From Bifidobacterium catenulatum subsp. kashiwanohense JCM 15439 = DSM 21854 (GTDB lineage Bacteria; Actinomycetota; Actinomycetes; Actinomycetales; Bifidobacteriaceae): a stretch of DNA of 64,000 nucleotides. This document shows positions 1-64,000 of this stretch, in pieces. Both the position numbers and the translations under genes were made by a program. Every line of letters begins with the position of its first letter. Within the stretch, counting starts at the first letter, position 1. Below the pieces are notes generated by a model that was not told the origin of the DNA, ran no database searches, and saw nothing but the letters and a program-made list of their open reading frames with translations. The stretch covers positions 1,302,001 through 1,366,000 of the forward strand of contig NZ_AP012327.1 in NCBI RefSeq assembly GCF_001042615.1, in the 5' to 3' direction.

Positions 1-993
1 GTTATCGCCATAATGGTTCAGGCGCTTAGCGAGCAACTTGGCATGTTCGGCCTGATCATTGATGCCACGCATCAGAGCATACTCGATGCTCACGCGGCGT
101 TTCGAAGCCAGATAGTAGTCGTGCGCGGCATCAAGCACCTGCGTGGTGTTGAAACGTTTGTTCATTGGAACAAGCTCATCTCGCAGTTCATCGCTCGGGG
201 CATGCAGAGACACGGCCAGACGCACCGGAATGCCCTCAGCCATAAGTTTTTTAATACCAGGCACCACGCCGACCGTGGAGACGGTAATGTTACGTGCCGA
301 AATACCGAAGCCCTCGGGCGGCATGGCACTGATCTGACGAACAGCGCTCAATACCGACTTGTAGTTGCCCATGGGCTCTCCCATGCCCATGAATACAATG
401 TTGCTTAGGCGTCCGGGACCACCCGCAACTTCTCCGTCACGCATGGCTTTCGCGGCCACACGAACCTGTTCCACAATCTCACCTGCCGACATGTTTCGAG
501 TAAGACCCAGCTGGCCTGTAGCACAGAACGGGCATCCCATGCCGCAACCGACCTGACTGGAGATGCACAACGTGGTGCGTGTGGGATAGCGCATGAGCAC
601 GGACTCAATAAGCGAACCGTCGAACAATCGCCACAACGTTTTGATTGTGGTGCCCTCATCAGCCACTTGACGAGTCACTTCGGTGATGAGCGTCGGGAAA
701 AACATCTCCGCGGACTCAACTCGTTTCGTTGCTGGGAAGTCGGAGAATTCCTCCGCGTTGACATCGAAATGCCCATAATAATGGTTGGCAAGCTGCTTGA
801 CCCTGAATTTCGGAAGTCCAAGATCCTTGGCTTTAGTGATGCGCTTTTCCTCGGTCATATCCGCAAAATGCAGCGGCGGTTTGCCTCGACGCGCATGATC
901 TTTGGATAACACGTCTCGGAAAGCACCAGTGGTGCCTCCTGGGGTGATGCCGGTCTCTGGCAGGTCCTTCATGAAATTCACAGAGTCGCTCAT
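1..993 (-). CDS. rlmN: 23S rRNA (adenine2503-C2)-methyltransferase RlmN, 3' end cut by window edge
   Basis: Radical-SAM enzyme that methylates C2 of A2503 in 23S rRNA and A37 of some tRNAs. The reading frame is open from the ATG at 993 to base 1, giving 331 codons; the C-terminal part lies outside the window. The radical-SAM cluster motif CxxxCxxC (CGMGCPFC) is at about residues 148-156, followed by the family's GMGEPMGNY segment and SLHAPSDELRDELVP. The N-terminus contains FRVKQLANHYYG, typical of the RlmN accessory domain. It starts 20 bases downstream of cdsA on the same strand, so the two are probably co-transcribed. Nothing looks broken in the visible part. Confidence 0.95.
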   Translation of the reverse strand, partial: MSDSVNFMKDLPETGITPGGTTGAFRDVLSKDHARRGKPPLHFADMTEEKRITKAKDLGLPKFRVKQLANHYYGHFDVNAEEFSDFPATKRVESAEMFFPTLITEVTRQVADEGTTIKTLWRLFDGSLIESVLMRYPTRTTLCISSQVGCGMGCPFCATGQLGLTRNMSAGEIVEQVRVAAKAMRDGEVAGGPGRLSNIVFMGMGEPMGNYKSVLSAVRQISAMPPEGFGISARNITVSTVGVVPGIKKLMAEGIPVRLAVSLHAPSDELRDELVPMNKRFNTTQVLDAAHDYYLASKRRVSIEYALMRGINDQAEHAKLLAKRLNHYGDN

Positions 994-1012
994 CGCTTTT
1001 CCTTGACCTTTC

Positions 1013-2002
1013 CTACATTCCAGTCGCCCACAACAGCACGCACACGAATGGTGCGCACAGCAGAATGGAATCCACTCGATCCATCACGCCGCCATGTCCC
1101 TTGAGCAGATGGCCCATATCCTTGATACCGATATCTCGCTTCAGCATGGATGCACACAAGTCACCAAACGTTCCGGCAATGCCGATCATGAAACCTGCCA
1201 CGACGGGAACCCACCAACGAGAAGCCCACACGGCTGGCTCGTATGTGCAGAACATCACTACGAAGGAACCAACCATGGAGAACAGGATGGACCCGGCGAG
1301 TCCTTCCCACGATTTCTTCGGCGAAATACGCGGGCTCAGCTTGTGCTTGCCCAGCCATGCTCCAGCGAACAGGCCGCCAGTATCGCTCAATGCGGGCATG
1401 AACACCATCATGATAGCGTGAGCAACGGGATGCTCATTGAATGTCAGTGGCATGATGATGCAAGATGCCAGAAGAGGAATATACAACACGGTGAACATGG
1501 AAACCGCAACATGGCTCAAACGGCTATGGCTTCCCTCTCCCCGCTCATGGTTGAACGACGATTCGAGTCTCGCTCCGGCATCGGTATGGGAAAGTTTGTC
1601 GGCAACCGCCAGTGAGATGCGGCTGCCAAACGTCACCTTGGCGCTGGCTGCGATCGCGACAACCACCAGAGACGCCAGTACGCATACCGTCATGGCGACG
1701 ATATGACGTTCGCTGTAATAGGTAGACAACAGCGTCGCCGCCGAACACACCCACAGCACCGCCACAGGAATATGCAATCCCACAGTGGCGAAATCGACGC
1801 GCAGCTCCCACAGGGCAAGCACCATGAAAAGCACGACCAGATAGACGAACAAGTCGATGCTGATCAGCAGGCATGCCAAAATGAGGATGACGAGGACCGC
1901 TCCCGTGGCGATGGCCTGAGGCATGTTACGGCCCGTCTTCTTGTTGATGGCGTTGATGGCCTCTTCGGCTTCCTTTTCGTGCTGTTCCTGATGTTCCATC
2001 AT
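1013..2002 (-). CDS. cdsA: Phosphatidate cytidylyltransferase
   Basis: Integral membrane enzyme making CDP-diacylglycerol from phosphatidate and CTP, the entry to phosphatidylglycerol and cardiolipin synthesis. The 329-residue product has a hydrophilic, charged N-terminus of about 30 residues, several hydrophobic segments, and near the C-terminus the family signature MLKRDIGIKD...GHGGVMDRVDS. A loop of about 30 charged residues (around 135-165) splits the membrane domain. It lies 47 bases after frr in the conserved order frr-cdsA-rlmN seen in actinobacteria. Confidence 0.95.
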   Translation of the reverse strand: MMEHQEQHEKEAEEAINAINKKTGRNMPQAIATGAVLVILILACLLISIDLFVYLVVLFMVLALWELRVDFATVGLHIPVAVLWVCSAATLLSTYYSERHIVAMTVCVLASLVVVAIAASAKVTFGSRISLAVADKLSHTDAGARLESSFNHERGEGSHSRLSHVAVSMFTVLYIPLLASCIIMPLTFNEHPVAHAIMMVFMPALSDTGGLFAGAWLGKHKLSPRISPKKSWEGLAGSILFSMVGSFVVMFCTYEPAVWASRWWVPVVAGFMIGIAGTFGDLCASMLKRDIGIKDMGHLLKGHGGVMDRVDSILLCAPFVCVLLWATGM

Positions 2003-2049
2003 GCTCCCCTGTCTAGCTGTGCGTCGATTCTTTTTCAGGAGTGGAAGTC

Positions 2050-2604
2050 TCAGACCTCCATAATCTCCTTCTGCTTGGCTTCAAGCAGGGTGTCGAGCTC
2101 GTCAGTGGTCTGCTTGGTGACCTTGTCGAGCTCCTTGAGCAGACGATCGCCATCGTCCTCGCCCATTTCGCCATCCTTGATGGCCTTGTCAAGGGATTCC
2201 TTGGCCTTGCGACGAATATTACGCACAGCGACCTTGCCGTCTTCCGCCTTGCCCTTGGCAAGCTTGACGTATTCCTTGCGGCGCTCTTCGGTCAGTTCCG
2301 GCATGGTCAGGCGAATGACATTGCCGTCACGACGCGGGCTTGCGCCCAGATCGGAATCGCGCAGCGCCTTCTCGACGGCGTTGGCCTGGGATGCGTCAAA
2401 CGGGGTGACGGACAGGGTTCGCGGTTCCGGCACGCCGATGGTGGCGACGGCCTTCAGTGGGGTCGGAGCGCCATAGTAGTCGACGGTGATGCCGTTGAGC
2501 AACGCCGGATTGGCACGACCGGTTCGAATGCCGGAGAAGTTCTCCTTGGTGGATTCCACGGACTTGGCCATCTGCGCCTTGGCCTGTTCGACAATAGTTG
2601 CCAT
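2050..2604 (-). CDS. frr: Ribosome recycling factor
   Basis: Cytosolic factor that splits post-termination ribosomes together with EF-G. The 184-residue length matches the family (about 185). The N-terminus MATIVEQAKAQMAKSVES, the segment RTGRANPALLNGITVDYYG and the C-terminal helix ending LLEAKQKEIMEV are diagnostic. It follows pyrH with a 53-base gap; an AAGGAG-type ribosome-binding site lies just upstream of the ATG. Confidence 0.97.
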   Translation of the reverse strand: MATIVEQAKAQMAKSVESTKENFSGIRTGRANPALLNGITVDYYGAPTPLKAVATIGVPEPRTLSVTPFDASQANAVEKALRDSDLGASPRRDGNVIRLTMPELTEERRKEYVKLAKGKAEDGKVAVRNIRRKAKESLDKAIKDGEMGEDDGDRLLKELDKVTKQTTDELDTLLEAKQKEIMEV

Positions 2605-2657
2605 TTGTTTACTCCTTGTTGTTGGTTTGTTTGATCGATATTCGACGTTGAATGTCG

Positions 2658-3407
2658 TTATTCAGCGAGTGTGGATTCCGCAGTAGAAACCATGGTTCCG
2701 ATTTCCTTACCGAGAAGAGCGCGAGTCACATTACCGGCGCCTTCAAGTCCAAAAACGCGGATACGCTGCTTGTTATCGCGAGCCATGGAAAGCGCGGAAG
2801 CATCCATGACGGCGAGATTGTCAACAAGCGCACGGTTATAGCTCAACGTGGAGAAACGCTTGGCATTCTCGTCTTTGCGAGGATCAGCGGTATAGACGCC
2901 GTCCACGCCATTCTTGCCCATCAGTACCTCATCGCAATGAATTTCCAAGGAACGTTGGATGGACACCGTGTCGGTGGAGAAATACGGCATGCCGGCGCCG
3001 GCGCCAAAAATTACGACGCGGCCCTTCTCCAGATGACGAATGGCCTTGAGTGGAATGTACGGCTCGGCCACCTGCCCCATAGTGATGGCGGTCTGCACAC
3101 GTGTAGCCTGTCCTTCCTGTTCTAGGAAATCCTGCAACGCGAGACAATTCATCACAGTTCCCAGCATGCCCATATAGTCGCCGCGGGAGCGATCGATACC
3201 AGCCTGCTGAAGTTCCGCGCCACGGAAGAAGTTGCCGCCACCGACAACAATGGCAACCTGAACGCCCTGCTGCACCGCAGGAACAATCTCTTCCGCGATA
3301 CGGCGGATAACAGACGTGTCAATACCGACCTTGCCGCCACCAAACGCCTCTCCGGATAGTTTGAGCAGTACCCTGCGTGGATTATCACCAGTGTTTTCGC
3401 CAGTCAT
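2658..3407 (-). CDS. pyrH: Uridylate kinase
   Basis: Amino-acid-kinase-fold enzyme phosphorylating UMP to UDP for pyrimidine nucleotide synthesis. The 249-residue protein begins with a short hydrophilic leader, then [12 protein letters not shown] (phosphate-binding loop), [26 protein letters not shown] and the nucleotide-binding [12 protein letters not shown], all typical of bacterial PyrH. It is separated from tsf by a strong terminator, so it probably starts its own transcript with frr-cdsA-rlmN. Confidence 0.97.
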
Positions 3408-3505
3408 GAAAAGCCTTTCTTGCCCGAGAACTCACGAAATTTACCGCTCTCAAGAGTATCGGCAAACACAGACACCGCAGCGTAACGACACAGTCTTGCA
3501 AAAAC

Positions 3506-3542
3506 AAAGGTGTCCATCACCTTATGGGTGATGGACACCTTT
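3506..3542 (-). terminator. Intrinsic terminator after tsf
   Basis: Perfect 16-bp inverted repeat (AAAGGTGTCCATCACC and its complement) with a five-base loop, A/T-flanked on both sides. It lies between the end of tsf and the start of pyrH, so it should end the rpsB-tsf transcript. Confidence 0.85.
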
Positions 3543-3589
3543 ATAGAATCGCCGTGCGTCTAACGCATGGACTCACTTACAAAGCCAAT

Positions 3590-4441
3590 TCACTCGGCTT
3601 CGCCCTTGCCGACCTCGACACGAGCGAAGGCCACGGCTGCGCCACCGACTTCCTTGAACAAGTCGCCGACGGTCTTGGACGGATCCTTAACGTAGGACTG
3701 CTCGAGCAGGACGTTCTCCTTGTAGAAGGCGTTGAGACGACCTTCAACGATCTTCGGAACGATCTTCTCCGGCTTGCCTTCAGCCAGGGACTTCTCAGTA
3801 GCCACACGACGCTCGGACTCGACCACATCAGCCGGAACATCCTCGCGGGTCAGCCACTGGGCACCCATTGCGGAAATCTGCAAAGCGGCTTCGTGAGCCA
3901 CAGCGGCACCAGCCTCATCAGTGGCGATCATGGCCACGATGCTCGGCGGCATTTCAGCGGACTTCTTGTGGGCGTAGATCTCGACGTGCGGGCCTTCGAC
4001 CTTAGCGAACTGACCGACCTTGACGTGCTCACCGAACAGAGCGGCCGCCTCTTCGACGGCTTCTTTCACGGTGGCTTCGCCGGAAACGGCTGCCAGCACT
4101 TCGTCCACGGAAGCAGCTTCGGCCTTGACGGCATCCTCGAGAACGCTGTCAGCGAATTCCACGAACTTCGGGGTCTTGGCCACGAAATCGGTCTCAGAAT
4201 TCAGTTCGACGGCGTAACCGGTCTGACCATTGGCGGACTCCACGACCTTGGAGGCGATGGTGCCTTCCTGAGCCTTACGGCCTTCACGCTTACCAGCGGC
4301 CTGAATGCCCTTGGCACGGATGATCTCCTTGGCGCGAGCCACGTCACCCTCAGCCTCGGTCAGAGCCTTCTTAACATCCATCATGCCGGCGCCGGTTTCC
4401 TCGCGCACCTGCTTGATCAGAGCTGCAGTGATTGCTGCCAT
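3590..4441 (-). CDS. tsf: Elongation factor Ts
   Basis: Guanine-nucleotide exchange factor for EF-Tu. I chose the ATG at 4441 (MAAITAALIKQVREETGAG), preceded by GGAGAC, rather than an upstream in-frame ATG in the rpsB-tsf spacer. The 283-residue product has the N-terminal UBA-like domain with MDVKKALTEAEGD, then ELNSETDFVAK, the conserved TDFV motif that contacts EF-Tu. It forms the usual rpsB-tsf pair, separated by 75 bases that contain a hairpin. Confidence 0.97.
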   Translation of the reverse strand: MAAITAALIKQVREETGAGMMDVKKALTEAEGDVARAKEIIRAKGIQAAGKREGRKAQEGTIASKVVESANGQTGYAVELNSETDFVAKTPKFVEFADSVLEDAVKAEAASVDEVLAAVSGEATVKEAVEEAAALFGEHVKVGQFAKVEGPHVEIYAHKKSAEMPPSIVAMIATDEAGAAVAHEAALQISAMGAQWLTREDVPADVVESERRVATEKSLAEGKPEKIVPKIVEGRLNAFYKENVLLEQSYVKDPSKTVGDLFKEVGGAAVAFARVEVGKGEAE

Positions 4442-4478
4442 TGATTTGTCTCCTCTGGAAAATAATGATGCCCTATAT

Positions 4479-4503
4479 GATGGGAGACACAACACCTCCC
4501 ATC
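4479..4503 (-). promoter_or_regulatory. Hairpin in the rpsB-tsf spacer
   Basis: Inverted repeat GATGGGAG/CTCCCATC with a nine-base loop in the 75-base spacer. There is no long T tract after it on the minus strand, so it may act as an attenuator or processing site setting the S2:EF-Ts ratio rather than as a full terminator. The function is inferred from position only. Confidence 0.5.
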
Positions 4504-4516
4504 ACAGTGGATATTT

Positions 4517-5341
4517 TCACTCAGCCTTGGCTGCGCCTTCAGCTTCGGCCTCAGCCGGTGCGTCGGCGGCCGGAGCGCCCTCAGTGAGGAGCTCCTTCTC
4601 CCAAGCGGCCATCGGCTGCTCGGCTTCGCCTTCAGCCTTGGCTGCCTTGCCGGAACGCTCCAGCAGACCCTCGGCCACTGCGTCAGCCATGAGGCTGGTC
4701 AGCAGTTCAATGCCACGGATGGCGTCATCGTTGGCTGCGATCGGGTACTCGACAGACTCCGGATCAGCATTGGTGTCGACGATGGCGACAACCGGAATAC
4801 CCAGCTTGTGAGCTTCCTCGACGGCCAGGGCTTCCTTGTTGACGTCAACCACGAACATGGCGGACGGAGTACGGTTCATGTTGCGGATACCGCCCAGCTG
4901 CTTGGCCAGCTTGTCCTTCTCGCGCTCGAGAAGGAGCAGTTCCTTCTTGGTCAGGCCGGAGCCGCGAACGTCGGTGAAGTCCATCTCTTCGAGTTCCTTG
5001 AGACGGGAGACGCGCTTGGACACGGTCTGGAAATTGGTCAGCATACCGCCGAGCCAACGCTCGGAGACATACGGCATGTTAACACGGGTAGCCTGATTGG
5101 AAACGGCTTCCTGAGCCTGCTTCTTGGTGCCGACGAACAGCACGGTGCCGTTATGAGCGACGGTAGCCTTGATGAAGTCATAGGCCTTATCGATCATGTC
5201 GAGCGACTTAAACAGGTTGATGATGTGGATGCCGTTGCGCTGGGTGAGGATGAACTGCTTCATCTTCGGGTTCCAACGACGGGTCTGGTGGCCGAAGTGC
5301 AGGCCTGCCTTCAGCATGTCGCTCATATTGATCTGAGCCAT
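4517..5341 (-). CDS. rpsB: 30S ribosomal protein S2
   Basis: Small-subunit ribosomal protein. The N-terminus [38 protein letters not shown] and [18 protein letters not shown] are diagnostic. The 274-residue length includes an Ala/Glu-rich acidic C-terminal tail of about 40 residues, common in actinobacterial S2. It heads the rpsB-tsf operon, with about 200 bases of upstream sequence before the def terminator. Confidence 0.98.
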
Positions 5342-5542
5342 GGTATTACTACCTCTTTCTTGTCGGTTCTTGCCTGGTCATGCGTTCCTGCGTGCAGCCA
5401 AAGCCTTACGGCATCGGCCGACCGACACAGGTCGTCGCGAACATGACGCGAATTGGTTGTATGCCGGTTGACAATATTGGGTGGTTTGGGACTTTCACGA
5501 CACAGTTCCTTACCGGATGGCACACAAGGCATAAAATACCAC
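5342..5542 (-). promoter_or_regulatory. rpsB leader and promoter region
   Basis: About 200 non-coding bases between rpsB and the terminator behind def. An AAAGAGGT-type ribosome-binding site precedes the rpsB ATG. In E. coli S2 autoregulates through its leader, so the region is where such control would sit, but I could not identify a defined structure here. Confidence 0.4.
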
Positions 5543-5574
5543 GGGGTCACGTCTTTCTGCAAAGACGTGACCCC
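5543..5574 (-). terminator. Intrinsic terminator after def
   Basis: Perfect 14-bp stem GGGGTCACGTCTTT with loop CTGC, located 32 bases past the def stop codon. It should end the acyl-CoA synthetase-def transcript. Confidence 0.8.
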
Positions 5575-5605
5575 CAAATCGTCATATTAAACGAAACGGC
5601 AGCAA

Positions 5606-6091
5606 TTACTTGCGGTGATTGCGCATGTAGCGCATCGCCTCACGACGTTCTTCTTTCTCCAGACGATCGAGATAGACATGGCCATCCAGATGGTCGGTTT
5701 CATGCTGCAGCATGCGGCCCATAATGCCATGTCCTTCCAGCACGACCGTCTTGCCGTCCAAATCGATGCCACGCACACGAGCATAATCGGCACGACGAGT
5801 CTTGTACCACAATCCAGGCACGGACAGGCACCCCTCATCCCCGTACTGTTCGCCGCTGGTTTCTTCAAGGACAGGGTTGAGCACGTATCCGATCTTGCCG
5901 TTGATGTTGTAGGAGAACGCTCTCAAGCCCACGCCAATCTGGTTGGCCGACAGACCGGCACGTCCCGGATCGTCAACGGTATCAAGCAGATCCTGCACCA
6001 GGTGACGCACAGCCGGCGTAATCTCCTTGATGGGGTCGCAGGGAGTGCGCAGCACCGGATCAGGTACGACTCGAATCTCACGTATTGCCAA
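5606..6091 (-). CDS. def: Peptide deformylase
   Basis: Metalloenzyme removing the N-formyl group from nascent proteins. The 161-residue protein carries all three motifs: [14 protein letters not shown] (motif 1, with S in place of the more common A), EGCLSVPG (motif 2, metal-binding Cys) and QHETDHLDG (motif 3, the HExxH zinc/iron ligands). It starts 2 bases after the upstream acyl-CoA synthetase, so the two are translated from one message. Confidence 0.96.
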
Positions 6092-6093
6092 AA

Positions 6094-8142
6094 CTATCTC
6101 TCCTCAATCATAGTTGTTTCCTCAGTTTCCGATGAGCCCACAGGCATCGACGACTCGCCGTCATTTTCTTCGGACTGCTTCTTGATTTTATCCTGCATGG
6201 TATCAAATGCCTGCCGAACCTTCGGGCTTACGGATTCGGATGCCTGCCGCATGGATTCGGATGCCTGCTTGACCGTTTCCGTAGTGCGATCAAGGATCTG
6301 CACCGTCTTCGGCAATGGCCTGTTGGATGGTTTTGGAGCATACAACACGTTGTCGATGATGTTCTCATACCGTTTGAGCACTTTCGGCCTGACGACCTTC
6401 AGACTCGCCGTCAGCGTGCCGTTCTCTTGGCTGAACTCCTCTTCGAGGATTTCGAACTTGCGTACGGATTCCGCGCGGGAAACGTTCGCGTTCGCCTTTT
6501 CAACATACTGCTGGATAAATGCTCGCACGGCATCGTTCCTTACGATCTGCCCCATGGACATGTTGCTGTCAAGTCCCTGCTGCGCAAGCCAGGAACGGAC
6601 CATCTCCTGATCAAGCTCGATCAGGGCCCCGATGAATGGTTTGCCGTCGCCGACCACCACACCATGCGACACTATCGGGCAGGTGTTGATGATGTCTTCC
6701 ATGGGCGCAGGGCTGACGTTCTTGCCACCAGCAGTGATGATGATGTCTTTCTTGCGTCCCGTGATATACACAAAGCCATCATCGTCGATGGTTCCCAAAT
6801 CGCCGGTCTTCAACCAGCCATCAGCCATCTTGACGTCGGCCGTCAACTCTGGTTTCTTGTAATAGCCAAGGAACACATTAGGACCCATCACCTGCAGTTC
6901 CCCATCATCGTCGGTCCGCACACCCATACCGGGACCAGGCTTGCCTACCGAACCGACTCGGTTGGCATTCTGCCAGTTGACGATCATCGGCGCGGCAGTT
7001 TCCGTCATACCGTAGCCTTGGATGAAGGTAATATCATCCATACCGTTGAAGAAATGGGCGAGATCGACGTTTAGGGGGGCTCCTCCGCAGGCTAGGTACC
7101 TCATGCTCGGCCCCAAAGCGGAGCGGATGGATTTACCCACGACAGACATGAAGAACGAATGTTCGGCGCGAGCCGCGATGGAATGATGTCCGGTTTCCTG
7201 CTCGTCCTTTGACCATTGCACAAAATGATCAAATGCTTTAGCAAACACCCTTCCCCGAATGCCAGCTCCAGCCTTCTGCGAAGCCGCGTTGTACACCTTT
7301 TCGAACACGCGGGGAACTCCCAGCAGATAGGTCGGTTTGAAGCTACGCAAATCGGCGAGCAGATGCTTGGCTCCCGGAAGATAGCCGACCACTCCTTGCC
7401 CACCAATCGCAACGTATTGGATGTAACGGGCGAAACAGTGTGCCAACGGCAGGAACAGCATCAGACGATTCGGCTGATACAGCATTTCGTCGAGAATGAT
7501 GTAGCCGTTCAACACGATATGCGTGAAGTTCCGGTGAGATAGCATGGCGCCTTTGGGCTTGCCTGTGGAGCCGGACGTATACACAATGGTGAGCATGTCA
7601 TCGGCCTTGACTCTGGCGATCACCTGATCAAGCGCGTCCTCGCTGACGCCCTCTCCGAAATCGGCAACAGCATCGAGACCATCCGCCTTGAAATTGAAAA
7701 CATAACGTAAGCTGCTGTGCCCTTCGCGGATCTGCTCAAGCGTTTGCGTGTGCGCGGAATCACCAGCGAAAGCGATAACCGGATTCACTTCTTCGACAAT
7801 TGACTCGGCCTGCTTGGCAGAATCGGTCTCGTATACAGGCACGCTTACCGCTCCAATCGCGGCGCAGGCAAAATCAACGACTCCCCATTCGTAGCAGGTA
7901 GGCGAATAGATAACCACCATATTGCCGGTCTTGACCCCCAGACCAAGAAGTCCTTTCGCGACCGCACGCACACGTTCGAGCATCTCCCCAGCCGTGACGT
8001 CATGCCAACGACGAGTCTCATCGTCCTGCCATTGGGCGATGAGATCCTCGGGATCACGTTCAGCGCGTCTGGAGAGCAATGCGAAAACGGTGTCCTCATC
8101 CGTGGTGCTATACGCAGGTTCTGGTATAAATTCTCTCAACAT
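6094..8142 (-). CDS. Long-chain acyl-CoA synthetase (AMP-forming)
   Basis: ANL-superfamily ligase that adenylates a fatty acid and transfers it to CoA, probably membrane-associated. The 682-residue product has the AMP motif [14 protein letters not shown] at about residue 190, [30 protein letters not shown] and [12 protein letters not shown] near the C-terminal subdomain, as in FadD15-type enzymes. After about residue 595 there is a lysine/glutamate-rich extension not needed for catalysis. Substrate chain length cannot be read from sequence. It is in an operon with def. Confidence 0.9.
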
Positions 8143-8182
8143 GAATCCCTATAGTAGTTGCAGTACACTTAAGGCACGCTGA

Positions 8183-8226
8183 AAAACCCTTGGAAACGGC
8201 TGAATTTAGCCAATTCCAAGGGTTTT
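8183..8226. terminator. Bidirectional terminator
   Basis: Inverted repeat AAAACCCTTGGAA ... TTCCAAGGGTTTT with a nested GGCT/AGCC stem; A and T runs on both sides. It sits 20 bases past the stop of the Rv3235-like gene. Confidence 0.8.
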
Positions 8227-8246
8227 GAATAGTTAGCCGTTTTTCA

Positions 8247-8876
8247 TCACATGCCGAAATCAGCAGTCACGCACTTCCAAGCGGATCCCTTGAGCACGCA
8301 CTTCATATTGCCGCATAGCCTCCGGCTTCCGATGCCCATCAGCACGGTGCTTTCGAAACATGTCGGTGAGATCATCCAGCTTTCGACGGTATAGACGGTA
8401 ATCGGAAGCAATCCGAGCTGGGCGTACACTTTTGCATCCTTCTTCATCCGGCTTACGATCTGGGCGGAGGCGATCTTCAGCTTTCGCATGTAGTCTTCAC
8501 TCAACACCTTCTCCACGAGCGACAGCTTCTGCCTTCCGCGGAAAATATCAACAATGTTGCAAAGTAGCCGCGCAGAAAACATGCTCATGGAGTAGGCAAA
8601 CTCAGCATCGCATGGCCCGGGCATAATCTGAACAAAGTGAAATGGAATTTTCCTACCGAAAAGGTCTGAATCTAGAAACCCATCATAAGTGGGAAGCTTT
8701 CGGCTGGAAGGAAAAACCAGTTTCTTCCATTCAGTCAGCTCTTCCTCCGTGGGAAGCTCTTCAGGATCATCCTCACCTTTCTTATTGAACAGCACATCCA
8801 GTCCAGAAGACGGAATAGCCGAACCCGTCCCGTCAAACGCCGGCGGCGGAACTTCAGTTTCAAATGAACCATCCAT
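8247..8876 (-). CDS. Rv3235-like (DUF6459-type) protein
   Basis: Start chosen at 8876 (MDGSFETEVPPP) because AGAAAGG lies 7 bases upstream; longer in-frame starts lack a site. The 209-residue protein has a disordered acidic N-terminus of about 80 residues, then a domain with an internal segment SARLLCNIVDIFRGR and a C-terminal CVLKGSAWKCVTADFG. That layout (helix with L...I..v..GR, then a strand ending W.C...dfG) matches the actinobacterial Rv3235 family, whose members lie near secA and have no defined function. The match is by pattern recognition only. It contains no signal peptide or membrane segment. Confidence 0.6.
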   Translation of the reverse strand: MDGSFETEVPPPAFDGTGSAIPSSGLDVLFNKKGEDDPEELPTEEELTEWKKLVFPSSRKLPTYDGFLDSDLFGRKIPFHFVQIMPGPCDAEFAYSMSMFSARLLCNIVDIFRGRQKLSLVEKVLSEDYMRKLKIASAQIVSRMKKDAKVYAQLGLLPITVYTVESWMISPTCFESTVLMGIGSRRLCGNMKCVLKGSAWKCVTADFGM

Positions 8877-9400
8877 AATGGTACCTTTCTTCTTTGCCCG
8901 ACTCATCGTTGAGAGGGGTGTAGGAACCATTAAGGCATGAAAGATTGCCCCCGTCAAGTTAACATTTGCCTTTTGTGGATATGTGGATAACTCAAAACCC
9001 CGAACTATTACAAAACACCCTAAATATGCATTTACTCACCCTTTGTATACTGAATAGTAGGGCGGATTTTTGTTGGAATTGCAATTAAATAACATACTCC
9101 AGCGTCACACCCTAATTCATCTCAAAAAATCTTAGTAAAAATGGACACCTTAGATTTTTCCTGAAAGATATTGATCGCTTTTGTTTGCATGCGTTCGTAT
9201 TATGATATTTTCACGCTATATAATGACAGTTCTCGGCAAAAAACTTTTTAAAAATTGTCTCTATACCGTTCGCAGCAGAGCCATCCCGCATCGGGATTCT
9301 CCAAGAAGTTCGTAACGATGCCACGCGACACCCCGTGGTATGCGGCGTCCGAAGAATATGGCATAATGAACACTTGGCAGAAGACATATGTTTCTGCCGT
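8877..9400. other. AT-rich non-coding gap before tRNA-Gln
   Basis: About 520 bases, clearly more AT-rich than the neighbouring genes, without a convincing gene. The tRNA promoter should be at the right end; a TATAAT-like CATAAT lies near 9362. A small hairpin TCCCGcatCGGGA lies near 9285. Short open frames here have no ribosome-binding site. Confidence 0.5.
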
Positions 9401-9471
9401 TCCCCCATGGTGTAATGGCAGCACACGGGTCTTTGGAACCCTTTGTCTTGGTTCGAGTCCAGGTGGGGGAG
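9401..9471 (+). tRNA. tRNA-Gln (anticodon UUG)
   Basis: Cloverleaf folded by eye: acceptor TCCCCCA pairs with TGGGGGA, the D-arm contains GTGTAATGGCAGCAC, the anticodon loop is CTTTGGA giving anticodon TTG (reads CAA/CAG), and the T-arm is CTTGG-TTCGAGT-CCAGG with discriminator G. No CCA is encoded. The lowest anticodon-stem pair looks mismatched. A terminator follows within 10 bases. Confidence 0.9.
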
Positions 9472-9477
9472 CTTGCT

Positions 9478-9522
9478 AGGATAAAAGCTCCTGCAGAATC
9501 AGTCTGCAGGAGCTTTTATCCT
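9478..9522 (+). terminator. Terminator after tRNA-Gln
   Basis: Long perfect inverted repeat starting AGGATAAAAGCTCCTGCAG with a short loop. Its T-rich 3' arm includes GCTTTTATCC. Confidence 0.8.
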
Positions 9523-9585
9523 ATCCGAAAACGCAGTAGCAGAAAGCTCAGCGGCACTCCGGGAAACATATTCGCAATACACAAA

Positions 9586-9629
9586 ATTTGCGAGGTGCCC
9601 TCCCCATATGGAGCGGGCACCTCGCAAAT
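9586..9629 (-). terminator. Terminator after prs
   Basis: Inverted repeat ATTTGCGAGGTGCCC with a 14-base loop, 20 bases beyond the prs stop codon on the minus strand. Confidence 0.75.
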
Positions 9630-9648
9630 GCGCCTATACGCACCTATG

Positions 9649-10671
9649 TCAGGCGAACAGGAAGCCCTGGCCGTGGTGTTCCGGGTAGGTGTCAAACAGT
9701 TCGGCCACGGAGCCGTCTTCGAACACAGCGCGGATGGCGCTGGCCAGAAGCGGCGCGATCGATAGCACGGTCAAACCGTCCCAACGCTTCTCCTCAGGAA
9801 TCGGCACGGTGTCGGTAAGCACGACCTCTCGGACGCCACTATTCTTCAAACGTTCGACAGCTGGACCAGACAGCACGCCATGCGTGGCGACAACGGTCAC
9901 CGACTTGGCGCCGGCGTTCTTGAGCACGCTGCAGGCGCCTGCGATGGTTCCAGCGGTATCGATCAGATCATCGACAAGCACGCAGTCCTTGCCTTCGACG
10001 TCACCCACGACTCGGTTGGCGACCGCCTGATTCGGACGGGTGATGTCGCGCGTCTTGTGCACGAATGCAAGCGGGCCGCCGCCAAGACGCTGCGCCCACT
10101 GTTCCGCAACCCGAATGCGACCTGCATCCGGAGACACGACGGCGACGTTGTCAAGTTGGTTGGCGAAACGATCACGAATGTAGTCAACAAGCACCGGCAT
10201 AGCGATGAGATGGTCGACCGGACCGTCGAAGAAGCCCTGGGACTGTGCCGCATGCAGGTCGACGCTCATAATACGGTCAGCGCCCGCAGTCTTAAGCAGG
10301 TCGAACATCAGGCGGCATGAAATAGGCTCGCGGCCGCGATGCTTCTTGTCTTGGCGGGAATAGCCCAGCAGTGGGCAGACCGCCGTGATGGAACGTGCGG
10401 AGGCACGCTTGAGCGCATCAATCATGATGAGCTGCTCCATGATCGACTGATTGATCGGAGCTGCGTGACTTTGCAGTACGAACACGTCCGCGCCACGCAC
10501 GGATTCGGTGTAGCGCACGTACATCTCGCCGTTGGCGAAGTCGTATGCTGTGGTTTCCAGAACGTCGATGCCGAGTTGTTCGGCGACTTCCGCCGCCAGT
10601 TTCGGATGTGTTCTGCCTGTGACAAGGATAAGGTTTTTATCCGGCTTTCCTTCAAGGATTGCGCTCACCAT
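9649..10671 (-). CDS. prs: Ribose-phosphate pyrophosphokinase
   Basis: Makes PRPP from ribose-5-phosphate and ATP for nucleotide, histidine, tryptophan and NAD synthesis. The frame can extend to 10740, but the family N-terminus fits the ATG at 10671 (MVSAILEGKPDKN); GGAG precedes it, though very close, so the start is not certain. Motifs: the flexible-loop and ATP-site segment SRQDKKHRGREPIS, catalytic-site DLHAAQSQGFFD, and the PRPP-binding CVLVDDLIDTAGTI. About 340 residues. The next gene of the strand, nadD, also uses nucleotide precursors. Confidence 0.93.
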   Translation of the reverse strand: MVSAILEGKPDKNLILVTGRTHPKLAAEVAEQLGIDVLETTAYDFANGEMYVRYTESVRGADVFVLQSHAAPINQSIMEQLIMIDALKRASARSITAVCPLLGYSRQDKKHRGREPISCRLMFDLLKTAGADRIMSVDLHAAQSQGFFDGPVDHLIAMPVLVDYIRDRFANQLDNVAVVSPDAGRIRVAEQWAQRLGGGPLAFVHKTRDITRPNQAVANRVVGDVEGKDCVLVDDLIDTAGTIAGACSVLKNAGAKSVTVVATHGVLSGPAVERLKNSGVREVVLTDTVPIPEEKRWDGLTVLSIAPLLASAIRAVFEDGSVAELFDTYPEHHGQGFLFA

Positions 10672-10761
10672 GTCTCCAAACGTCTGTTTTCGCGTCAAGT
10701 GGACGTGACCCATATTAACCATCCGCGCAGACCGTCTCATCCGCGCGTGTTCACCTGAAAT

Positions 10762-11508
10762 TTACCGGTACAGTCCGTGTTTGCCAATATATTGCACCAC
10801 GCCGTCCGGTACGAGATACCAAACAGGTTCCCCGTGTTCCGCACGTCGACGTACATCAGTCGAAGAAATCGCCAGCGCCGGTATTTCCAACGTATCGACC
10901 TTGCCTTCCGGCAGTTTCACCCCTTCTGGCGATGAGTACCCAGGGCGGGTCACGGCCACGAAGTGGGCCAAATCCCACATTTTGTCGGCGTCTTTCCATT
11001 GCATGATTTCCGCGACCGCGTCGGCTCCGGTGATGAAGAAGAGTTCCGCGTCGGGATGTTGCGCACGGATGTCTCGCAACGTGTCGATGGTGTAGGTGAC
11101 TCCCGGACGGTCGATGTCCACGCGTGATACAGTGAATTTCGGATTGGATGCGGTGGCGATGACCGTCATGAGATAGCGGTCTTCCGCGTTGGTGACGTTC
11201 TTGTCGAGTTTGAACACGGGGCGTCCTGTCGGCACGAAGATCACTTCGTCAAGGTCATACACCCATGACACTTCTGATGCCGCCACCAAGTGGCCGTTGT
11301 GGATGGGGTCGAACGTACCGCCCATGATGCCGATGCGAGGTCTGCTATGCCAGTTGCCGCGCGCTGAACGTCGGCCCGTGGCCACCGCGGAACCTGCTGA
11401 TTCCACGGACAGGCCGGACATGCGCCGTTCCGGTTCCACCACATAGCTGATGGCAAGTTCGGAATCGGCTTCAGCGAATTCGGGCCGCATGCGTTTCGGG
11501 CCAGTCAT
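10762..11508 (-). CDS. nadD: Nicotinate-nucleotide adenylyltransferase
   Basis: Converts nicotinate mononucleotide to deamido-NAD in NAD synthesis. The nucleotidyltransferase motif [12 protein letters not shown] is at about residue 64 and the ISSTDVRRR motif near the C-terminus. The 248-residue frame therefore has an N-terminal extension of about 55 residues, longer than usual. The ATG at 11508 overlaps the upstream gene's stop (ATGA), which supports the long form by translational coupling, although a later start cannot be excluded. Confidence 0.92.
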
Positions 11509-12044
11509 GAGGCATCCTCGTTTTTTTGTTCCTGATCGGCATCCGCGGTTTCACGTCCAATGCTGTCAGCCGTGGGCGAAGCGTTGTCAGGATCGATCTT
11601 GCCCATATCCTCGTCCCACTCGTCCTGCACAACACGCCTGATTTCAGCGAAGGTCGGCAACGGGAAGTCCGGCTGGTAAGCACGCCGCACCTCGGCCACA
11701 CGTTCGGTGACACGAATCAGCGTATCAGTCATGCCGTCGATATCCTGTTTGCGTTCCATGGCGCTGAATTTGGCGATGTACTGTTCCATAAGACGCATCT
11801 GCTCGTCGACGTTCCTGAGTTTCTCCTCGCTGAGTTCCACCACGTCGTCGGCGCCGGTTTCCGGCCAGCCAATCAACACCGCATCGGCATATTCGAGTGA
11901 CGCGCGCTGTGCCGCCGAGGCGATGCCGTCCTCGATTTGCACAAGGAACACGTATCGTACAATGCTTAATCGTTCGGAGGCGAGCTTCAATCCCAGATAT
12001 GGATCATTGAGATCCGCATTCCATGGATTCTTGACGTCGGTCAT
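11505..12044 (-). CDS. Conserved hypothetical protein between proA and nadD
   Basis: Start set at 12044 ([15 protein letters not shown]) because a GGAGGGAACA ribosome-binding site precedes it; the frame could extend to 12128 into proA. The 179-residue soluble protein is mostly helical, with a conserved-looking core (about 10-140) and a disordered acidic C-terminus. No catalytic motif or known domain is recognised. Its ATGA overlap with nadD shows it is translated in the same operon. No function is assigned. Confidence 0.75.
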
Positions 12045-12091
12045 TGTTCCCTCCATCTGACTGTCGTTTTCGTTGATACCGTTTTGTTCGC

Positions 12092-13405
12092 TCATGCTCG
12101 CACCTGCCCCGTTCCGTAACCGATCCACTTGGTCGTGGTCATTTCGCGTAGTCCCATGGGGCCGCGTGCATGCATTTTCTGCGTTGAGATACCAAGTTCC
12201 GCGCCGAAACCGAACACTCCCCCGTCGGTGAAGCGTGTGGATGCGTTGACCATCACCACCGCCGAGTCGATGCGTGAAGTGAATTCCTCGATGGCCGAAT
12301 AGTCTTCGGCGATGATGGATTCCGTATGTCCGGTGGAATGACGGTTGATGTGTTCGATGGCTTCGTTGAGTGAGTCGACCACTTTGATGCCGATTTTCAA
12401 TGCCAGATACTCGGTATCCCAGTCTTCATCAGTGGCATGCATCAGTTCCACTCCGTCGATACCGGCTTTATCGATGATTGCGTAAGCTCGCTCGTCGGCA
12501 TGCATTTCAACATTGGCGGCGGCGAGTGCGGCTGCGGCCTGCGGAAGGAACGTTTCGGCAATGTCCTGATGCACGAGGAGTTTTTCGGTGGCGTTGCAGA
12601 CGCCGACACGTTGCGTTTTGGCATTGAGGATGATGGGAATGGCCTTGTTTTGGTCGCCGGTTTGGTCGACGTAGATATGTACGTTGCCAGCTCCGGTTTC
12701 GATGACCGGCACTTTGGAGTTTTGCACGACGGCTTGAATAAGACCCGCTCCCCCTCGCGGAATGAGTAGGTCGATGTGACCTTGGGCTTGCATCATGGCG
12801 GTGGCGCCCTGGCGTCCGTATTCGTCGACGGATGCGATGAGCGCAGGGTCGTATCCGTATTCGCGTAGCACGTCGGCGATGATGCCGAGTGTGGCTGCGT
12901 TGGTACGTTCGGCCGCGTGTCCGCCTCTGAGAAGCACCGCATTACCGGATTTGATGCAGAGCGATGCGACGTCGACGGTGACGTTGGGGCGTGCTTCGTA
13001 GATCATGCCAAGCACTCCGATGGGCACGCGGGCCTGTTCGAGTCGTAGACCGTTGTCGAGATGGTATCCGCGTACGATTTCGCCGATCGGATCCGGCAGG
13101 GTAGCTACGTGGCGTACGCCTTGTGCGGCTGCGTTGACGCGGGACACGTCGAATTTGAGTCGGTCAAGCTTGCCTGCGTCCATACCATGTTCAGCAGCTT
13201 CCTGCATATCGATGGCGTTGGCTGCGGCGATTTCTCCGGCACGAGCGTCGAGTGCGTCCGCGATGACATTAAGAAGCTCGTTTTTACGTTGCGTGTTGGT
13301 TTGGGCGAGTTGCGCTTGCGCGATTCGTGCAGCGTCGGCTTTGGCGCACACTTCGTTGAGCACGTCGGTTTCCATGGCGTTGGCTTGGGCTTGTAGGTTC
13401 GTCAT
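12092..13405 (-). CDS. proA: Gamma-glutamyl phosphate reductase
   Basis: Aldehyde-dehydrogenase-fold enzyme reducing gamma-glutamyl phosphate to glutamate semialdehyde in proline synthesis. The 437-residue protein has [20 protein letters not shown], the catalytic Cys in [12 protein letters not shown], and [20 protein letters not shown] near the C-terminus. It is the first gene of a run proA-hypothetical-nadD on the minus strand; proB is not in the window. Confidence 0.95.
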
Positions 13406-13558
13406 AGTTCCCTAGATTAGCGCGAAAACGCGCCTTGTTCCGCAGCTTCGACCATTATTTCGTCGTAGCGTCGGAATCAGGGCGCGATTTCACATGTCAC
13501 GTGGCCTCAGAGATTCATATCCGGAACCGTTCTCAATCAACCGTTATTCGACATGGAA

Positions 13559-14866
<1,308 letters not shown>

Positions 14867-15126
14867 TGAGCTCTCCTTGGCTTGGAATAAAACGTTGCCC
14901 GTACGAGCATGCGGGCTTAACGATGAAGTGTACGTGCATAAATCGTATAGGGGAATAGGGCGTTTCGAAACATGAAAGCAATCACGAAACAAGGAAGGAA
15001 ACAATCGCCGATTTGCAAATCGCATGTCGTCCCATTCCACGGACGCCAAGCATGTTTCTTCCCGCCCGTAACGCTACACTCAATACTGTTTGACGTTATT
15101 GTCCGTTCTATTGCTAAGGAAATCCA

Positions 15127-16611
15127 GTGACCACGTTCCACAGCACCCGCAGTACCACCGATTCGCTCACCTCCAAGCAGGCCATTCGCAAAGGCATCGC
15201 CGACGATGGAGGCCTGTTCGTAACCGACTCACTGGGCGAAACCCACGTGGACATCGCATCCCTCGCAGGCAAGTCCTATCAACAGATCGCATTCGACGTG
15301 CTGAGCGTGTTGCTGCCCGACTTCACCGAAACCGAACTCAAAGCATGCATCAACGAGGCATACGGCGTGCAATGGTCCAACGAAAAGATCACCCCGGTCA
15401 AACCTCTCGGCGATGACTACGTGATGGAACTATTCAACGGCCCGACCTCCGCATTCAAGGACGTCGCATTGCAGATCCTGCCGCGTTTCATGGCACGCAC
15501 CACCCCGACCGGTGACGACAACGAGAAAATCATGATCGTGACCGCCACTTCCGGAGACACCGGCAAGGCGGCGCTCGCTGGTTTCGCGAATGCCGAAGGC
15601 ACGGGCATCACCGTGTTCTATCCGGAAGGCAAGGTCAGCCAGGTGCAGGAACTGCAGATGAGCACGCAGGCCGGTTCGAATGTGAATGTGTGCGCAGTCA
15701 AGGGCAATTTCGATGACGCGCAGTCCGCAGTCAAGCGAATTTTCGGTAACCGCGAGCTTGCCGACCGCTTGGCGTCCGACTCACATGTGGTACTGTCTTC
15801 CGCAAATTCGATTAATGTGGGGCGTCTAGTGCCACAGGTCGTCTACTATTTCTCCGCTTACGCGCAGTTGCTCGAACAGCAGGTCATCAATGTTGGCGAT
15901 GAGGTCGAGTTCGTGGTACCGACCGGTAATTTCGGTGATATTCTTGCCGGATATTATGCGAAGTTGTTGGGCCTGCCGGTCAAGCATCTGGTTGTTGCGT
16001 CCGATAAGAACAATGTGCTGTTCGATTTCCTGACTTCCGGCACGTATAACCGTCAGCGCCCGTTCTATCAGACGATTTCCCCGTCGATGGATATTCTCAT
16101 TTCCTCGAACCTGGAGCGCATGCTGTATTACATGTCCGACAAGGACACTCGTCTGATTGCCATGCTGATGAACGATCTGAACCAATGGGGCGCCTATGAG
16201 GTTCCCGAACCAATGCTGGCCAAGATCCGTTCCCTATTCGGCACTGGCTGGGCCGATGAGGATCAGGTGCGTGAGATGATCGCGGATTGTTGGAACAAGA
16301 ACCATTACGTGATCGACCCGCACACTGCGTGCGGCTATTACGTGATGCAGCAGATGCCTCGCGATCCGCTGACGCCGCGCGTGCTACTGAGCACCGCCAG
16401 CCCGTACAAGTTCCCGCGCGTGGTCAACGAGTCCTTGGGTTTGGATGCTTCCGGCACGGATTTCGAATGCATGGACGTGCTTGCCGAGGCGACCGGCACT
16501 ACCGCTCCGGCCGCGTTGCGCGGTTTGGAGACCGCCGACGTGCGTTTCGACCATGTCGTTGACATCGACGGTATGGAAGGTTTTGTCGAGCAGGCCGCCA
16601 AAACCCTGTAA
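15127..16611 (+). CDS. thrC: Threonine synthase
   Basis: PLP enzyme making threonine from O-phosphohomoserine. It starts with GTG at 15127 after AAGGA. The 494-residue protein shows NGPTSAFKDVALQ with the PLP-binding lysine, TSGDTGKAALAGF, and the long form with KGNFDDAQ typical of the ThrC type without an allosteric domain. It is divergent from glyA. A hairpin follows the gene. Confidence 0.95.
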   Translation: MTTFHSTRSTTDSLTSKQAIRKGIADDGGLFVTDSLGETHVDIASLAGKSYQQIAFDVLSVLLPDFTETELKACINEAYGVQWSNEKITPVKPLGDDYVMELFNGPTSAFKDVALQILPRFMARTTPTGDDNEKIMIVTATSGDTGKAALAGFANAEGTGITVFYPEGKVSQVQELQMSTQAGSNVNVCAVKGNFDDAQSAVKRIFGNRELADRLASDSHVVLSSANSINVGRLVPQVVYYFSAYAQLLEQQVINVGDEVEFVVPTGNFGDILAGYYAKLLGLPVKHLVVASDKNNVLFDFLTSGTYNRQRPFYQTISPSMDILISSNLERMLYYMSDKDTRLIAMLMNDLNQWGAYEVPEPMLAKIRSLFGTGWADEDQVREMIADCWNKNHYVIDPHTACGYYVMQQMPRDPLTPRVLLSTASPYKFPRVVNESLGLDASGTDFECMDVLAEATGTTAPAALRGLETADVRFDHVVDIDGMEGFVEQAAKTL

Positions 16612-16643
16612 ACGAAGCGTGTCTTCGAACCGTTAACTCGTTA

Positions 16644-16681
16644 CCGCCGGCCGTCCGCAATACGTGGGCGGTCGTTTTTCG
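16644..16681 (+). terminator. Terminator after thrC
   Basis: G/C-rich imperfect inverted repeat (CCGTCCGC / GTGGGCGG with flanking pairs) followed by GTTTTTC. Confidence 0.65.
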
Positions 16682-16720
16682 TCAGGGCTGCTACAGTTGC
16701 ATGCTCGGAGGCGAACCAGC

Positions 16721-18052
16721 ATGACAGTACCAACAGCACCCGAGGCATCCAACAAGCCGACGATTTCCGCATCCGAAACGACACAGCAAACGCAATCGGC
16801 GAAACAATCAAGGCAGTCGAAGCAGCCGCAACGCAAACATGATCGTCTCATCACACGTGATATGGCGTTGGTCATGCTCGCGACCTTCTGCTTCATGTCG
16901 AGCAACATGCTCGCCAATCCGATCGTTGCCGGATATGCGGAATCATTGGGCGCGTCCGGCATGCTGATGGGTGTGGTGGCCGGGTCAATGAGTTTCACCT
17001 CACTGTTCTGCCGCCCGATCGCAGGCAACCTTTCCGACAAAACCAGCAAACGTACGCTCGTGGCGATCGGTACTGTGCTGTATTTCGCGGCGGGACTGCT
17101 GTACTATTTCGCGAACTCCCCCACCATGCTCATCATGGCACGTGTGATCAACGGCGTCGGTTTCGCATGCTGCTCGGTCTGCCTGGCCACATGGATGTCG
17201 CTGCTGCTGCCAATCCGCCATATGGGTGCCGGCATGGGCTTATACGGCACGATGAACGCGCTGGCCATGGCGGTCGGCCCAGCATTGGGTATTCGCGCGC
17301 AAAAGCACATCGGCTATCGGCTAACGTTTTTGAGTTCGCTGATATTGGCGGCGATTATGCTGATCGCCACGTTGATGGTGAAGAATGGCGGACAGCCGGT
17401 ACGCAAAAAGCAGACTTCCACAACGGAGAATCCCTCCGCTGCCGTAGACATTGACGGTTCTGCTGGCGCAACCAAAAAGCATCTTTTTTCGATCCGTTCG
17501 ATTTTAGAACCACGCGTGGTGCCGTTGTCGTTGACGTTCATGATGTTTGCGATAGCGTATTTCGCAAATCAGTCCTTCATCGTGAGTTATGTTCAGTCTC
17601 GTCATCTGCCGGTATCGTCCGACCTGTTTTTCATGTTTTACGCGGTCGCGTTATTGGTGTTGCGACTGGGCTTGCGCGACCTGTTCGACAGCAAGGGCTT
17701 CCGTTTCTGGCTGACGGTCTGCTCGTTGGGCATGCTGGCGATGCTCGCGTGTATGACGTTCCTGTTCAACGATTGGATGCTGTTGTTGGCCGCGATCTTC
17801 ACTGCCATCGGCTACGGTCTGATGAGTTCAGTCACGCAGGCGCAGGCCGTGGTAATCGCCGGCCGCGAGCGCAGTGGTATTGCGAATAGTACATATTATG
17901 CGGGTATTGATTTGGGTATGTCGGTTGGTCCGTTTGTGGGTGGTTTGGTGTATGGGCATTTGCCTGCTGTGTGGTTTTATCCGGTGTTTATGTTAGCGAT
18001 GCCTGTTGCTTGGTTGATTTATTTGTTGTGTGTGAAGCGTGTTTCGCGGTAG
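16721..18052 (+). CDS. MFS transporter
   Basis: Major-facilitator membrane carrier. The start at 16721 (MTVPTAPEASNK) follows GGAGGC with 8-base spacing; the longer frame from 16664 begins inside the thrC terminator. The 443-residue product has a polar N-terminus of about 45 residues, then about 12 hydrophobic segments. The motif-A-like loop FCRPIAGNLSDKTSKRTLV lies between helices 2 and 3, and a cytoplasmic loop is near residue 230. It resembles drug or sugar efflux members, but the substrate is unknown. The last 60 codons use more T-ending codons than the rest. Confidence 0.85.
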   Translation: MTVPTAPEASNKPTISASETTQQTQSAKQSRQSKQPQRKHDRLITRDMALVMLATFCFMSSNMLANPIVAGYAESLGASGMLMGVVAGSMSFTSLFCRPIAGNLSDKTSKRTLVAIGTVLYFAAGLLYYFANSPTMLIMARVINGVGFACCSVCLATWMSLLLPIRHMGAGMGLYGTMNALAMAVGPALGIRAQKHIGYRLTFLSSLILAAIMLIATLMVKNGGQPVRKKQTSTTENPSAAVDIDGSAGATKKHLFSIRSILEPRVVPLSLTFMMFAIAYFANQSFIVSYVQSRHLPVSSDLFFMFYAVALLVLRLGLRDLFDSKGFRFWLTVCSLGMLAMLACMTFLFNDWMLLLAAIFTAIGYGLMSSVTQAQAVVIAGRERSGIANSTYYAGIDLGMSVGPFVGGLVYGHLPAVWFYPVFMLAMPVAWLIYLLCVKRVSR

Positions 18053-18120
18053 TTGTTGGCATCGTGTGCGAGGTTTCTGCCGTAAACCATTCCAAGCGCG
18101 TGTCGTTCTAACTGTTTTTG

Positions 18121-18161
18121 CGGTCGGTCGTATTTTCCATATACGGCAATATGACCGACCG
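18121..18161. repeat. Inverted repeat between convergent genes
   Basis: CGGTCGGTC ... GACCGACCG with a 23-base centre that is itself partly palindromic. It lies between the convergent MFS and HAD genes, as a terminator would, but it has no T tract on either strand. Confidence 0.6.
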
Positions 18162-18251
18162 ACGCCCATCCTGGCTCGTGCAAGGCGTCCATGCCGAAGG
18201 GGAGATGTCAAGATCGGCCCTTGCCGCCGTATTCCGTTCCAGCCTTTCCGT

Positions 18252-18824
18252 CTATTTGACTTGGTGGATTTTGTTGCCTTTGACCATGTAGGCATGGCGG
18301 GCCATGTCGATCATGGGTTGGTCGAAACGGCTGTCCGTGTAGAATTCGTCCACGCGTGCGTTGTCGCCGTAGAGTTCGCGGAATCGTTTGGGCTTGTTGG
18401 TGTTGAAGTTGAGGTAGTTTACGTTCAATGTGCTGCCATCGATGGTGGATGAGACCAGATGCTGCACGCCAAGCCTGCGGCAGGCCTCCCCTACCGTGAT
18501 ATCGAACGAGGCGGTGAGGATCACATCGTCTTCGCACGGCTCATACCAGGGTTTGATACGTTTCATGTTCTGATCCCAGAAAGCGTTGACGAGTTCTTCG
18601 AATTCCACCGATTCGGCCAGTTCGCTCAAATATCCGTGGCATAGTTTGCCCACGCCGTATTCCATTTGGTCGAACGTGGCCCGTCCGAGTTTGTATTTGA
18701 TGGCATAGCGCAGTACCGGGGCGATGTACCGCAATACCTTCAGATTGTATTTGGCCGAAAACAGGTACAGATCGAACAGGCTTTCCCCGTCATAGATGGT
18801 TCCATCGAAGTCGAACACACGCAT
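18252..18824 (-). CDS. HAD-IB family phosphatase
   Basis: Haloacid-dehalogenase-fold phosphatase of the SerB-like IB class. The start at 18824 (MRVFDFDGTIYDGES) puts motif I DFDGT at residue 4; the frame continues further upstream without a start site. Motif II is in VILTASFD, and the acidic motif III in FYTDSRFDQPM near residue 165. At 190 residues it is compact, with a small helical cap. Substrate unknown; phosphoserine and other small phosphomonoesters are possibilities. Confidence 0.8.
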   Translation of the reverse strand: MRVFDFDGTIYDGESLFDLYLFSAKYNLKVLRYIAPVLRYAIKYKLGRATFDQMEYGVGKLCHGYLSELAESVEFEELVNAFWDQNMKRIKPWYEPCEDDVILTASFDITVGEACRRLGVQHLVSSTIDGSTLNVNYLNFNTNKPKRFRELYGDNARVDEFYTDSRFDQPMIDMARHAYMVKGNKIHQVK

Positions 18825-19022
18825 GTAAGCAGCTCTCACTTCCTCGTATGCACGTATCCAATACGCGCCATTGCACCTCATGCTAAAGTCCGAAGGCTGA
18901 TTCCTTCTTACACCAAGGTGAACGGCCGGCGACCGCAATGTGCACAAATTGCACATCTCAATGCACATTCGGTTCATGTCACGTTTGGAAGGAGGAACCA
19001 CCACAACAACACAGTCGGACCG

Positions 19023-19907
19023 CTATTCGCCCCATAGGAGCCGTTCGCGCTGCTGATACTCCTCATCGAACAACGGCTGGGCCTTCGTGTCGATGAGCTT
19101 GGCGAATTCCAGATCCTCATCTCGTTCCACCCGATGCTCAGCCATATTCCATTGGTCATGGTACGTGTAATGCAATGCCTCGGCATCCGTTTTCAGAACA
19201 TGCGACCGGTAAAGGTCCCGTTCGAATAGAAGCGTATCAACCAACCATCCTGGCTCGTCCGGAAACTTGCTGATGCCATTGACGTACTCCGCACGATACG
19301 CGTCATGGACAAGGACGGGCAACGCATCGATACGCAAAAGCTCCTTGAACATGATAAGCCGTCCGATTCGACCGTTGCCGTCCGAAAATGGGTGAATCTT
19401 CTCAAACGTCCAATGGACACGGGCGATCTGATACGGTTCATCCTCAAGTTTCGTGCACATATCAAACAGCCTGTCCATAAATTCGGGAACATCCTGCGGC
19501 AGCGCAGTCCTTGTCGGAGTGGCAGGATTGCCGATAAAGTTCGGCCGAGTCTTGTAGCCGCCCACGTTGAAAAGCGAGTCGGAGACCTGTCTGGTGCCCT
19601 GCTTGAGAATGGCATGCAGGTGACAGACCATATCCCGGTCCACCGGCTCATCAGCATGGTCGAGAATCCAACGGAACGCAGCGAAATGATTACGGGTTTC
19701 CAACGCATCGTCAGGATTGACCTGTTCGCTGCCATCCGTGGTATAGGTACCGGTGGCAAATAGCTGCGCGGTCTGTTTGGCAGTAAGGGTGGAACCTTCC
19801 ATATGATTGGAATTCCATGCGAACTGGATTTGTGTAGTCGTGTAAATGCCGTCACCATATCGAGTATCACGCTCTCGGATAAGACGCTCCACGATACGTT
19901 CCGCCAT
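19023..19907 (-). CDS. Fic family protein, class II (N-terminal inhibitory helix)
   Basis: Fic-domain enzyme that probably AMPylates (or otherwise transfers a nucleotide to) a protein. The 294-residue product has the active-site motif HPFSDGNGRIGR with catalytic His at about residue 170, and an upstream SNHMEG matching the (S/T)xxxE(G/N) inhibitory motif at about residue 34. The Glu would block ATP binding until relieved, as in self-inhibited class II Fic proteins. No separate antitoxin gene is adjacent, consistent with this class. The target is unknown. Confidence 0.9.
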   Translation of the reverse strand: MAERIVERLIRERDTRYGDGIYTTTQIQFAWNSNHMEGSTLTAKQTAQLFATGTYTTDGSEQVNPDDALETRNHFAAFRWILDHADEPVDRDMVCHLHAILKQGTRQVSDSLFNVGGYKTRPNFIGNPATPTRTALPQDVPEFMDRLFDMCTKLEDEPYQIARVHWTFEKIHPFSDGNGRIGRLIMFKELLRIDALPVLVHDAYRAEYVNGISKFPDEPGWLVDTLLFERDLYRSHVLKTDAEALHYTYHDQWNMAEHRVERDEDLEFAKLIDTKAQPLFDEEYQQRERLLWGE

Positions 19908-19962
19908 AACCCCATCCTTCCTTCATTCCGCTCGACTATCCTCCCATGGTAATTCATTTAGG

Positions 19963-20661
19963 CTAGAAACCGTGGTGGATGTCGTATATCCTGCAGGTTG
20001 GTTCCATGTCGAACGTGACCGTGTCGAACTGTTCGGGATGGTGCACGAACGTATCGATCAGTTTCCATTGGCGACGGCTGATGCCGATACGATAGTCCGG
20101 GCGGACCATAAGCACCGGCGCTTTCGGCTGGAGTTCCTCCAAGAGCTGCGCGCGCTGTTCGAAGCATTCATCATCGTCGATCCATACGATCGGCGCGGGT
20201 TCATTCTCTTCGCATTCGATGCGTACGCGTCGTTGGATGGTCTGCCATTTGCCTGTCTCACGTCCCCATTTGGTGACGGGATCGTACCAGGTGATGACAT
20301 CGACCAGCATGGGATCCCAGCCGAGCATCGGGTCGAGAATCTGACTGCAGTATGGCTGCCAGGTGGACAGCCACCACAATTTCACAATGCCGTTAACTGC
20401 CAACGCGTACATGGCGTCGGACAGTTCGCTGGACCAGTGGATGCGCCATGAGCCTACGGGCGTGTGGGCTTTTTCGTTGCCGTCCAAGTGGAACGCTTTT
20501 TCAGGATTGTACATTTTCGCGTAGGGACTGTCGGGCTTCGCCCAGGTCATAACTTTGTTCACGCCGCCCCTGCGCAAAAGCTTGTCATCCGGAAAGGCGT
20601 TGAGCACCCCATCGAAATCCGTGAACGCCACAGGCTTGGAAAACATTTTCAAATCCGTCAT
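19963..20661 (-). CDS. HAD-like hydrolase with unusual WLSTW and WIDDDE motifs
   Basis: Start at 20661 (MTDLKMFSKPVAF), after GGGGAG with 5-base spacing. The 232-residue protein has TDFDGVLNAFP near residue 13 (motif I), LWWLSTWQPY near 93 (motif II), and IVWIDDDE near 165 (motif III/IV acids), followed by VRPDYRIGISRRQW. The pattern matches HAD-like proteins related to the polynucleotide-repair phosphatase group, but the substrate cannot be told. It is tandem with the Fic gene, 55 bases apart. Confidence 0.7.
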   Translation of the reverse strand: MTDLKMFSKPVAFTDFDGVLNAFPDDKLLRRGGVNKVMTWAKPDSPYAKMYNPEKAFHLDGNEKAHTPVGSWRIHWSSELSDAMYALAVNGIVKLWWLSTWQPYCSQILDPMLGWDPMLVDVITWYDPVTKWGRETGKWQTIQRRVRIECEENEPAPIVWIDDDECFEQRAQLLEELQPKAPVLMVRPDYRIGISRRQWKLIDTFVHHPEQFDTVTFDMEPTCRIYDIHHGF

Positions 20662-20908
20662 CACCACTCCCCTTTCAATCATCAACTATCTTCTTATATT
20701 GACCTTACGGTTTCCGCACTACGTTTTACCTGACAAATACTGACAGCACCGCCATCGTTTTATTTGCTACACTCGGATTGGTTCGGCACGGACGCCGGAC
20801 GACCGCAGGCACGAGCATAGGCAACCGCAAACATGGTCCATAGATGCGCAAAACATGATGCGCGGACGCATCCAAACAAGCGGTCACCATCACGCAAAGG
20901 AGCGAAAC

Positions 20909-21793
20909 ATGGCAGACGAATCATCGAAGATTCCAGAGAAAACCGTCGAACAAATCTTCGATGAACGTTATCCCCTCGACAAATGGGAGGATTCAAACTA
21001 CTCGATACTCGACAAATTCTCAATGCGCGGACGCAAAGGCTTCGTCACCGGAGCCGCAGGCGGTCTAGGACGCAACGCGGCGGCCGCGCTCGCCCAAGCC
21101 GGAGCAGACGTCGCACTAGTCGACCTGCCCAGCCAAGAAGACAAGCTCACCGAACTGGCGAAAGACATGAGCGAACGTTTCGGCACCAACGTCATCGCGC
21201 TCACCTGCGACGTCACCAACGTCGAACAAGTAGCCGAACTCAAAACACAATTGGTGGAACAGCTGGGCACCGTCGACTTCGCGTTCCTCAACGCCGGAGT
21301 CAACGTACCGGGCGACGATCAAGACGCCACCGAAGAAGTATGGACGCGCACCATCAACATCAACCTCAACGGTACCTACCGTACCGGCCGCATCGCGCAT
21401 GAAATCATGCGCGAACACGGTCATGGCGGCTCACTGATCTTCACAGCCTCCCTGTCCGGACACAATGCGAATTACATGATGGGAAGTCCGACGCCGGTGA
21501 ACGCGTATGGCGCCACCAAAGCGGCCATCATGGAACACTCACGTTACCTTGCCGCAGCGCTCGCCAAAGATGGCATCCGTTCCAACACCATCTCCCCCGG
21601 ATACGTGTGGTCTGGAATTTTCAATGGCCGTATCGACATGCCTGGCCACGACGCCATGCTCGAAGTCGTGCCAATGCACCGTTTCGGCACGAATGACGAG
21701 ATTGCCAGCACGGTGCTCTTCCTCGCCAGCGACGCGTCCTCGTACGTTACTGGCACTGACATTCGCGTAGACGGCGGCTACAGCATCTTCTAA
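20909..21793 (+). CDS. Short-chain dehydrogenase/reductase
   Basis: NAD(P)-dependent oxidoreductase with a Rossmann fold. Start at 20909 (MADESSKIPEK) after AAAGGAGCGAAAC. In the 294-residue protein the cofactor loop is TGAAGGLGRN near residue 46, followed by LNAGVN, the catalytic Ser in FTASLSGHN, and YGATK with the Tyr/Lys pair. An Asp in VALVDLPS after beta-2 suggests NAD preference. Similar to sorbose/sugar-alcohol reductases in length and N-terminal extension; the substrate is unknown. Confidence 0.85.
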   Translation: MADESSKIPEKTVEQIFDERYPLDKWEDSNYSILDKFSMRGRKGFVTGAAGGLGRNAAAALAQAGADVALVDLPSQEDKLTELAKDMSERFGTNVIALTCDVTNVEQVAELKTQLVEQLGTVDFAFLNAGVNVPGDDQDATEEVWTRTININLNGTYRTGRIAHEIMREHGHGGSLIFTASLSGHNANYMMGSPTPVNAYGATKAAIMEHSRYLAAALAKDGIRSNTISPGYVWSGIFNGRIDMPGHDAMLEVVPMHRFGTNDEIASTVLFLASDASSYVTGTDIRVDGGYSIF

Positions 21794-21809
21794 TCACCGT
21801 ACCCCATTT

Positions 21810-21855
21810 GATAAATGGCCGGTCGCAGCTAATGTGCTTCGACCGGCCATTTATC
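21810..21855. terminator. Bidirectional terminator
   Basis: Perfect 16-bp inverted repeat GATAAATGGCCGGTCG with a 14-base loop between the convergent SDR gene and the surface-protein gene. Confidence 0.8.
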
Positions 21856-21880
21856 TGGTGGTGGTTTCTAGAACATACCG

Positions 21881-23359
21881 CTACACATGCTTGCGGCGTA
21901 TCAACGTACCGGCAGTGGTTCCGGCTCCTGCAAGGAGGAGCCTGACCGCGATAATGGGAACGATGTCGGAGCCCGTGCGAGGCGAGTCCGCGGTCGGTTT
22001 TCCATCGGCCTTGCTGGCATTCTTGTCTTTCGGGGGCTGCTTGTCATTCGGCTTGGCCTCGCCACCGCCCGGCTGGTCATCAGGCTTCGTTTCCCGAAGC
22101 TTCAGACCGTCCAATGCCGTGTTAAGGAGCGTGGCGGCATTGGAGACAAGACCGTTCTGTTCGCTGCTGAACGTGGTGTTGTTCCACAGCGAGAGGGCCT
22201 GCTCGTACGCTTCCGTGAGAGATGCGACCGTATCCTCCGTGTATTTGCCGAATTCGGCAAGCTTGGCCTGTGCCGCCGCGATCGGAGCTTCGAGCGCGCT
22301 CTTGTCGAGTTCGGTCGGATCATCATACATGGCCTGATATCCTGGGATGGTCAGTTTGGCGAGCTGATCGTACATCTTGGAGTAGAGGCGAGCGTTGAAG
22401 TTCATGACACTGAACCCTGCGCGGGACAAGTTCATCTGTCGGATTTCCAGATTGTCTGGATCGTAGGCGCCTTCGGCGAACGTCATGTCGGACGATTCGC
22501 TGTCGGACGCGCCCTTGCCTGTTCCGCTGGTGTCGAGCGCGCTGCCCGTGGAGTAGTCGAACGGGGTGCCGTCCTTGCCGCTCCATGCGTTGATGATGAG
22601 GCTCGACGTGCGGAACGGGTCAGATCCGACTCCTGCATAGTTGTAGCCTGCAATGTCCTTGCCGGAGGAAACGGTGTCGCCGTTCTCATCGACGAAGTAG
22701 ATCGGGTTGCCGTCGACGTCGAGCGGATACCCGTCGGGACCCCACACGTTGTCGGTGATCACTGCAAGACCGTCACGGTCGGTATAGCTGCCCATGCGGG
22801 ATTCGCGATACCATGCGTTGTCGGTCGTGGCCGTCGGATGCAGGAACAGTTCGGCTCCGGACGCGGCATAATAACGACCGAGTTCCGGATAGAAGTGGCC
22901 GTCTCGACAAATGTCGATACCGGCCTTGAGTGGCTTGCCGTCCAAGCCGGTCCACTCGGGCATCTCGAACATGACCGGCGTGCTGCCAGGCAACGACCAT
23001 GCGGTTTCCTCGGATCCGGCGCGATGCATCTTCTGGTAGGAGTCGGCGTGCCCGTCAGGGAACGCTATGGCAGCGGAATTGTAGACCTTCCGCACGCCGT
23101 CGCTGTCGGTGATGAGACTCTCGGTGATTTCAGCTTGGGAGGCCGCCATCTTGTATGCTGCGGAGTCTAGGGCGCTTGAGGAAACGCAGCCGGTGAGTGC
23201 CGCGACGAAGGCCATGGTGGCGCACAATGCGACGCTGCCCACCGCCGCAACCGCCATGTTGAGCTGTCGTTTGAACCATATGGATTTCGCGGTGACGTTC
23301 GCTGCCGCGTCTTTGTTCTCCGTTGTCGTACGGTGCGACGTGGATGTCCCTCTCTTCAA
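21881..23359 (-). CDS. Cell-surface protein with lipobox and sortase-like C-terminal anchor
   Basis: The 492-residue protein is exported: a hydrophilic leader of about 30 residues, a hydrophobic stretch, then the lipobox-like LTGC with Cys58. The C-terminus has SPRTGSDIVP near residue 459, a hydrophobic stretch, and the tail IRRKHV, a divergent LPxTG sorting signal. Between about 345 and 410, an Ala/Leu-rich segment with YTEDTVASLTEAYEQAL resembles a FIVAR module. The region 75-300 is unrecognised and rich in aromatic residues, Asp and Gly. Two anchor signals on one protein is unusual. The gene is monocistronic. Confidence 0.7.
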   Translation of the reverse strand: MKRGTSTSHRTTTENKDAAANVTAKSIWFKRQLNMAVAAVGSVALCATMAFVAALTGCVSSSALDSAAYKMAASQAEITESLITDSDGVRKVYNSAAIAFPDGHADSYQKMHRAGSEETAWSLPGSTPVMFEMPEWTGLDGKPLKAGIDICRDGHFYPELGRYYAASGAELFLHPTATTDNAWYRESRMGSYTDRDGLAVITDNVWGPDGYPLDVDGNPIYFVDENGDTVSSGKDIAGYNYAGVGSDPFRTSSLIINAWSGKDGTPFDYSTGSALDTSGTGKGASDSESSDMTFAEGAYDPDNLEIRQMNLSRAGFSVMNFNARLYSKMYDQLAKLTIPGYQAMYDDPTELDKSALEAPIAAAQAKLAEFGKYTEDTVASLTEAYEQALSLWNNTTFSSEQNGLVSNAATLLNTALDGLKLRETKPDDQPGGGEAKPNDKQPPKDKNASKADGKPTADSPRTGSDIVPIIAVRLLLAGAGTTAGTLIRRKHV

Positions 23360-23973
23360 CGCGCCATGCTTCCCCGAAATTTCCCCGCTCTGGAAAACAT
23401 CATAGGAGATAAACGGAATTGTATGACAGTTCGTTTTCCACTTGGCTTCTGAATTCCGAAGAGTAGCTAAAGAGTACTCATGCCCGATTCTGCGAGCGCG
23501 ATCATTTGACGTTTCCTTTGTTGTTGAACACTGTTTTGCCCATATCTCGCTTATGTATGGCAGATTTGCGAACTTGTCCGGAGATATCTTGCTTATATAT
23601 GGCAGGTCAGTCCGTCAAAGCAGTAGGTAGGGGGTATGAAAAACCTCATTTTCGCGAAAACGACTGCCATATATAAGCGAGATGCCTCATGTCACATCCC
23701 GAAATCTGCCATACATAGGCGAGATACAGCCTGCTTTGCTCAGCACAAGGCCGACAGATCCAGAAAATGCGCACGATGACACGTTTCAAACCATACTTCG
23801 CGCAGGATCTTTTTCCGATTTGTTCCCTTGACAGGTCTGACGCCTACTGCTTGGGCAGTTCGCGGCGGCGCGCAACGAGTCAACGAACTGTGCACACGCA
23901 AAGGCGGGTATGATGACGTTTATTCTCACTTGGTATCGGCACTTGAAATCCGAAGAACAGTAAGGAGATAATC
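23360..23973. other. Long non-coding interval with repeat quartet
   Basis: About 610 bases with no supportable gene. The main content is four related 20-25 bp repeats at 23543-23726 (listed separately). An AAGGAGATAATC ribosome-binding site for the peroxiredoxin lies at the right end. Confidence 0.6.
23543..23726. repeat. Two-fold symmetric quartet of a 20-bp repeat, 42-bp spacing
   Basis: Core TATCTCGCTTATRTATGGCAG. Two forward copies start at 23543 (with ATTT after it) and 23585 (TATCTTGC variant). Two inverted copies end at 23684 and 23726; the outermost again carries the extra ATTT extension. The start-to-start distance is exactly 42 bp on both arms, with about 58 bp between the arms. 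Outer copies resemble each other more (GTATGGCAGATTT), as do inner copies (ATATATGGCAG). No gene overlaps it convincingly. Confidence 0.85.
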
Positions 23974-24507
23974 ATGTCCGACATCAATCCGTCAGTAGCC
24001 TCGGCAGCACAGAACCCTCCTGCATCCGCACGACTCGAAGCAGGACTAATGGCCCCGGACTTCACACTTCCCAGCGACAACGGCGATAGCATCACGCTCT
24101 CCGCATTGCGCGGCCAGAATATCATCCTATACTTCTACCCTGCCGCGATGACTCCCGGCTGCACCACCGAGGCCTGCGACTTCCGAGACAACCTCGAACG
24201 CCTGCGCTCCCGCGGATTCACCGTGCTCGGCGTATCGAAGGATCCGTTGGACAAGCTCATCCGATTCCGCGGGCGCGATCATTTGACGTTCCCGTTGTTG
24301 TCGGACGCCGATCTGACTGTGCATCGTTTGTATGGTGCGTATGGTGAGAAGAAATTGTACGGCAAGGTCTATGAGGGTGTAATTCGTTCGACTTTCGTGA
24401 TCGATGGTGATGGAGTGATTCGTATCGCCCGGTACAACGTGCGCGCGAAGGGTCATGTTGATTCTTTGCTGCGGGCGCTCGACAAGCTTGATGGTTCCGT
24501 TTTCTAG
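23974..24507 (+). CDS. bcp: Thioredoxin-dependent thiol peroxidase, Bcp/PrxQ family
   Basis: Cytosolic peroxiredoxin reducing hydrogen peroxide and organic peroxides. The 177-residue protein has FTLPSDNGDSITLSALRGQN and, at about residue 61, TPGCTTEACDF holding the peroxidatic Cys and the second Cys five residues on, the Bcp arrangement. A 25-residue N-terminal extension precedes the domain. The Shine-Dalgarno sequence AAGGAGATAATC is strong. It is monocistronic. Confidence 0.92.
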   Translation: MSDINPSVASAAQNPPASARLEAGLMAPDFTLPSDNGDSITLSALRGQNIILYFYPAAMTPGCTTEACDFRDNLERLRSRGFTVLGVSKDPLDKLIRFRGRDHLTFPLLSDADLTVHRLYGAYGEKKLYGKVYEGVIRSTFVIDGDGVIRIARYNVRAKGHVDSLLRALDKLDGSVF

Positions 24508-24708
24508 TTTGGAATGCGATGCCGCTTTGTTTATAGATCAGCTTTTTCATGCGAATGACGCAAGCAGCGTCAGTAGCGGGTAGATGCCGAATTCCTGATA
24601 GAGGTCGTGCAGTGTGCCGATGTCTTCGAATATGGTCTCTTCGACAAGCCTTTCGAAGGTCTCGTAACGGCGCGGGGCACGGCCTCGTAAGAGAAGAGGA
24701 GAAGCGCG
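24508..24708. other. Interval with possible gene remnant on minus strand
   Basis: The minus frame ending at 24547 encodes RLVEETIFEDIGTLHDLYQE and a short tail, which looks protein-like but has no start or family match. It may be the 3' remnant of a lost gene. Nothing else is visible. Confidence 0.3.
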
Positions 24709-24933
24709 ATGAGACTCAGACTTCCGACAATAAATCATCGTCTTCCGACATGTCAGCCCACGGCTCGCGTGTACGGTTTGCTTGATCGTGTTGGCGATGC
24801 GTTGGCTGAGGAGCGTGAACGTTTGGAGTTGAAGGCGATTGAAATGCTGAAGGGGCCGAAGCATCTTGCGCAGCCGGAGCCGGTGAATTATGCTTGGTGG
24901 GATGATGGTTCCGGCGTATACAGCGTTGGCTGA
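24709..24933 (+). CDS. Small hypothetical protein
   Basis: A 74-residue frame starting at ATG 24709 after GAGGAG with good spacing. The product is hydrophilic with a helical middle (LLDRVGDALAEERERLELKA) and a Trp/Tyr-rich end (NYAWWDDGSGVYSVG). I recognise no family. The codon pattern is plausible but the length is small; it could also be a fragment. Confidence 0.4.
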   Translation: MRLRLPTINHRLPTCQPTARVYGLLDRVGDALAEERERLELKAIEMLKGPKHLAQPEPVNYAWWDDGSGVYSVG

Positions 24934-24977
24934 TAGGTCCGGTAAGCTAGTGTGTATCCAGCGGAGAGGGACGTGCC

Positions 24978-25535
24978 ATGGTAATGCGGCGCAATTATGA
25001 GCAGACGGTTGCGGGAAGGCATCGCATGATGAGGCGTGCCGACCGTGAGGTGGCCGATCCGCAGCAGGTCGAGGCGATTATCGCAACATGCAAGATCGTG
25101 AATATTGCATACACCGATGCGGAGGGCATCACCATCGTGCCGTTGAATTTTGGATACGTATTCGACACGGAATCCAATCATCTCACCTTGTATTTCCATG
25201 GTTCTGCAACCGGACGTAAGATGGACGCGGTCAAGACCGCGGGCAACGCGCTTCCTGTAGCATTCGAAATGGCGACTGACTGCGAGGTGGTCGAGGGGCG
25301 CACGCTGTGCAATTGGGGCGAGGCGTTCAAGTCGATCGTCGGCAATGGTACCGCGTCCATCATCGACGATCTTGACGAGGCGCGCCAGGGACTCGCACTG
25401 CTGATGAGGCAGCAGGCCGGTATGGAGCATGTGGAGTTCACCGACCAGCAGGTATGCGCCGTCACCGTATGGAAGGTGGAAGCGGACTACTTCACCGCCA
25501 AAGTGCGCGAAAAGCCCCAGCCGCATACGCACTGA
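24978..25535 (+). CDS. Pyridoxamine 5'-phosphate oxidase-family flavoprotein (Nim-like)
   Basis: The 185-residue protein has the split-barrel flavin fold. The start MVMRRNYEQT is followed by MRRADREVADPQQVEAIIA, then PLNFGYVFDTE, LYFHGSATGRKMD near residue 75 and VCAVTVWKVEADYFTAKVRE at the C-terminus, as in Nim-type (5-nitroimidazole reductase-like) members. Such proteins bind FMN; a role in redox detoxification is inferred. It is monocistronic, convergent with the phytase gene. Confidence 0.8.
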   Translation: MVMRRNYEQTVAGRHRMMRRADREVADPQQVEAIIATCKIVNIAYTDAEGITIVPLNFGYVFDTESNHLTLYFHGSATGRKMDAVKTAGNALPVAFEMATDCEVVEGRTLCNWGEAFKSIVGNGTASIIDDLDEARQGLALLMRQQAGMEHVEFTDQQVCAVTVWKVEADYFTAKVREKPQPHTH

Positions 25536-25685
25536 CCTCATATCGCACCTGACGCAATGATGCGCTGCTTCCAAGCCCGGGGATGGGAATTGGGAACAGC
25601 GCATCAGATGTAAAACGCTAGACCGAAGTCCGGCTGCAGCCAAGTTGCAAGTCAGGCCGTAACCCGGTCGAGATAAGGTTTCAGA

Positions 25686-27605
25686 TCAAGCCTTCCGGCG
25701 GGAACGCCGCGCGTAGCTTCCTCCAAGAATCGCGGAGGACACCATCACGACGGCCGCCACGATGGCGGGCGTCACGTTCGAACCGGTTTTGGCGAGCTTG
25801 ACCGCATCGCCGCCGTTCGCGGACGATTTCACCGGATGCTTCCGCTGGCCGTTCGCATCATTCGCACCCGGAGCCTTCTGCGAATCATCTGGTGTCGATT
25901 CATGGCCTGGCGTTTCAGGCTGACCTTCCTCATCCGTCAGTCGGGCATCAACCGTGGTTCCCTTACCATTCAGGCAGCTTTTCAGCTCGCTTTCCTTATA
26001 CCAGGTCGAACCATCCGCAATTGGCGTGCAGGCATCGTTGAATCCGATTTCCTTCTCGTTGTACAGCATTCTGACCAACGGCTGATACGGCTGCCCCGAG
26101 ACGTCCGTACCATCACGCACAACCACATCCCACTGCACATTCGCAGCCATCGGCGTCACACTTTCACCACGCCACGGATTGTTCTCATACGTGTACAGTT
26201 CACTCGCCTGCTGCTGCGATCCAGGCAGCTTCAGCAATGCCGCAAACGGAATAATGGTTTCGGCATGTGCGAATCGGAACGTCGCGGCGGTGCCGGCTCG
26301 CTCCCTCGTGTCGATCGCATTGAAGAAATCGTCGAGCAACGGCTGGGCGATGCGGTAGGTCTCATCCTGACCTGCGCGCCCCGGTCCCTTCTCGTAGAAG
26401 TCTTCGGCATCAAGCGACCAAGCAAACGTCTTCGCATCCTGAGCGTGCTGACCTTGGAAGTACTGGTCGAAATTGAACGTGTGGGATCCGGTGTTCTCCT
26501 GTTCCATATCGGCCGCGATGATGTACAGATTGTACAAATCCATTGCTGCATCCTGTTCCGACGCGATCTTCTTCTTGGCGTCACCGCACGCGTTCGCATC
26601 CTTGGCAGGGTCGGCGCCGGCAGCGCAATTGGCCGCACCCTTCTTCGTGCCGTCAGCCGTGTTGTACCAGATGCGCTGGCCTTCCTCCTTGCCGATGGAC
26701 GCGAGGAAATCGTCAGTGAAGATTTGAGAGAGCAGATCATGCGAAGCGGTGGTCATGGACGGATCGTTCGTCACGTTTTCCTCAGCTTCGGCGATGCCCT
26801 CATCATTCGCGACGAACTGCTGGTAACGTTCCGCGCGCTCCTTGGCCTCGCCCATTTTCTGCGTACCATCCGGATTATCGGTCTTATGGAAATACAACGT
26901 GGTGGTGTTCTTGTCGAAATCCTTGCCGGAATTGTTATCCGCAGGATTATTCGGTGCTACAACCGCATTCGCCAGCAAACCGTTGGAAGCCTGATCGAAT
27001 CCTAGTTTGAAATTCTCTCCGGATTCGGTTGCACGAGGCTCACCCGAGCTCTGGTATGAGACGCGCAGTCCCTGCTTTGCGGCATTGGCGAACAGATCAG
27101 CATCACGCTGGTATATTCTCTCACCAATGCCCTGATGCTGTATGGCGCCCTGACCAGAGAGCATGCCATACCCGTTGCCCACGTTGGCCGCGGTAATGGC
27201 ATTGACATTGTTGATGAATTCCTTGCCAACCTCTGGGCTAACGAATCCAGCATAATTGTTTTCCGCAGCGGACTGAGCCATCAGTGCCAGCAAAGCGTCA
27301 TACTTGTAGCTCGACAGACCACGCGAGCCATGCCTTGCCACAGACTCGGTGTATGCAAGATGGTATCTGTTCGGAATTGCTGAATATGATGTGCTCGCTG
27401 GTGCAACATACGGCTGCTTGCTGCTGTAATACCGGGCGGTTCCTTCCCCAGCCAAAGCCGCTGGCGTTGCGAACATGGCCGCTGCCACTACAGCGCTTGT
27501 CAACGCGAGCATGCCACCACCCACCGATTTGGTACCGCGTTTGCACCAGGCTCCTGCCTGCCGCTGTCCCTTTGTTGCCATATGGTTTTTCGCCATTATC
27601 CTCAT
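25686..27605 (-). CDS. Cell-wall-anchored histidine acid phosphatase (phytase)
   Basis: Extracellular phosphatase that probably releases phosphate from phytate. The start at 27605 (MRIMAKNH) follows GAGG; upstream in-frame starts are unsupported. In the 639-residue precursor a signal peptide runs to about residue 50 (ALAGEG after an Ala-rich hydrophobic stretch). The catalytic RHGSRG is near residue 88 and the proton-donor HAE near 446. A Pro/Asp-rich linker leads to LAKTGSN near 605, a hydrophobic segment and the basic tail RRSRRKA, a sortase signal. It closely matches the layout reported for bifidobacterial phytases of the PhyP/PhyI type. Confidence 0.88.
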   Translation of the reverse strand: MRIMAKNHMATKGQRQAGAWCKRGTKSVGGGMLALTSAVVAAAMFATPAALAGEGTARYYSSKQPYVAPASTSYSAIPNRYHLAYTESVARHGSRGLSSYKYDALLALMAQSAAENNYAGFVSPEVGKEFINNVNAITAANVGNGYGMLSGQGAIQHQGIGERIYQRDADLFANAAKQGLRVSYQSSGEPRATESGENFKLGFDQASNGLLANAVVAPNNPADNNSGKDFDKNTTTLYFHKTDNPDGTQKMGEAKERAERYQQFVANDEGIAEAEENVTNDPSMTTASHDLLSQIFTDDFLASIGKEEGQRIWYNTADGTKKGAANCAAGADPAKDANACGDAKKKIASEQDAAMDLYNLYIIAADMEQENTGSHTFNFDQYFQGQHAQDAKTFAWSLDAEDFYEKGPGRAGQDETYRIAQPLLDDFFNAIDTRERAGTAATFRFAHAETIIPFAALLKLPGSQQQASELYTYENNPWRGESVTPMAANVQWDVVVRDGTDVSGQPYQPLVRMLYNEKEIGFNDACTPIADGSTWYKESELKSCLNGKGTTVDARLTDEEGQPETPGHESTPDDSQKAPGANDANGQRKHPVKSSANGGDAVKLAKTGSNVTPAIVAAVVMVSSAILGGSYARRSRRKA

Positions 27606-27814
27606 TCTTCTACCTCTTCTGCTTTGCCACATTGAAGCTGTCAGACAAGCCAGCCCAGGCGACAAAATAGGCTCGGAAGGCAAACACGCAACGCCTTAAA
27701 CGTGAACGATCGACAAATAATCCGCGAACGCAAGTAAATGTCGCTTCCGTCAATCGCCGACCGCAAGAGGCGTTCATGGAGCGGCGGATTTCCTTATATT
27801 CCAACAGAATCCGC

Positions 27815-27896
27815 ACTGTTATACGACACGCAATAACAGTACGGATTTTCTGTGTTACTGTTATATATAACAGCTAAACAGTTTGTATCTAACTGT
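27815..27896. promoter_or_regulatory. Three palindromes in the gntR promoter region
   Basis: ACTGTTAT...ATAACAGT at 27815-27840, the perfect palindrome CTGTTATATATAACAG at 27858-27873, and ACAGTT...AACTGT at 27878-27896. All share the half-site CTGTTA/ACAG. They lie 50-130 bases before a GntR-family gene, so they are likely operators for that repressor. Confidence 0.65.
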
Positions 27897-27946
27897 TCGG
27901 CTGGGAGATATATCACCTACGGAACATACAGAAAAAGAGGCACAGA

Positions 27947-28324
27947 TTGAAGCTGATCATCTCATCCGTGTCCGGAGAACCGATTTACGAACAGATCAAG
28001 AACCAAATCAGGTCCGCGATCATGTCGGGTGAGTTTACGGCAGGCGAGGCGCTTCCCTCACTGCGCAAGCTCGCCAAAGAACTGCGCGTCAGCGTGCTCA
28101 CCGTGACCAGAGCGTATAACGAACTGGCCGACGAGGGGCTCGTGGAGAATGTGCAGGGCAAAGGCACATTCGTGATGGAACGAGGCAACGAACTCATGAA
28201 GGAACGTGCGCGTGAACGCATCATGGACAAGCTCCGTGAAGTTTCCATCGAAGCCAAAGCCGCCGACATCAGCCTGCTTGATCTGCTTGGCATGTTCGAG
28301 AAAGCATACAGGGAACAATCATGA
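27947..28324 (+). CDS. GntR-family (YtrA-type) transcriptional regulator
   Basis: Winged-helix repressor probably controlling its own ABC operon. It starts with TTG at 27947 after AGAGG. The 125-residue protein has GEPIYEQIKNQIRSAIMSGE, then the recognition helix region ALPSLRKLAKELRVS and a short C-terminal helix, as in the YtrA subgroup, which lacks a large effector domain. Its stop overlaps the next start (ATGA). Confidence 0.9.
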   Translation: MKLIISSVSGEPIYEQIKNQIRSAIMSGEFTAGEALPSLRKLAKELRVSVLTVTRAYNELADEGLVENVQGKGTFVMERGNELMKERARERIMDKLREVSIEAKAADISLLDLLGMFEKAYREQS

Positions 28325-29253
28325 ACGATTCCTCACTCCCCCAAGGGACACGGCCAACCTTGGCCTTGAGCATAACCGGATTGACGAAGCATTATGATTC
28401 CGGCTTCACATTGGATGACGTGACCTTCGACCTGCCGTCCGGCTACATCATGGGGCTGGTCGGTCCGAACGGCGCCGGCAAATCCACGTTGATCAAACTG
28501 ATCCTCAATATGACCACGCGAGACGCGGGACGAATCGAAGTGCTCGGCCTTGACGCGATGGCCGATGAGGAGCAGGCCAAAGAGCAGCTGGGCGTAGTGC
28601 TCGACAGCAGCTATTTCATCGAATACATGACGGTCGACGCGGTGGAACGGACAAGCGGCCCAATGTACCCGCTGTGGGACCACAATCTGTTCGACGCATA
28701 CCTCAGACGGTTCGGACTCGGACGAAACAAGAAGATCAAGGACCTGTCGCGCGGCATGCAGATGAAGCTCATGCTCGCCGTGGCGTTGAGCCACGATGCG
28801 AAACTGCTGATTCTCGACGAGCCGACCAGCGGTCTGGACGTACTGTCCCGCGACGAGCTCATGGACATCCTGTCCGATTATGTTGCGGATGGAGAACACA
28901 GCGTAATCTTCTCCACGCATATCACCGCCGATTTGGAGCGTTGCGCGGATTTCCTCACGTATATCACGCACGGCATGCTGTATTACAGCGGGCCGAAAGA
29001 CGAGTTCGAAGACGCGTTCCGTCTGGTCAAGGGCGGTCCGGATGAGCTTACGGATGGCCTACAGCGGGCAATGGTCGGCATCCGCACATACGCAACCGGC
29101 TTCGACGCGTTGGTCCGCACGCAGGACATCCCACACATCGGCGGCACCGACGGTCTCCTGACACAGCATGCTTCGATTGAGGATGTGATCAGACTGACCA
29201 ATGCCGCAGAACATACGGCAATCGGCAATACCAACGAAGGAGACGTACGATGA
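28321..29253 (+). CDS. ABC transporter ATP-binding protein
   Basis: ATPase subunit of an ABC-2-type exporter. The 310-residue product has Walker A GPNGAGKST near residue 50, the signature LSRGMQMKL near 140, Walker B LLILDEPTSGLD and the H-loop STHITADLE. It is translationally coupled to both neighbours by 4-base overlaps. The GntR-YtrA context suggests a cell-envelope stress or antimicrobial-peptide role; the substrate is unknown. Confidence 0.92.
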   Translation: MNDSSLPQGTRPTLALSITGLTKHYDSGFTLDDVTFDLPSGYIMGLVGPNGAGKSTLIKLILNMTTRDAGRIEVLGLDAMADEEQAKEQLGVVLDSSYFIEYMTVDAVERTSGPMYPLWDHNLFDAYLRRFGLGRNKKIKDLSRGMQMKLMLAVALSHDAKLLILDEPTSGLDVLSRDELMDILSDYVADGEHSVIFSTHITADLERCADFLTYITHGMLYYSGPKDEFEDAFRLVKGGPDELTDGLQRAMVGIRTYATGFDALVRTQDIPHIGGTDGLLTQHASIEDVIRLTNAAEHTAIGNTNEGDVR

Positions 29254-29966
29254 ACACGACAGCGAACGCGGACGCCATGACCGCCATCCTTAGGCAGATT
29301 TCCTTGGACTGGAACCGCACCATCAGCTACGGACGGTCGTACATAGCCATCTTCTTCGCGTACGTTCCAGGTTTCACATGCCTGATGGCGGCCACAGGAT
29401 CCACTCTCGACAGCGTTGCGGGAGCCGCCATCGGCGGGGCGGCCTCCGGCTTCCTGATGCTTAATATCAGCCTGTTCTCCTATGAACAGATGAATAACCA
29501 TCATTGGATGAACGGCATCGTGCCCATCAACCGCAACCACCAGATCCTCGGACGATTCGCATTCCTTATCGCCTGCGATCTGGTGGCAGGATTGGAAGTG
29601 GCCGTCAGCATCGCCTGCGCCGGCATCATCATGCACGAGCCAGTTAAAGTGACGGATGCGATCGGCTTCGCCGCGATGACCGTGCTGACCCTCGTGCTGC
29701 TCAACGCCATCGTGCAGCCGTTCCTGTACCGGTTCTCCCCTTATCGCGCCATGGCCGCCATTATTCTGAGCATCGGCGTGATCATGGGCACGGTCATCGG
29801 ACTGTGCAAGGCATTGCCGGAATTCGAAAAGACCGTCGAACAGCTGGCCGAGGCGATCAGCCGGCACCAAGCCATTGCATTAGCGGCATTCTTGATCATC
29901 GACGTACTCGCCTTGGCGTTCTCCAGCAAGATATCGCTGCATATTTACGGTAGCAAGGACATCTGA
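29250..29966 (+). CDS. ABC-2 type transporter permease
   Basis: Membrane subunit partnered with the preceding ATPase. The 238 residues show about six hydrophobic segments (near 33, 65, 110, 140, 170 and 215) with short loops and little soluble sequence. Its start overlaps the ATPase stop by 4 bases. Substrate unknown. Confidence 0.85.
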   Translation: MNTTANADAMTAILRQISLDWNRTISYGRSYIAIFFAYVPGFTCLMAATGSTLDSVAGAAIGGAASGFLMLNISLFSYEQMNNHHWMNGIVPINRNHQILGRFAFLIACDLVAGLEVAVSIACAGIIMHEPVKVTDAIGFAAMTVLTLVLLNAIVQPFLYRFSPYRAMAAIILSIGVIMGTVIGLCKALPEFEKTVEQLAEAISRHQAIALAAFLIIDVLALAFSSKISLHIYGSKDI

Positions 29967-30000
29967 ACCGAACCAACCGGTAGACTCTTATGGAGAACGG

Positions 30001-30036
30001 ATTTGGGGTTTTCCGAATCAACGGAAGACCCCAAAT
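30001..30036. terminator. Bidirectional terminator
   Basis: Inverted repeat ATTTGGGGTTTTCCG / CGGAAGACCCCAAAT with a six-base loop and one mismatch, between the ABC operon and a convergent HAD gene. Confidence 0.75.
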
Positions 30037-30063
30037 GCATATATCCCCGTACGACACCGGTTC

Positions 30064-30735
30064 CTACAATGCGGCGGGCGCGTCGTGGAAGTCGAACATG
30101 ACACCATCCGCCAGACCGCAAATCGCCGGCCAATCAGCATCGGACGAATCATCGTGCATGGCCCACACTCGCATGCCGACGGACTTGGCCGATCGCATGC
30201 CGACGAGCAGATCCTCGAATACAGTGCAGTCGGTCGGCTCGATGCCGAGCCTCGACGCGGCCAGCAGGTACACGTCCGGCCTGTCCTTGCCGATATCGCC
30301 CGCATCGTCGACACTGACCACCTCGTCGAAATAATCGAAAATGCCGACATGCCTCATAGCCGGCTCTCGCAGCATCGGTGGCAATGATGTAGCCACGGAC
30401 AGTTTCGCCCCGCTCGCCTTCAACGTTGCCAGGTATTCACGCGCGTGCGGCTTGGCTTCTACCACCGTGGAGTACATGACGCGAGCCATATGATCCCACT
30501 CCTCCATCAGCTCCTCAGGAGTGTCCGACAGGTTGAAGCGTGCGATCGTGTATTCGGCGATCTGCCGGAACTGCATGGCGGCGACCTTCTGCATGTAGTC
30601 GCCCGGTACTTCGAATCCACGCTTGGCTAGAAAATCGACATCCACCTGGTCCCACACGCCCATGGAGTCGAGTAACGTGCCGTCAAGATCGAAAATGGCA
30701 CCTTTACCTTGGTTGCTCACGTTTTCCTGCGTCAT
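30064..30735 (-). CDS. HAD-IA family phosphatase
   Basis: Beta-phosphoglucomutase/phosphatase-type HAD enzyme. Start at 30735 (MTQENVSNQGKG) after AAAGGAGCTGAC. In the 223-residue protein motif I is FDLDGTLLDSMG near residue 14, motif II lies in LSVATSLPP, and the acidic motif III/IV is in FEDLLVGMRSAKSVGM. The cap domain is helical. The substrate is not assignable. It lies 80 bases from the end of recN. Confidence 0.85.
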   Translation of the reverse strand: MTQENVSNQGKGAIFDLDGTLLDSMGVWDQVDVDFLAKRGFEVPGDYMQKVAAMQFRQIAEYTIARFNLSDTPEELMEEWDHMARVMYSTVVEAKPHAREYLATLKASGAKLSVATSLPPMLREPAMRHVGIFDYFDEVVSVDDAGDIGKDRPDVYLLAASRLGIEPTDCTVFEDLLVGMRSAKSVGMRVWAMHDDSSDADWPAICGLADGVMFDFHDAPAAL

Positions 30736-30817
30736 GTCAGCTCCTTTGATGGTCGTGTTTTTCGATTCTCTGTTTTGCGATTGATTTTGCGACTTGCCTG
30801 CGATTGCCTGCCACGGG

Positions 30818-32524
30818 TCAGTCAAGCACGGACGATTTGAGTAGTTCCTCGGCATGTTCCAGCGACGCCTCGCTTTCACTGCCGGAGAGCATGCGGGCGA
30901 TTTCGTGCACACGTGCCTCTCCACGCACTTGATTGATGGTGGTGGCGATTGATCCGTTATCCGTTTCACCTTTGGCGACCACGTACTGTTCGTCCGCCCA
31001 AGATGCGACCTGTGGCAGATGGGTGACGACAATGACCTGCGCGGATTGAGCGAGTTTCGCCAATCGCGCGCCAAGCTCCACCGCGGTTTTGCCGCCGACG
31101 CCTGCGTCGACCTCGTCGAAAATGAACGTCATGGGAGGTACGGAACCGCCCGCCACCACATGTTTTTCCGCCGCAACGAGTTCAAGCGCGAGCATGAGTC
31201 GGCTCAGCTCGCCGCCGGACGCGCTTTTGCCCATCGGCATTTGCGGCGAACCCGGGAACGGCGTGAATAAAAAATCGATGCCGTCAGCGCCGGAAGCGTC
31301 CAAATGTTCACGTTCCGATACACGGATCTCTAGTTTCGATCCGCTCATGGCAAGAGATTCGAGTTCCGCAGTGACTTTGGCGGCAAGTTCCTTCGCGGCA
31401 GCGACACGCCTTTTACTTACCGCACGCGCCGCCTTCAACGCTTCACCGAACAGTTTTTCACGTTCCGCCTGCAATTGACTAACTTTTTCTGGAGACGCGT
31501 CCAGATCCTCCAAGTCGAACACCGCTTGATCTCGCCAGGCAATCACATCCGACAATTCCGGGCCCCAACGACGAATCAAGTCGTCAAGTTCATGGATCCG
31601 CCCGTTGATGGCGTCCAAGTCTTCCATGCCGAGATCATTGTCGACTTCGCCCGACAAGGTGAACACCACATCAGACAAATCAGTGCTGATGGAATCAAGC
31701 CGATCGGCCAATTCCGAAAACATGCCGTCCACATGAATGGCACGAAGTGCCTGCGACGCGCGATCGATCAGATCGGTGGCGCTGGATGATTCAACATCGT
31801 CAACAACCTGCGAGGCATCCAACGCGCTCAACGCGCGGTTCACGCCTTCGGCGATCTCAGCCGCGTTCTCAATGCGATCACGGCGAGCACGCAACTCGGT
31901 CATCTCCCCCGGCTGCGGATCGATACGGTTGATTCGTTCGATGGACTCGCGTAGGTAGTCTGCCTGCTGGCGCATGGACGATTCCTGACTCGACAATCGT
32001 TCCAACCGCTCATCCATGGCACGAAGCGCGTTCCAAGCCTTGCCGTATGCGGCCAACGCCACATCATCGCCGGCATAGCGGTCCAAAAACTCACGTTGTC
32101 GCACCGAAGACGCGATACGCAACTGGTCTGCCTGACCATGAATCGTCACCAATTCCGCCGCGATCGACCCCAGTACGGAACGAGGCACGCTACGACCAGA
32201 CAGCATGCTGCGGGAACGCCCGGAAGCGGGCACCTTGCGAGACAGGAACAGTTCTCCGTCTTCAGGTTCGAAACCCGCCTCGTGCGCGACGGCAACCGCG
32301 GCTGGTGACGAAGCGACCTCGAACACGCCCTGCGCCCACGCCTCGCTCGCTCCAACCGATACACGGCCGCCGTCGGAAGGACCGCCGGAAATCAGCCGAA
32401 TCGCACTGAGCAGCATCGATTTGCCGGCACCCGTTTCACCGGTGATCGCCGTCATACCGCCGGCAGGCGCGATCAGCGCAGAACGGATTGGCCCAAGATT
32501 ATGAATCTCAAGTTCTTCAAGCAT
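30818..32524 (-). CDS. recN: DNA repair protein RecN
   Basis: SMC-like ATPase for double-strand-break repair. The 568-residue protein has Walker A GETGAGKS near residue 32, coiled-coil segments between about 150 and 370, the signature SGGELSRLMLAL, and Walker B FIFDEVDAGVGG near 475. It follows nadK by 8 bases, the usual actinobacterial order. Confidence 0.95.
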   Translation of the reverse strand: MLEELEIHNLGPIRSALIAPAGGMTAITGETGAGKSMLLSAIRLISGGPSDGGRVSVGASEAWAQGVFEVASSPAAVAVAHEAGFEPEDGELFLSRKVPASGRSRSMLSGRSVPRSVLGSIAAELVTIHGQADQLRIASSVRQREFLDRYAGDDVALAAYGKAWNALRAMDERLERLSSQESSMRQQADYLRESIERINRIDPQPGEMTELRARRDRIENAAEIAEGVNRALSALDASQVVDDVESSSATDLIDRASQALRAIHVDGMFSELADRLDSISTDLSDVVFTLSGEVDNDLGMEDLDAINGRIHELDDLIRRWGPELSDVIAWRDQAVFDLEDLDASPEKVSQLQAEREKLFGEALKAARAVSKRRVAAAKELAAKVTAELESLAMSGSKLEIRVSEREHLDASGADGIDFLFTPFPGSPQMPMGKSASGGELSRLMLALELVAAEKHVVAGGSVPPMTFIFDEVDAGVGGKTAVELGARLAKLAQSAQVIVVTHLPQVASWADEQYVVAKGETDNGSIATTINQVRGEARVHEIARMLSGSESEASLEHAEELLKSSVLD

Positions 32525-32532
32525 CAGTGTTT

Positions 32533-33471
32533 TTACTCGTTCGTTTCTTTATCTTCCGGAAACACATGCCCATGATGCACTCCCCCGGTTTTACGCGCCT
32601 GCTCGCGCCAACCGACAACAGGAAGATCGAATTTCGTGACCAGACGATTCGTGAACGGCACGCCGGAAAGACGGGCCAGACGCAATGTGCTCTTCGATTC
32701 GCGCACCTCGACCCTGGTGCCCCGCGGCAACGCGCATTGGCGACGGCCATCGCAGCAGATCCAACCGTCCGACGTGGAATCCTCAAGGATATCAATGGCG
32801 AATGTGGAACCGGAACCAATAATCAATGGGCGCGCGAACAGGGCGTGGGCGGCCAACGGCACCAACTGCAACGCTTTCACGTTCGGCCACATGATCGGCC
32901 CTCCGGCGGAGAACGCGTATGCGGTGGAGCCGGTCGGAGTCGACACGATCACGCCATCGCAGCCGAAGGAGCTCATTTCCACATCATCCACACGAATCGA
33001 CAGTTCGACCATTTTGCCACGGTCGGCACGCTCCAACGTGATGTCATTCAACGCCCAATCCTCAATCGGCTCGCTTGCTCCCGGTAGCCACACGTCGACA
33101 TGCGCGATCATGCGTTCATCAATGGAATAATCATGCTCGGCAACTCTGCGGATCGCTTCACTCATCTGGAAGCTTTCAAACTCCGCCAAAAAGCCGACAT
33201 GCCCCAAGTTAACGCCAAGAATCGGCACACTGGTGCAGTGCACCAGTTCAGCCGCCCGAAGAATGGTGCCATCCCCGCCGAGCACCACCACGATCTCAGT
33301 GCGTTCGGAAACCACCGGCGGCTGCTTGCCGAAATCCGGCGCCTCGATATTATCAATGATCGACACTTCGAAACCGGCCTGGGTCAGTTGCTCGACAGCC
33401 TCCTCAACCACCGTGCCGCTCTCCCTCAGACGACTATGCGTCACCACCACCGCATGACGGGTACCGAACAT
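32533..33471 (-). CDS. nadK: NAD kinase
   Basis: Phosphorylates NAD to NADP. The 312-residue protein has GGDGTILRAA near residue 70 (catalytic Asp), NLGHVGFLAEFE and VSTPTGSTAYAFSAGGPI, all diagnostic. It is coupled to recN. In most actinobacteria tlyA precedes it directly; here tlyA lies 5 kb upstream beyond trkHA and a mobile remnant. Confidence 0.95.
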   Translation of the reverse strand: MFGTRHAVVVTHSRLRESGTVVEEAVEQLTQAGFEVSIIDNIEAPDFGKQPPVVSERTEIVVVLGGDGTILRAAELVHCTSVPILGVNLGHVGFLAEFESFQMSEAIRRVAEHDYSIDERMIAHVDVWLPGASEPIEDWALNDITLERADRGKMVELSIRVDDVEMSSFGCDGVIVSTPTGSTAYAFSAGGPIMWPNVKALQLVPLAAHALFARPLIIGSGSTFAIDILEDSTSDGWICCDGRRQCALPRGTRVEVRESKSTLRLARLSGVPFTNRLVTKFDLPVVGWREQARKTGGVHHGHVFPEDKETNE

Positions 33472-33737
33472 CGTTAATCCCTTTCCAGCAAAGGAAACGC
33501 CCTATGGAAAACGCCCATGTAGACGTCACCGACCTCCAGTGTAATCGAACAAATGAACGAAAACCGGCAATGCGCGTCGAAAACATGCCAGAATCCGCGA
33601 AAACACCCCAAATCCGTCTCCAATGCAAGCCACGAATCAGGAATGTCAGCCGTCAAATAGCCTGTTAGTCACACATATGCTTACAATAGCTCACAGGAGC
33701 GAAGACCGAACTCATAAGAAAAGGAGAGAGGAACGGC

Positions 33738-35201
33738 ATGTCAAACCTCGTCTTTGACGAGTCCTCCTCCAATCGTGAGGCCTCACATGGCTACGCATGG
33801 TGGTTCTCAGGAGATACTTTCGAGAAGGCCATGGTGGAAGACCGCAAGCCACGCAAACGAGGCCTCACGCGCCGACTCGTCAACCATCCAGGCCGTCTGA
33901 CCATCTTCTACTTTCTGACGCTCGCAGTGTTGTCCACTACGTTGCTGATGACGCCCATCGCCACGCCGAAAGACGAAACCACCACGTTCACCACCGCGTT
34001 CTTCACCGCAGTATCCGCCATTTCCACATGCGGCATCTCCATCGTCAACTCCACCACGCATTGGACCACCTTCGGCCAAGGCGTGCTCATCTTCGCCGTG
34101 CAGATGGGCGGCCTTGGCGTCATGACGTTCGCCTCCTTGATCGCATTGGCCGTGAACCACCATCTCAAGGCCACGCAGCGCATGCTGACCGCCAACGAAC
34201 TCGGCACTACGAAGCTCGGTGAAATCAAAGGCGTGCTCACCGTGGTCATCACCACCGCATTCGTCATTGAAGGCATCACATTCGTCGCATTGTTCCCCGG
34301 CCTCTACAAGGTCAACCACGGCAATGTGCACCACGCATTGTGGGAATCGCTGTTCTTCGCGGTCATGGCGTACAACAACGCCGGCTTCACCCCCGACGGC
34401 GCCGGGCTACATGTCAACAACTGGGCGGTCGGACTGCCGATCCTAGCCAGTGCTTTTTGCGGAACCCTCGGCTTCCCGGTATTGCTGAACCTGATGCGCT
34501 CCTGGCGCATGCGCCGTCCTCCGAAGCGCTGGAGCCTACACACCAAGCTCACACTGACCACCACGTTCTGCATTGTAATCGCCTCGTTCACGTGGTTCCT
34601 GCTGATGGAATGGAACAACAAGCTACTGTTCGCCGGAGACGGCATCGAGCCGCGCCTCTGGCACGCTATGGTCGCGGCCGTCATGCCACGAAGCTCCGGA
34701 TTTGACCTGTCGTGGATGCCAGGTGTCAGCGACGCAACCAAAGTGTTCCTGTCCATCGTCATGTTCATCGGCGGCGGCAGCACCTCGACCGCAGGCGGCA
34801 TCCGCGTCACCACGTTCGCGGTGATACTGCTGACCTGCCGTGCCGCATTCACCGGACGCCACGACATCAACGCGTTCCACCGCCGCATCCACTCACAGGC
34901 GGTTATGACCGCCGTGGCCGTAAGCACGGCATGCCTCACGCTGGTCACCGTGGTGTCGATGGCGCTGATGATCATCACCGGCTGCTCGCTGTGCGACGCA
35001 CTGTTCGATACCTGCTCCGCGTTCGGACTGGGCGGCTACTCAGTGGGCGTAGCCAGCGAAAGCAGCCCCACGGCACTATACATTCTCGCCGCCACCATGT
35101 TCATCGGGCGTCTCGGACCGCTCACCATCGCCTACGCGATTTCGCGTCCACACAATCTCGAGGCCGTCCGCTACCCCACCGAGCAAATCGTGGTCGGCTG
35201 A
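33738..35201 (+). CDS. Potassium uptake membrane subunit, TrkH/KtrB type
   Basis: Ion-translocating subunit of a Trk/Ktr K+ uptake system. The 487 residues contain about ten hydrophobic segments with four pore-loop repeats: STCGISIV, AYNNAGFT, SSGFDL and SAFGLGGYSVG, whose Gly residues form the selectivity filter. The N-terminal 50 residues are cytosolic. The gene is followed 74 bases on by the gating subunit. A TACAAT -10-like element lies near 33683. Confidence 0.9.
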   Translation: MSNLVFDESSSNREASHGYAWWFSGDTFEKAMVEDRKPRKRGLTRRLVNHPGRLTIFYFLTLAVLSTTLLMTPIATPKDETTTFTTAFFTAVSAISTCGISIVNSTTHWTTFGQGVLIFAVQMGGLGVMTFASLIALAVNHHLKATQRMLTANELGTTKLGEIKGVLTVVITTAFVIEGITFVALFPGLYKVNHGNVHHALWESLFFAVMAYNNAGFTPDGAGLHVNNWAVGLPILASAFCGTLGFPVLLNLMRSWRMRRPPKRWSLHTKLTLTTTFCIVIASFTWFLLMEWNNKLLFAGDGIEPRLWHAMVAAVMPRSSGFDLSWMPGVSDATKVFLSIVMFIGGGSTSTAGGIRVTTFAVILLTCRAAFTGRHDINAFHRRIHSQAVMTAVAVSTACLTLVTVVSMALMIITGCSLCDALFDTCSAFGLGGYSVGVASESSPTALYILAATMFIGRLGPLTIAYAISRPHNLEAVRYPTEQIVVG

Positions 35202-35274
35202 CGATACGGCTTCATATACTTGCAGTTGCCTGCAATCACACATGAAGACGGAATTTCGAAAGGTGCATAACATC

Positions 35275-35928
35275 ATGGCTAACAACACCAGAAGCGTTCT
35301 CGTAGTTGGTTTGGGGCGTTTCGGCAGCTCTGTGGCCACTACTCTTGACATGATGGGCCAGGATGTGCTCGCCGTCGACAAGGATGGCGAGCTGGTGAAC
35401 CGTTGGTCTTCGCAGATTCCCACCGTGCAGGCCGACATGACCGACGTGATGGCGTTGGAGCAGATCAACGCATCCGATTTCGACACGGCCGTCGTGGCCA
35501 TCGGCGACAGCGTCGAAGCTTCCGTCATTACCGCCGGCAATCTGCTCGACGCCGGCATCTCCGACATTTGGGCCAAGTCCGTGTCGAAGGAACACGCCCG
35601 CATTCTGCAGCGCATCGGCGCACGCCACATCATCAACGCGGAAACCGATGCCGGCAAGCGTGTTGGGCATCTTGTGTCCGGCAACTATCTTGACTACATC
35701 GAGCTTGAAGGCGCATACAACGTCGTCAAAATCCATACCCCCGCGCATGTGGTCGGCTACACAATCGAAGACGCCCGCGTGCATGAACGTTTCGGCATCA
35801 CCGTGGTCGGCATCAAATCGCCAGGCAAGGAGTTCGAATACGGTTCGAAAGAGCTCATCATGCACCGCAACGACGAGCTCATCATCATGGGCAAGCAGGA
35901 TCAGATCGACCGGTTCCTACGCGGTTGA
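35275..35928 (+). CDS. Potassium uptake regulatory subunit, TrkA/KtrA type
   Basis: Cytosolic RCK-domain protein gating the adjacent channel subunit. Start at 35275 (MANNTRSVLVV) after AAAGGTG; the frame upstream begins in the spacer. In 217 residues the nucleotide-binding loop VVGLGRFGSSVA is near residue 9, the Asp/Lys VDKDGELV after beta-2, and a C-terminal RCK_C region from about 140. One RCK unit makes it KtrA-like rather than the double-unit TrkA. Confidence 0.9.
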   Translation: MANNTRSVLVVGLGRFGSSVATTLDMMGQDVLAVDKDGELVNRWSSQIPTVQADMTDVMALEQINASDFDTAVVAIGDSVEASVITAGNLLDAGISDIWAKSVSKEHARILQRIGARHIINAETDAGKRVGHLVSGNYLDYIELEGAYNVVKIHTPAHVVGYTIEDARVHERFGITVVGIKSPGKEFEYGSKELIMHRNDELIIMGKQDQIDRFLRG

Positions 35929-35946
35929 CATGCTCTTTCCATATGG

Positions 35947-35984
35947 AAAAACCGGAATTTCATGATCATGATTTCCGGATTTTC
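35947..35984 (+). terminator. Terminator after trkA-type gene
   Basis: Imperfect hairpin AAAACCGGAA ... TTCCGGATTTT followed by TTCTTTTAC. The mobile-element remnant begins just beyond it. Confidence 0.7.
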
Positions 35985-36000
35985 TTTTACTTATTTACTT

Positions 36001-36299
36001 GGCCCGTCCAAAGACAATCGTTATTTTCTGTGCGGCGCTCTCAACGCAAGTAAAGCGACAAGCCGGAGGAACAGGCAGCCAACCTGTTCAGCGCCGGATC
36101 ATGGCCTTGGGATGGCCGGGCCCATTTACAGTGTTGGTGTTGTTCGCTCAATCTCTTTTTGGAAATGTCACCGCGCACCCACCGTCTGGCTTCCCGAACT
36201 TACTCAGGGTTGCCGTTATTCCCTTGCGTTAGGAAGCAAACCTCCTCTCATAAACCGAGACATTTTTTCATCAATTCCAAGTGGGTTAAGAAGAAAAAA
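36001..36299 (-). other. Non-coding tail of the element
   Basis: About 300 bases downstream of the sigma-like gene with no convincing frame. Read on the minus strand it includes GGAGGTTTGCTTCC (small stem) and a purine-rich stretch. The region resembles the non-coding segment that follows the sigma-like gene in such elements, by recall only. It may hold a structured RNA or a former attachment region. Confidence 0.35.
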
Positions 36300-36711
36300 T
36301 CAAAAAGTTTTTTTCATGCGTTCAAGGCCACGCTTGATCGACTGGCGAATAGACTCCTCATGTACGCCCTCGGCCTCGGCAATTTCCTTAATCGACTTGC
36401 CAAGAATGATATATGCGTCAATTCTACGGCCTTGGATCTCCGGCAGAGAATTGAGAGCGTTCCACAGACGAAGAAAGGTTTCCATCCGTTCAAGAAGCTC
36501 CTGCGGGGTCGGCTCATGCAGGCAGGCGGAATATTCAATCCCGTCATCGCAGTCCAGAGAATACTGCGCCTTGTGCCGGGAGAGCCGCCGCTGGTAGGCC
36601 ATTTCGTAGCGGGCATCGGCCTTGAATACCTCGGCAACCTCGTCAGAAACTTCGATAAGCTGATCCTGCGTGTACCAAATAATAAAGATCTTTCAGATTG
36701 ATAGTAGTCAT
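36300..36711 (-). pseudogene. Frameshifted sigma-70-like gene of a Tn916-type element
   Basis: From ATG 36711 the frame reads MTTINLKDLYY and then stops early; with one base removed from the run near 36677-36679 it continues as WYTQDQLIEVSDEVAEVF and joins the open frame MAYQRRLSRHKAQYSLD, ending at 36300. The corrected product is 136 residues, the length of Orf7-type sigma-like proteins. The C-terminus SIKEIAEAEGVHEESIRQ is a helix-turn-helix like sigma region 4. The total length, 412 bases, equals 137 codons plus one, confirming a single insertion. It is inactive unless ribosomal slippage occurs. Confidence 0.8.
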
Positions 36712-36975
36712 CGTAAAATCCTCCATTTCAGTTTGTTCGGGGTTGGTCGGAAACGAAATGGAGTAATGGCGGAGAACGGCACCGCACCTCGGGACACTTT
36801 GTCTCGAAGTCTGGAAAGCAAAATGCGCCTGCGCGACACAAAGCCGCACAAGCGCACGAAAAGATATTATCGGTTATGTACTGTTTAATTTCACATTCAA
36901 AACCGGACTGCTCCGATGGAGGGGCTACGCTTTTTTAGCTGGTGCAGATCACGCGAACAATGAAATAATAAAATG

Positions 36976-37008
36976 GACACGGCAATACCTCCCGGGAACC
37001 GCCGTGTC
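36976..37008. terminator. Hairpin with A/T flanks
   Basis: GACACGGC/GCCGTGTC stem with a 17-base loop; an AAAAAA run follows on the plus strand and TTTTATTATTT on the minus strand, so it would terminate minus-strand transcripts. Confidence 0.6.
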
Positions 37009-37062
37009 TTAAAAAAGGGTGACTTTAATACACCCTCCGTATTTCTACTTTTTGAAAAGAAA

Positions 37063-37097
37063 ACGGCGGCTTGAAATTGCTATTTCAAAACCGCCGT
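37063..37097. terminator. Second hairpin in the element
   Basis: ACGGCGG/CCGCCGT stem; inner bases TTGAAA/TTTCAA extend the pairing. On the minus strand TTTTCTTTTC follows the stem, as expected for a terminator. Confidence 0.6.
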
Positions 37098-37235
37098 AAG
37101 GCTACTGCATTTTGTTTTGGCGCATAGAAACTCAGCCGCCGAAACAACGTTTTTTTATTATCCCGTTGGGCTGATAAAAGTCTATGATATAAAAAAGCAG
37201 AGCCAATAACCTACATCAGTAAGTGGTCATCGGCT

Positions 37236-37416
37236 CTACGTCTTTGCGTCTGGCTCTTTGATAACTGTTGTCTGAAATTGTTTCACATTGATAATGGTTT
37301 CCCGCCTGCACTTCGGACAGTACAGGCGGGAAATTTTCAAGTATGGTGTTTTCTCTGATCTTCACCCTTGTTTTATTGCCACATATCGGGCATAAGATCC
37401 AATTATTTTTAATCAT
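37236..37416 (-). pseudogene. Frameshifted cysteine-rich KTR-domain gene
   Basis: From ATG 37416 the frame reads MIKNNWILCPICGNKTRVK as in KTR-domain proteins (Orf6-like of Tn916-type elements). After ENFP it slips: removing one base near 37325-37326 restores LYCPKCRRETIINVKQFQTT and a stop at 37236. The corrected protein has 59 residues with CPxC and CPKC pairs expected to bind zinc. The length, 181 bases, is 60 codons plus one. As written, the frame continues to 37216 with unrelated sequence. Confidence 0.8.
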
Positions 37417-37429
37417 GCATCACCCACTA

Positions 37430-37684
37430 TTATAAAATGGAAGATGCCGCAACACTTTCTTCATTCTCGCATTCTGCAAAGTCAAGAATGTCTGCGGGAT
37501 AATCACGAGCATACTGCTTTATTCGTTCTATAACGTACTCATTCACAACAAGATTCCTGCATTCCGTACATTGTTTTGCAGGAACATTTTTGACTTTTTG
37601 TGTTTTGCCACCAATATCAACCTCAATATTGGCGTCAACTAAAACCAATTTGCCACAACATTTCTTGCATTTTCTAAAAAACAT
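37430..37684 (-). CDS. YgiT-type zinc-finger protein
   Basis: An 84-residue protein with CKKC at residues 6-9, VKNVPAKQCTEC near 32-42, and a helical C-terminus. The CxxC...VP...CxxC pattern is that of the YgiT (MqsA N-terminal) zinc finger, but there is no helix-turn-helix domain and no MqsR toxin nearby. An AAAGGAGGTC site precedes the ATG. It lies 13 bases upstream of the KTR pseudogene. Intact, unlike its two neighbours. A role as element regulator is a guess. Confidence 0.75.
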   Translation of the reverse strand: MFFRKCKKCCGKLVLVDANIEVDIGGKTQKVKNVPAKQCTECRNLVVNEYVIERIKQYARDYPADILDFAECENEESVAASSIL

Positions 37685-37757
37685 AAATTGACCTCCTTTT
37701 CAGCTGGCACTACCATCTTCTATCTTTGTTTACGATAGATAATAACAGGAATGTGAT

Positions 37758-38120
37758 ATGAAAATGAACCAAGACGAAAGAAGGTTTGACTTTCACGGCC
37801 TCGGGCTGGCACTCAAACGATCCAGAGAAGAAAAGGGCTGGACACAAGCCTATGTTGCGGAATTAGTAGACCGTGACTCCCGTACCATTATGAATATTGA
37901 GAACAAAGGACAATATCCCAGCTTCGATCTTTTTGTTAAACTCATTACCATGTTTGATGTTTCAATTGACCAGTTTATTCATGCGGACGGAGGGGCGAGG
38001 TCAAGTTCTTGCAGAAAGCACATTGATGTGCTCCTAAATCCTATGAATGAAAAAGAGCTTGTCGTGATAGAAGCCACAGCCAAGGGTATTAAGAAAGCCA
38101 GAGAAACGGAGGATGCGTAA
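37758..38120 (+). CDS. XRE-family transcriptional regulator of the element
   Basis: A 120-residue protein with helix-turn-helix LKRSREEKGWTQAYVAELVD near residues 20-40, then RTIMNIENKGQYPSFDLFVK. The C-terminal half has a helical segment ending KKARETEDA. It is divergent from the zinc-finger and KTR genes, the same orientation relationship as the Orf9 regulator in Tn916-type elements. It probably represses a promoter in the 73-base shared region. Confidence 0.85.
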   Translation: MKMNQDERRFDFHGLGLALKRSREEKGWTQAYVAELVDRDSRTIMNIENKGQYPSFDLFVKLITMFDVSIDQFIHADGGARSSSCRKHIDVLLNPMNEKELVVIEATAKGIKKARETEDA

Positions 38121-38320
38121 GAAAGCGTAACCTCCGTTTTTTGCGCCATGTTGCGGGTTACGCGTTTTGGCAAGCAATTCGGGTGTGGCCACACTCCGAA
38201 ATTTTTGCAGGGCGCAGGGCCCGCAAAAATGCTTGTTGGGGAGCTCCCCCAAACCCGCTGGACTTCGGGACAAATTGTCCCAAAGTCCAGGTGCGCTGCA
38301 CCGTAGTCTGCGGCCCGCCA
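38121..38320. other. Palindrome cluster, possible transfer origin
   Basis: Non-coding, between the regulator and the relaxase tail. Palindromes: GTGTGGCCACAC near 38183; ATTTTTGC...GCAAAAAT at about 38202-38231; TTGGGGAGCTCCCCCAA near 38236; and GGACTTcGGGACAA/TTGTCCCaAAGTCC at about 38262-38289. Dense inverted repeats beside a relaxase gene are what an oriT looks like, so this is a candidate; no nic site is identified. Confidence 0.45.
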
Positions 38321-38497
38321 CTATCGTTCCTGGGCCTTATTTTCACGCTCGTCTGTTATGCCGAGCAGATGATCAATGTTTGCTTTTACTGCAACGGCCT
38401 CCCGCATTTGCCGCTGGGCTTCCCGGTATTCTGCATAAAGCTCTTTCTTTTGTCCCGCCAGCTCATGGCGGGATTTTTTTAGTGTTTCAATCTTATC
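38321..38497 (-). pseudogene. C-terminal fragment of a relaxase/mobilisation protein
   Basis: An open minus frame of 58 codons with no start: DKIETLKKSRHELAGQKKEL, YAEYREAQRQMREAV, then ANIDHLLGITDERENKAQER and TAG. This coiled-coil tail is recalled from C-termini of relaxases on Firmicutes mobile elements. Upstream it runs straight into TAA at the proposed element border, so the catalytic part has been deleted. Confidence 0.6.
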
Positions 38498-38548
38498 TTA
38501 TTTGCCTTGCCTACACTGTAGACACGGTTTTCTCAATCAGCCACTGTT

Positions 38549-39331
38549 TCACTGCATGACCGCGTACAGCAGATATTCGATATTGCCATGCGTGCCTTCA
38601 ATGGGAGATACTGTTGTAGCGCGCACGTCAAGCCCGTTGCGTTCCGCACATGCTACGACGGATGTCAACGCCTGTTCGCGTAATTCCCGGCTTTCGACAA
38701 TCCCGTTTTTCCCAAGGTTGCCTTTGCCGACCTCGAATTGCGGTTTGACCAGCAGCACAATCTGCGCCTGCGAGGCGGCGATTCTTGCGATTACAGGAAT
38801 CACATATGTCAAGGAAATGAACGACACATCAGAAACAATCATTTCCGGACGGTACGGCAAATCATCCACATACACATCGCGGATATTGACGCCGCTCATC
38901 TCGATAATACGATCGTCATACGCGATTTTCGGGTCTAACTGTCCATGTCCGACATCCAATGCGATGACCTGCGCGGCATCATTACGCAACAACACGTCAC
39001 AGAAACCTCCGGTGGACGCGCCAATATCCAAGCAATGCAATCCCTGCGCTGAACGCAATCCTGCGTCGGCGAATCGTTCGAACGCGCCGACCAGCTTGTA
39101 TGCGCCCCTGGAAACGTAATCGTCGCCCCTATCGGCTGTGATGACGTCATCGCAGCTGACTTTCGTTGACGCCTTGGTGACGTCAACACCGTTCACACTG
39201 ACTTTGCCGTCCGCGATCAGACGTTGCGCTTTGGAACGACTGTCGGTCAGACCGCGTTCCAACAACGCAACGTCAAGACGAACTACTCGAATGGAATCAC
39301 TGTTTCGCAATGGTTTTCCGATAATCGGCAT
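38549..39331 (-). CDS. tlyA: TlyA family rRNA 2'-O-methyltransferase/hemolysin
   Basis: Predicted to methylate 16S and 23S rRNA ribose positions (C1409/C1920 in mycobacteria). I chose ATG 39331 (MPIIGKPLRNSDS); a GTG at 39376 would overlap the upstream gene. In 260 residues an N-terminal S4 RNA-binding domain (RLDVALLERGLTDSRSKAQ) is followed by the SAM site CLDIGASTGGFCDVLL near 80 and KPQFEVGKGNLGKNG. Its usual partners nadK-recN are separated from it here. Confidence 0.92.
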   Translation of the reverse strand: MPIIGKPLRNSDSIRVVRLDVALLERGLTDSRSKAQRLIADGKVSVNGVDVTKASTKVSCDDVITADRGDDYVSRGAYKLVGAFERFADAGLRSAQGLHCLDIGASTGGFCDVLLRNDAAQVIALDVGHGQLDPKIAYDDRIIEMSGVNIRDVYVDDLPYRPEMIVSDVSFISLTYVIPVIARIAASQAQIVLLVKPQFEVGKGNLGKNGIVESRELREQALTSVVACAERNGLDVRATTVSPIEGTHGNIEYLLYAVMQ

Positions 39332-39341
39332 GAACTGTTCG

Positions 39342-40367
39342 CTAGGAAATGCGGAATTCCGGAACGATGATGCCACTCACGTCACGTCCGCTGTCAGCAG
39401 CGGCCCACATGGCGCTGCATGCGGCACGCAACCCGTCGACGCTGGTGACGTCGGTGACATACAGACGGTCGCCGTCAACACGAGCCTTCGTATCGCGGCA
39501 CAGCCATGCGCCCTCATCGTACACCACTTCAGGAGCGGACTCGTTGAGGCCGCACAAATCCCTGGCGATGTAGGTTGGGCGAAGATGTGCCGGCGCGAAC
39601 ATGAGTTCGTTTGGATTGGTGACGCCGGTCAACACCGCAAGGGAATCATATCCGCCACGATTGCCCGCCTCGATATCGGTGTCGAGACGGTCTCCAATGG
39701 CGAGGCACAGTTCCTTAGCCACCGGATCGTCACCATCATGGGCTGCGAGAACACGCGCCTCATCATACATGGCGGATTCCGGCTTGCCTGCGGACGAAAC
39801 CGGTTCCACACCGGTGGCGTTGATCACCGCCATGATCATGGAACCGCATCCCGGCGCGATGCCAAGCTCGCGGGGAATGGTCAGATCACGATTGGTCACA
39901 AAATAGGTTGCGCCATGCTCGACTGCATAAGCGATCTGCGCCATCTCATTCCATGACATGTCGGGATACCAGCCTTGAATGGCGGCAACCGGCTGCTCTT
40001 CCGCACAATCGACGACCTCAAGTCCCTGCTTGGACACTTCCTCACGTAGATGCTGGGCACCAAGCACGAATACCTTCGAGCCTTCAGGCACGGCACGAGC
40101 CACCATGCGTGCGGCGACAACCGACGAGGTGATGACCTGCCATGGTTCGACTTCTAGATCGAATCCTTTCAGCTGGTCCGCCACCACGGCCTGCAATCTG
40201 GACGAATTGTTGGTGGTGTACTCTACCGTCATGCCCGAAGATTCGGCCTTGCGAATGTTCTCGGCGGCATGTTCCACAGGGTTCTTGCCGCGGTAAACCA
40301 CACCATCAAGATCAAGCAACGCCAGCTTGTACGCCTCGCTGAGCGGCTGATTCGTGGACTTCAGCAT
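39342..40367 (-). CDS. HAD-IIA family hydrolase (NagD-like)
   Basis: Start at 40367 (MLKSTNQPLSEAYK); a GTG at 40385 that overlaps the upstream stop is the alternative. The 341-residue protein has LALLDLDGVVYRGKNPVEHA near residue 15 (motif I), VEYTTNNSSR (motif II) and LCLAIGDRLDTDIEAGNRGG (motif IV). The large cap domain is type IIA, as in NagD, which dephosphorylates nucleotides. It matches the gene between the TPR protein and tlyA in mycobacteria (Rv1692). Confidence 0.88.
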   Translation of the reverse strand: MLKSTNQPLSEAYKLALLDLDGVVYRGKNPVEHAAENIRKAESSGMTVEYTTNNSSRLQAVVADQLKGFDLEVEPWQVITSSVVAARMVARAVPEGSKVFVLGAQHLREEVSKQGLEVVDCAEEQPVAAIQGWYPDMSWNEMAQIAYAVEHGATYFVTNRDLTIPRELGIAPGCGSMIMAVINATGVEPVSSAGKPESAMYDEARVLAAHDGDDPVAKELCLAIGDRLDTDIEAGNRGGYDSLAVLTGVTNPNELMFAPAHLRPTYIARDLCGLNESAPEVVYDEGAWLCRDTKARVDGDRLYVTDVTSVDGLRAACSAMWAAADSGRDVSGIIVPEFRIS

Positions 40368-40381
40368 GTGGGCCACGCACC

Positions 40382-42208
40382 TCACTCGTTGTCTTCGGAG
40401 GCTTCGGAAGATTCCTCGGCCTCATCTTCGTCGCTGTAGGCTTCGCCTTCCACGGTTTCATCCGCCTCGTTGGCTTCGGCCGGCTCAGCGTTGGCCTGAG
40501 CCGCCGGCTCGTCATCGGATTCCGCGCCAGCTTCCGCTTCCTCGGCCTCAAGCTGGGTTTCATCGCTGGTTTCGCCGTTCTCGCTGATGGCTTCGGATTC
40601 GTCTTCCTCATCCTCAGGATCTTCCGGAGCATACTGCGCGTCATCTTCGGAAATGCCGAGCACGTCCATGAGTTCGTCGTTCAGCTCCTGCATGTCGTAT
40701 TCGACAACAAGATCATCGGAAGTCTCATCATCCTCAACATCGGCATACTGTAGTTCGAGCTTGTCAAGCAGACGATCCAATGCGATGGCCTCATCGGTAC
40801 GACCGGCCTCTTCAAGGAAGTACTGTTCGGCCTGCACCGCACGCATGCGGTATTCGCCAGCCAGTCCCTTGGAATGGCCCAGCGTATGCACGATCTCAAT
40901 GGCCTTGTCCCACATCTTCAAGTCACCCAAGGCACCCGCGTAGACCAAGAACATTTCAGCCTTGGCTTCGCCTCGCAGATACTTGGCGTCATCGCTCACC
41001 GCCACTTCGATGGCCTTCTTCGGCTCGCCCATGCCACGCTCGCAGTCGGCGATGAACGGCAGGTAATCCAAGAAGCCGTTCATACGGAACGCAGTGCGGA
41101 ACTCACGCAATGCAAGCTTATAATCACCCTGACGGTATGCCACGAAGGCTAGCGTCTCACGAGCGAAATCGATGCGGGAAGCCTGACGTGCCACCCACTT
41201 GGCGTGTTCGAGAGCCAGTTCCGGATTGCTTTCCTCAAGCGTGTACGCGGCAAGAATGTGCAGACCGATGTTCTCCGCATGCTCCTTCGACAGTCCACGC
41301 AGGCGTTCACGATCGTCGGTGGTGAGCATGCGCCATTCGATACCCTTCGGCATCTTCGGCTCGTCAGGACGACGATGCGTGTACGGATTCTGAGAGGGGA
41401 AGCTCATCGTGCCATCGGAATTGCGGCGTGGCTTGGCCATGTACTCGCCACGCTTCTCCTCACGGTAAGCCATCTTCTCTTCACGGGTGAACTCGCGGCG
41501 TTCCTCACCCTGCTGCTGGTCACGATCCTTGTGGAAGTCGCGACGCTGGTCGTCACGACGGAAGTCCTTACGATCACCATCACGGAAATTACGACGGCCG
41601 CCGTCACGACGATCATTGCCACGGTGGTTATCGCGGTGGAAGTTGCGGCGTTCGCCATCACGGCGGAAGTCCTTACGATCACCGTCACGATGGAAGTCAC
41701 GACGCTCACCATCACGGTAGTTGCGGCGTTCACCGTCACGATGGAAATCCCTGCGATCGTTGTCGCGGTGGAAGCTACGGCGATCACCGTCACGGCGGAA
41801 GTCCTTACGATCACCGTCACGACGATCGTCACGACGGAAACCGGAACGCTCGCCATCGCGCTGATAGCGCGGATTGTCTCCACGACCGCCACGATAACCG
41901 CGATGATCGTCACGACGCTCGCCGTCACGGTTGAACTTGCGCGGACCGTTATGGAAGCGGCGCTCCTGGCCTTCCCCCTCACCGTCACGACGGAAATCGC
42001 GGTCGCGGTGGAAATTGCCGCCATTGCCTTTGCGATATCCGCCCTTATGGTCGTCGTTATGGAAGCCTCCGGCCTTGTGGCCGTAGGACTTGCCGCCATT
42101 GCCGCGCGGCTTGAATCCCTTGCCGCCGCGATTGCCCGGCTTGCCCGAGCCGTAGGACTTGTGGTTGCCGTAGGACTTGCCGCGCGATCCGCGCTGTTCT
42201 TCTGCCAT
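40382..42208 (-). CDS. TPR protein with Arg/Asp-rich repeat N-terminus and acidic tail
   Basis: Start at 42208 (MAEEQRGSRGKSYG). Of 608 residues, about 1-265 are low-complexity, Arg/Asp/Gly-rich, with repeated RRDGERRDFHRDGDRKDF-type units and early GG-rich patches (GGKGFKPRGNGGKSYGH). From 268, SFPSQNPYTHRRPDEP leads to a helical repeat region, 300-480, with TPR-like segments (ALEHAKWVARQA, ALREFRTAFRMNG). The last 75 or so residues are strongly acidic. This fits an RNA-binding basic region plus a protein-binding scaffold. It corresponds to the TPR gene (Rv1691) between tyrS and the HAD gene in mycobacteria. Function unknown. Confidence 0.8.
   Translation of the reverse strand: MAEEQRGSRGKSYGNHKSYGSGKPGNRGGKGFKPRGNGGKSYGHKAGGFHNDDHKGGYRKGNGGNFHRDRDFRRDGEGEGQERRFHNGPRKFNRDGERRDDHRGYRGGRGDNPRYQRDGERSGFRRDDRRDGDRKDFRRDGDRRSFHRDNDRRDFHRDGERRNYRDGERRDFHRDGDRKDFRRDGERRNFHRDNHRGNDRRDGGRRNFRDGDRKDFRRDDQRRDFHKDRDQQQGEERREFTREEKMAYREEKRGEYMAKPRRNSDGTMSFPSQNPYTHRRPDEPKMPKGIEWRMLTTDDRERLRGLSKEHAENIGLHILAAYTLEESNPELALEHAKWVARQASRIDFARETLAFVAYRQGDYKLALREFRTAFRMNGFLDYLPFIADCERGMGEPKKAIEVAVSDDAKYLRGEAKAEMFLVYAGALGDLKMWDKAIEIVHTLGHSKGLAGEYRMRAVQAEQYFLEEAGRTDEAIALDRLLDKLELQYADVEDDETSDDLVVEYDMQELNDELMDVLGISEDDAQYAPEDPEDEEDESEAISENGETSDETQLEAEEAEAGAESDDEPAAQANAEPAEANEADETVEGEAYSDEDEAEESSEASEDNE
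41540..41990 (-). repeat. Degenerate tandem repeats inside the TPR gene
   Basis: Units of roughly 20-40 bases built on CTTACGATCACCGTCACG / CGGCGTTC (plus-strand reading) recur many times and encode the RD/RDGE repeats. The array stays in frame, so it may expand and contract by slippage. Confidence 0.7.
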
Positions 42209-42291
42209 GCTGTTCCTTATATTCCTTGTATTCCTTGAGGAGGATCTTTGTTGTTCTTCGCTTACGTTTGCTTGTGCCGCTCGCGATTGCC

Positions 42292-43599
42292 TCACGCGTT
42301 TTCGACGACGCCAAGGGCCTTCTTGCCACGGCGAATCAATGCGAAACGACCATGCAGGAAATCGTTTTCGTTCAAAATCTGCTCTTCATCTTCAACACGG
42401 GCGTTGTTCAGATACACGCCGCCGGCCTTGATCGTCTTGCGCGCTTCGGAAATCGACTTGAACAGTCCGGCCTTCATGCCGGCTTCCGCCACACGGTCGC
42501 CCACCGCGGCCTTGGCGAACTCACCATCGATCTTCACACCGTCAAGAGCAGCTTCAAGCGTAGCCTCGTCAACACCTGCAAGATCGCCGCCACGGCCGAA
42601 CAGCGCACCGGCCGCCTCAATGGCCTGTCGGGTGGCTTCCTCACCATGAACCAGGCTGGTGACCTCCCAGGCCAAGGTGCGTTGCGCCTCACGCGCGCCC
42701 GGATTGGTCTTGCTTTCCTCCACAAGACGTTCAATCTCCACCTTCGGCAGGAACGTGAACACCTTCAGCAGGTTTTCCATCTCGCTGTCGGGACGGTTGA
42801 ACCAGAACTGGTAGAACTTGTACGGGCTCAGCATGGTTCCGTCGAGCCAGACGGCGTTACCCTCGGACTTGCCGAACTTCTTGCCTTGAGCGTCGGTGAT
42901 GATCGGGCTGGTGAACACGCTCACATCCACGCCACGTACCTTGTGGATCAGGTCAAGACCGGACGTGAGGTTGCCCCACTGGTCGGATCCGCCAAGCTCA
43001 AGCACGCAATGGTATTCGTCGAACAGGTGCAGGAAGTCGTTGCCTTGCAGCACCTGGTAGCTGAACTCGGTGAAGGAAATGCCATCTTCGGAATTCAGTC
43101 GACGGGCAACGGTGTCTTTGGCGAGCATGGTGCCCAAACGGAAGTTCTTGCCAACGTCACGCAGGAAGTCGATGACGTTCATGGAGGCAGTCCAATCGTA
43201 ATTGGACACAAAACGAACCGGGTTGCTGCCTTCCACTTCGAGAATGCCGCCAATCTGCGCCTTCAGACGCTCGGCCCAACCAGCCACGACGTCTTTCGGA
43301 TTGAGCGTACGTTCGCCCGACTGGCGAGGATCGCCGATCAAGCCGGTGGCGCCGCCTACCAGAGCGATCGGATGATGGCCCGCTGCCTGAAGGTGACGCA
43401 TGTTGATGAGCTGCACCAAATTGCCGATATGCAGAGAGGCAGCAGTCGGATCGAAACCGCAATAATAGGAAATGGGATCTCCGTTCAACGCTTCGGCGAG
43501 TCGATCCCTGTCAGTGGACTGGGAAATCAACCCGCGCCATTCCAGTTCATCGAGGACGGACTCGAAACCGGCCTCCTTGAAATCGATGACGTGAGCCAT
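42292..43599 (-). CDS. tyrS: Tyrosyl-tRNA synthetase
   Basis: Class I aminoacyl-tRNA synthetase. The 435 residues carry the HIGH-type motif HIGNLVQ near residue 57, [11 protein letters not shown], the tyrosine-binding QGNDFLHLF and the KMSKS-type [10 protein letters not shown] near 245. The C-terminal S4-like RNA-binding domain ([19 protein letters not shown]) is intact. It is upstream of the TPR-HAD-tlyA genes on the same strand. Confidence 0.96.
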
Positions 43600-43770
43600 A
43601 GCTGTGTTTTCTCCCTATTGGATTGCGGATGATACTGCGTTTTACGCATCCTACAGTCTCGCAGAAGATGAAGACAGGCACACGCGGTGTTTTTGCCATC
43701 ATCCATCAACCATCGTGCATACAAGTAAAGTTAGAAGGAGAATCCCCATACCAAGAAGGGAGATATCTGT

Positions 43771-45615
43771 ATGGACCGCAAAGGCATGAAGGTTGCGGCT
43801 AAGAAAGCCCAGAGAAAACATTATTGGATGATAGTCGTCATTTGTCTGTTCGCTTCGGTATTCGGTGTTGCGTACGCATCATCGACGCTCTCGGTCAACA
43901 TCAACATTTCGGTCAGCGCCCCGCAAACAGAGGATTCCACGCAATCCAACGATATGTATGGCGTATTGCGGGATCTTGCCATAGGCAATGAAGACAATGC
44001 CCGTGAAAAAGTCAAGCAAAACCAAGAGCAGATCGTCAACAACGATACCGATGCCATGTTCGGCCGCCGTCGCGGCGTAATCGCGTCCCTGCTCAACTCG
44101 TTTGCATCAGGATCGCTGGTGGTTGCCATTGTCGATGCCGTCAATTCCGTCATCCATAACGGCGGAATCTCCATTGCGGTTCCAATCATTCTTTCTTTTG
44201 CCGTCTATATTTTCATCTGGCTGTTCATTCAGGAAACGTATCGCGTCGTCATGATGCGCATGCTGTTGGAAGGACGATTCTACGACAAACTGCCGGCATC
44301 GCGCTTCTTTTACCCCATCCACACGCACGCATGGCTTCGGATAGCCTGGACCATGTTCGTGGAAAATGTGTTCCTGTTCCTTTGGAGCCTTACCATCATC
44401 GGTTTCTTCATCAAACAGTATTCCTACCGTATGGTGCCGTATATCATTGCGGAGAATCCAAACATCAAAGCCTTGGACGCTATTCGCCTGTCCCGACATA
44501 TGATGAAAGGGCATAAATGGGAATGCTTCGTGGCGGACTGCTCGTTTCTTGGCTGGTATCTGCTCAACCTCGTCACTTTTGGTCTGATCGGTATCTTTTA
44601 CTCCAATGGCTACAACGCCGCATTTTTCGCCGAGTATTACGTGTATCTGCGCACGTTGGCCAAGGACAACGGCATTGAAGGCGCCAAGATGCTCAACGAC
44701 GAATACCTGTATGCCAAGGCCGATCCGCAAACGCTTCATACCGCATATGCCGACGTCGCCCAGTCCGTGGCACAGCTCGAACAAGGACTCTCCCCCGCCC
44801 TCAAGCCGCGTGGATTCACCGGAATCCTGTCCGAATGGTTCGGCATCCGTATTCTGCATGCCGATGCGGTGAACCGTTATGAGGAATATCGCGAGGATCT
44901 TCATCAAATGCAGATTGGCAAGGATATTTTGGAAGGTAACATCTATCCGGGGCGTCTCGCACCTGCTCCCATATCATTCAAATTCCGCGAATCACATACG
45001 ATCAGTGCTGACCGTAGCTATTCGCTGGTCAATCTAGTCATGATGTTCTTCATGTTCTGCTTCGTCGGCTGGGTGTGGGAGGTAAGCCTCGCATTCATTT
45101 CCGAAGGCATGTTCGTGAATCGTGGAACCTTGCATGGCCCATGGTTACCAATTTACGGCACTGGCGGAGTGATCATTCTGATTCTGCTCAAAAAGCTGCG
45201 TGAGAAGCCCGTATTAGAGTTCGTGGCGACCATGGTGCTGTGCGGATGCTTGGAATACTTCTCGTCGTGGTATCTGGAAATGACGCATGACGGCCAGCGT
45301 TGGTGGGATTACACCGGATACTTTCTAAATGTCAACGGCCGTATCTGCGCCGAAGGATTATTGACGTTCGGCCTTGGCGGATTGGCCATCGTCTATTTGC
45401 TGGCTCCGGCCCTCGACAATCTGCTCAGCCGAATCGATACGCAAAAGCTTAGCATTGTGGCTGTCATGCTGCTCGTGCTGTATTGCGCCGACCAAGTGTA
45501 TTCCACACAGCATCCGAATATCGGCGAGGGCATCACCGACTACAAGGGATCAGATACGTCGCTGGAAGCGCCCATTCCGTACGAAATCAGTAAACGATCC
45601 AATGGACTGCCATAG
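43771..45615 (+). CDS. Membrane protein with DUF975-like and CmpB-type domains
   Basis: Start at 43771 (MDRKGMKVAAKK) after AAGGGAG. The 614-residue protein has one N-terminal transmembrane segment near 20-40, several more near 110-170 and 195-285 in a DUF975-like region (SYRMVPYIIAENPNIKALDA), a soluble linker, then a CmpB-type ABC-permease-like domain from about 415: FCFVGWVWEVSLAFISEG, VNRGTLHGPWLPIYG, CLEYFSSWYLE, RWWDYTGYFLNVNGR. The last domain recurs in the convergent neighbour. Function is unknown; membrane or envelope homeostasis is a guess. Confidence 0.75.
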   Translation: MDRKGMKVAAKKAQRKHYWMIVVICLFASVFGVAYASSTLSVNINISVSAPQTEDSTQSNDMYGVLRDLAIGNEDNAREKVKQNQEQIVNNDTDAMFGRRRGVIASLLNSFASGSLVVAIVDAVNSVIHNGGISIAVPIILSFAVYIFIWLFIQETYRVVMMRMLLEGRFYDKLPASRFFYPIHTHAWLRIAWTMFVENVFLFLWSLTIIGFFIKQYSYRMVPYIIAENPNIKALDAIRLSRHMMKGHKWECFVADCSFLGWYLLNLVTFGLIGIFYSNGYNAAFFAEYYVYLRTLAKDNGIEGAKMLNDEYLYAKADPQTLHTAYADVAQSVAQLEQGLSPALKPRGFTGILSEWFGIRILHADAVNRYEEYREDLHQMQIGKDILEGNIYPGRLAPAPISFKFRESHTISADRSYSLVNLVMMFFMFCFVGWVWEVSLAFISEGMFVNRGTLHGPWLPIYGTGGVIILILLKKLREKPVLEFVATMVLCGCLEYFSSWYLEMTHDGQRWWDYTGYFLNVNGRICAEGLLTFGLGGLAIVYLLAPALDNLLSRIDTQKLSIVAVMLLVLYCADQVYSTQHPNIGEGITDYKGSDTSLEAPIPYEISKRSNGLP

Positions 45616-45654
45616 CGTGATTGTCATGCAAATCGCATATCGCAAACAATAATG

Positions 45655-45692
45655 GAAATTGCCTGTCGTTCTTTCGAGCGGCAGGCAATTTC
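45655..45692. terminator. Bidirectional terminator
   Basis: GAAATTGCCTGTCG ... CGGCAGGCAATTTC hairpin with one mismatch, between the two convergent CmpB-domain genes. Confidence 0.75.
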
Positions 45693-45713
45693 ATGTCGTT
45701 GCTTATTGCGCGA

Positions 45714-46517
45714 TTATTTGCGACGCAGCATTTCGTGCAGAGTTTCGATGATCTTGCTGTATTTGATGGAATCCGTGAAACGCAGGCGTGGGAATGCGTT
45801 GATCATACGACGCTGCTGCTTGTTCAGGATAGATGCGGCAGTGGCCTGCATACTGGCAAGAATCTCCTGCGAAGAGTCCGACCAGTCCTGAACCTTGTCT
45901 TGTACCTTGTCACGGAATTTGTCTCGGAAAACGTCCTTGCCCCATTGCAGAGAATCGCCGGCCTTCTCCGCATATGCCTGCACGGTTTCACTGAACTTCG
46001 CAAGATTATCGGCCAAATCGATGATGCCAAGCACTGTGATAATGGTATCCGCGACGATAAGCGCCATGAAAATCACACACATCCAATGCACCGCCGGCAA
46101 AGGAATCATCTGTGTGACACGATTCACTTCAGGCTGTATCACATCTGTGATGAGCACACCCAGCAGACCGAACACCACCGCTCCAAGCAAACAAATGCGC
46201 CCTTGAACGTTGAATCGGAGATGACTGTAATCCCACCACCGCGCGTGGAATAGCTTTTCCATGCCCCATGACGTGATGTATTCAAGTATGCATGCGCCAA
46301 TCGAGGAGATGAGAAAAACAGCGAAGGGATTATGCAGATCATGCAGCAGCATAATCGCAAGAACGGCTCCACAACCGTAGATCGGACAGACGGGACCATT
46401 CAGGAAACCACGATTCACCAAACGACGTTCCGAAACGGACACAAGAATCGACTCGTATACCCATCCGGCAAATGAATAGAACAGAAACCATAAGAACAGG
46501 TATTCCAACAGGAGCAT
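45714..46517 (-). CDS. CmpB-type putative ABC transporter permease
   Basis: A 267-residue protein with four or five hydrophobic segments and the CmpB signature: FAGWVYESILVSVSERRLVN, GPVCPIYGCGAVL, ILEYITSWGMEKLFHARWWD and FNVQGRICLLGAV. The cytosolic C-terminus (about 180-267) is charged and helical. Clearly paralogous to the C-terminal part of the convergent 43771 gene. It is followed from the upstream side by an HD-domain gene, 12 bases away, so the pair forms an operon. Confidence 0.8.
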   Translation of the reverse strand: MLLLEYLFLWFLFYSFAGWVYESILVSVSERRLVNRGFLNGPVCPIYGCGAVLAIMLLHDLHNPFAVFLISSIGACILEYITSWGMEKLFHARWWDYSHLRFNVQGRICLLGAVVFGLLGVLITDVIQPEVNRVTQMIPLPAVHWMCVIFMALIVADTIITVLGIIDLADNLAKFSETVQAYAEKAGDSLQWGKDVFRDKFRDKVQDKVQDWSDSSQEILASMQATAASILNKQQRRMINAFPRLRFTDSIKYSKIIETLHEMLRRK

Positions 46518-46529
46518 GCCTTTGAGCCG

Positions 46530-47039
46530 TCACTTTCCACTTATGCACGTATTGGTTTTCGTCTTATAGAAGCGGTCAAAGCTGAACGTCTCCCGTGTGG
46601 CGCTGATCTTATCTGCGATAGTCACCAAATACCCTTCAAGATACCGAGGCGGTATCGGTGTCAAAGGAAACATATGGTTCTCAATGCTGTCACGTTCCAC
46701 TCTATTGAGATGGAAATCACGCATGGCATTGCGCATGGCGGTGCCACCATGGGTGAAACCATGCATACGATGCCGGCCACCATCATGAGCATGCCAGTCG
46801 TATAGAAAATAATCATGCAGCAGAGCGGCGCGAATCAACGAATGCAAATCCACCCTATGCCATAAGTGCAACCTGTCTGCAATCCATACGGTCAGACAGG
46901 CCACACGAATGGAATGCGCAAACGTGGTGACCACGCCATGCTGGTAACAGACTCTTTCGATCTGCATATGCTCATGGCATAGTATTTCCTGGCCGTGAAG
47001 CCGAACAAGCTGCTGTATCTGCGTTCGTGTCAGTGGCAC
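46530..47039 (-). CDS. HD-domain phosphohydrolase
   Basis: A 169-residue protein with the metal-binding set: H in VVTTFAHSIRVACL, HD in RAALLHDYFLYDW near residue 72, and later H and D in IENHMFPLTP and VTIADKISATRE, the HD-superfamily pattern. It is short, a single domain with no fused module. Substrates of such stand-alone proteins are nucleotides or cyclic nucleotides; none can be assigned. It is operonic with the CmpB gene. Confidence 0.8.
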   Translation of the reverse strand: MPLTRTQIQQLVRLHGQEILCHEHMQIERVCYQHGVVTTFAHSIRVACLTVWIADRLHLWHRVDLHSLIRAALLHDYFLYDWHAHDGGRHRMHGFTHGGTAMRNAMRDFHLNRVERDSIENHMFPLTPIPPRYLEGYLVTIADKISATRETFSFDRFYKTKTNTCISGK

Positions 47040-47072
47040 CGCTTTGCCTTTGTTTATGTATTGTTGCTGTGG

Positions 47073-48560
47073 TTACTTAAGCAATGATTCCGGCGTCTTG
47101 TATGCCGGGCCATCACTGACGGAGTTTGCGAAGGCACGCAGCTGTTCGATGGCGGTTTTCGCGGAAACGATCTGCTCGCGCACACGCAGCGGAGACGTAC
47201 CTCCCTTGCCATTGCGGGCGGAAACCGAACCTTCGGTGGACAGCACTTCGCGCACTTCAGGCGCCTTGTCGGCCGGAAGGAATTCCTTGAAGACCTCGAC
47301 GAAGTCATCGTCAGTCAGGTCCCACAGTTCCTGGCCGCGGTCTTCGGCGATCTTCACGCATGCGCCGGAAAGCTCATGTGCATGGCGGAACGGCACTCCG
47401 TTCTTGACGAGCCATTCGGCGATGTCGGTGGCGAGGGCGAAACCGGTCGGGGCTTCTGCTTCGAGGCGTTCCTTGTTGAAGACCATGGTGCCGACCATGC
47501 CGGTGAACGCGGGAAGGAGCACTTCCAGCGTGTCGACCTGATCGAATACGGCTTCCTTGTCTTCCTGAAGATCACGCGCATAAGCGGTGGGCAGGCCCTT
47601 CAGCGTGGTGAGCAAACCAGCCAGATCGCCAATGAGACGGCCGGACTTGCCTCGTGCGAGTTCCGCGATATCCGGGTTTTTCTTCTGCGGCATGATGGAC
47701 GATCCAGTGGAATAAGCGTCGTCAAGGCGCACGAACGCGAATTCCTGGGTGTTCCAGATGATGATTTCTTCAGACAGCCGACTGATGTCGACACCTGCCA
47801 TGGCCGCAATGAATGCGAATTCGGCAACCAGATCACGGCTGGCGGTACCGTCGATGGAGTTCGCGGTCACCTTGGAGAAACCAAGTTCGCGGGCCACGGC
47901 CACCGGCTCCAAGCCAAGGGTGTTGCCGGCGAGGGCACCGGAACCATACGGGCTTGCGTCGATGCGCTTGTCCCAATCGGCAAGACGTTCCACATCGCGC
48001 AGTAGCGGCCACACGTGAGCCATCAGCTGGTGTGCGAGCAATACCGGCTGGGCGTGCTGCATGTGGGTGCGGCCCGGCATGACGGTGCGTCCAGCCTTTT
48101 CGGCCTGTTCGGTCAGTGTCGCGGCGAGGCCGAGCAACATTTTGGCGATGACGCGGCTGTGGCGACGGAGCCACATGCGAATCAGTGCAGCGATCTGGTC
48201 GTTGCGGGAACGGCCGGCGCGGAGCTTGCCTCCAAGTTCGTCTCCGGCAATCTGCAGCAGTCCACGTTCCAATGCGGTGGCTTCGTCCTCATCGTCTTCG
48301 ATTGGAGCAAACGCACCGGAATCCACACGACGCTGCAGCTCGTCGAGAGCATCTTCCATACGCTGCAGCTCGTCAGCGGTCAACAGTCCCGCACGTCCGA
48401 GCGCACGGGCGTGGGCGCGTGAGCCTGCGATATCGTCATCGGCAAGACGCCAATCGAATTGGGTGGACTTGCTCAGTCGCGCGAGTTCCGGAGACGGGCC
48501 GGACTTGAAACGGCCGCCCCACAGGGCGAGGTGTTCACCATTGGTTGTGCTCTCGGTCAT
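47073..48560 (-). CDS. argH: Argininosuccinate lyase
   Basis: Last enzyme of arginine synthesis, yielding arginine and fumarate. Start at 48560 ([16 protein letters not shown]) after AAGGAG; upstream in-frame sequence is not used. The 495-residue protein has [42 protein letters not shown] and the fumarase-superfamily signature [12 protein letters not shown] near residue 290. It ends the arg cluster, 109 bases after argG. Confidence 0.96.
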
Positions 48561-48669
48561 TGTTACTTCATTCTCCTTGCAGATATGGCTGAGGGAGAGA
48601 ATACCAGTCAGGATGGTCCTAACGGTACACTCTCCCCCATTATCGAGACGATTTGGTGTAAAAACCCGC

Positions 48670-49908
48670 TTACTCGACGCTGTTTTCCGGAACCTCGATT
48701 CCATTGCCGAACTTGACGTCACGGGCTGCGGCCACACGGCTCGGCAGACCGTAGATGTCGATGAAGCCGTTGGACGACTTCTGATCGAAGCTGTCGCCGG
48801 AATCGTAGGTGGCCAGATTGTAGTCATACAGCGAGGTGTCGGAACGACGACCGGTCACGACGGCGCGGCCACCATGCAGAATCATGCGGATTTCGCCGGA
48901 AACATACTTCTGGGTATCTTCGATGAAGGCGTTCAGGGACTGCGTTGCCGGGGAGAACCACTGCGCATCGTAGACGAGTTCGGCCCAGCGCTTGTCGATA
49001 TCGCGCTTGATGCGATGCTGCTCGCGTTCGAGGCAGCAGTTTTCGAGTTCCTGGTGGGCGGTGATCAGTGCGATAGCGCCCGGAGCCTCGTACAGCTCGC
49101 GGGACTTGATGCCGACCAGACGGTCCTCGATCAGATCGATACGTCCGATGCCCTGTGCGCCTGCGCGACGGTTCATCTCTTCGATGGCCTGCAGCGGAGT
49201 AACGTCGTGACCGTCGATCTTGACAGGGATGCCCTGCTTGAATTCGATGACGACCTCATCTTCGACCGGCGGGAATGCCGGATCGTCGGTGTAAGAGTAG
49301 CAGTCCTTGGTCGGGCCGTTCCACGGATCCTCAAGGAATCCGGTTTCGATGGCGCGGCCCCACACGTTCTGATCGATGGAGAACGGGCTCTTCTCGGTCT
49401 GCACGATCGGAAGCTTGTGCTCCTTAGCGAATGCAATCTCGACGTCGCGCGTCAGCGACAGGTCACGGATCGGGCTGATGGCCTTCAGCGTCGGGTCGAT
49501 GGAGGAGATGGACACCTCGAAACGGACCTGGTCGTTGCCCTTGCCGGTGCAGCCATGGGAGATGGTGTCGGCGCCGAACTGGTGGGCGGCGCGCACAAGA
49601 TGCTTGGAGATGAGCGGGCGGGAAATGGCGGAAACCAGCGGATACACACCCTCATATAGGGCGTTGGCCTTCAGCGCCTTCATGCAGTACTCATTGGCGA
49701 ACTCGTCGCGGGCGTCTACCACATACGCTTCAACGGCACCGCAGGCAAGCGCGCGCTGCTTGATAGTTTCGAGGCTTTCGCCACCCTGACCGACGTCGAG
49801 GGATACGGCCACGACATCCTTGCCGGTGCGTTCCTTCAGATATGAAATGGCGACGGAGGTATCCAGACCACCGGAGTACGCCAGAACGAGACGATTTTGA
49901 TCGCTCAT
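48670..49908 (-). CDS. argG: Argininosuccinate synthase
   Basis: Joins citrulline and aspartate with ATP. Start at 49908 ([14 protein letters not shown]) after AAAGGGAAACC. In 412 residues the ATP pyrophosphatase P-loop [12 protein letters not shown] is near residue 10, then [13 protein letters not shown] and [21 protein letters not shown]-box-like palindromes lie just upstream, so it can be transcribed from its own promoter with argH. Confidence 0.96.
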
Positions 49909-49932
49909 GGTTTCCCTTTCTAACATCAAACG

Positions 49933-49976
49933 TTATTCATCAGTATATGCAATGCTCTGTATATTTATGCATATAC
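49933..49976 (-). promoter_or_regulatory. Candidate ARG boxes upstream of argG
   Basis: TGTATATTTATGCATATAC at 49959-49976 is close to a perfect palindrome of the ARG-box type, and TTATTCATcagTATATGCAA precedes it. Together they form the usual tandem operator for an ArgR hexamer in the 95-base argR-argG gap. Confidence 0.65.
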
Positions 49977-50003
49977 GGTGCGTCGTGTCCACTATATGGC
50001 TAT

Positions 50004-50519
50004 TCAGCCTTTGGACACAACGTCCAACAGCCATTGCGCACGCTGTTTCGCATAATCGTCATCGGCGCAGATCACCATGACGGTATCGTCCCCGGCAATG
50101 GTGCCGAGCACTCCATCGATGGGCTGCTTGTCAACCACACTTGCCACATACTGAGCCGCGCCAGACGGCGTGTGGACCACCACCAGATTCCTGGCCGCAG
50201 CGACCGAAGTGACTAATCCGGAAAGCACACGGTTCATCTGCTGTTCCGTTTTTGCATCAGGATTGGCCGATGCGGCTTCTTCCGGCTGTTTGCCCAGCGC
50301 ATAGGCCACGGTTCCGTCAGCCAAACGGGTTTTGGTGGCATGGATCTCGTCGAGATCGCGGCTCAAGGTGGCCTGGGTCACTTCGATGCCCTGATTTGCG
50401 AGAATCTGCGACAATTGCGATTGCGAGGTGACGATGCGCGTCAGCAGCGCCTGCTCGATGGCGCTCAATCGAGCGGCCCGTGTGGCGGGGCGTTGCAGCG
50501 CAGGCGTTTGGTCCGTCAT
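50004..50519 (-). CDS. argR: Arginine repressor
   Basis: Hexameric DNA-binding repressor with arginine as corepressor. The 171-residue protein has a winged-helix N-terminus ([20 protein letters not shown], near residue 33-52) and a C-terminal oligomerisation domain with [17 protein letters not shown], the arginine-binding segment. It is co-transcribed with argF, sharing the TGATG junction, and probably controls both operons. Confidence 0.95.
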
Positions 50520-51487
50520 CAGGCCAGCAGGCTTTCATCGCCGCGGGCCTTGCCGGCAAGCCAAGTCAGCAGCGCCTTCTGCGCATGCAGACGGTTACCG
50601 GCCTCATCCCAAACCACGGACTGTGGTCCGTCGATGACTTCGGAGGTGACCTCCTTGCCACGGTATGCAGGCAGGCAATGCTGGAAGATGGCATCTTCCT
50701 TGGCGTAAGACATGAGATCGGCATTCACCTGATAATCCCAGAACGGCTTGGAACGGATGGAGTATTCCGCTTCTTCGCCCATGGAAACCCACGTGTCGGT
50801 GAACACGCAATCAGCGCCGGCGACCGCTTCCTTCGGGTCCGTGGTCACCAGCACGGACCCGCCGGTTTCGGATGCGATGGCTTCGGCATCGGCAACGATC
50901 TGCGGATCCGGCAGATAGCCGTTCGGGCCTGCAACGCGTACGTTCATGCCGGCCACGGCACCGCCGAGAAGGTAGGAGTTTGACATGTTGTTGGCCGCGT
51001 CACCGAGGTAGGCGATGGTTTGGTTCTTCAGATTATCGACGCCCCCACGATGCTCAGCAATGGTCTGGAAGTCGGCAAGAATCTGGCAAGGGTGGAATTC
51101 ATCGGTCAAAGCGTTCACCACCGGATGGGTGGAATACTTCGCCATTTCCTCCACACGATCCTGGCCGAAGGTGCGCCACACCACACCATAGGCCATGCGG
51201 TCAAGTACACGTGCGGTGTCTGCCACCGGTTCGCCACGGCCCAGCTGGGATCCGGACTTGTCGATGACCAGCGGATAGCCGCCCAGTTCGGCAACGCCAA
51301 TGGAGAAGCTGGAACGGGTTCGGGTGCTCGGCTTGTCGAAGATCACCGCGATGCCCTGCGGTCCGGCGAACGGCTGATGGTAGAAACGGTTGTTATGAAA
51401 TTTGATGGCAAGTTCGAGAACCTGCTTCTGCTCTTCATGGTTGAGATCGTCATCGCGCAACATGTGGCGCAATTCAGGAGTTGCCAT
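50519..51487 (-). CDS. argF: Ornithine carbamoyltransferase
   Basis: Makes citrulline from ornithine and carbamoyl phosphate. The 322 residues have the carbamoyl-phosphate site STRTRSSFS near 56, [11 protein letters not shown], and HCLPAYRG near 275. It overlaps argR by one base. Confidence 0.96.
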
Positions 51488-51537
51488 TGCTGGCTCCTTT
51501 CAAAAGATTTCCGGTTCGTTGTGATTGACGGCTATGT

Positions 51538-52833
51538 TCAGTCGTTGGGAAGATCCGTGGGGATCTTCGCGAGGATGGAGATGGCCTGATCAATATCCTG
51601 TTCGGTCACCACCAACGGAGGGACAAGACGAAGCGCATTCGGCGCCACCGCGTTGACGATCAGACCGTGCTCCAACACCCAATTCATCGCCGCATGCGCG
51701 CATGGATGGGCAAGTTCGACCGCATCGAGCAAGCCACGTCCACGCACGGAGACGAAGAGCGGATTACCGCAAGCCATGATGCCGTCACGCAATTGCTGGC
51801 CACGCGCCTCGGCGTTGGCCACAAGGCCGTCTTCCTCAATGGTTTCCAACGTGGCCATTGCAGCGGCCGCTCCGAGAGGATTGCCCGCAAAGGTGGAGCC
51901 GTGGGATCCTGGGGTGAACAGCGCGGAAAGCTTGGCGCCGAAAGAGATCATGCCACCCATCGGGAAACCGCCTGCAACGCCCTTGGCGAAGGTTACGACA
52001 TCCGGAACCACTCCGCCCGCAAGATCCTCACGCTGGAATGCGAACCAGGATCCAGTGCGCCCGATGCCTGTCTGGACCTCATCGATGATGAGCAACGCAT
52101 TGTTGTCGTCGCACATCTGACGGGCTTTCTTCACGTAGTCGGCACCAAGCGGGCGCACGCCGGCCTCACCTTGAATCAGCTCCATGATGACGGCGGCGAC
52201 AGGACCCTTGCCATATTTGCCGGGACCGGTTTCGGCAAAAGCGTCATGCAATGCGGCATCGTCACTAGCTTCGACAAATTCGATATTGGGAACCAGCGGC
52301 TCGAACGCTTCTCGGATAGCGGGCTTCCACGTTGCGGACAGCGCGCCCATGGTACGCCCATGGAAACCGTGGGTCATGGCGATGATACGTGCCGGCTTTC
52401 CGACAATGGCAGGCGATGCGCCCGGTAAGGTGCGGCCATACAGTTTGGCGAGTTTCAATGCCGCCTCGTTACCTTCCGCTCCGGAGTTGCCGAAATACAC
52501 ATGAGATCCCTCGGGAGCGCCTGCAAGCTCAATGAGCTTCGACGCCAGTTTGATCTGCGGCTCCGTGGCAAAGTAGTTGCTCACATGGGCGGCTTTGGCG
52601 GCCTGCTCGCTGATGGCCTTCACCCATTTCGGATGGGCGTAGCCGAGCGCGTTCACTGCGATGCCCGCAAGGAAGTCGAGGTATTCATTGCCATCGACGT
52701 CCCAGATATGCGCGCCTTTGCCATAATCCATAACGCGCAGAGGCGTGCCGAACACGTTCATGTGCACCTGGGAGTACTCCCCCAGCCACTTGGCGTCCTC
52801 ACTACCGAGGTTTTCCAACTGTTCAGTTGCCAT
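51538..52833 (-). CDS. argD: Acetylornithine aminotransferase
   Basis: PLP-dependent class III aminotransferase. The 431-residue protein has [30 protein letters not shown], the [16 protein letters not shown] segment and the PLP-lysine motif [14 protein letters not shown]. It overlaps argB by 11 bases, showing translational coupling. Confidence 0.95.
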
Positions 52834-53779
52834 ACGAGCTCCTCATTTCAATACCGTCTTCGGGAACGACCATGGTTCCAATGCCGTCTGTGGTGAAAAT
52901 CTCATTCAGGATGGAATGCGGCTTGCGTCCGTCGATGATGTGGGCGCGCGGCACGCCTCCGTCGATGGCCCTGACACAGGCCTCCATCTTGGGACGCATG
53001 CCGCTTTCCAAATCCGGCAGCATATCGCGTAGGTTCTCCACGCCGATACGTCCGATCAGAGAGTCCCTGTCCGGCCAATCGGCGTACAGGCCATCCACAT
53101 CAGTCAACACGACCAGCTTGCTGGCGCCAAGAGCGGCCGCAAGCGCCGCAGCCGCGGAATCGGCATTCACATTCAACACTTCGGTAGCATCATCCTCATT
53201 TGGAGCCACCGAGGACACGACAGGGATGCGCCCGGCATTGATCAGGTCCTCAACCGCGGATGCGTCGACGCTCACCACGTCGCCAACCAAACCGATATCG
53301 GTTGGAGAACCATTGATGATCGGCTTGCGCTGCATGGCGGAAAAGAGCGCACCATCCTCACCGGAAAGACCGACCGCGAACGGACCATGGGCATTGATCA
53401 ATCCGACAAGTTCACGGGAAACCTTGCCCGTCAAAACCATACGCACCACTTCCATGGCCTCCGGCGTGGTGACCCTCAGGCCTCCCTTGAACTCCGACTT
53501 AATGCCCAAAGCTTTAAGCATGTGAGAAATCTGCGGACCTCCGCCATGCACCACAACCGGATGCAAGCCGACCTGTCGCAGAAACACCATATCTTCAGCG
53601 AAACAGGCCTTGAGATGATCGTCGATCATCGCATTGCCGCCATATTTGATGACGATGCGCTGTCCGGCGAATTCCTCAAGCCATGGTAGTGCCTCGATTA
53701 GCACTTCCGCCTTTTGGTCGGCGCGCAAATCGGTATGCACGTCAAAATGGAATCCAGGTCCTTTGAGTTCCTTGGTCAT
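52823..53779 (-). CDS. argB: Acetylglutamate kinase
   Basis: Phosphorylates N-acetylglutamate. In 318 residues the phosphate-binding KYGGNAM is near residue 44, [11 protein letters not shown] near 75 and a C-terminal [17 protein letters not shown] followed by [13 protein letters not shown]. The long N-terminal helix suggests an arginine-feedback-sensitive hexamer, as expected here. It overlaps argD and follows argJ by 10 bases. Confidence 0.95.
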
Positions 53780-53789
53780 TACCGTTCAA

Positions 53790-54962
53790 TCAGCTTTCGT
53801 AATCTGCATTAATGTGTACGTATTCGTGGGTCAAATCGTCGGTCCAGACGGTTGCTTCCGCATTTCCCGCATGCAAATCGATGTCGATGTGTACCTCGCG
53901 CGGAGTCATATCGACTTCGGATCGATCGCGTCCGGCACCGCCGTTTTCACAGATACGCACGCCATTGACATCAACCGTGACTTTATTGGAATCGTATGGC
54001 GCGACTTCCGATGGCACAGTGCCCAACGAGCTGACAATACGTCCCCAATTCGGGTCATTGCCGGAAATGGCGCATTTCAGCAAATTGGATGACGCTACCG
54101 CACGACCGCAAGCAAGCGCCGCATCTTCCGTGGTGGCACCAGTCACCTTGACACGGATGTCATGGCTCGCGCCCTCACCATCTCCAACAATCTGACGCGC
54201 CAAGGAGGCAGTCACTTGCGCCACAAGTTCGTTGAACTCGTCGGGATCCGGTTCGATACCGGATGCTCCAGATGCAAGCAAAAGCACGGTGTCGTTAGTG
54301 GACATGCAACCGTCAACGTCAATGCGGTTGAATGACATTTCCACTCCAGTGTTCAGAGCTGCCTGCAACTGGCCGGCGCTCACCACGGCATCCGTGGTGA
54401 TGACGCATAGCATGGTGGCTAGCTGAGGTGCGATCATGCCTGACCCTTTGACCATGCCGCCGACACGGAATCCATCGGACCCTTCAAGTTCAATGGTTTT
54501 CGGCTTGGTGTCGGTGGTCATGATGGCATGGGACGCATCCGCACCGGCCTGAGCGGTATCGGCAAGGGCCGCGAACGCTTTGTCTGCGCCAGAAAGTACA
54601 TGGTCAAGAGGCAGAAGCTCACCGATCAGACCCGTGGAGCAGACCGCGACATCACTGTCTTTGGCACCTACAAGCGCCGCGACCTTTTGGGCCGTGGCCT
54701 TGGACTGCTCATATCCCGGCTGGCCAGTGCATGCGTTTGCGCCTCCGGAATTAAGGATGACGGCTTTCACATGACCGTCGGCCACAATCTTGCGTGTCCA
54801 CTGCACGGGAGCCGCGCAGAAACGGTTCGAAGTGAACACTCCGGCAGCCGCATCCAGCGGACCGTTATTGACTACAAGAGCCAGATCCTTCTTGCCTTCG
54901 ACTGCGGAAATACCGGCTTCCACGCCGGCCGCGGAAAAACCTTGCGCAAATGTTACACTCAC
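53790..54962 (-). CDS. argJ: Glutamate N-acetyltransferase/amino-acid N-acetyltransferase
   Basis: Bifunctional or monofunctional ornithine acetyltransferase of the cyclic pathway. The 390-residue precursor self-cleaves at the Ala-Thr in QLATMLCVITTDA near residue 180. The N-terminal part has FTSNRFCAAPVQW and the C-terminal part SGNDPNWGR. It overlaps argC by 4 bases. An argA is therefore not needed here. Confidence 0.95.
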   Translation of the reverse strand: MSVTFAQGFSAAGVEAGISAVEGKKDLALVVNNGPLDAAAGVFTSNRFCAAPVQWTRKIVADGHVKAVILNSGGANACTGQPGYEQSKATAQKVAALVGAKDSDVAVCSTGLIGELLPLDHVLSGADKAFAALADTAQAGADASHAIMTTDTKPKTIELEGSDGFRVGGMVKGSGMIAPQLATMLCVITTDAVVSAGQLQAALNTGVEMSFNRIDVDGCMSTNDTVLLLASGASGIEPDPDEFNELVAQVTASLARQIVGDGEGASHDIRVKVTGATTEDAALACGRAVASSNLLKCAISGNDPNWGRIVSSLGTVPSEVAPYDSNKVTVDVNGVRICENGGAGRDRSEVDMTPREVHIDIDLHAGNAEATVWTDDLTHEYVHINADYES

Positions 54963-56053
54963 GGTGCCACTCCAATCTTCGTCAATCCTGCATCTTCAGG
55001 AAGTCCCAGCGCCACATTCAGTGACTGCACAGCCTGTCCTGCCGTGCCGCGGTTAAGATTATCGATGGCCGCGAACGCCAGCAGACGTCCGGCCTTATGA
55101 TCAACCACCACTTGTATATGGGCGGCATTCGATCCGATGATGTTTCCGGTGGCCGGCATCACGCCTTCCGGAAGAACCACCATGAAATCCTGGTCCTTGT
55201 AAGCGTCAAGCCAAACCTGCCTGATCTGCTCGTCCGTCATCGTCAAAGCCTTGTCGGTGAGTTTAGCGGAGACCGTGGCGAGAATGCCTCGAGCCATCGG
55301 AGCGAGAATCGGAGTGAATCCCAACGTGAATTCACTTGCATCGGAAGCGTTCTTGCCTGCCGCATGGGCGAGATTCTGCAAAATCTCTGGAATATGGCGA
55401 TGCGTGCCTCCCACTGAATACGGCAATGCGGATCCGAAGGCCTCTGCGGCCAGCAGGTTGGTACGCTTCAGGTTCTTGCCGGCTCCGGAATAGCCGACCA
55501 CCAAGTCAGCCACAATGTCGGCCGGTTCGACAAGTCCTTGGGCCACACCTGGCTGGAGCGCTAGCGTGGTAGCGGTCACATTGCATCCCGGTCCCGCGAT
55601 GCGTTTGGTTCCGGCAAGAGATTCGCGCTGCCTGATGTAGGAGTCTTCCGCCGCAACGCCTGTAATGAGCTCAGGCATGCCGTAAGTCCAGTGCCCATAG
55701 AAGTCGCCGCCGTAGAACTCATCCCATGCGGTTTTTTCCTCAAGCCTATGGTCGGCCCCCAAGTCCACCACCACGGCATTCGGATCAAGCTGCGAGGCCA
55801 ATGCGCCGGATGCCCCATGAGGCAGGGCAAGAATAATGACGTCATGCCCATTAAGCACTTCCGGAGTGGTGTCTTCCACCACAAGGTCGGCAAGTTGCGG
55901 AATATGCGGCATATGCTTACCAAGCTTGTCACCAACGGATGAATGCCCGGCCACGCACGTCACTTCGAAATATGGATGGGCCGCAAGGATACGGAGGGCC
56001 TCGCCTCCTGCATATCCGGTCGCACCGGCCACAGCTACTGTGTATTTGGCCAT
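54959..56053 (-). CDS. argC: N-acetyl-gamma-glutamyl-phosphate reductase
   Basis: First gene of the arginine operon. The 364 residues have the NADP loop VAGATGYAGGEALR near residue 10 and the catalytic Cys in GPGCNVTATTLAL near 155. ARG-box-like palindromes lie in the leader. Start at 56053 (MAKYTVAVAGATG). Confidence 0.95.
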   Translation of the reverse strand: MAKYTVAVAGATGYAGGEALRILAAHPYFEVTCVAGHSSVGDKLGKHMPHIPQLADLVVEDTTPEVLNGHDVIILALPHGASGALASQLDPNAVVVDLGADHRLEEKTAWDEFYGGDFYGHWTYGMPELITGVAAEDSYIRQRESLAGTKRIAGPGCNVTATTLALQPGVAQGLVEPADIVADLVVGYSGAGKNLKRTNLLAAEAFGSALPYSVGGTHRHIPEILQNLAHAAGKNASDASEFTLGFTPILAPMARGILATVSAKLTDKALTMTDEQIRQVWLDAYKDQDFMVVLPEGVMPATGNIIGSNAAHIQVVVDHKAGRLLAFAAIDNLNRGTAGQAVQSLNVALGLPEDAGLTKIGVAP

Positions 56054-56088
56054 GTCTCGTCTCTTTTCATTGACTCACTGAAAACACA

Positions 56089-56131
56089 TTCAGCATACAC
56101 TTTATGCACTACATTGCATAATTATGCATTC
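56089..56131 (-). promoter_or_regulatory. Candidate ARG boxes upstream of argC
   Basis: TGCATAATTATGCA at 56115-56128 is a perfect palindrome in ARG-box register and GCATACACTTTATGC at 56093-56107 is a second, weaker one, about two helical turns apart centre to centre. Expected operators for ArgR on the argCJBDFR operon. Confidence 0.65.
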
Positions 56132-56198
56132 ATTTCGTGTCGCATAGTGGTCACTGCGTGACAATGACGATTATTAAAAGACTGGAAAACACACTAAA

Positions 56199-56921
56199 TC
56201 AGGCGGTGATCGACTCGTCTCCTTGCCCTGATCCTGCACCGCCAAACATATTTTGCAACGCCTCGTTATACAGGTCAGCGACGGAAAGTCCATGCATCGC
56301 CAGCCAAATCACAGCCAAGGTGTACAGCACGTTGATGATCACCGCGGCAAGGGCAAGACCATGCCCTTTCATATGGAGCTTCTTGGTACGCCACATCGAG
56401 ATCGCGCCGACCAACGCAGGAAGGACCGGCACCGGCATCAGCACGGCAAACACGAGAGACATGATCGCATAGGCATCCCAATGGCCGTATGCGGGATTCT
56501 GCCGGGGATCGTTGAGATCCAGATTCGGCAGATAAGGCATATTGCCCCGTTGCGGATATCGGCTCGGATCATACGGATTTGGCCCATACGGATTGGCACC
56601 GTATGGATTCTGTTGTCCATTCGCACTGTACGAAGGCATCGGCTGTTGCCCATTTGAAGGGTATTGCCCCGTTTGGTATTGCGTATTCTGCTGCTGAGCG
56701 GCATCCGTGGGTTGCGGTTCAGGTTCAGGCGCGCCATATACGTATGGATCGTAGCCGACCGGCAGCTGGCTGCTCATCGCGCCATATTCGGGTTGGCTAA
56801 TTTGACCATATTCCGGCTGTGAAGGCGCAGCGGCGTCAGAAGATGGCGAAACCGGAGCAGCATCAGCCGTCTCCTGACGTTCGTCGGTGTTGTTCGGCTG
56901 ATACTGTTCCGGTTCGTTCAT
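56199..56921 (-). CDS. DUF4190-like membrane protein with Pro/Gln/Tyr-rich N-terminus
   Basis: Start at 56921 (MNEPEQYQPN), with GAGG 8 bases upstream. In about 240 residues, 1-140 are a disordered region rich in Pro, Gln, Tyr and Asn with imperfect PEYG and NPYGPNPY repeats, followed by two hydrophobic segments near 155 and 205 flanking WRTKKLHMKGHGLALAA, the DUF4190 pattern. The C-terminus is short and acidic. Probably a membrane-associated scaffold; function unknown. It separates pheT from argC. Confidence 0.75.
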   Translation of the reverse strand: MNEPEQYQPNNTDERQETADAAPVSPSSDAAAPSQPEYGQISQPEYGAMSSQLPVGYDPYVYGAPEPEPQPTDAAQQQNTQYQTGQYPSNGQQPMPSYSANGQQNPYGANPYGPNPYDPSRYPQRGNMPYLPNLDLNDPRQNPAYGHWDAYAIMSLVFAVLMPVPVLPALVGAISMWRTKKLHMKGHGLALAAVIINVLYTLAVIWLAMHGLSVADLYNEALQNMFGGAGSGQGDESITA

Positions 56922-56951
56922 AATCATCCTCTGTTCTTGGGAAGGTTGGGA

Positions 56952-59561
56952 TCAGGCACGCAGCTGCGCACCCAGTTTGGACGCTTCATCCACAATACGC
57001 TTGCGGATGGCTTCGCTGTCTTCGGAAGCGAGAGTCTTATCCGGAGCGCGGAATGTGACCGCGTAGGCCAAGGACTTTTCGCCTTCGCCCAGCTGATCGC
57101 CGGTGTACACATCGAACAGCTCAATACTTTCAAGACTGTCTCCGGCGGCTTCGACGATGACCTGCTTGAGTTCAGCGGCCGTAACGTCGGTGGACACCGT
57201 GAAAGCCAAGTCCTGCTTGACCGGCGGGAAGGTGGAGATCGGTTTGGCCTGCACCGGCTTGCCGCTCAACGTGGCGAACAGCGCGGTCAAATCCAACTCA
57301 AAGGCCGCGGAATGGGCCGAGAAGCCCAACGCCTCGTTGATGTGCGGGTGAAGCTCGCCGACCATGCCGACGAATACGTCACCGGCCATCACGCGGGCCG
57401 CACGGCCCGGGTGCCATTGTGCCGGCACATCTTCAGCCTTCGGCTGATCCAGCGTGAGAGCTGCACCAATACGGTCGGAGATGCGCTGCACCGCCTCGAC
57501 GGCGTCAGACCAATCCACTGCGCGGCGCTCGCCCAGCCAACCGGAGTCAACGGCGTTGCCGGTCAGAATACCAGCAACATGCATCGGCTGGTCCGGAAGA
57601 CCGGCATCAAGCGCGGCAAGCTGCTCGTCCGTCGGCTTGACGGCACCCGGCAACGCTGGAATCGCAGGGGCGTTCGGATCCCACAGATACACGTGGCCGA
57701 TCTCATACAGCGACACATTCTCCACGCCGCGACGCAGATTGCGCTGAACGGTCTGTGCCAGCGTTGGAATAATATCGCGACGCAGGAACGGACGATCACC
57801 GGCGAGCGGGTTGGCAATCTCCACGCTGACGTTCTTCGTCTCAGCGGCGTCCAGCGCGAGGTTCTTGTAATCCTCATCGCCGACGAATGGATAGCTCAAC
57901 GTTTCCACCATACCGTATTCGGCAAGTTCATCGGCAACCTGGCGCTTACGCAGCTGCTCGGCAGTCAGACCGACCCTGCCTTCGACCGGTGCCGGCGGCA
58001 CGGTGACGGGAATCTCGTCATATCCGACAAGACGCGCCACTTCCTCAACCAAATCGCACGGCTCGTTCAAATCGGGGCGCCAACTGGGGGGCACCACGGA
58101 AAACTCGCCATTGCCACCTCCGGCGACGGAGCAACCGATATCGGTAAGAATGTCGCTGATGGTATTCACATCCGTGTCAAGTCCGGCCACACGAGCCACT
58201 TCCGAAGCTTTGAACAAGATCGGACGGCGGTTGGAGACGGTGTTGAAGTCGGTCGGGTGCTCGCTCGGCTCGCCATTGCCGTACTTAACCATCAGTTCGG
58301 CGGCCATTTGGGCGGCTGCCGGCTGCAGCTGGTCGTCCACACCGCGTTCGAAACGACGGGAGGCTTCGGACGGAATCTTGTGACGGCGTGCGGAACGCGC
58401 GATCGACACCTGATCGAAGTGCGCGGATTCCAGCAGGATGTTCTTGGTATCAGCAGTGACCTCGCCATACATGCCGCCCATCACACCTGCGATACCAAGC
58501 ACACGGGAGCCGCGTTCGCCGTTCGGGGAATCGGTGATCAGCAGATCTTCGACATTCAAATCGTGATCCTTGCCGTCCAACGTGGTGAGCTTCTCACCTT
58601 CGTTGGCGCGACGCACCACGATCGGCCCTTCGATCTTGTCCAGATCGTAGGCATGCATCGGCTGTCCCAAGTCGAGCATCACATAGTTGGTGACATCCAC
58701 GGCCAAGGAGATGGAACGCATGCCAGCGCGGGCCAGGCGCCGACGCATCCAGTTCGGTGTATGGCTGGCCGGATCGAATCCCTTGACCGCGCGAGCGTAA
58801 TAGCGATCGCATCCAACCACACCGTGAATCGGATTATTGTCGTCGACGATCACTTCGATGTCGGTCTTGGTGCCTTCCGGCAGGCCCTTGGTAATCGGCG
58901 CCTTCTCGTTCAGAGCGACAGCCGGATCGGTGTAGGCCGCACCAGTGGAATGATGGTATTCGCGAGACACGCCACGGTATGAGAACGCGTAGCCGCGATC
59001 CGGAGTGATGTTGATCTCCAGCAGCGGCTCATCCAAGTGCAGCAGGTGCATTGCGTCGTCGCCCGGCTGGAGCTTCTCATACTCTTCCGGGGTGAAGCCG
59101 TACTTGCGCAGCAGGATGATGCCGTCATGGTTATCACCCAATCCAAGCTCACGTTCGGAAGCGCACATGCCGTTGGAAATATGGCCGTAGGTCTTGCGTG
59201 GTTCGATCTTGAAATCGCCCGGCAGCACAGCGCCAGGAAGCGTCACAACGACCTTTTCGCCGGCAGCCATGTTCGGCGCGCCGCAGATGATGCCGCGCGG
59301 CACCTTGTTGCCGTTCTCATCGGTCTCGTTGTATTCGTCGCCGACGTCAACATGGCACCAGTTAATGATCTTGCCGTTCTTCTGCGGTTCCGGAGTGGCA
59401 TCGACCACATAGCCGACGACGATCGGACCGACCAGCTGGGAGGTGTGGATCTCTTCCTCTTCGAGACCGACCTTCACCAGATCTTTGGCAAGCTGTTCGT
59501 ATGTAAGGCCTTCCGGAACCTCGACATGGTCCTTGAGCCAATCAATGTCAACCATTGGCAT
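56952..59561 (-). CDS. pheT: Phenylalanyl-tRNA synthetase beta subunit
   Basis: The 869-residue beta subunit starts MPMVDIDWLKDHVEVPEG, has the tRNA-binding domain (about 40-160) with GDFKIEPRKTYGHISNGM, the B3/B4 editing domain, the B5 domain, and the C-terminal anticodon-binding FDX domain (FPPVKQDLAFTVSTDV). It follows pheS by 7 bases. Confidence 0.95.
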   Translation of the reverse strand: MPMVDIDWLKDHVEVPEGLTYEQLAKDLVKVGLEEEEIHTSQLVGPIVVGYVVDATPEPQKNGKIINWCHVDVGDEYNETDENGNKVPRGIICGAPNMAAGEKVVVTLPGAVLPGDFKIEPRKTYGHISNGMCASERELGLGDNHDGIILLRKYGFTPEEYEKLQPGDDAMHLLHLDEPLLEINITPDRGYAFSYRGVSREYHHSTGAAYTDPAVALNEKAPITKGLPEGTKTDIEVIVDDNNPIHGVVGCDRYYARAVKGFDPASHTPNWMRRRLARAGMRSISLAVDVTNYVMLDLGQPMHAYDLDKIEGPIVVRRANEGEKLTTLDGKDHDLNVEDLLITDSPNGERGSRVLGIAGVMGGMYGEVTADTKNILLESAHFDQVSIARSARRHKIPSEASRRFERGVDDQLQPAAAQMAAELMVKYGNGEPSEHPTDFNTVSNRRPILFKASEVARVAGLDTDVNTISDILTDIGCSVAGGGNGEFSVVPPSWRPDLNEPCDLVEEVARLVGYDEIPVTVPPAPVEGRVGLTAEQLRKRQVADELAEYGMVETLSYPFVGDEDYKNLALDAAETKNVSVEIANPLAGDRPFLRRDIIPTLAQTVQRNLRRGVENVSLYEIGHVYLWDPNAPAIPALPGAVKPTDEQLAALDAGLPDQPMHVAGILTGNAVDSGWLGERRAVDWSDAVEAVQRISDRIGAALTLDQPKAEDVPAQWHPGRAARVMAGDVFVGMVGELHPHINEALGFSAHSAAFELDLTALFATLSGKPVQAKPISTFPPVKQDLAFTVSTDVTAAELKQVIVEAAGDSLESIELFDVYTGDQLGEGEKSLAYAVTFRAPDKTLASEDSEAIRKRIVDEASKLGAQLRA

Positions 59562-59568
59562 GGGTCAA

Positions 59569-60636
59569 TCACTCCCCCATCACAAACTGTTCGCTGAATC
59601 GCACGTCGCCTTCGACCAGGTCGTGCATGTCGTTGATGTCATGGCGCAGCAGCAGGGTACGCTCCACGCCGACGCCGAAGGCGAAGCCGGTGTAGACCTC
59701 GGGATCGAGGCCTGCGGACTTCAGCACGTTCGGGTTGACCATGCCGCAGCCGCCCCATTCAAGCCAGCCTGCGCCACCCTTCTTATCGGGGAACCACAGG
59801 TCGAGTTCGGCGCTCGGCTCGGTGAACGGGAAATAGCTCGGGCGCAGACGGGTCTTGGCTTCCGGACCGAACATGGCCACGGCAAGCTTATCGAGCACGC
59901 CCTTCAGATCGGCCATGGTCAGATGCTTGTCGACCGCAAGAGCCTCCACCTGGTGGAACACCGGCGTATGGGTGGCGTCGAGCTCATCGGTGCGGAACAC
60001 ACGGCCTGGGCATGCGATGTACAGCGGCACGCCACGGGTGAGCAGACCACGCACCTGATCGGAGGAGGTCTGGGTGCGCAGCACCATGTTGGATCCGACG
60101 AAGCCTGCGGCATCCTTGGCCTGATTGCCCTTGACATAGAAGGTATCCTGCATCTGACGTGCCGGATGATCGGGACCGAAGTTCAGCGCGTCGAAGTCGT
60201 ACCATTCGGTTTCCACTTCAGGACCGTCGGAAATCTGCCAGCCCATGGAGATGAAGAAGTCTTCGACATCCTCCATCAGCTTCGGCAACGGGTGGCGTGC
60301 GCCAAGCGGCTTGCGGTTGACCGGAAGGGTCATATCCACGGTTTCGGCGGCAAGCGCACGGGCCTCTTCCTCGGCTTTGACCTGCTGTTCCTTGGTGCCA
60401 TACGCACGACCGAAATCGGCGCGCAGCTTGCCCATAATCTTGCCGGCGTCTTTCTTCTGGTCCTTCGGCAACGCGCCGATGGCCTTGCTGGCCTGCGTCA
60501 TCGCGGATTCCGCTCCGGCGTACTGCGTCTTGATGGCTTTCAATTCCTCCATGCTGGAGGCGTTTTCGATTTTCGCGATGCCCTCGGCAACCGCATCGGT
60601 TACCGCTTGGGCGTCGAATACCGCACCTTCTGCCAC
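59569..60636 (-). CDS. pheS: Phenylalanyl-tRNA synthetase alpha subunit
   Basis: Class II catalytic subunit. The 355 residues have an N-terminal coiled coil, the region with HPARQMQDTFY (motif 2 area), SAELDLWFPDKKGG, and motif 3 GFAFGVGVERTLLL near residue 325. It starts the pheS-pheT operon; no T-box is visible in the 65-base leader. Confidence 0.96.
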   Translation of the reverse strand: MAEGAVFDAQAVTDAVAEGIAKIENASSMEELKAIKTQYAGAESAMTQASKAIGALPKDQKKDAGKIMGKLRADFGRAYGTKEQQVKAEEEARALAAETVDMTLPVNRKPLGARHPLPKLMEDVEDFFISMGWQISDGPEVETEWYDFDALNFGPDHPARQMQDTFYVKGNQAKDAAGFVGSNMVLRTQTSSDQVRGLLTRGVPLYIACPGRVFRTDELDATHTPVFHQVEALAVDKHLTMADLKGVLDKLAVAMFGPEAKTRLRPSYFPFTEPSAELDLWFPDKKGGAGWLEWGGCGMVNPNVLKSAGLDPEVYTGFAFGVGVERTLLLRHDINDMHDLVEGDVRFSEQFVMGE

Positions 60637-60701
60637 GAGATACCTTTCTCATTCCCCGTTTGTTTTACGCGAAAAACGCGCAATTTCAACGTTTTCCGAC
60701 T

Positions 60702-61574
60702 TTACATTCTTTCAACATGACTCGACATAGCCAAGCTCAGCAGCATTACCGCCGAACTGGTGCCGAGGTTCAAGGATTCCGCTTTGCCATAGAGCGGTAT
60801 GGACACGATCCTATCGGTTCGTTCCAAAACTTCCTTGGTCAATCCACGCGCCTCATTGCCAAACAACACCGCTTTGGCTCCGGCAAGCGTTTCCGGCGCG
60901 GCGATTACATCCGTCAGGGATTCCGGCTGTCGGGAATCCGTGCCATATACATCAGCCGCATACACTGCCAGCTCGTGAGTATCGCACCATGCAAAGAAGT
61001 CGTCTGTTCCCATGGCCAGAATCGGAAGGTGGAACAGTGATCCCGCAGTGGAGCGGATCACTTTCGGATTGAACACGTCCACGCAGTCGTCGACCAATAC
61101 CACGGCGGAGCAGCCGGCCGCATCGGCGGAACGGATCACGGTTCCAGCGTTACCGGGATCGCGGACCTGCCAAAACGCGGCGACCATCGCATGTCCGTCG
61201 AAATCGTCTGGAACAGCGGATGAATCAAGGAAAGCCTGCATGTCTGCGACGGCAAGCGCGCCTTGCGCGTCGGCGCTCATACGGTGCATCACCGCATGAG
61301 TGACCTTGTGCACATACACGCCGGATTGCATGGCCTTGCCCGCCATCTGCGCGACGACAGGTGTCGCAAACGAGGCATCGGGCTGTGCTGACTCAACCTC
61401 AACGTAAAGGTCCTCGACAATCCCAGGATGGTATGTCAGCAGCTCACGCACCGACTGCGGGCCTTCCACCATGAAATGGCCGGACCGTTTCCGCCCTTTT
61501 CGATCGGCAAGTTCGGACACGCGGTGGACGCGCTCCGACTTGGTGTTCGCAATGACTTCGGATTTTATAGGCAT
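60702..61574 (-). CDS. SpoU/TrmH-family RNA 2'-O-methyltransferase
   Basis: A 290-residue enzyme with the three SPOUT motifs: RDPGNAGTVIRSADAAG near residue 132, VLFGNEARGL near 235 and IPLYGKAESLNLGTSSAVML near 260; the deep trefoil knot is expected. The N-terminal 100 residues form the substrate-binding domain typical of the TsnR/RlmB-like class. It precedes pheS as in other actinobacteria; the RNA target is not assignable. Confidence 0.9.
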   Translation of the reverse strand: MPIKSEVIANTKSERVHRVSELADRKGRKRSGHFMVEGPQSVRELLTYHPGIVEDLYVEVESAQPDASFATPVVAQMAGKAMQSGVYVHKVTHAVMHRMSADAQGALAVADMQAFLDSSAVPDDFDGHAMVAAFWQVRDPGNAGTVIRSADAAGCSAVVLVDDCVDVFNPKVIRSTAGSLFHLPILAMGTDDFFAWCDTHELAVYAADVYGTDSRQPESLTDVIAAPETLAGAKAVLFGNEARGLTKEVLERTDRIVSIPLYGKAESLNLGTSSAVMLLSLAMSSHVERM

Positions 61575-61661
61575 ACGCGTTAGCCTAACACCATTGCCGC
61601 AACGTATGCCCCGTTCATGTCGTGTTTTTGATTCAGAAAAGTGGAGAATCGCGAACCCAAC

Positions 61662-61815
61662 CTGGTACGCTCAACAACCTGTCGAAGTTCGCGTTGACGC
61701 TGCTCATTGTGGTGCTGGTGGTCATCACATTGCTGAACGTACGTGAACGTAAGTATGAGATCGGCGTACTTACCGAGATCGGTGCGGACAAAGTCAAGGT
61801 TGCGGCGCAGTTCGG
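61662..61815 (+). pseudogene. Fragment of an FtsX/MacB-type ABC permease
   Basis: In a short frame from 61622, about 50 codons read TLNNLSKFALTLLIVVLVVI then LNVRERKYEIGVLTEIG and KVKVAAQF, the C-terminal membrane segment and cytosolic loop of FtsX-like permeases. Sequence on both sides does not match the family. It is a remnant of a lost ABC permease gene. Confidence 0.6.
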
Positions 61816-62061
61816 TCGCGATATGCAGGGTGTCGTTGGACGCTTCGCTCCCCTTATTTCGCCCCGTATTCGGCATATCATGAATTTGGCAGGCCGAGTA
61901 TGGGGCTTTTGCACATCCATGAAAGATATGCACAGCTTGCGAGTGTGTCTCACCGCTTTCGATTGGTTTGCGAACATCGGTTCGTTACACTGATTATCTG
62001 ACTTATTGTCTGATTACGGTTGGGCGCGCGACATCATCCCATGAATGTTGGAGGTACAAAC

Positions 62062-62604
62062 ATGAACGTCACGGTGTATTTAGGAGCTCACGAAGGCAAC
62101 AACCCCGCATACAAGCAGGCCGTGGCGGAGCTGGCCATATGGATTGCCGAGAACGGGCACCGTTTGGTGTATGGCGGTTCCAACGAGGGGCTGATGGCAG
62201 TCATCGCCGACACTGTGCTTGAGCATGGCGGCGAGGTGACCGGCATCGAAGCGCAGATGTTCGTGGACAAGGGTGTCGCGCATAAGAATCTGACCCAGCT
62301 CACCATCGTGCCGAACATCACCGAACGACGCACGCGCATGATCGAGCTTGGCGACGTGTTCATTGCGTTCCCCGGGGGCACGGGAACGTTGGAGGAGATC
62401 AGCGAGGTCGTGTCCAAAGTCTGTCTTGACCAGTTGGCACAGCCTTGCATTTTCTATAATCTCAACGGTTTCTACGATGATATGAAGGCGTTGCTGCAGC
62501 GCATGATCGACGATGGCTTCTCCACAGGGGAACGCCAGCATGGTATCTATTTCGCTTCGGATCTTGCCGAGATAGAGCATATTATCGCCATGCACAAGGC
62601 ATAG
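62062..62604 (+). CDS. LOG family protein (cytokinin-riboside phosphoribohydrolase-like)
   Basis: Nucleotide 5'-monophosphate nucleosidase of the TIGR00730 family. Start at 62062 (MNVTVYLGAHEG) after GGAGGTACAAAC. In 180 residues, VYGGSNEGLMAVIAD binds the phosphate and PGGTGTLEEISEV near residue 105 is the signature, with the Glu catalytic. Bacterial members hydrolyse AMP or similar nucleotides; a cytokinin role in a gut bacterium is not implied. Monocistronic. Confidence 0.9.
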   Translation: MNVTVYLGAHEGNNPAYKQAVAELAIWIAENGHRLVYGGSNEGLMAVIADTVLEHGGEVTGIEAQMFVDKGVAHKNLTQLTIVPNITERRTRMIELGDVFIAFPGGTGTLEEISEVVSKVCLDQLAQPCIFYNLNGFYDDMKALLQRMIDDGFSTGERQHGIYFASDLAEIEHIIAMHKA

Positions 62605-62840
62605 GCGGCTCAGTAAGGTCGTTTTTATTCGACAGGTTTTTCAAGAAAACGGGGACGCCCAAACGACCCTCATAATCGGCCGGAATATCCTCCAACCGGC
62701 CCATCACAACCAACATGCACCCACATGCCCCGCAGCGCATCCGGTCAACTCCGGGATGCTTTGTTTGCCGAACCTGCTGATCGGATGGAACCCGTATCCG
62801 TCGGCCACGCGAAGAATGGATTTGCGTTTTTATTGTCTGC
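62605..62840. other. Interval with no supported gene
   Basis: A minus frame at 62582-62842 includes a Cys-rich RMRCGACGCMLVVMGRLEDI, but it has no start site or family match and overlaps the LOG stop region. It may be an old remnant. Confidence 0.3.
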
Positions 62841-62960
62841 ATGATTTACAGTTTCGTTACCATGAACATCCCGTTTGTCCTGCTGTACATTTTCCTCGGC
62901 GGCGTGCTCCTGTTCTCCGCCTATTCGCTCTGGAAGAAAGACAAAAACAATCGGAGGTAA
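62841..62960 (+). CDS. Small single-span membrane protein
   Basis: A 39-residue frame below the usual annotation limit. It has a single hydrophobic helix (IPFVLLYIFLGGVLLFSAYS) and a basic end KKDKNNRR, so it would insert with its C-terminus in the cytosol. The ATG at 62841 lacks a good ribosome-binding site. Six bases on begins an ABC ATPase fragment whose ribosome-binding site overlaps the stop of this frame, the layout of a coupled pair, which supports translation. Confidence 0.4.
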   Translation: MIYSFVTMNIPFVLLYIFLGGVLLFSAYSLWKKDKNNRR

Positions 62961-62966
62961 TGCAGA

Positions 62967-63056
62967 ATGGACAGCAAGGCACTTCTTTCCTTGAACCATT
63001 TAAGCGTCTGGTACACCGCAGATCACCCCTTACTTTCTGATTTGCACTGGATTTAG
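62967..63056 (+). pseudogene. N-terminal fragment of an ABC transporter ATPase
   Basis: The ATG at 62967 follows GGAGGTAATGCAGA. It encodes MDSKALLSLNHLSVWYTADH then PLLSDL, the first strands of an ABC ATPase before Walker A, and stops at 63056 where homology ends. The rest of the gene was deleted or replaced at a junction near 63045. Confidence 0.6.
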
Positions 63057-63196
63057 GGGCAGCGGAAGATCAGTCATTTCAGTATTTCACATTCCGGGAA
63101 TATCTAACGTATGTGGCGGCGTCCTATGGTGTCCCGCTGCCAGATGTGTCTGACCTCATAAGGGGATTTCACTTTGAGGACTATGCCAATGTTCTT
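63038..63196 (+). pseudogene. Unrecognised internal gene fragment
   Basis: A plus frame of about 50 codons reads GAAEDQSFQYFTFREYLTYV then AASYGVPLPDVSDLI and FHFEDYANVLL. It has no start and runs into the HNH remnant on the opposite strand. The composition looks like real protein but I recognise no family. Confidence 0.4.
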
Positions 63197-63376
63197 CTAT
63201 CGGTCGCGGATCTTCTTCCACTGCCTGCCATAGCGCTTGCCCGCGGAGTAACCGCGCGTGAAATGCCTGTACTGCCGCTCCGCTTCCTTGCGATGCTTCT
63301 CACAGTATTGCTCGCCGTCCTCGCAAAGGTTCGGGCAGCCGGGGTGGCGGCAGGGGCGTCTTGGTTTTCTCGGCAT
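63197..63376 (-). pseudogene. Truncated phage-type HNH endonuclease
   Basis: From the ATG at 63376, after AGGAGG, it reads MPRKPRRPCRHPGCPNLCED then YCEKHRKEAERQYRHF and GKRYGRQWKKIRDR and stops at TAG, 59 codons. This is the N-terminal zinc-finger half of HNH nucleases common in Firmicutes phages and mobile elements; the HNH catalytic half is gone. Confidence 0.75.
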
Positions 63377-63634
63377 GCGTGCCGCCTCCTTTCGGACAAT
63401 AGAAAAGCCCCGAAAGGATTGCTCCTTTAGAGGCTTGAAACAGGTCGTCCGGACCGCGTTCTCCTTCTTTCGGCTTGTTATCTACGATGGGCGCCATGGG
63501 TGCTTATAGAGAGTGGTTCGCGGTAACGCTACGCTTGCAGGACGGTTGAAACCTGAGTATTTATTTAATCCAGTTAGGCGTAGCGCTTTGTGATGCACAT
63601 TGGCAATAAAAAACTTGAAAGACGATAAGCGGCT
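63377..63634. other. Interval with little content
   Basis: No supported gene. A minus frame at 63300-63497 (MAPIVDNKPKEGERGPDDLF) precedes the HNH remnant and may be the tail of its former neighbour. A GGAGCAATCC/GGGGCTTTTC stretch could be a small hairpin. Confidence 0.3.
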
Positions 63635-63730
63635 ATGCGGGAATTACTACATGAGGATGATTTCCTACGATATACCCTGCAGAGCAAAGGCAAGGTATAT
63701 TTGTGGGAAACGAGTAATCAATATGCATGA
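63635..63730 (+). CDS. Short frame upstream of the glycosylase gene
   Basis: A 31-codon frame, MRELLHEDDFLRYTLQSKGK and VYLWETSNQYA, with no clear ribosome-binding site. It could be a leader peptide or a remnant. Nothing in it is recognised. Confidence 0.25.
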   Translation: MRELLHEDDFLRYTLQSKGKVYLWETSNQYA

Positions 63731-63762
63731 ACGGCGCATGTCGCCAAGGAGATGGTTTCGAC

Positions 63763-64000
63763 ATGGACAAGGATTTCCTTGCGATTTTTAATGCCATAAA
63801 GGCTGATGGGGCGAATGCAGACTACACCAAGCGCGGCATCGATCCGCTCTACTCCGTCGGGGCTGGCGCTCGCATCGTGGTCATCGGGCAGGCACCAGGC
63901 GCGGTGGCGGAAGAGACGCGCATCCCCTGGAACGACAAGTCAGGAGAGCGTCTGCGCGATTGGCTGGGTGTTTCTCGCGAGACGTTTTATGATCCTGAGC
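63763..64000 (+). CDS. Uracil-DNA glycosylase family protein, 3' end cut
   Basis: Base-excision repair enzyme. The ATG at 63763 follows AGGAG with 11-base spacing. 79 codons are visible: MDKDFLAIFNAIKADGANAD, then ARIVVIGQAPGAVAEETRIP with the GQAPG loop, and WNDKSGERLRDWLGVSRETF typical of the UDG superfamily (families 4/5-like). The C-terminal half lies beyond the window. Confidence 0.8.
   Translation, partial: MDKDFLAIFNAIKADGANADYTKRGIDPLYSVGAGARIVVIGQAPGAVAEETRIPWNDKSGERLRDWLGVSRETFYDPE

What the first reader, a model, noticed from the sequence alone, without database searches (positions are those of the whole stretch)
40382..42208. TPR scaffold with slippage-prone RD-repeat arm and acidic tail
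The gene joins about 265 residues of Arg/Asp/Gly repeats, a helical-repeat core and an acidic tail. The corresponding mycobacterial gene is a plain TPR protein as I recall it, so the repeat arm appears to be lineage-specific. The DNA repeats stay in frame, so arm length may vary between strains. Basic repeats plus an acidic tail suggest RNA-driven condensation or ribosome-linked binding, next to tyrS and tlyA.
Basis: partly seen in the sequence, partly recalled or inferred. Interest (0 to 1): 0.55.

Follow-up and report, generated by a model that had tools for sequence, protein, structure and literature searches.

The report
rRNA-operon-linked TPR protein with RD-arm
An uncharacterised protein found in most actinobacteria, with a long arginine/aspartate-rich arm at its front end, is encoded directly behind a ribosomal RNA operon in most relatives examined, which makes it a good candidate for a helper in building or handling ribosomes.

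Summary
The gene is real: 608 aa, minus strand 42208-40382, with a disordered R/D/G-rich arm (283 aa, net +25), a TPR core (200 aa) and an acidic tail (125 aa, net -55). The arm is not a bifidobacterial novelty. Similar RD/RG arms occur across the class and beyond (mostly Streptomyces loci: median 390 aa); mycobacteria-like genomes carry a short one. Nor is it notably slippage-prone: repeat copies are old, indels are in frame, and it evolves under purifying selection.

Following the gene outward gave the main result. In 37 of 40 fetched class loci it lies downstream of an rRNA operon on the same strand, usually as tyrS-16S-23S-5S-TPR-HAD-tlyA, with a median of 127 nt from 5S to the start codon. 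The linkage also appears in 13 of 20 loci outside the class. Bifidobacteriaceae kept the gene without the rRNA operon. The mycobacterial orthologue co-purified with RNA polymerase but not with DNA (PMC7092591). Codon usage resembles ribosomal proteins.

Best reading: an rRNA- or ribosome-biogenesis-associated TPR scaffold. The linkage is shown; RNA binding and function are inferred. A terminator-like hairpin lies between 5S and the gene, so co-transcription is unproven.

The parts
40382..42208 (-). TPR-core protein gene with RD-rich arm and acidic tail, 608 aa, ATG start
   Evidence: orthologue in 112 of 112 genus genomes
41360..42208 (-). N-terminal arm, residues 1-283, R/D/G-rich, predicted disordered
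   Evidence: composition; single-sequence AlphaFold2 pLDDT under 50 over nearly all of residues 1-218
41551..41836 (-). in-frame tandem array inside the arm (periods 27, 78 and 132 nt)
40760..41359 (-). TPR core, residues 284-483, all-helical
   Evidence: alignment A1; AlphaFold2 with alignment, pLDDT 88.6; PDB folds all generic TPR
40385..40759 (-). acidic C-terminal tail, residues 484-608, net -55, no K or R
42292..43599 (-). tyrS, directly upstream; in most other actinobacteria examined the rRNA operon lies between tyrS and the TPR gene
   Evidence: TIGR00234
42209..42291 (.). tyrS-TPR intergenic gap (83 nt) where most relatives carry 16S-23S-5S; no rRNA here
   Evidence: 0 of 110 genus loci with an rRNA hit
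39342..40385 (-). HAD-IIA hydrolase gene; its GTG overlaps the TPR stop by 4 bases if that start is used
   Evidence: TIGR01460; sequence
38549..39376 (-). tlyA family rRNA 2'-O-methyltransferase
   Evidence: TIGR00478

Best explanation
This is the Bifidobacterium member of an uncharacterised, normally single-copy actinobacterial TPR family whose gene was ancestrally placed directly behind an rRNA operon (tyrS-rrn-TPR-HAD-tlyA). Proposed mechanism: a well-expressed, ribosome-linked scaffold. The disordered arginine-rich arm holds rRNA or pre-ribosomes loosely and multivalently, the TPR core recruits a partner protein, and the acidic tail (where present) competes for the arm or for basic ribosomal proteins. 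It would act in rRNA handling or ribosome assembly. SHOWN: family distribution, rRNA-operon linkage, predicted disorder, arm charge pattern, purifying selection on the arm, ribosomal-protein-like codon usage. INFERRED: RNA binding, partners, the assembly role. In Bifidobacteriaceae the adjacent rRNA operon was lost and the gene now usually follows tyrS directly.
For: (1) Linkage. 5S rRNA upstream on the same strand in 37 of 40 fetched class loci; of the 3 misses one had only 345 nt upstream. 58 of 80 named genome-contig loci have it, and all 22 misses had under 1.5 kb upstream. 13 of 20 loci outside the class. Named and annotated example: Tsukamurella tyrosinosolvens tyrS-16S-23S-5S-'hypothetical protein'-HAD-TlyA-NAD kinase-RecN. 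(2) The 5S-to-start gap is short: median 127 nt, 85 of 94 at or under 300 nt. (3) Outside the class, neighbours on the other side are mostly not found while rRNA is kept: in 20 loci HAD in 5 and tlyA in 1, against rRNA in 13. (4) Core in 252 of 267 good class genomes and in 112 of 112 genus genomes. (5) R-rich arms across the class. In two reduced relatives an R/K/G/D-rich arm sits at the C-terminus instead (L342, L345). (6) Arm dN/dS 0.07-0.15 in six pairs with enough changes. (7) Codon adaptation 0.735 against 0.63-0.86 for ribosomal proteins; core ranks 3rd of 43 window ORFs. (8) M. smegmatis orthologue MSMEG_3754 recovered with crosslinked RNA polymerase, no DNA detected; the authors note it may be RNA-associated (PMC7092591, passages).
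Against: No RNA-binding or ribosome-binding data were found for this protein. A hairpin plus T-run terminator follows 5S before the gene in 74 of 85 short spacers (mononucleotide shuffles: 21.9), so co-transcription with rRNA is not implied. Conserved position beside rrn can persist without functional coupling. Bifidobacteriaceae and L148 lack the linkage and keep the gene. The arm is only weakly net-positive, so strong RNA binding is not guaranteed. In mycobacteria-like genomes and in AT-rich reduced relatives the arm is short or lacks R repeats, so it is not essential to the family's basic role. Arm and tail net charge do not co-vary (contrast r -0.18).
Confidence: 0.5

Rival explanations
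1. Transcription-side factor: a TPR adaptor that travels with RNA polymerase on rRNA operons (antitermination, elongation or R-loop control) rather than acting on ribosomes.
For: MSMEG_3754 was found in RNA polymerase beta-subunit affinity purification (PMC7092591, passages). rRNA-operon linkage fits equally well.
Against: That dataset held 275 proteins after crosslinking; FLAG-MSMEG_3754 pulled down no visible DNA. No domain typical of elongation factors was found.
Confidence: 0.15
2. Chaperone for basic proteins, such as ribosomal proteins: the TPR core and acidic tail shield basic clients, and the arm mimics or competes with clients.
For: Tail net -55 without K or R; arm and tail lengths co-vary in the genus after phylogenetic contrasts (r 0.47, sign-flip 0 of 5000). 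sNASP and TSK histone-binding TPR structures are among the fold matches.
Against: Fold matches are generic TPR. The tail is only about 10-30 aa with net -1 to -5 in many relatives (f11/g16, f33, f34), so a long acidic tail is not a family feature.
Confidence: 0.13
3. Hitchhiker: the gene sits beside rrn only because synteny near rRNA operons is stable; the protein is an unrelated adaptor and the arm is a near-neutral low-complexity expansion.
For: Terminator-like hairpin between 5S and the gene; the gene persists where rrn is gone; arm length drifts 115-433 aa.
Against: Arm dN/dS 0.07-0.15; rRNA linkage kept outside the class where HAD and tlyA linkage is mostly not found; ribosomal-protein-like codon usage.
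Confidence: 0.18
4. Condensate scaffold: arm and tail drive RNA-dependent phase separation.
For: Polyampholyte arm with repeats plus oppositely charged tail; predicted disorder.
Against: No experimental data; short-arm relatives keep the family's gene and position.
Confidence: 0.04

Closest known systems
Rv1691 / MSMEG_3754 (mycobacterial TPR protein of the lprJ-recN region)
   Same: Named as TPR protein in PMC7092591 (passages); its gene is listed between lprJ and tlyA in the operon described by PMC3072309 (passages). Orthology to the window gene is inferred from synteny and from the f11/g16 cores (33-39% identical); no named mycobacterial sequence was compared.
   Different: Mycobacteria-like members have about 42-61 aa of R-rich arm and a 23-aa tail; the window protein has 283 and 125.
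tyrS-rrnB arrangement of mycobacteria
   Same: rRNA operon downstream of tyrS is described for mycobacteria with two operons (PMC10218544 and PMC6089878, passages).
   Different: Those passages treat the upstream side. The TPR gene behind 5S, and the spread of the arrangement over the phylum, were not in any passage or listing I saw.
Generic TPR proteins (MamA, LGN, YrrB)
   Same: Fold: MamA 3vty_C Z 15.9 (rmsd 3.8, 176 aligned), LGN 3sf4_A Z 15.9 (rmsd 3.7, 193 aligned).
   Different: About 10-20% identity; the ranking does not single out one relative.
RGG/RD-box tails of RNA-binding proteins (recalled, no call)
   Same: Arginine-rich, disordered, repeat-built.
   Different: Only 2 RGG motifs; the unit is RD-centred (FRRDGDR-like).

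Membership tests
Tetratricopeptide repeat (TPR) proteins | Match to a Pfam TPR model at the curated cut-off | tested here: not met
   Window protein: TPR_2 18.1 bits against 27; core alone 23.2. Relatives score better (TPR_19 best E 8.3e-10).
Tetratricopeptide repeat (TPR) proteins | Right-handed stack of helical hairpins | tested here: met
   AlphaFold2 model of the core all-helical, pLDDT 88.6; top structural matches are TPR proteins.
Actinobacterial Rv1691-type TPR family | Single copy, same neighbours tyrS / HAD / tlyA | tested here: met
   Window order tyrS-TPR-HAD-tlyA; one match in each of 112 genus genomes.
Actinobacterial Rv1691-type TPR family | rRNA operon immediately upstream (common, not defining: absent in some members) | tested here: not met
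   No rRNA in the window; the six 5S genes of this genome are over 400 kb away.
RGG-box RNA-binding proteins | Clustered RGG repeats | tested here: not met
   2 RGG in 283 residues.
Ribosome-assembly factors | Physical association with pre-ribosomes and assembly defect on deletion | not testable with these tools
   Needs gradients, CLIP and a deletion.
Phase-separating scaffolds | RNA-dependent condensates in vitro and in cells | not testable with these tools
   Only composition and disorder prediction available.

The most novel reading that the evidence does not exclude
Actinomycetota carry a dedicated rRNA- or pre-ribosome-binding scaffold that has been genetically tied to the rRNA operon since before their classes split: a small part of rRNA transcription reads through the rrn terminator into this gene, so the amount of factor tracks rRNA synthesis, and arm length tunes multivalent rRNA binding.
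Probability: 0.25. Interest if true: 0.8.

Novelty: new variant of a known kind. Interest (0 to 1): 0.58.

Why it matters
A gene present in about 94% of good-quality class genomes examined (252 of 267) has no assigned function that I could find. Its position behind the rRNA operon gives a specific, easily tested hypothesis, and would add a protein-coding member to a locus thought of as rRNA only. If it is a ribosome-assembly factor it would be a lineage-specific part of how these bacteria build ribosomes. It also offers natural variants (short arm, long arm, arm at the other end) for testing what disordered arginine-rich arms do in bacteria.

Tried and rejected
Lineage-specific repeat arm: rejected, since similar arms are class-wide. 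Microsatellite-like slippage: not favoured. Hidden known family: none in Pfam or NCBIfam above cut-off, no clear PDB sequence relative (best E 0.23), no specific fold relative; an absent family there is inconclusive. Another gene with the same arm in this genome: only itself found (low-complexity queries are hard for such searches). Phage or plasmid origin: no phage match, 2 plasmid-collection records, one an 11.85-Mb replicon. Antisense ORF 41204-42238: no family. Arm/tail charge balance: net charges do not co-vary. Literature on rrn-TPR linkage: nothing found in the searches (open-licence PMC papers only).

Selection to note: the first cmscan set (15 of 16 with rRNA) and part of the loci outside the class (L290-L294, L296) were chosen because contig ends suggested rRNA. 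The 40 class loci were chosen's listed rows for contig length, not for rRNA, but came from the better-scoring part of a truncated list. Start codons were assigned by rule, after the 5S end; some (L148, L149, L167, L175, L176) are doubtful and L158 got none. The ribosomal-protein reference includes a few spurious ORFs.

Full report
WHAT IS THERE. The ORF at 40382-42208 (minus) encodes 608 aa. Residues 1-283 form an R/D/G-rich arm (67 R; KR 84, DE 59; net +25), residues 284-483 the core (net -4), residues 484-608 an acidic tail (55 acidic, no basic residue). RD dipeptides are about twice expectation (22 against 9.5; largest of 2000 shuffles 18). Three overlapping in-frame arrays (27, 78 and 132 nt) lie at 41551-41836. 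A single-sequence AlphaFold2 run gives no confident structure for the arm or most of the tail. With an alignment of the window core and 48 of the 80 named loci, the core folds at pLDDT 88.6, all helices. Pfam TPR models match weakly, below cut-off for this member. PDB comparison gives only generic TPR folds.

HOW THE ARM EVOLVES. All 112 genomes of the genus have one copy. In 108 of 110 fetched loci (two dropped) the arm is 115-433 aa (median 288) and the tail 53-249 (median 141). 92 of 108 arms carry a tandem array, and 335 of 336 array periods are multiples of three; only 2 of 108 cores have one. Arm and tail lengths co-vary after phylogenetic contrasts (r 0.47; sign-flip 0 of 5000), but their net charges do not. 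Between close relatives the arm is constrained: dN/dS is 0.07-0.15 in six pairs, against 0.00-0.08 for the core and 0.13-0.33 for the tail. In three pairs with few changes it is 0.17-0.54, and one pair has no silent change. Indels between close relatives are in frame, for example 16 aa, 14+5 aa and 43 aa. Repeat copies within the window arm have silent divergence 0.6-1.4. This is an old, selected, slowly reshuffled repeat region rather than a slippage switch.

HOW WIDE THE FAMILY IS. The core is found in 269 of 296 class genomes (252 of 267 good ones), in 41 of 41 family genomes, and, with a profile, in 81 of 198 phylum genomes at E <= 1e-10. RD/RG-rich arms are present across the class: f5 199-380 aa, f34 106-128 aa, f24, f25 and f27 about 130-820 aa, and 58 usable named loci, mostly Streptomyces, 58-488 aa with median 390 (f-numbers are the tool's labels for unnamed families). 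The f11/g16 genomes, taken here as mycobacteria-like, have about 42-61 aa (L148's start is doubtful). Two reduced-genome relatives in the window's family carry the R/K/G/D-rich arm at the C-terminus (L342, L345; assemblies 76% and 57% complete), and AT-rich relatives lack an R-rich arm.

THE RIBOSOMAL RNA OPERON. Many matches sat close to a contig end, and upstream frames read like translated 5S rRNA. Rfam search confirmed 23S or 5S directly upstream in 15 of 16 loci picked largely on that suspicion. L179 has part of a 16S far upstream. Order where complete: tyrS-16S-23S-5S-TPR-HAD-tlyA. In 94 loci the 5S-to-start gap has median 127 nt, with 85 at or under 300 nt. In a few families (f24, f25, f27, f46) it reaches kilobases. 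Outside the class 13 of 20 loci show the linkage. L299 has 16S only, L283 and L284 have none in about 10 kb, and L287, L291, L294 and L296 had under 1.6 kb upstream. There, HAD was found in 5 and tlyA in 1 of the same 20 loci (Bifidobacterium queries, about 4 kb downstream), so the rRNA side is the better kept. By simple arithmetic (a handful of rRNA operons among thousands of genes) a random gene would have an rRNA operon as its upstream neighbour in well under 1% of genomes; relatedness of the genomes means these are not independent events.

WHAT HAPPENED IN BIFIDOBACTERIA. None of 110 genus loci and none of 42 further family loci (37 genomes) has an rRNA hit upstream within the 0.7-10 kb available; tyrS is usually adjacent. 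This genome's six 5S genes lie at 1.77-2.30 Mb, the TPR gene at 1.34 Mb. The simplest history is loss of that rRNA copy before the family radiated. L148 shows that the gene also persists elsewhere without it.

COUPLING TO rRNA TRANSCRIPTION. A hairpin with a T-rich tract stands between 5S and the gene in 74 of 85 short spacers (shuffle expectation 21.9). Expression could be by read-through or by a promoter in the last 50-80 nt; my data do not decide. In the window no terminator-like site separates tyrS from the TPR gene on the coding strand. Codon usage of the gene (0.735) lies in the ribosomal-protein range (0.63-0.86), above tyrS (0.667) and tlyA (0.445).

EXPERIMENTAL HINTS IN PRINT. MSMEG_3754 (Rv1691 orthologue) was among 275 proteins recovered with crosslinked RNA polymerase beta subunit; FLAG pull-down gave no DNA, and the authors allow that it may be RNA-associated (PMC7092591, abstract, outline and passages). 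It also appears in a ClpC1 interactome table (PMC10433963, passage). tyrS-rrnB linkage is known in mycobacteria (PMC10218544 and PMC6089878, passages). I saw no paper on the TPR gene's place behind rRNA operons in ten searches.

CONCLUSION. The stronger finding is a phylum-level link between an uncharacterised TPR family and the rRNA operon. A ribosome-biogenesis or rRNA-handling scaffold is the most likely role (about 0.5), with transcription-side, chaperone and hitchhiker readings still open.

Noticed in passing
L001 vs L002/L003 and L006 vs L007: Arm silent divergence is far lower than core divergence (0.017 vs 0.208; 0.20 vs 0.63), suggesting recombination or gene conversion within the gene.
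   Followed up: no
window 40382-40385; L352 8660-8663: TPR stop and HAD start overlap by 4 bases in Bifidobacterium (if GTG is the start) and in Tsukamurella, suggesting translational coupling of TPR and HAD hydrolase.
   Followed up: no
L285 8886-9187: Group I intron inside the 23S rRNA of the operon upstream of the TPR gene.
   Followed up: no
L156: A second rRNA operon (its 23S end and 5S seen) lies in tandem upstream of the one next to the TPR gene.
   Followed up: no
L060, L111: Metagenome assemblies titled Bifidobacterium breve whose TPR gene matches a non-bifidobacterial actinobacterial query at 60-66% identity; probably mislabelled.
   Followed up: no
window 41204-42238 (+): Antisense frame fully open across the arm (344 aa) without any family match; probably a by-product of stop-free repeat codons.
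   Followed up: partly
window 43771-45615 and 45714-46517: Two predicted proteins upstream of tyrS share 'GWVWE/GWVYES' and 'NRG.L.GP..PIYG' stretches on opposite strands, read by eye from the ORF list; possibly paralogous membrane proteins.
   Followed up: no
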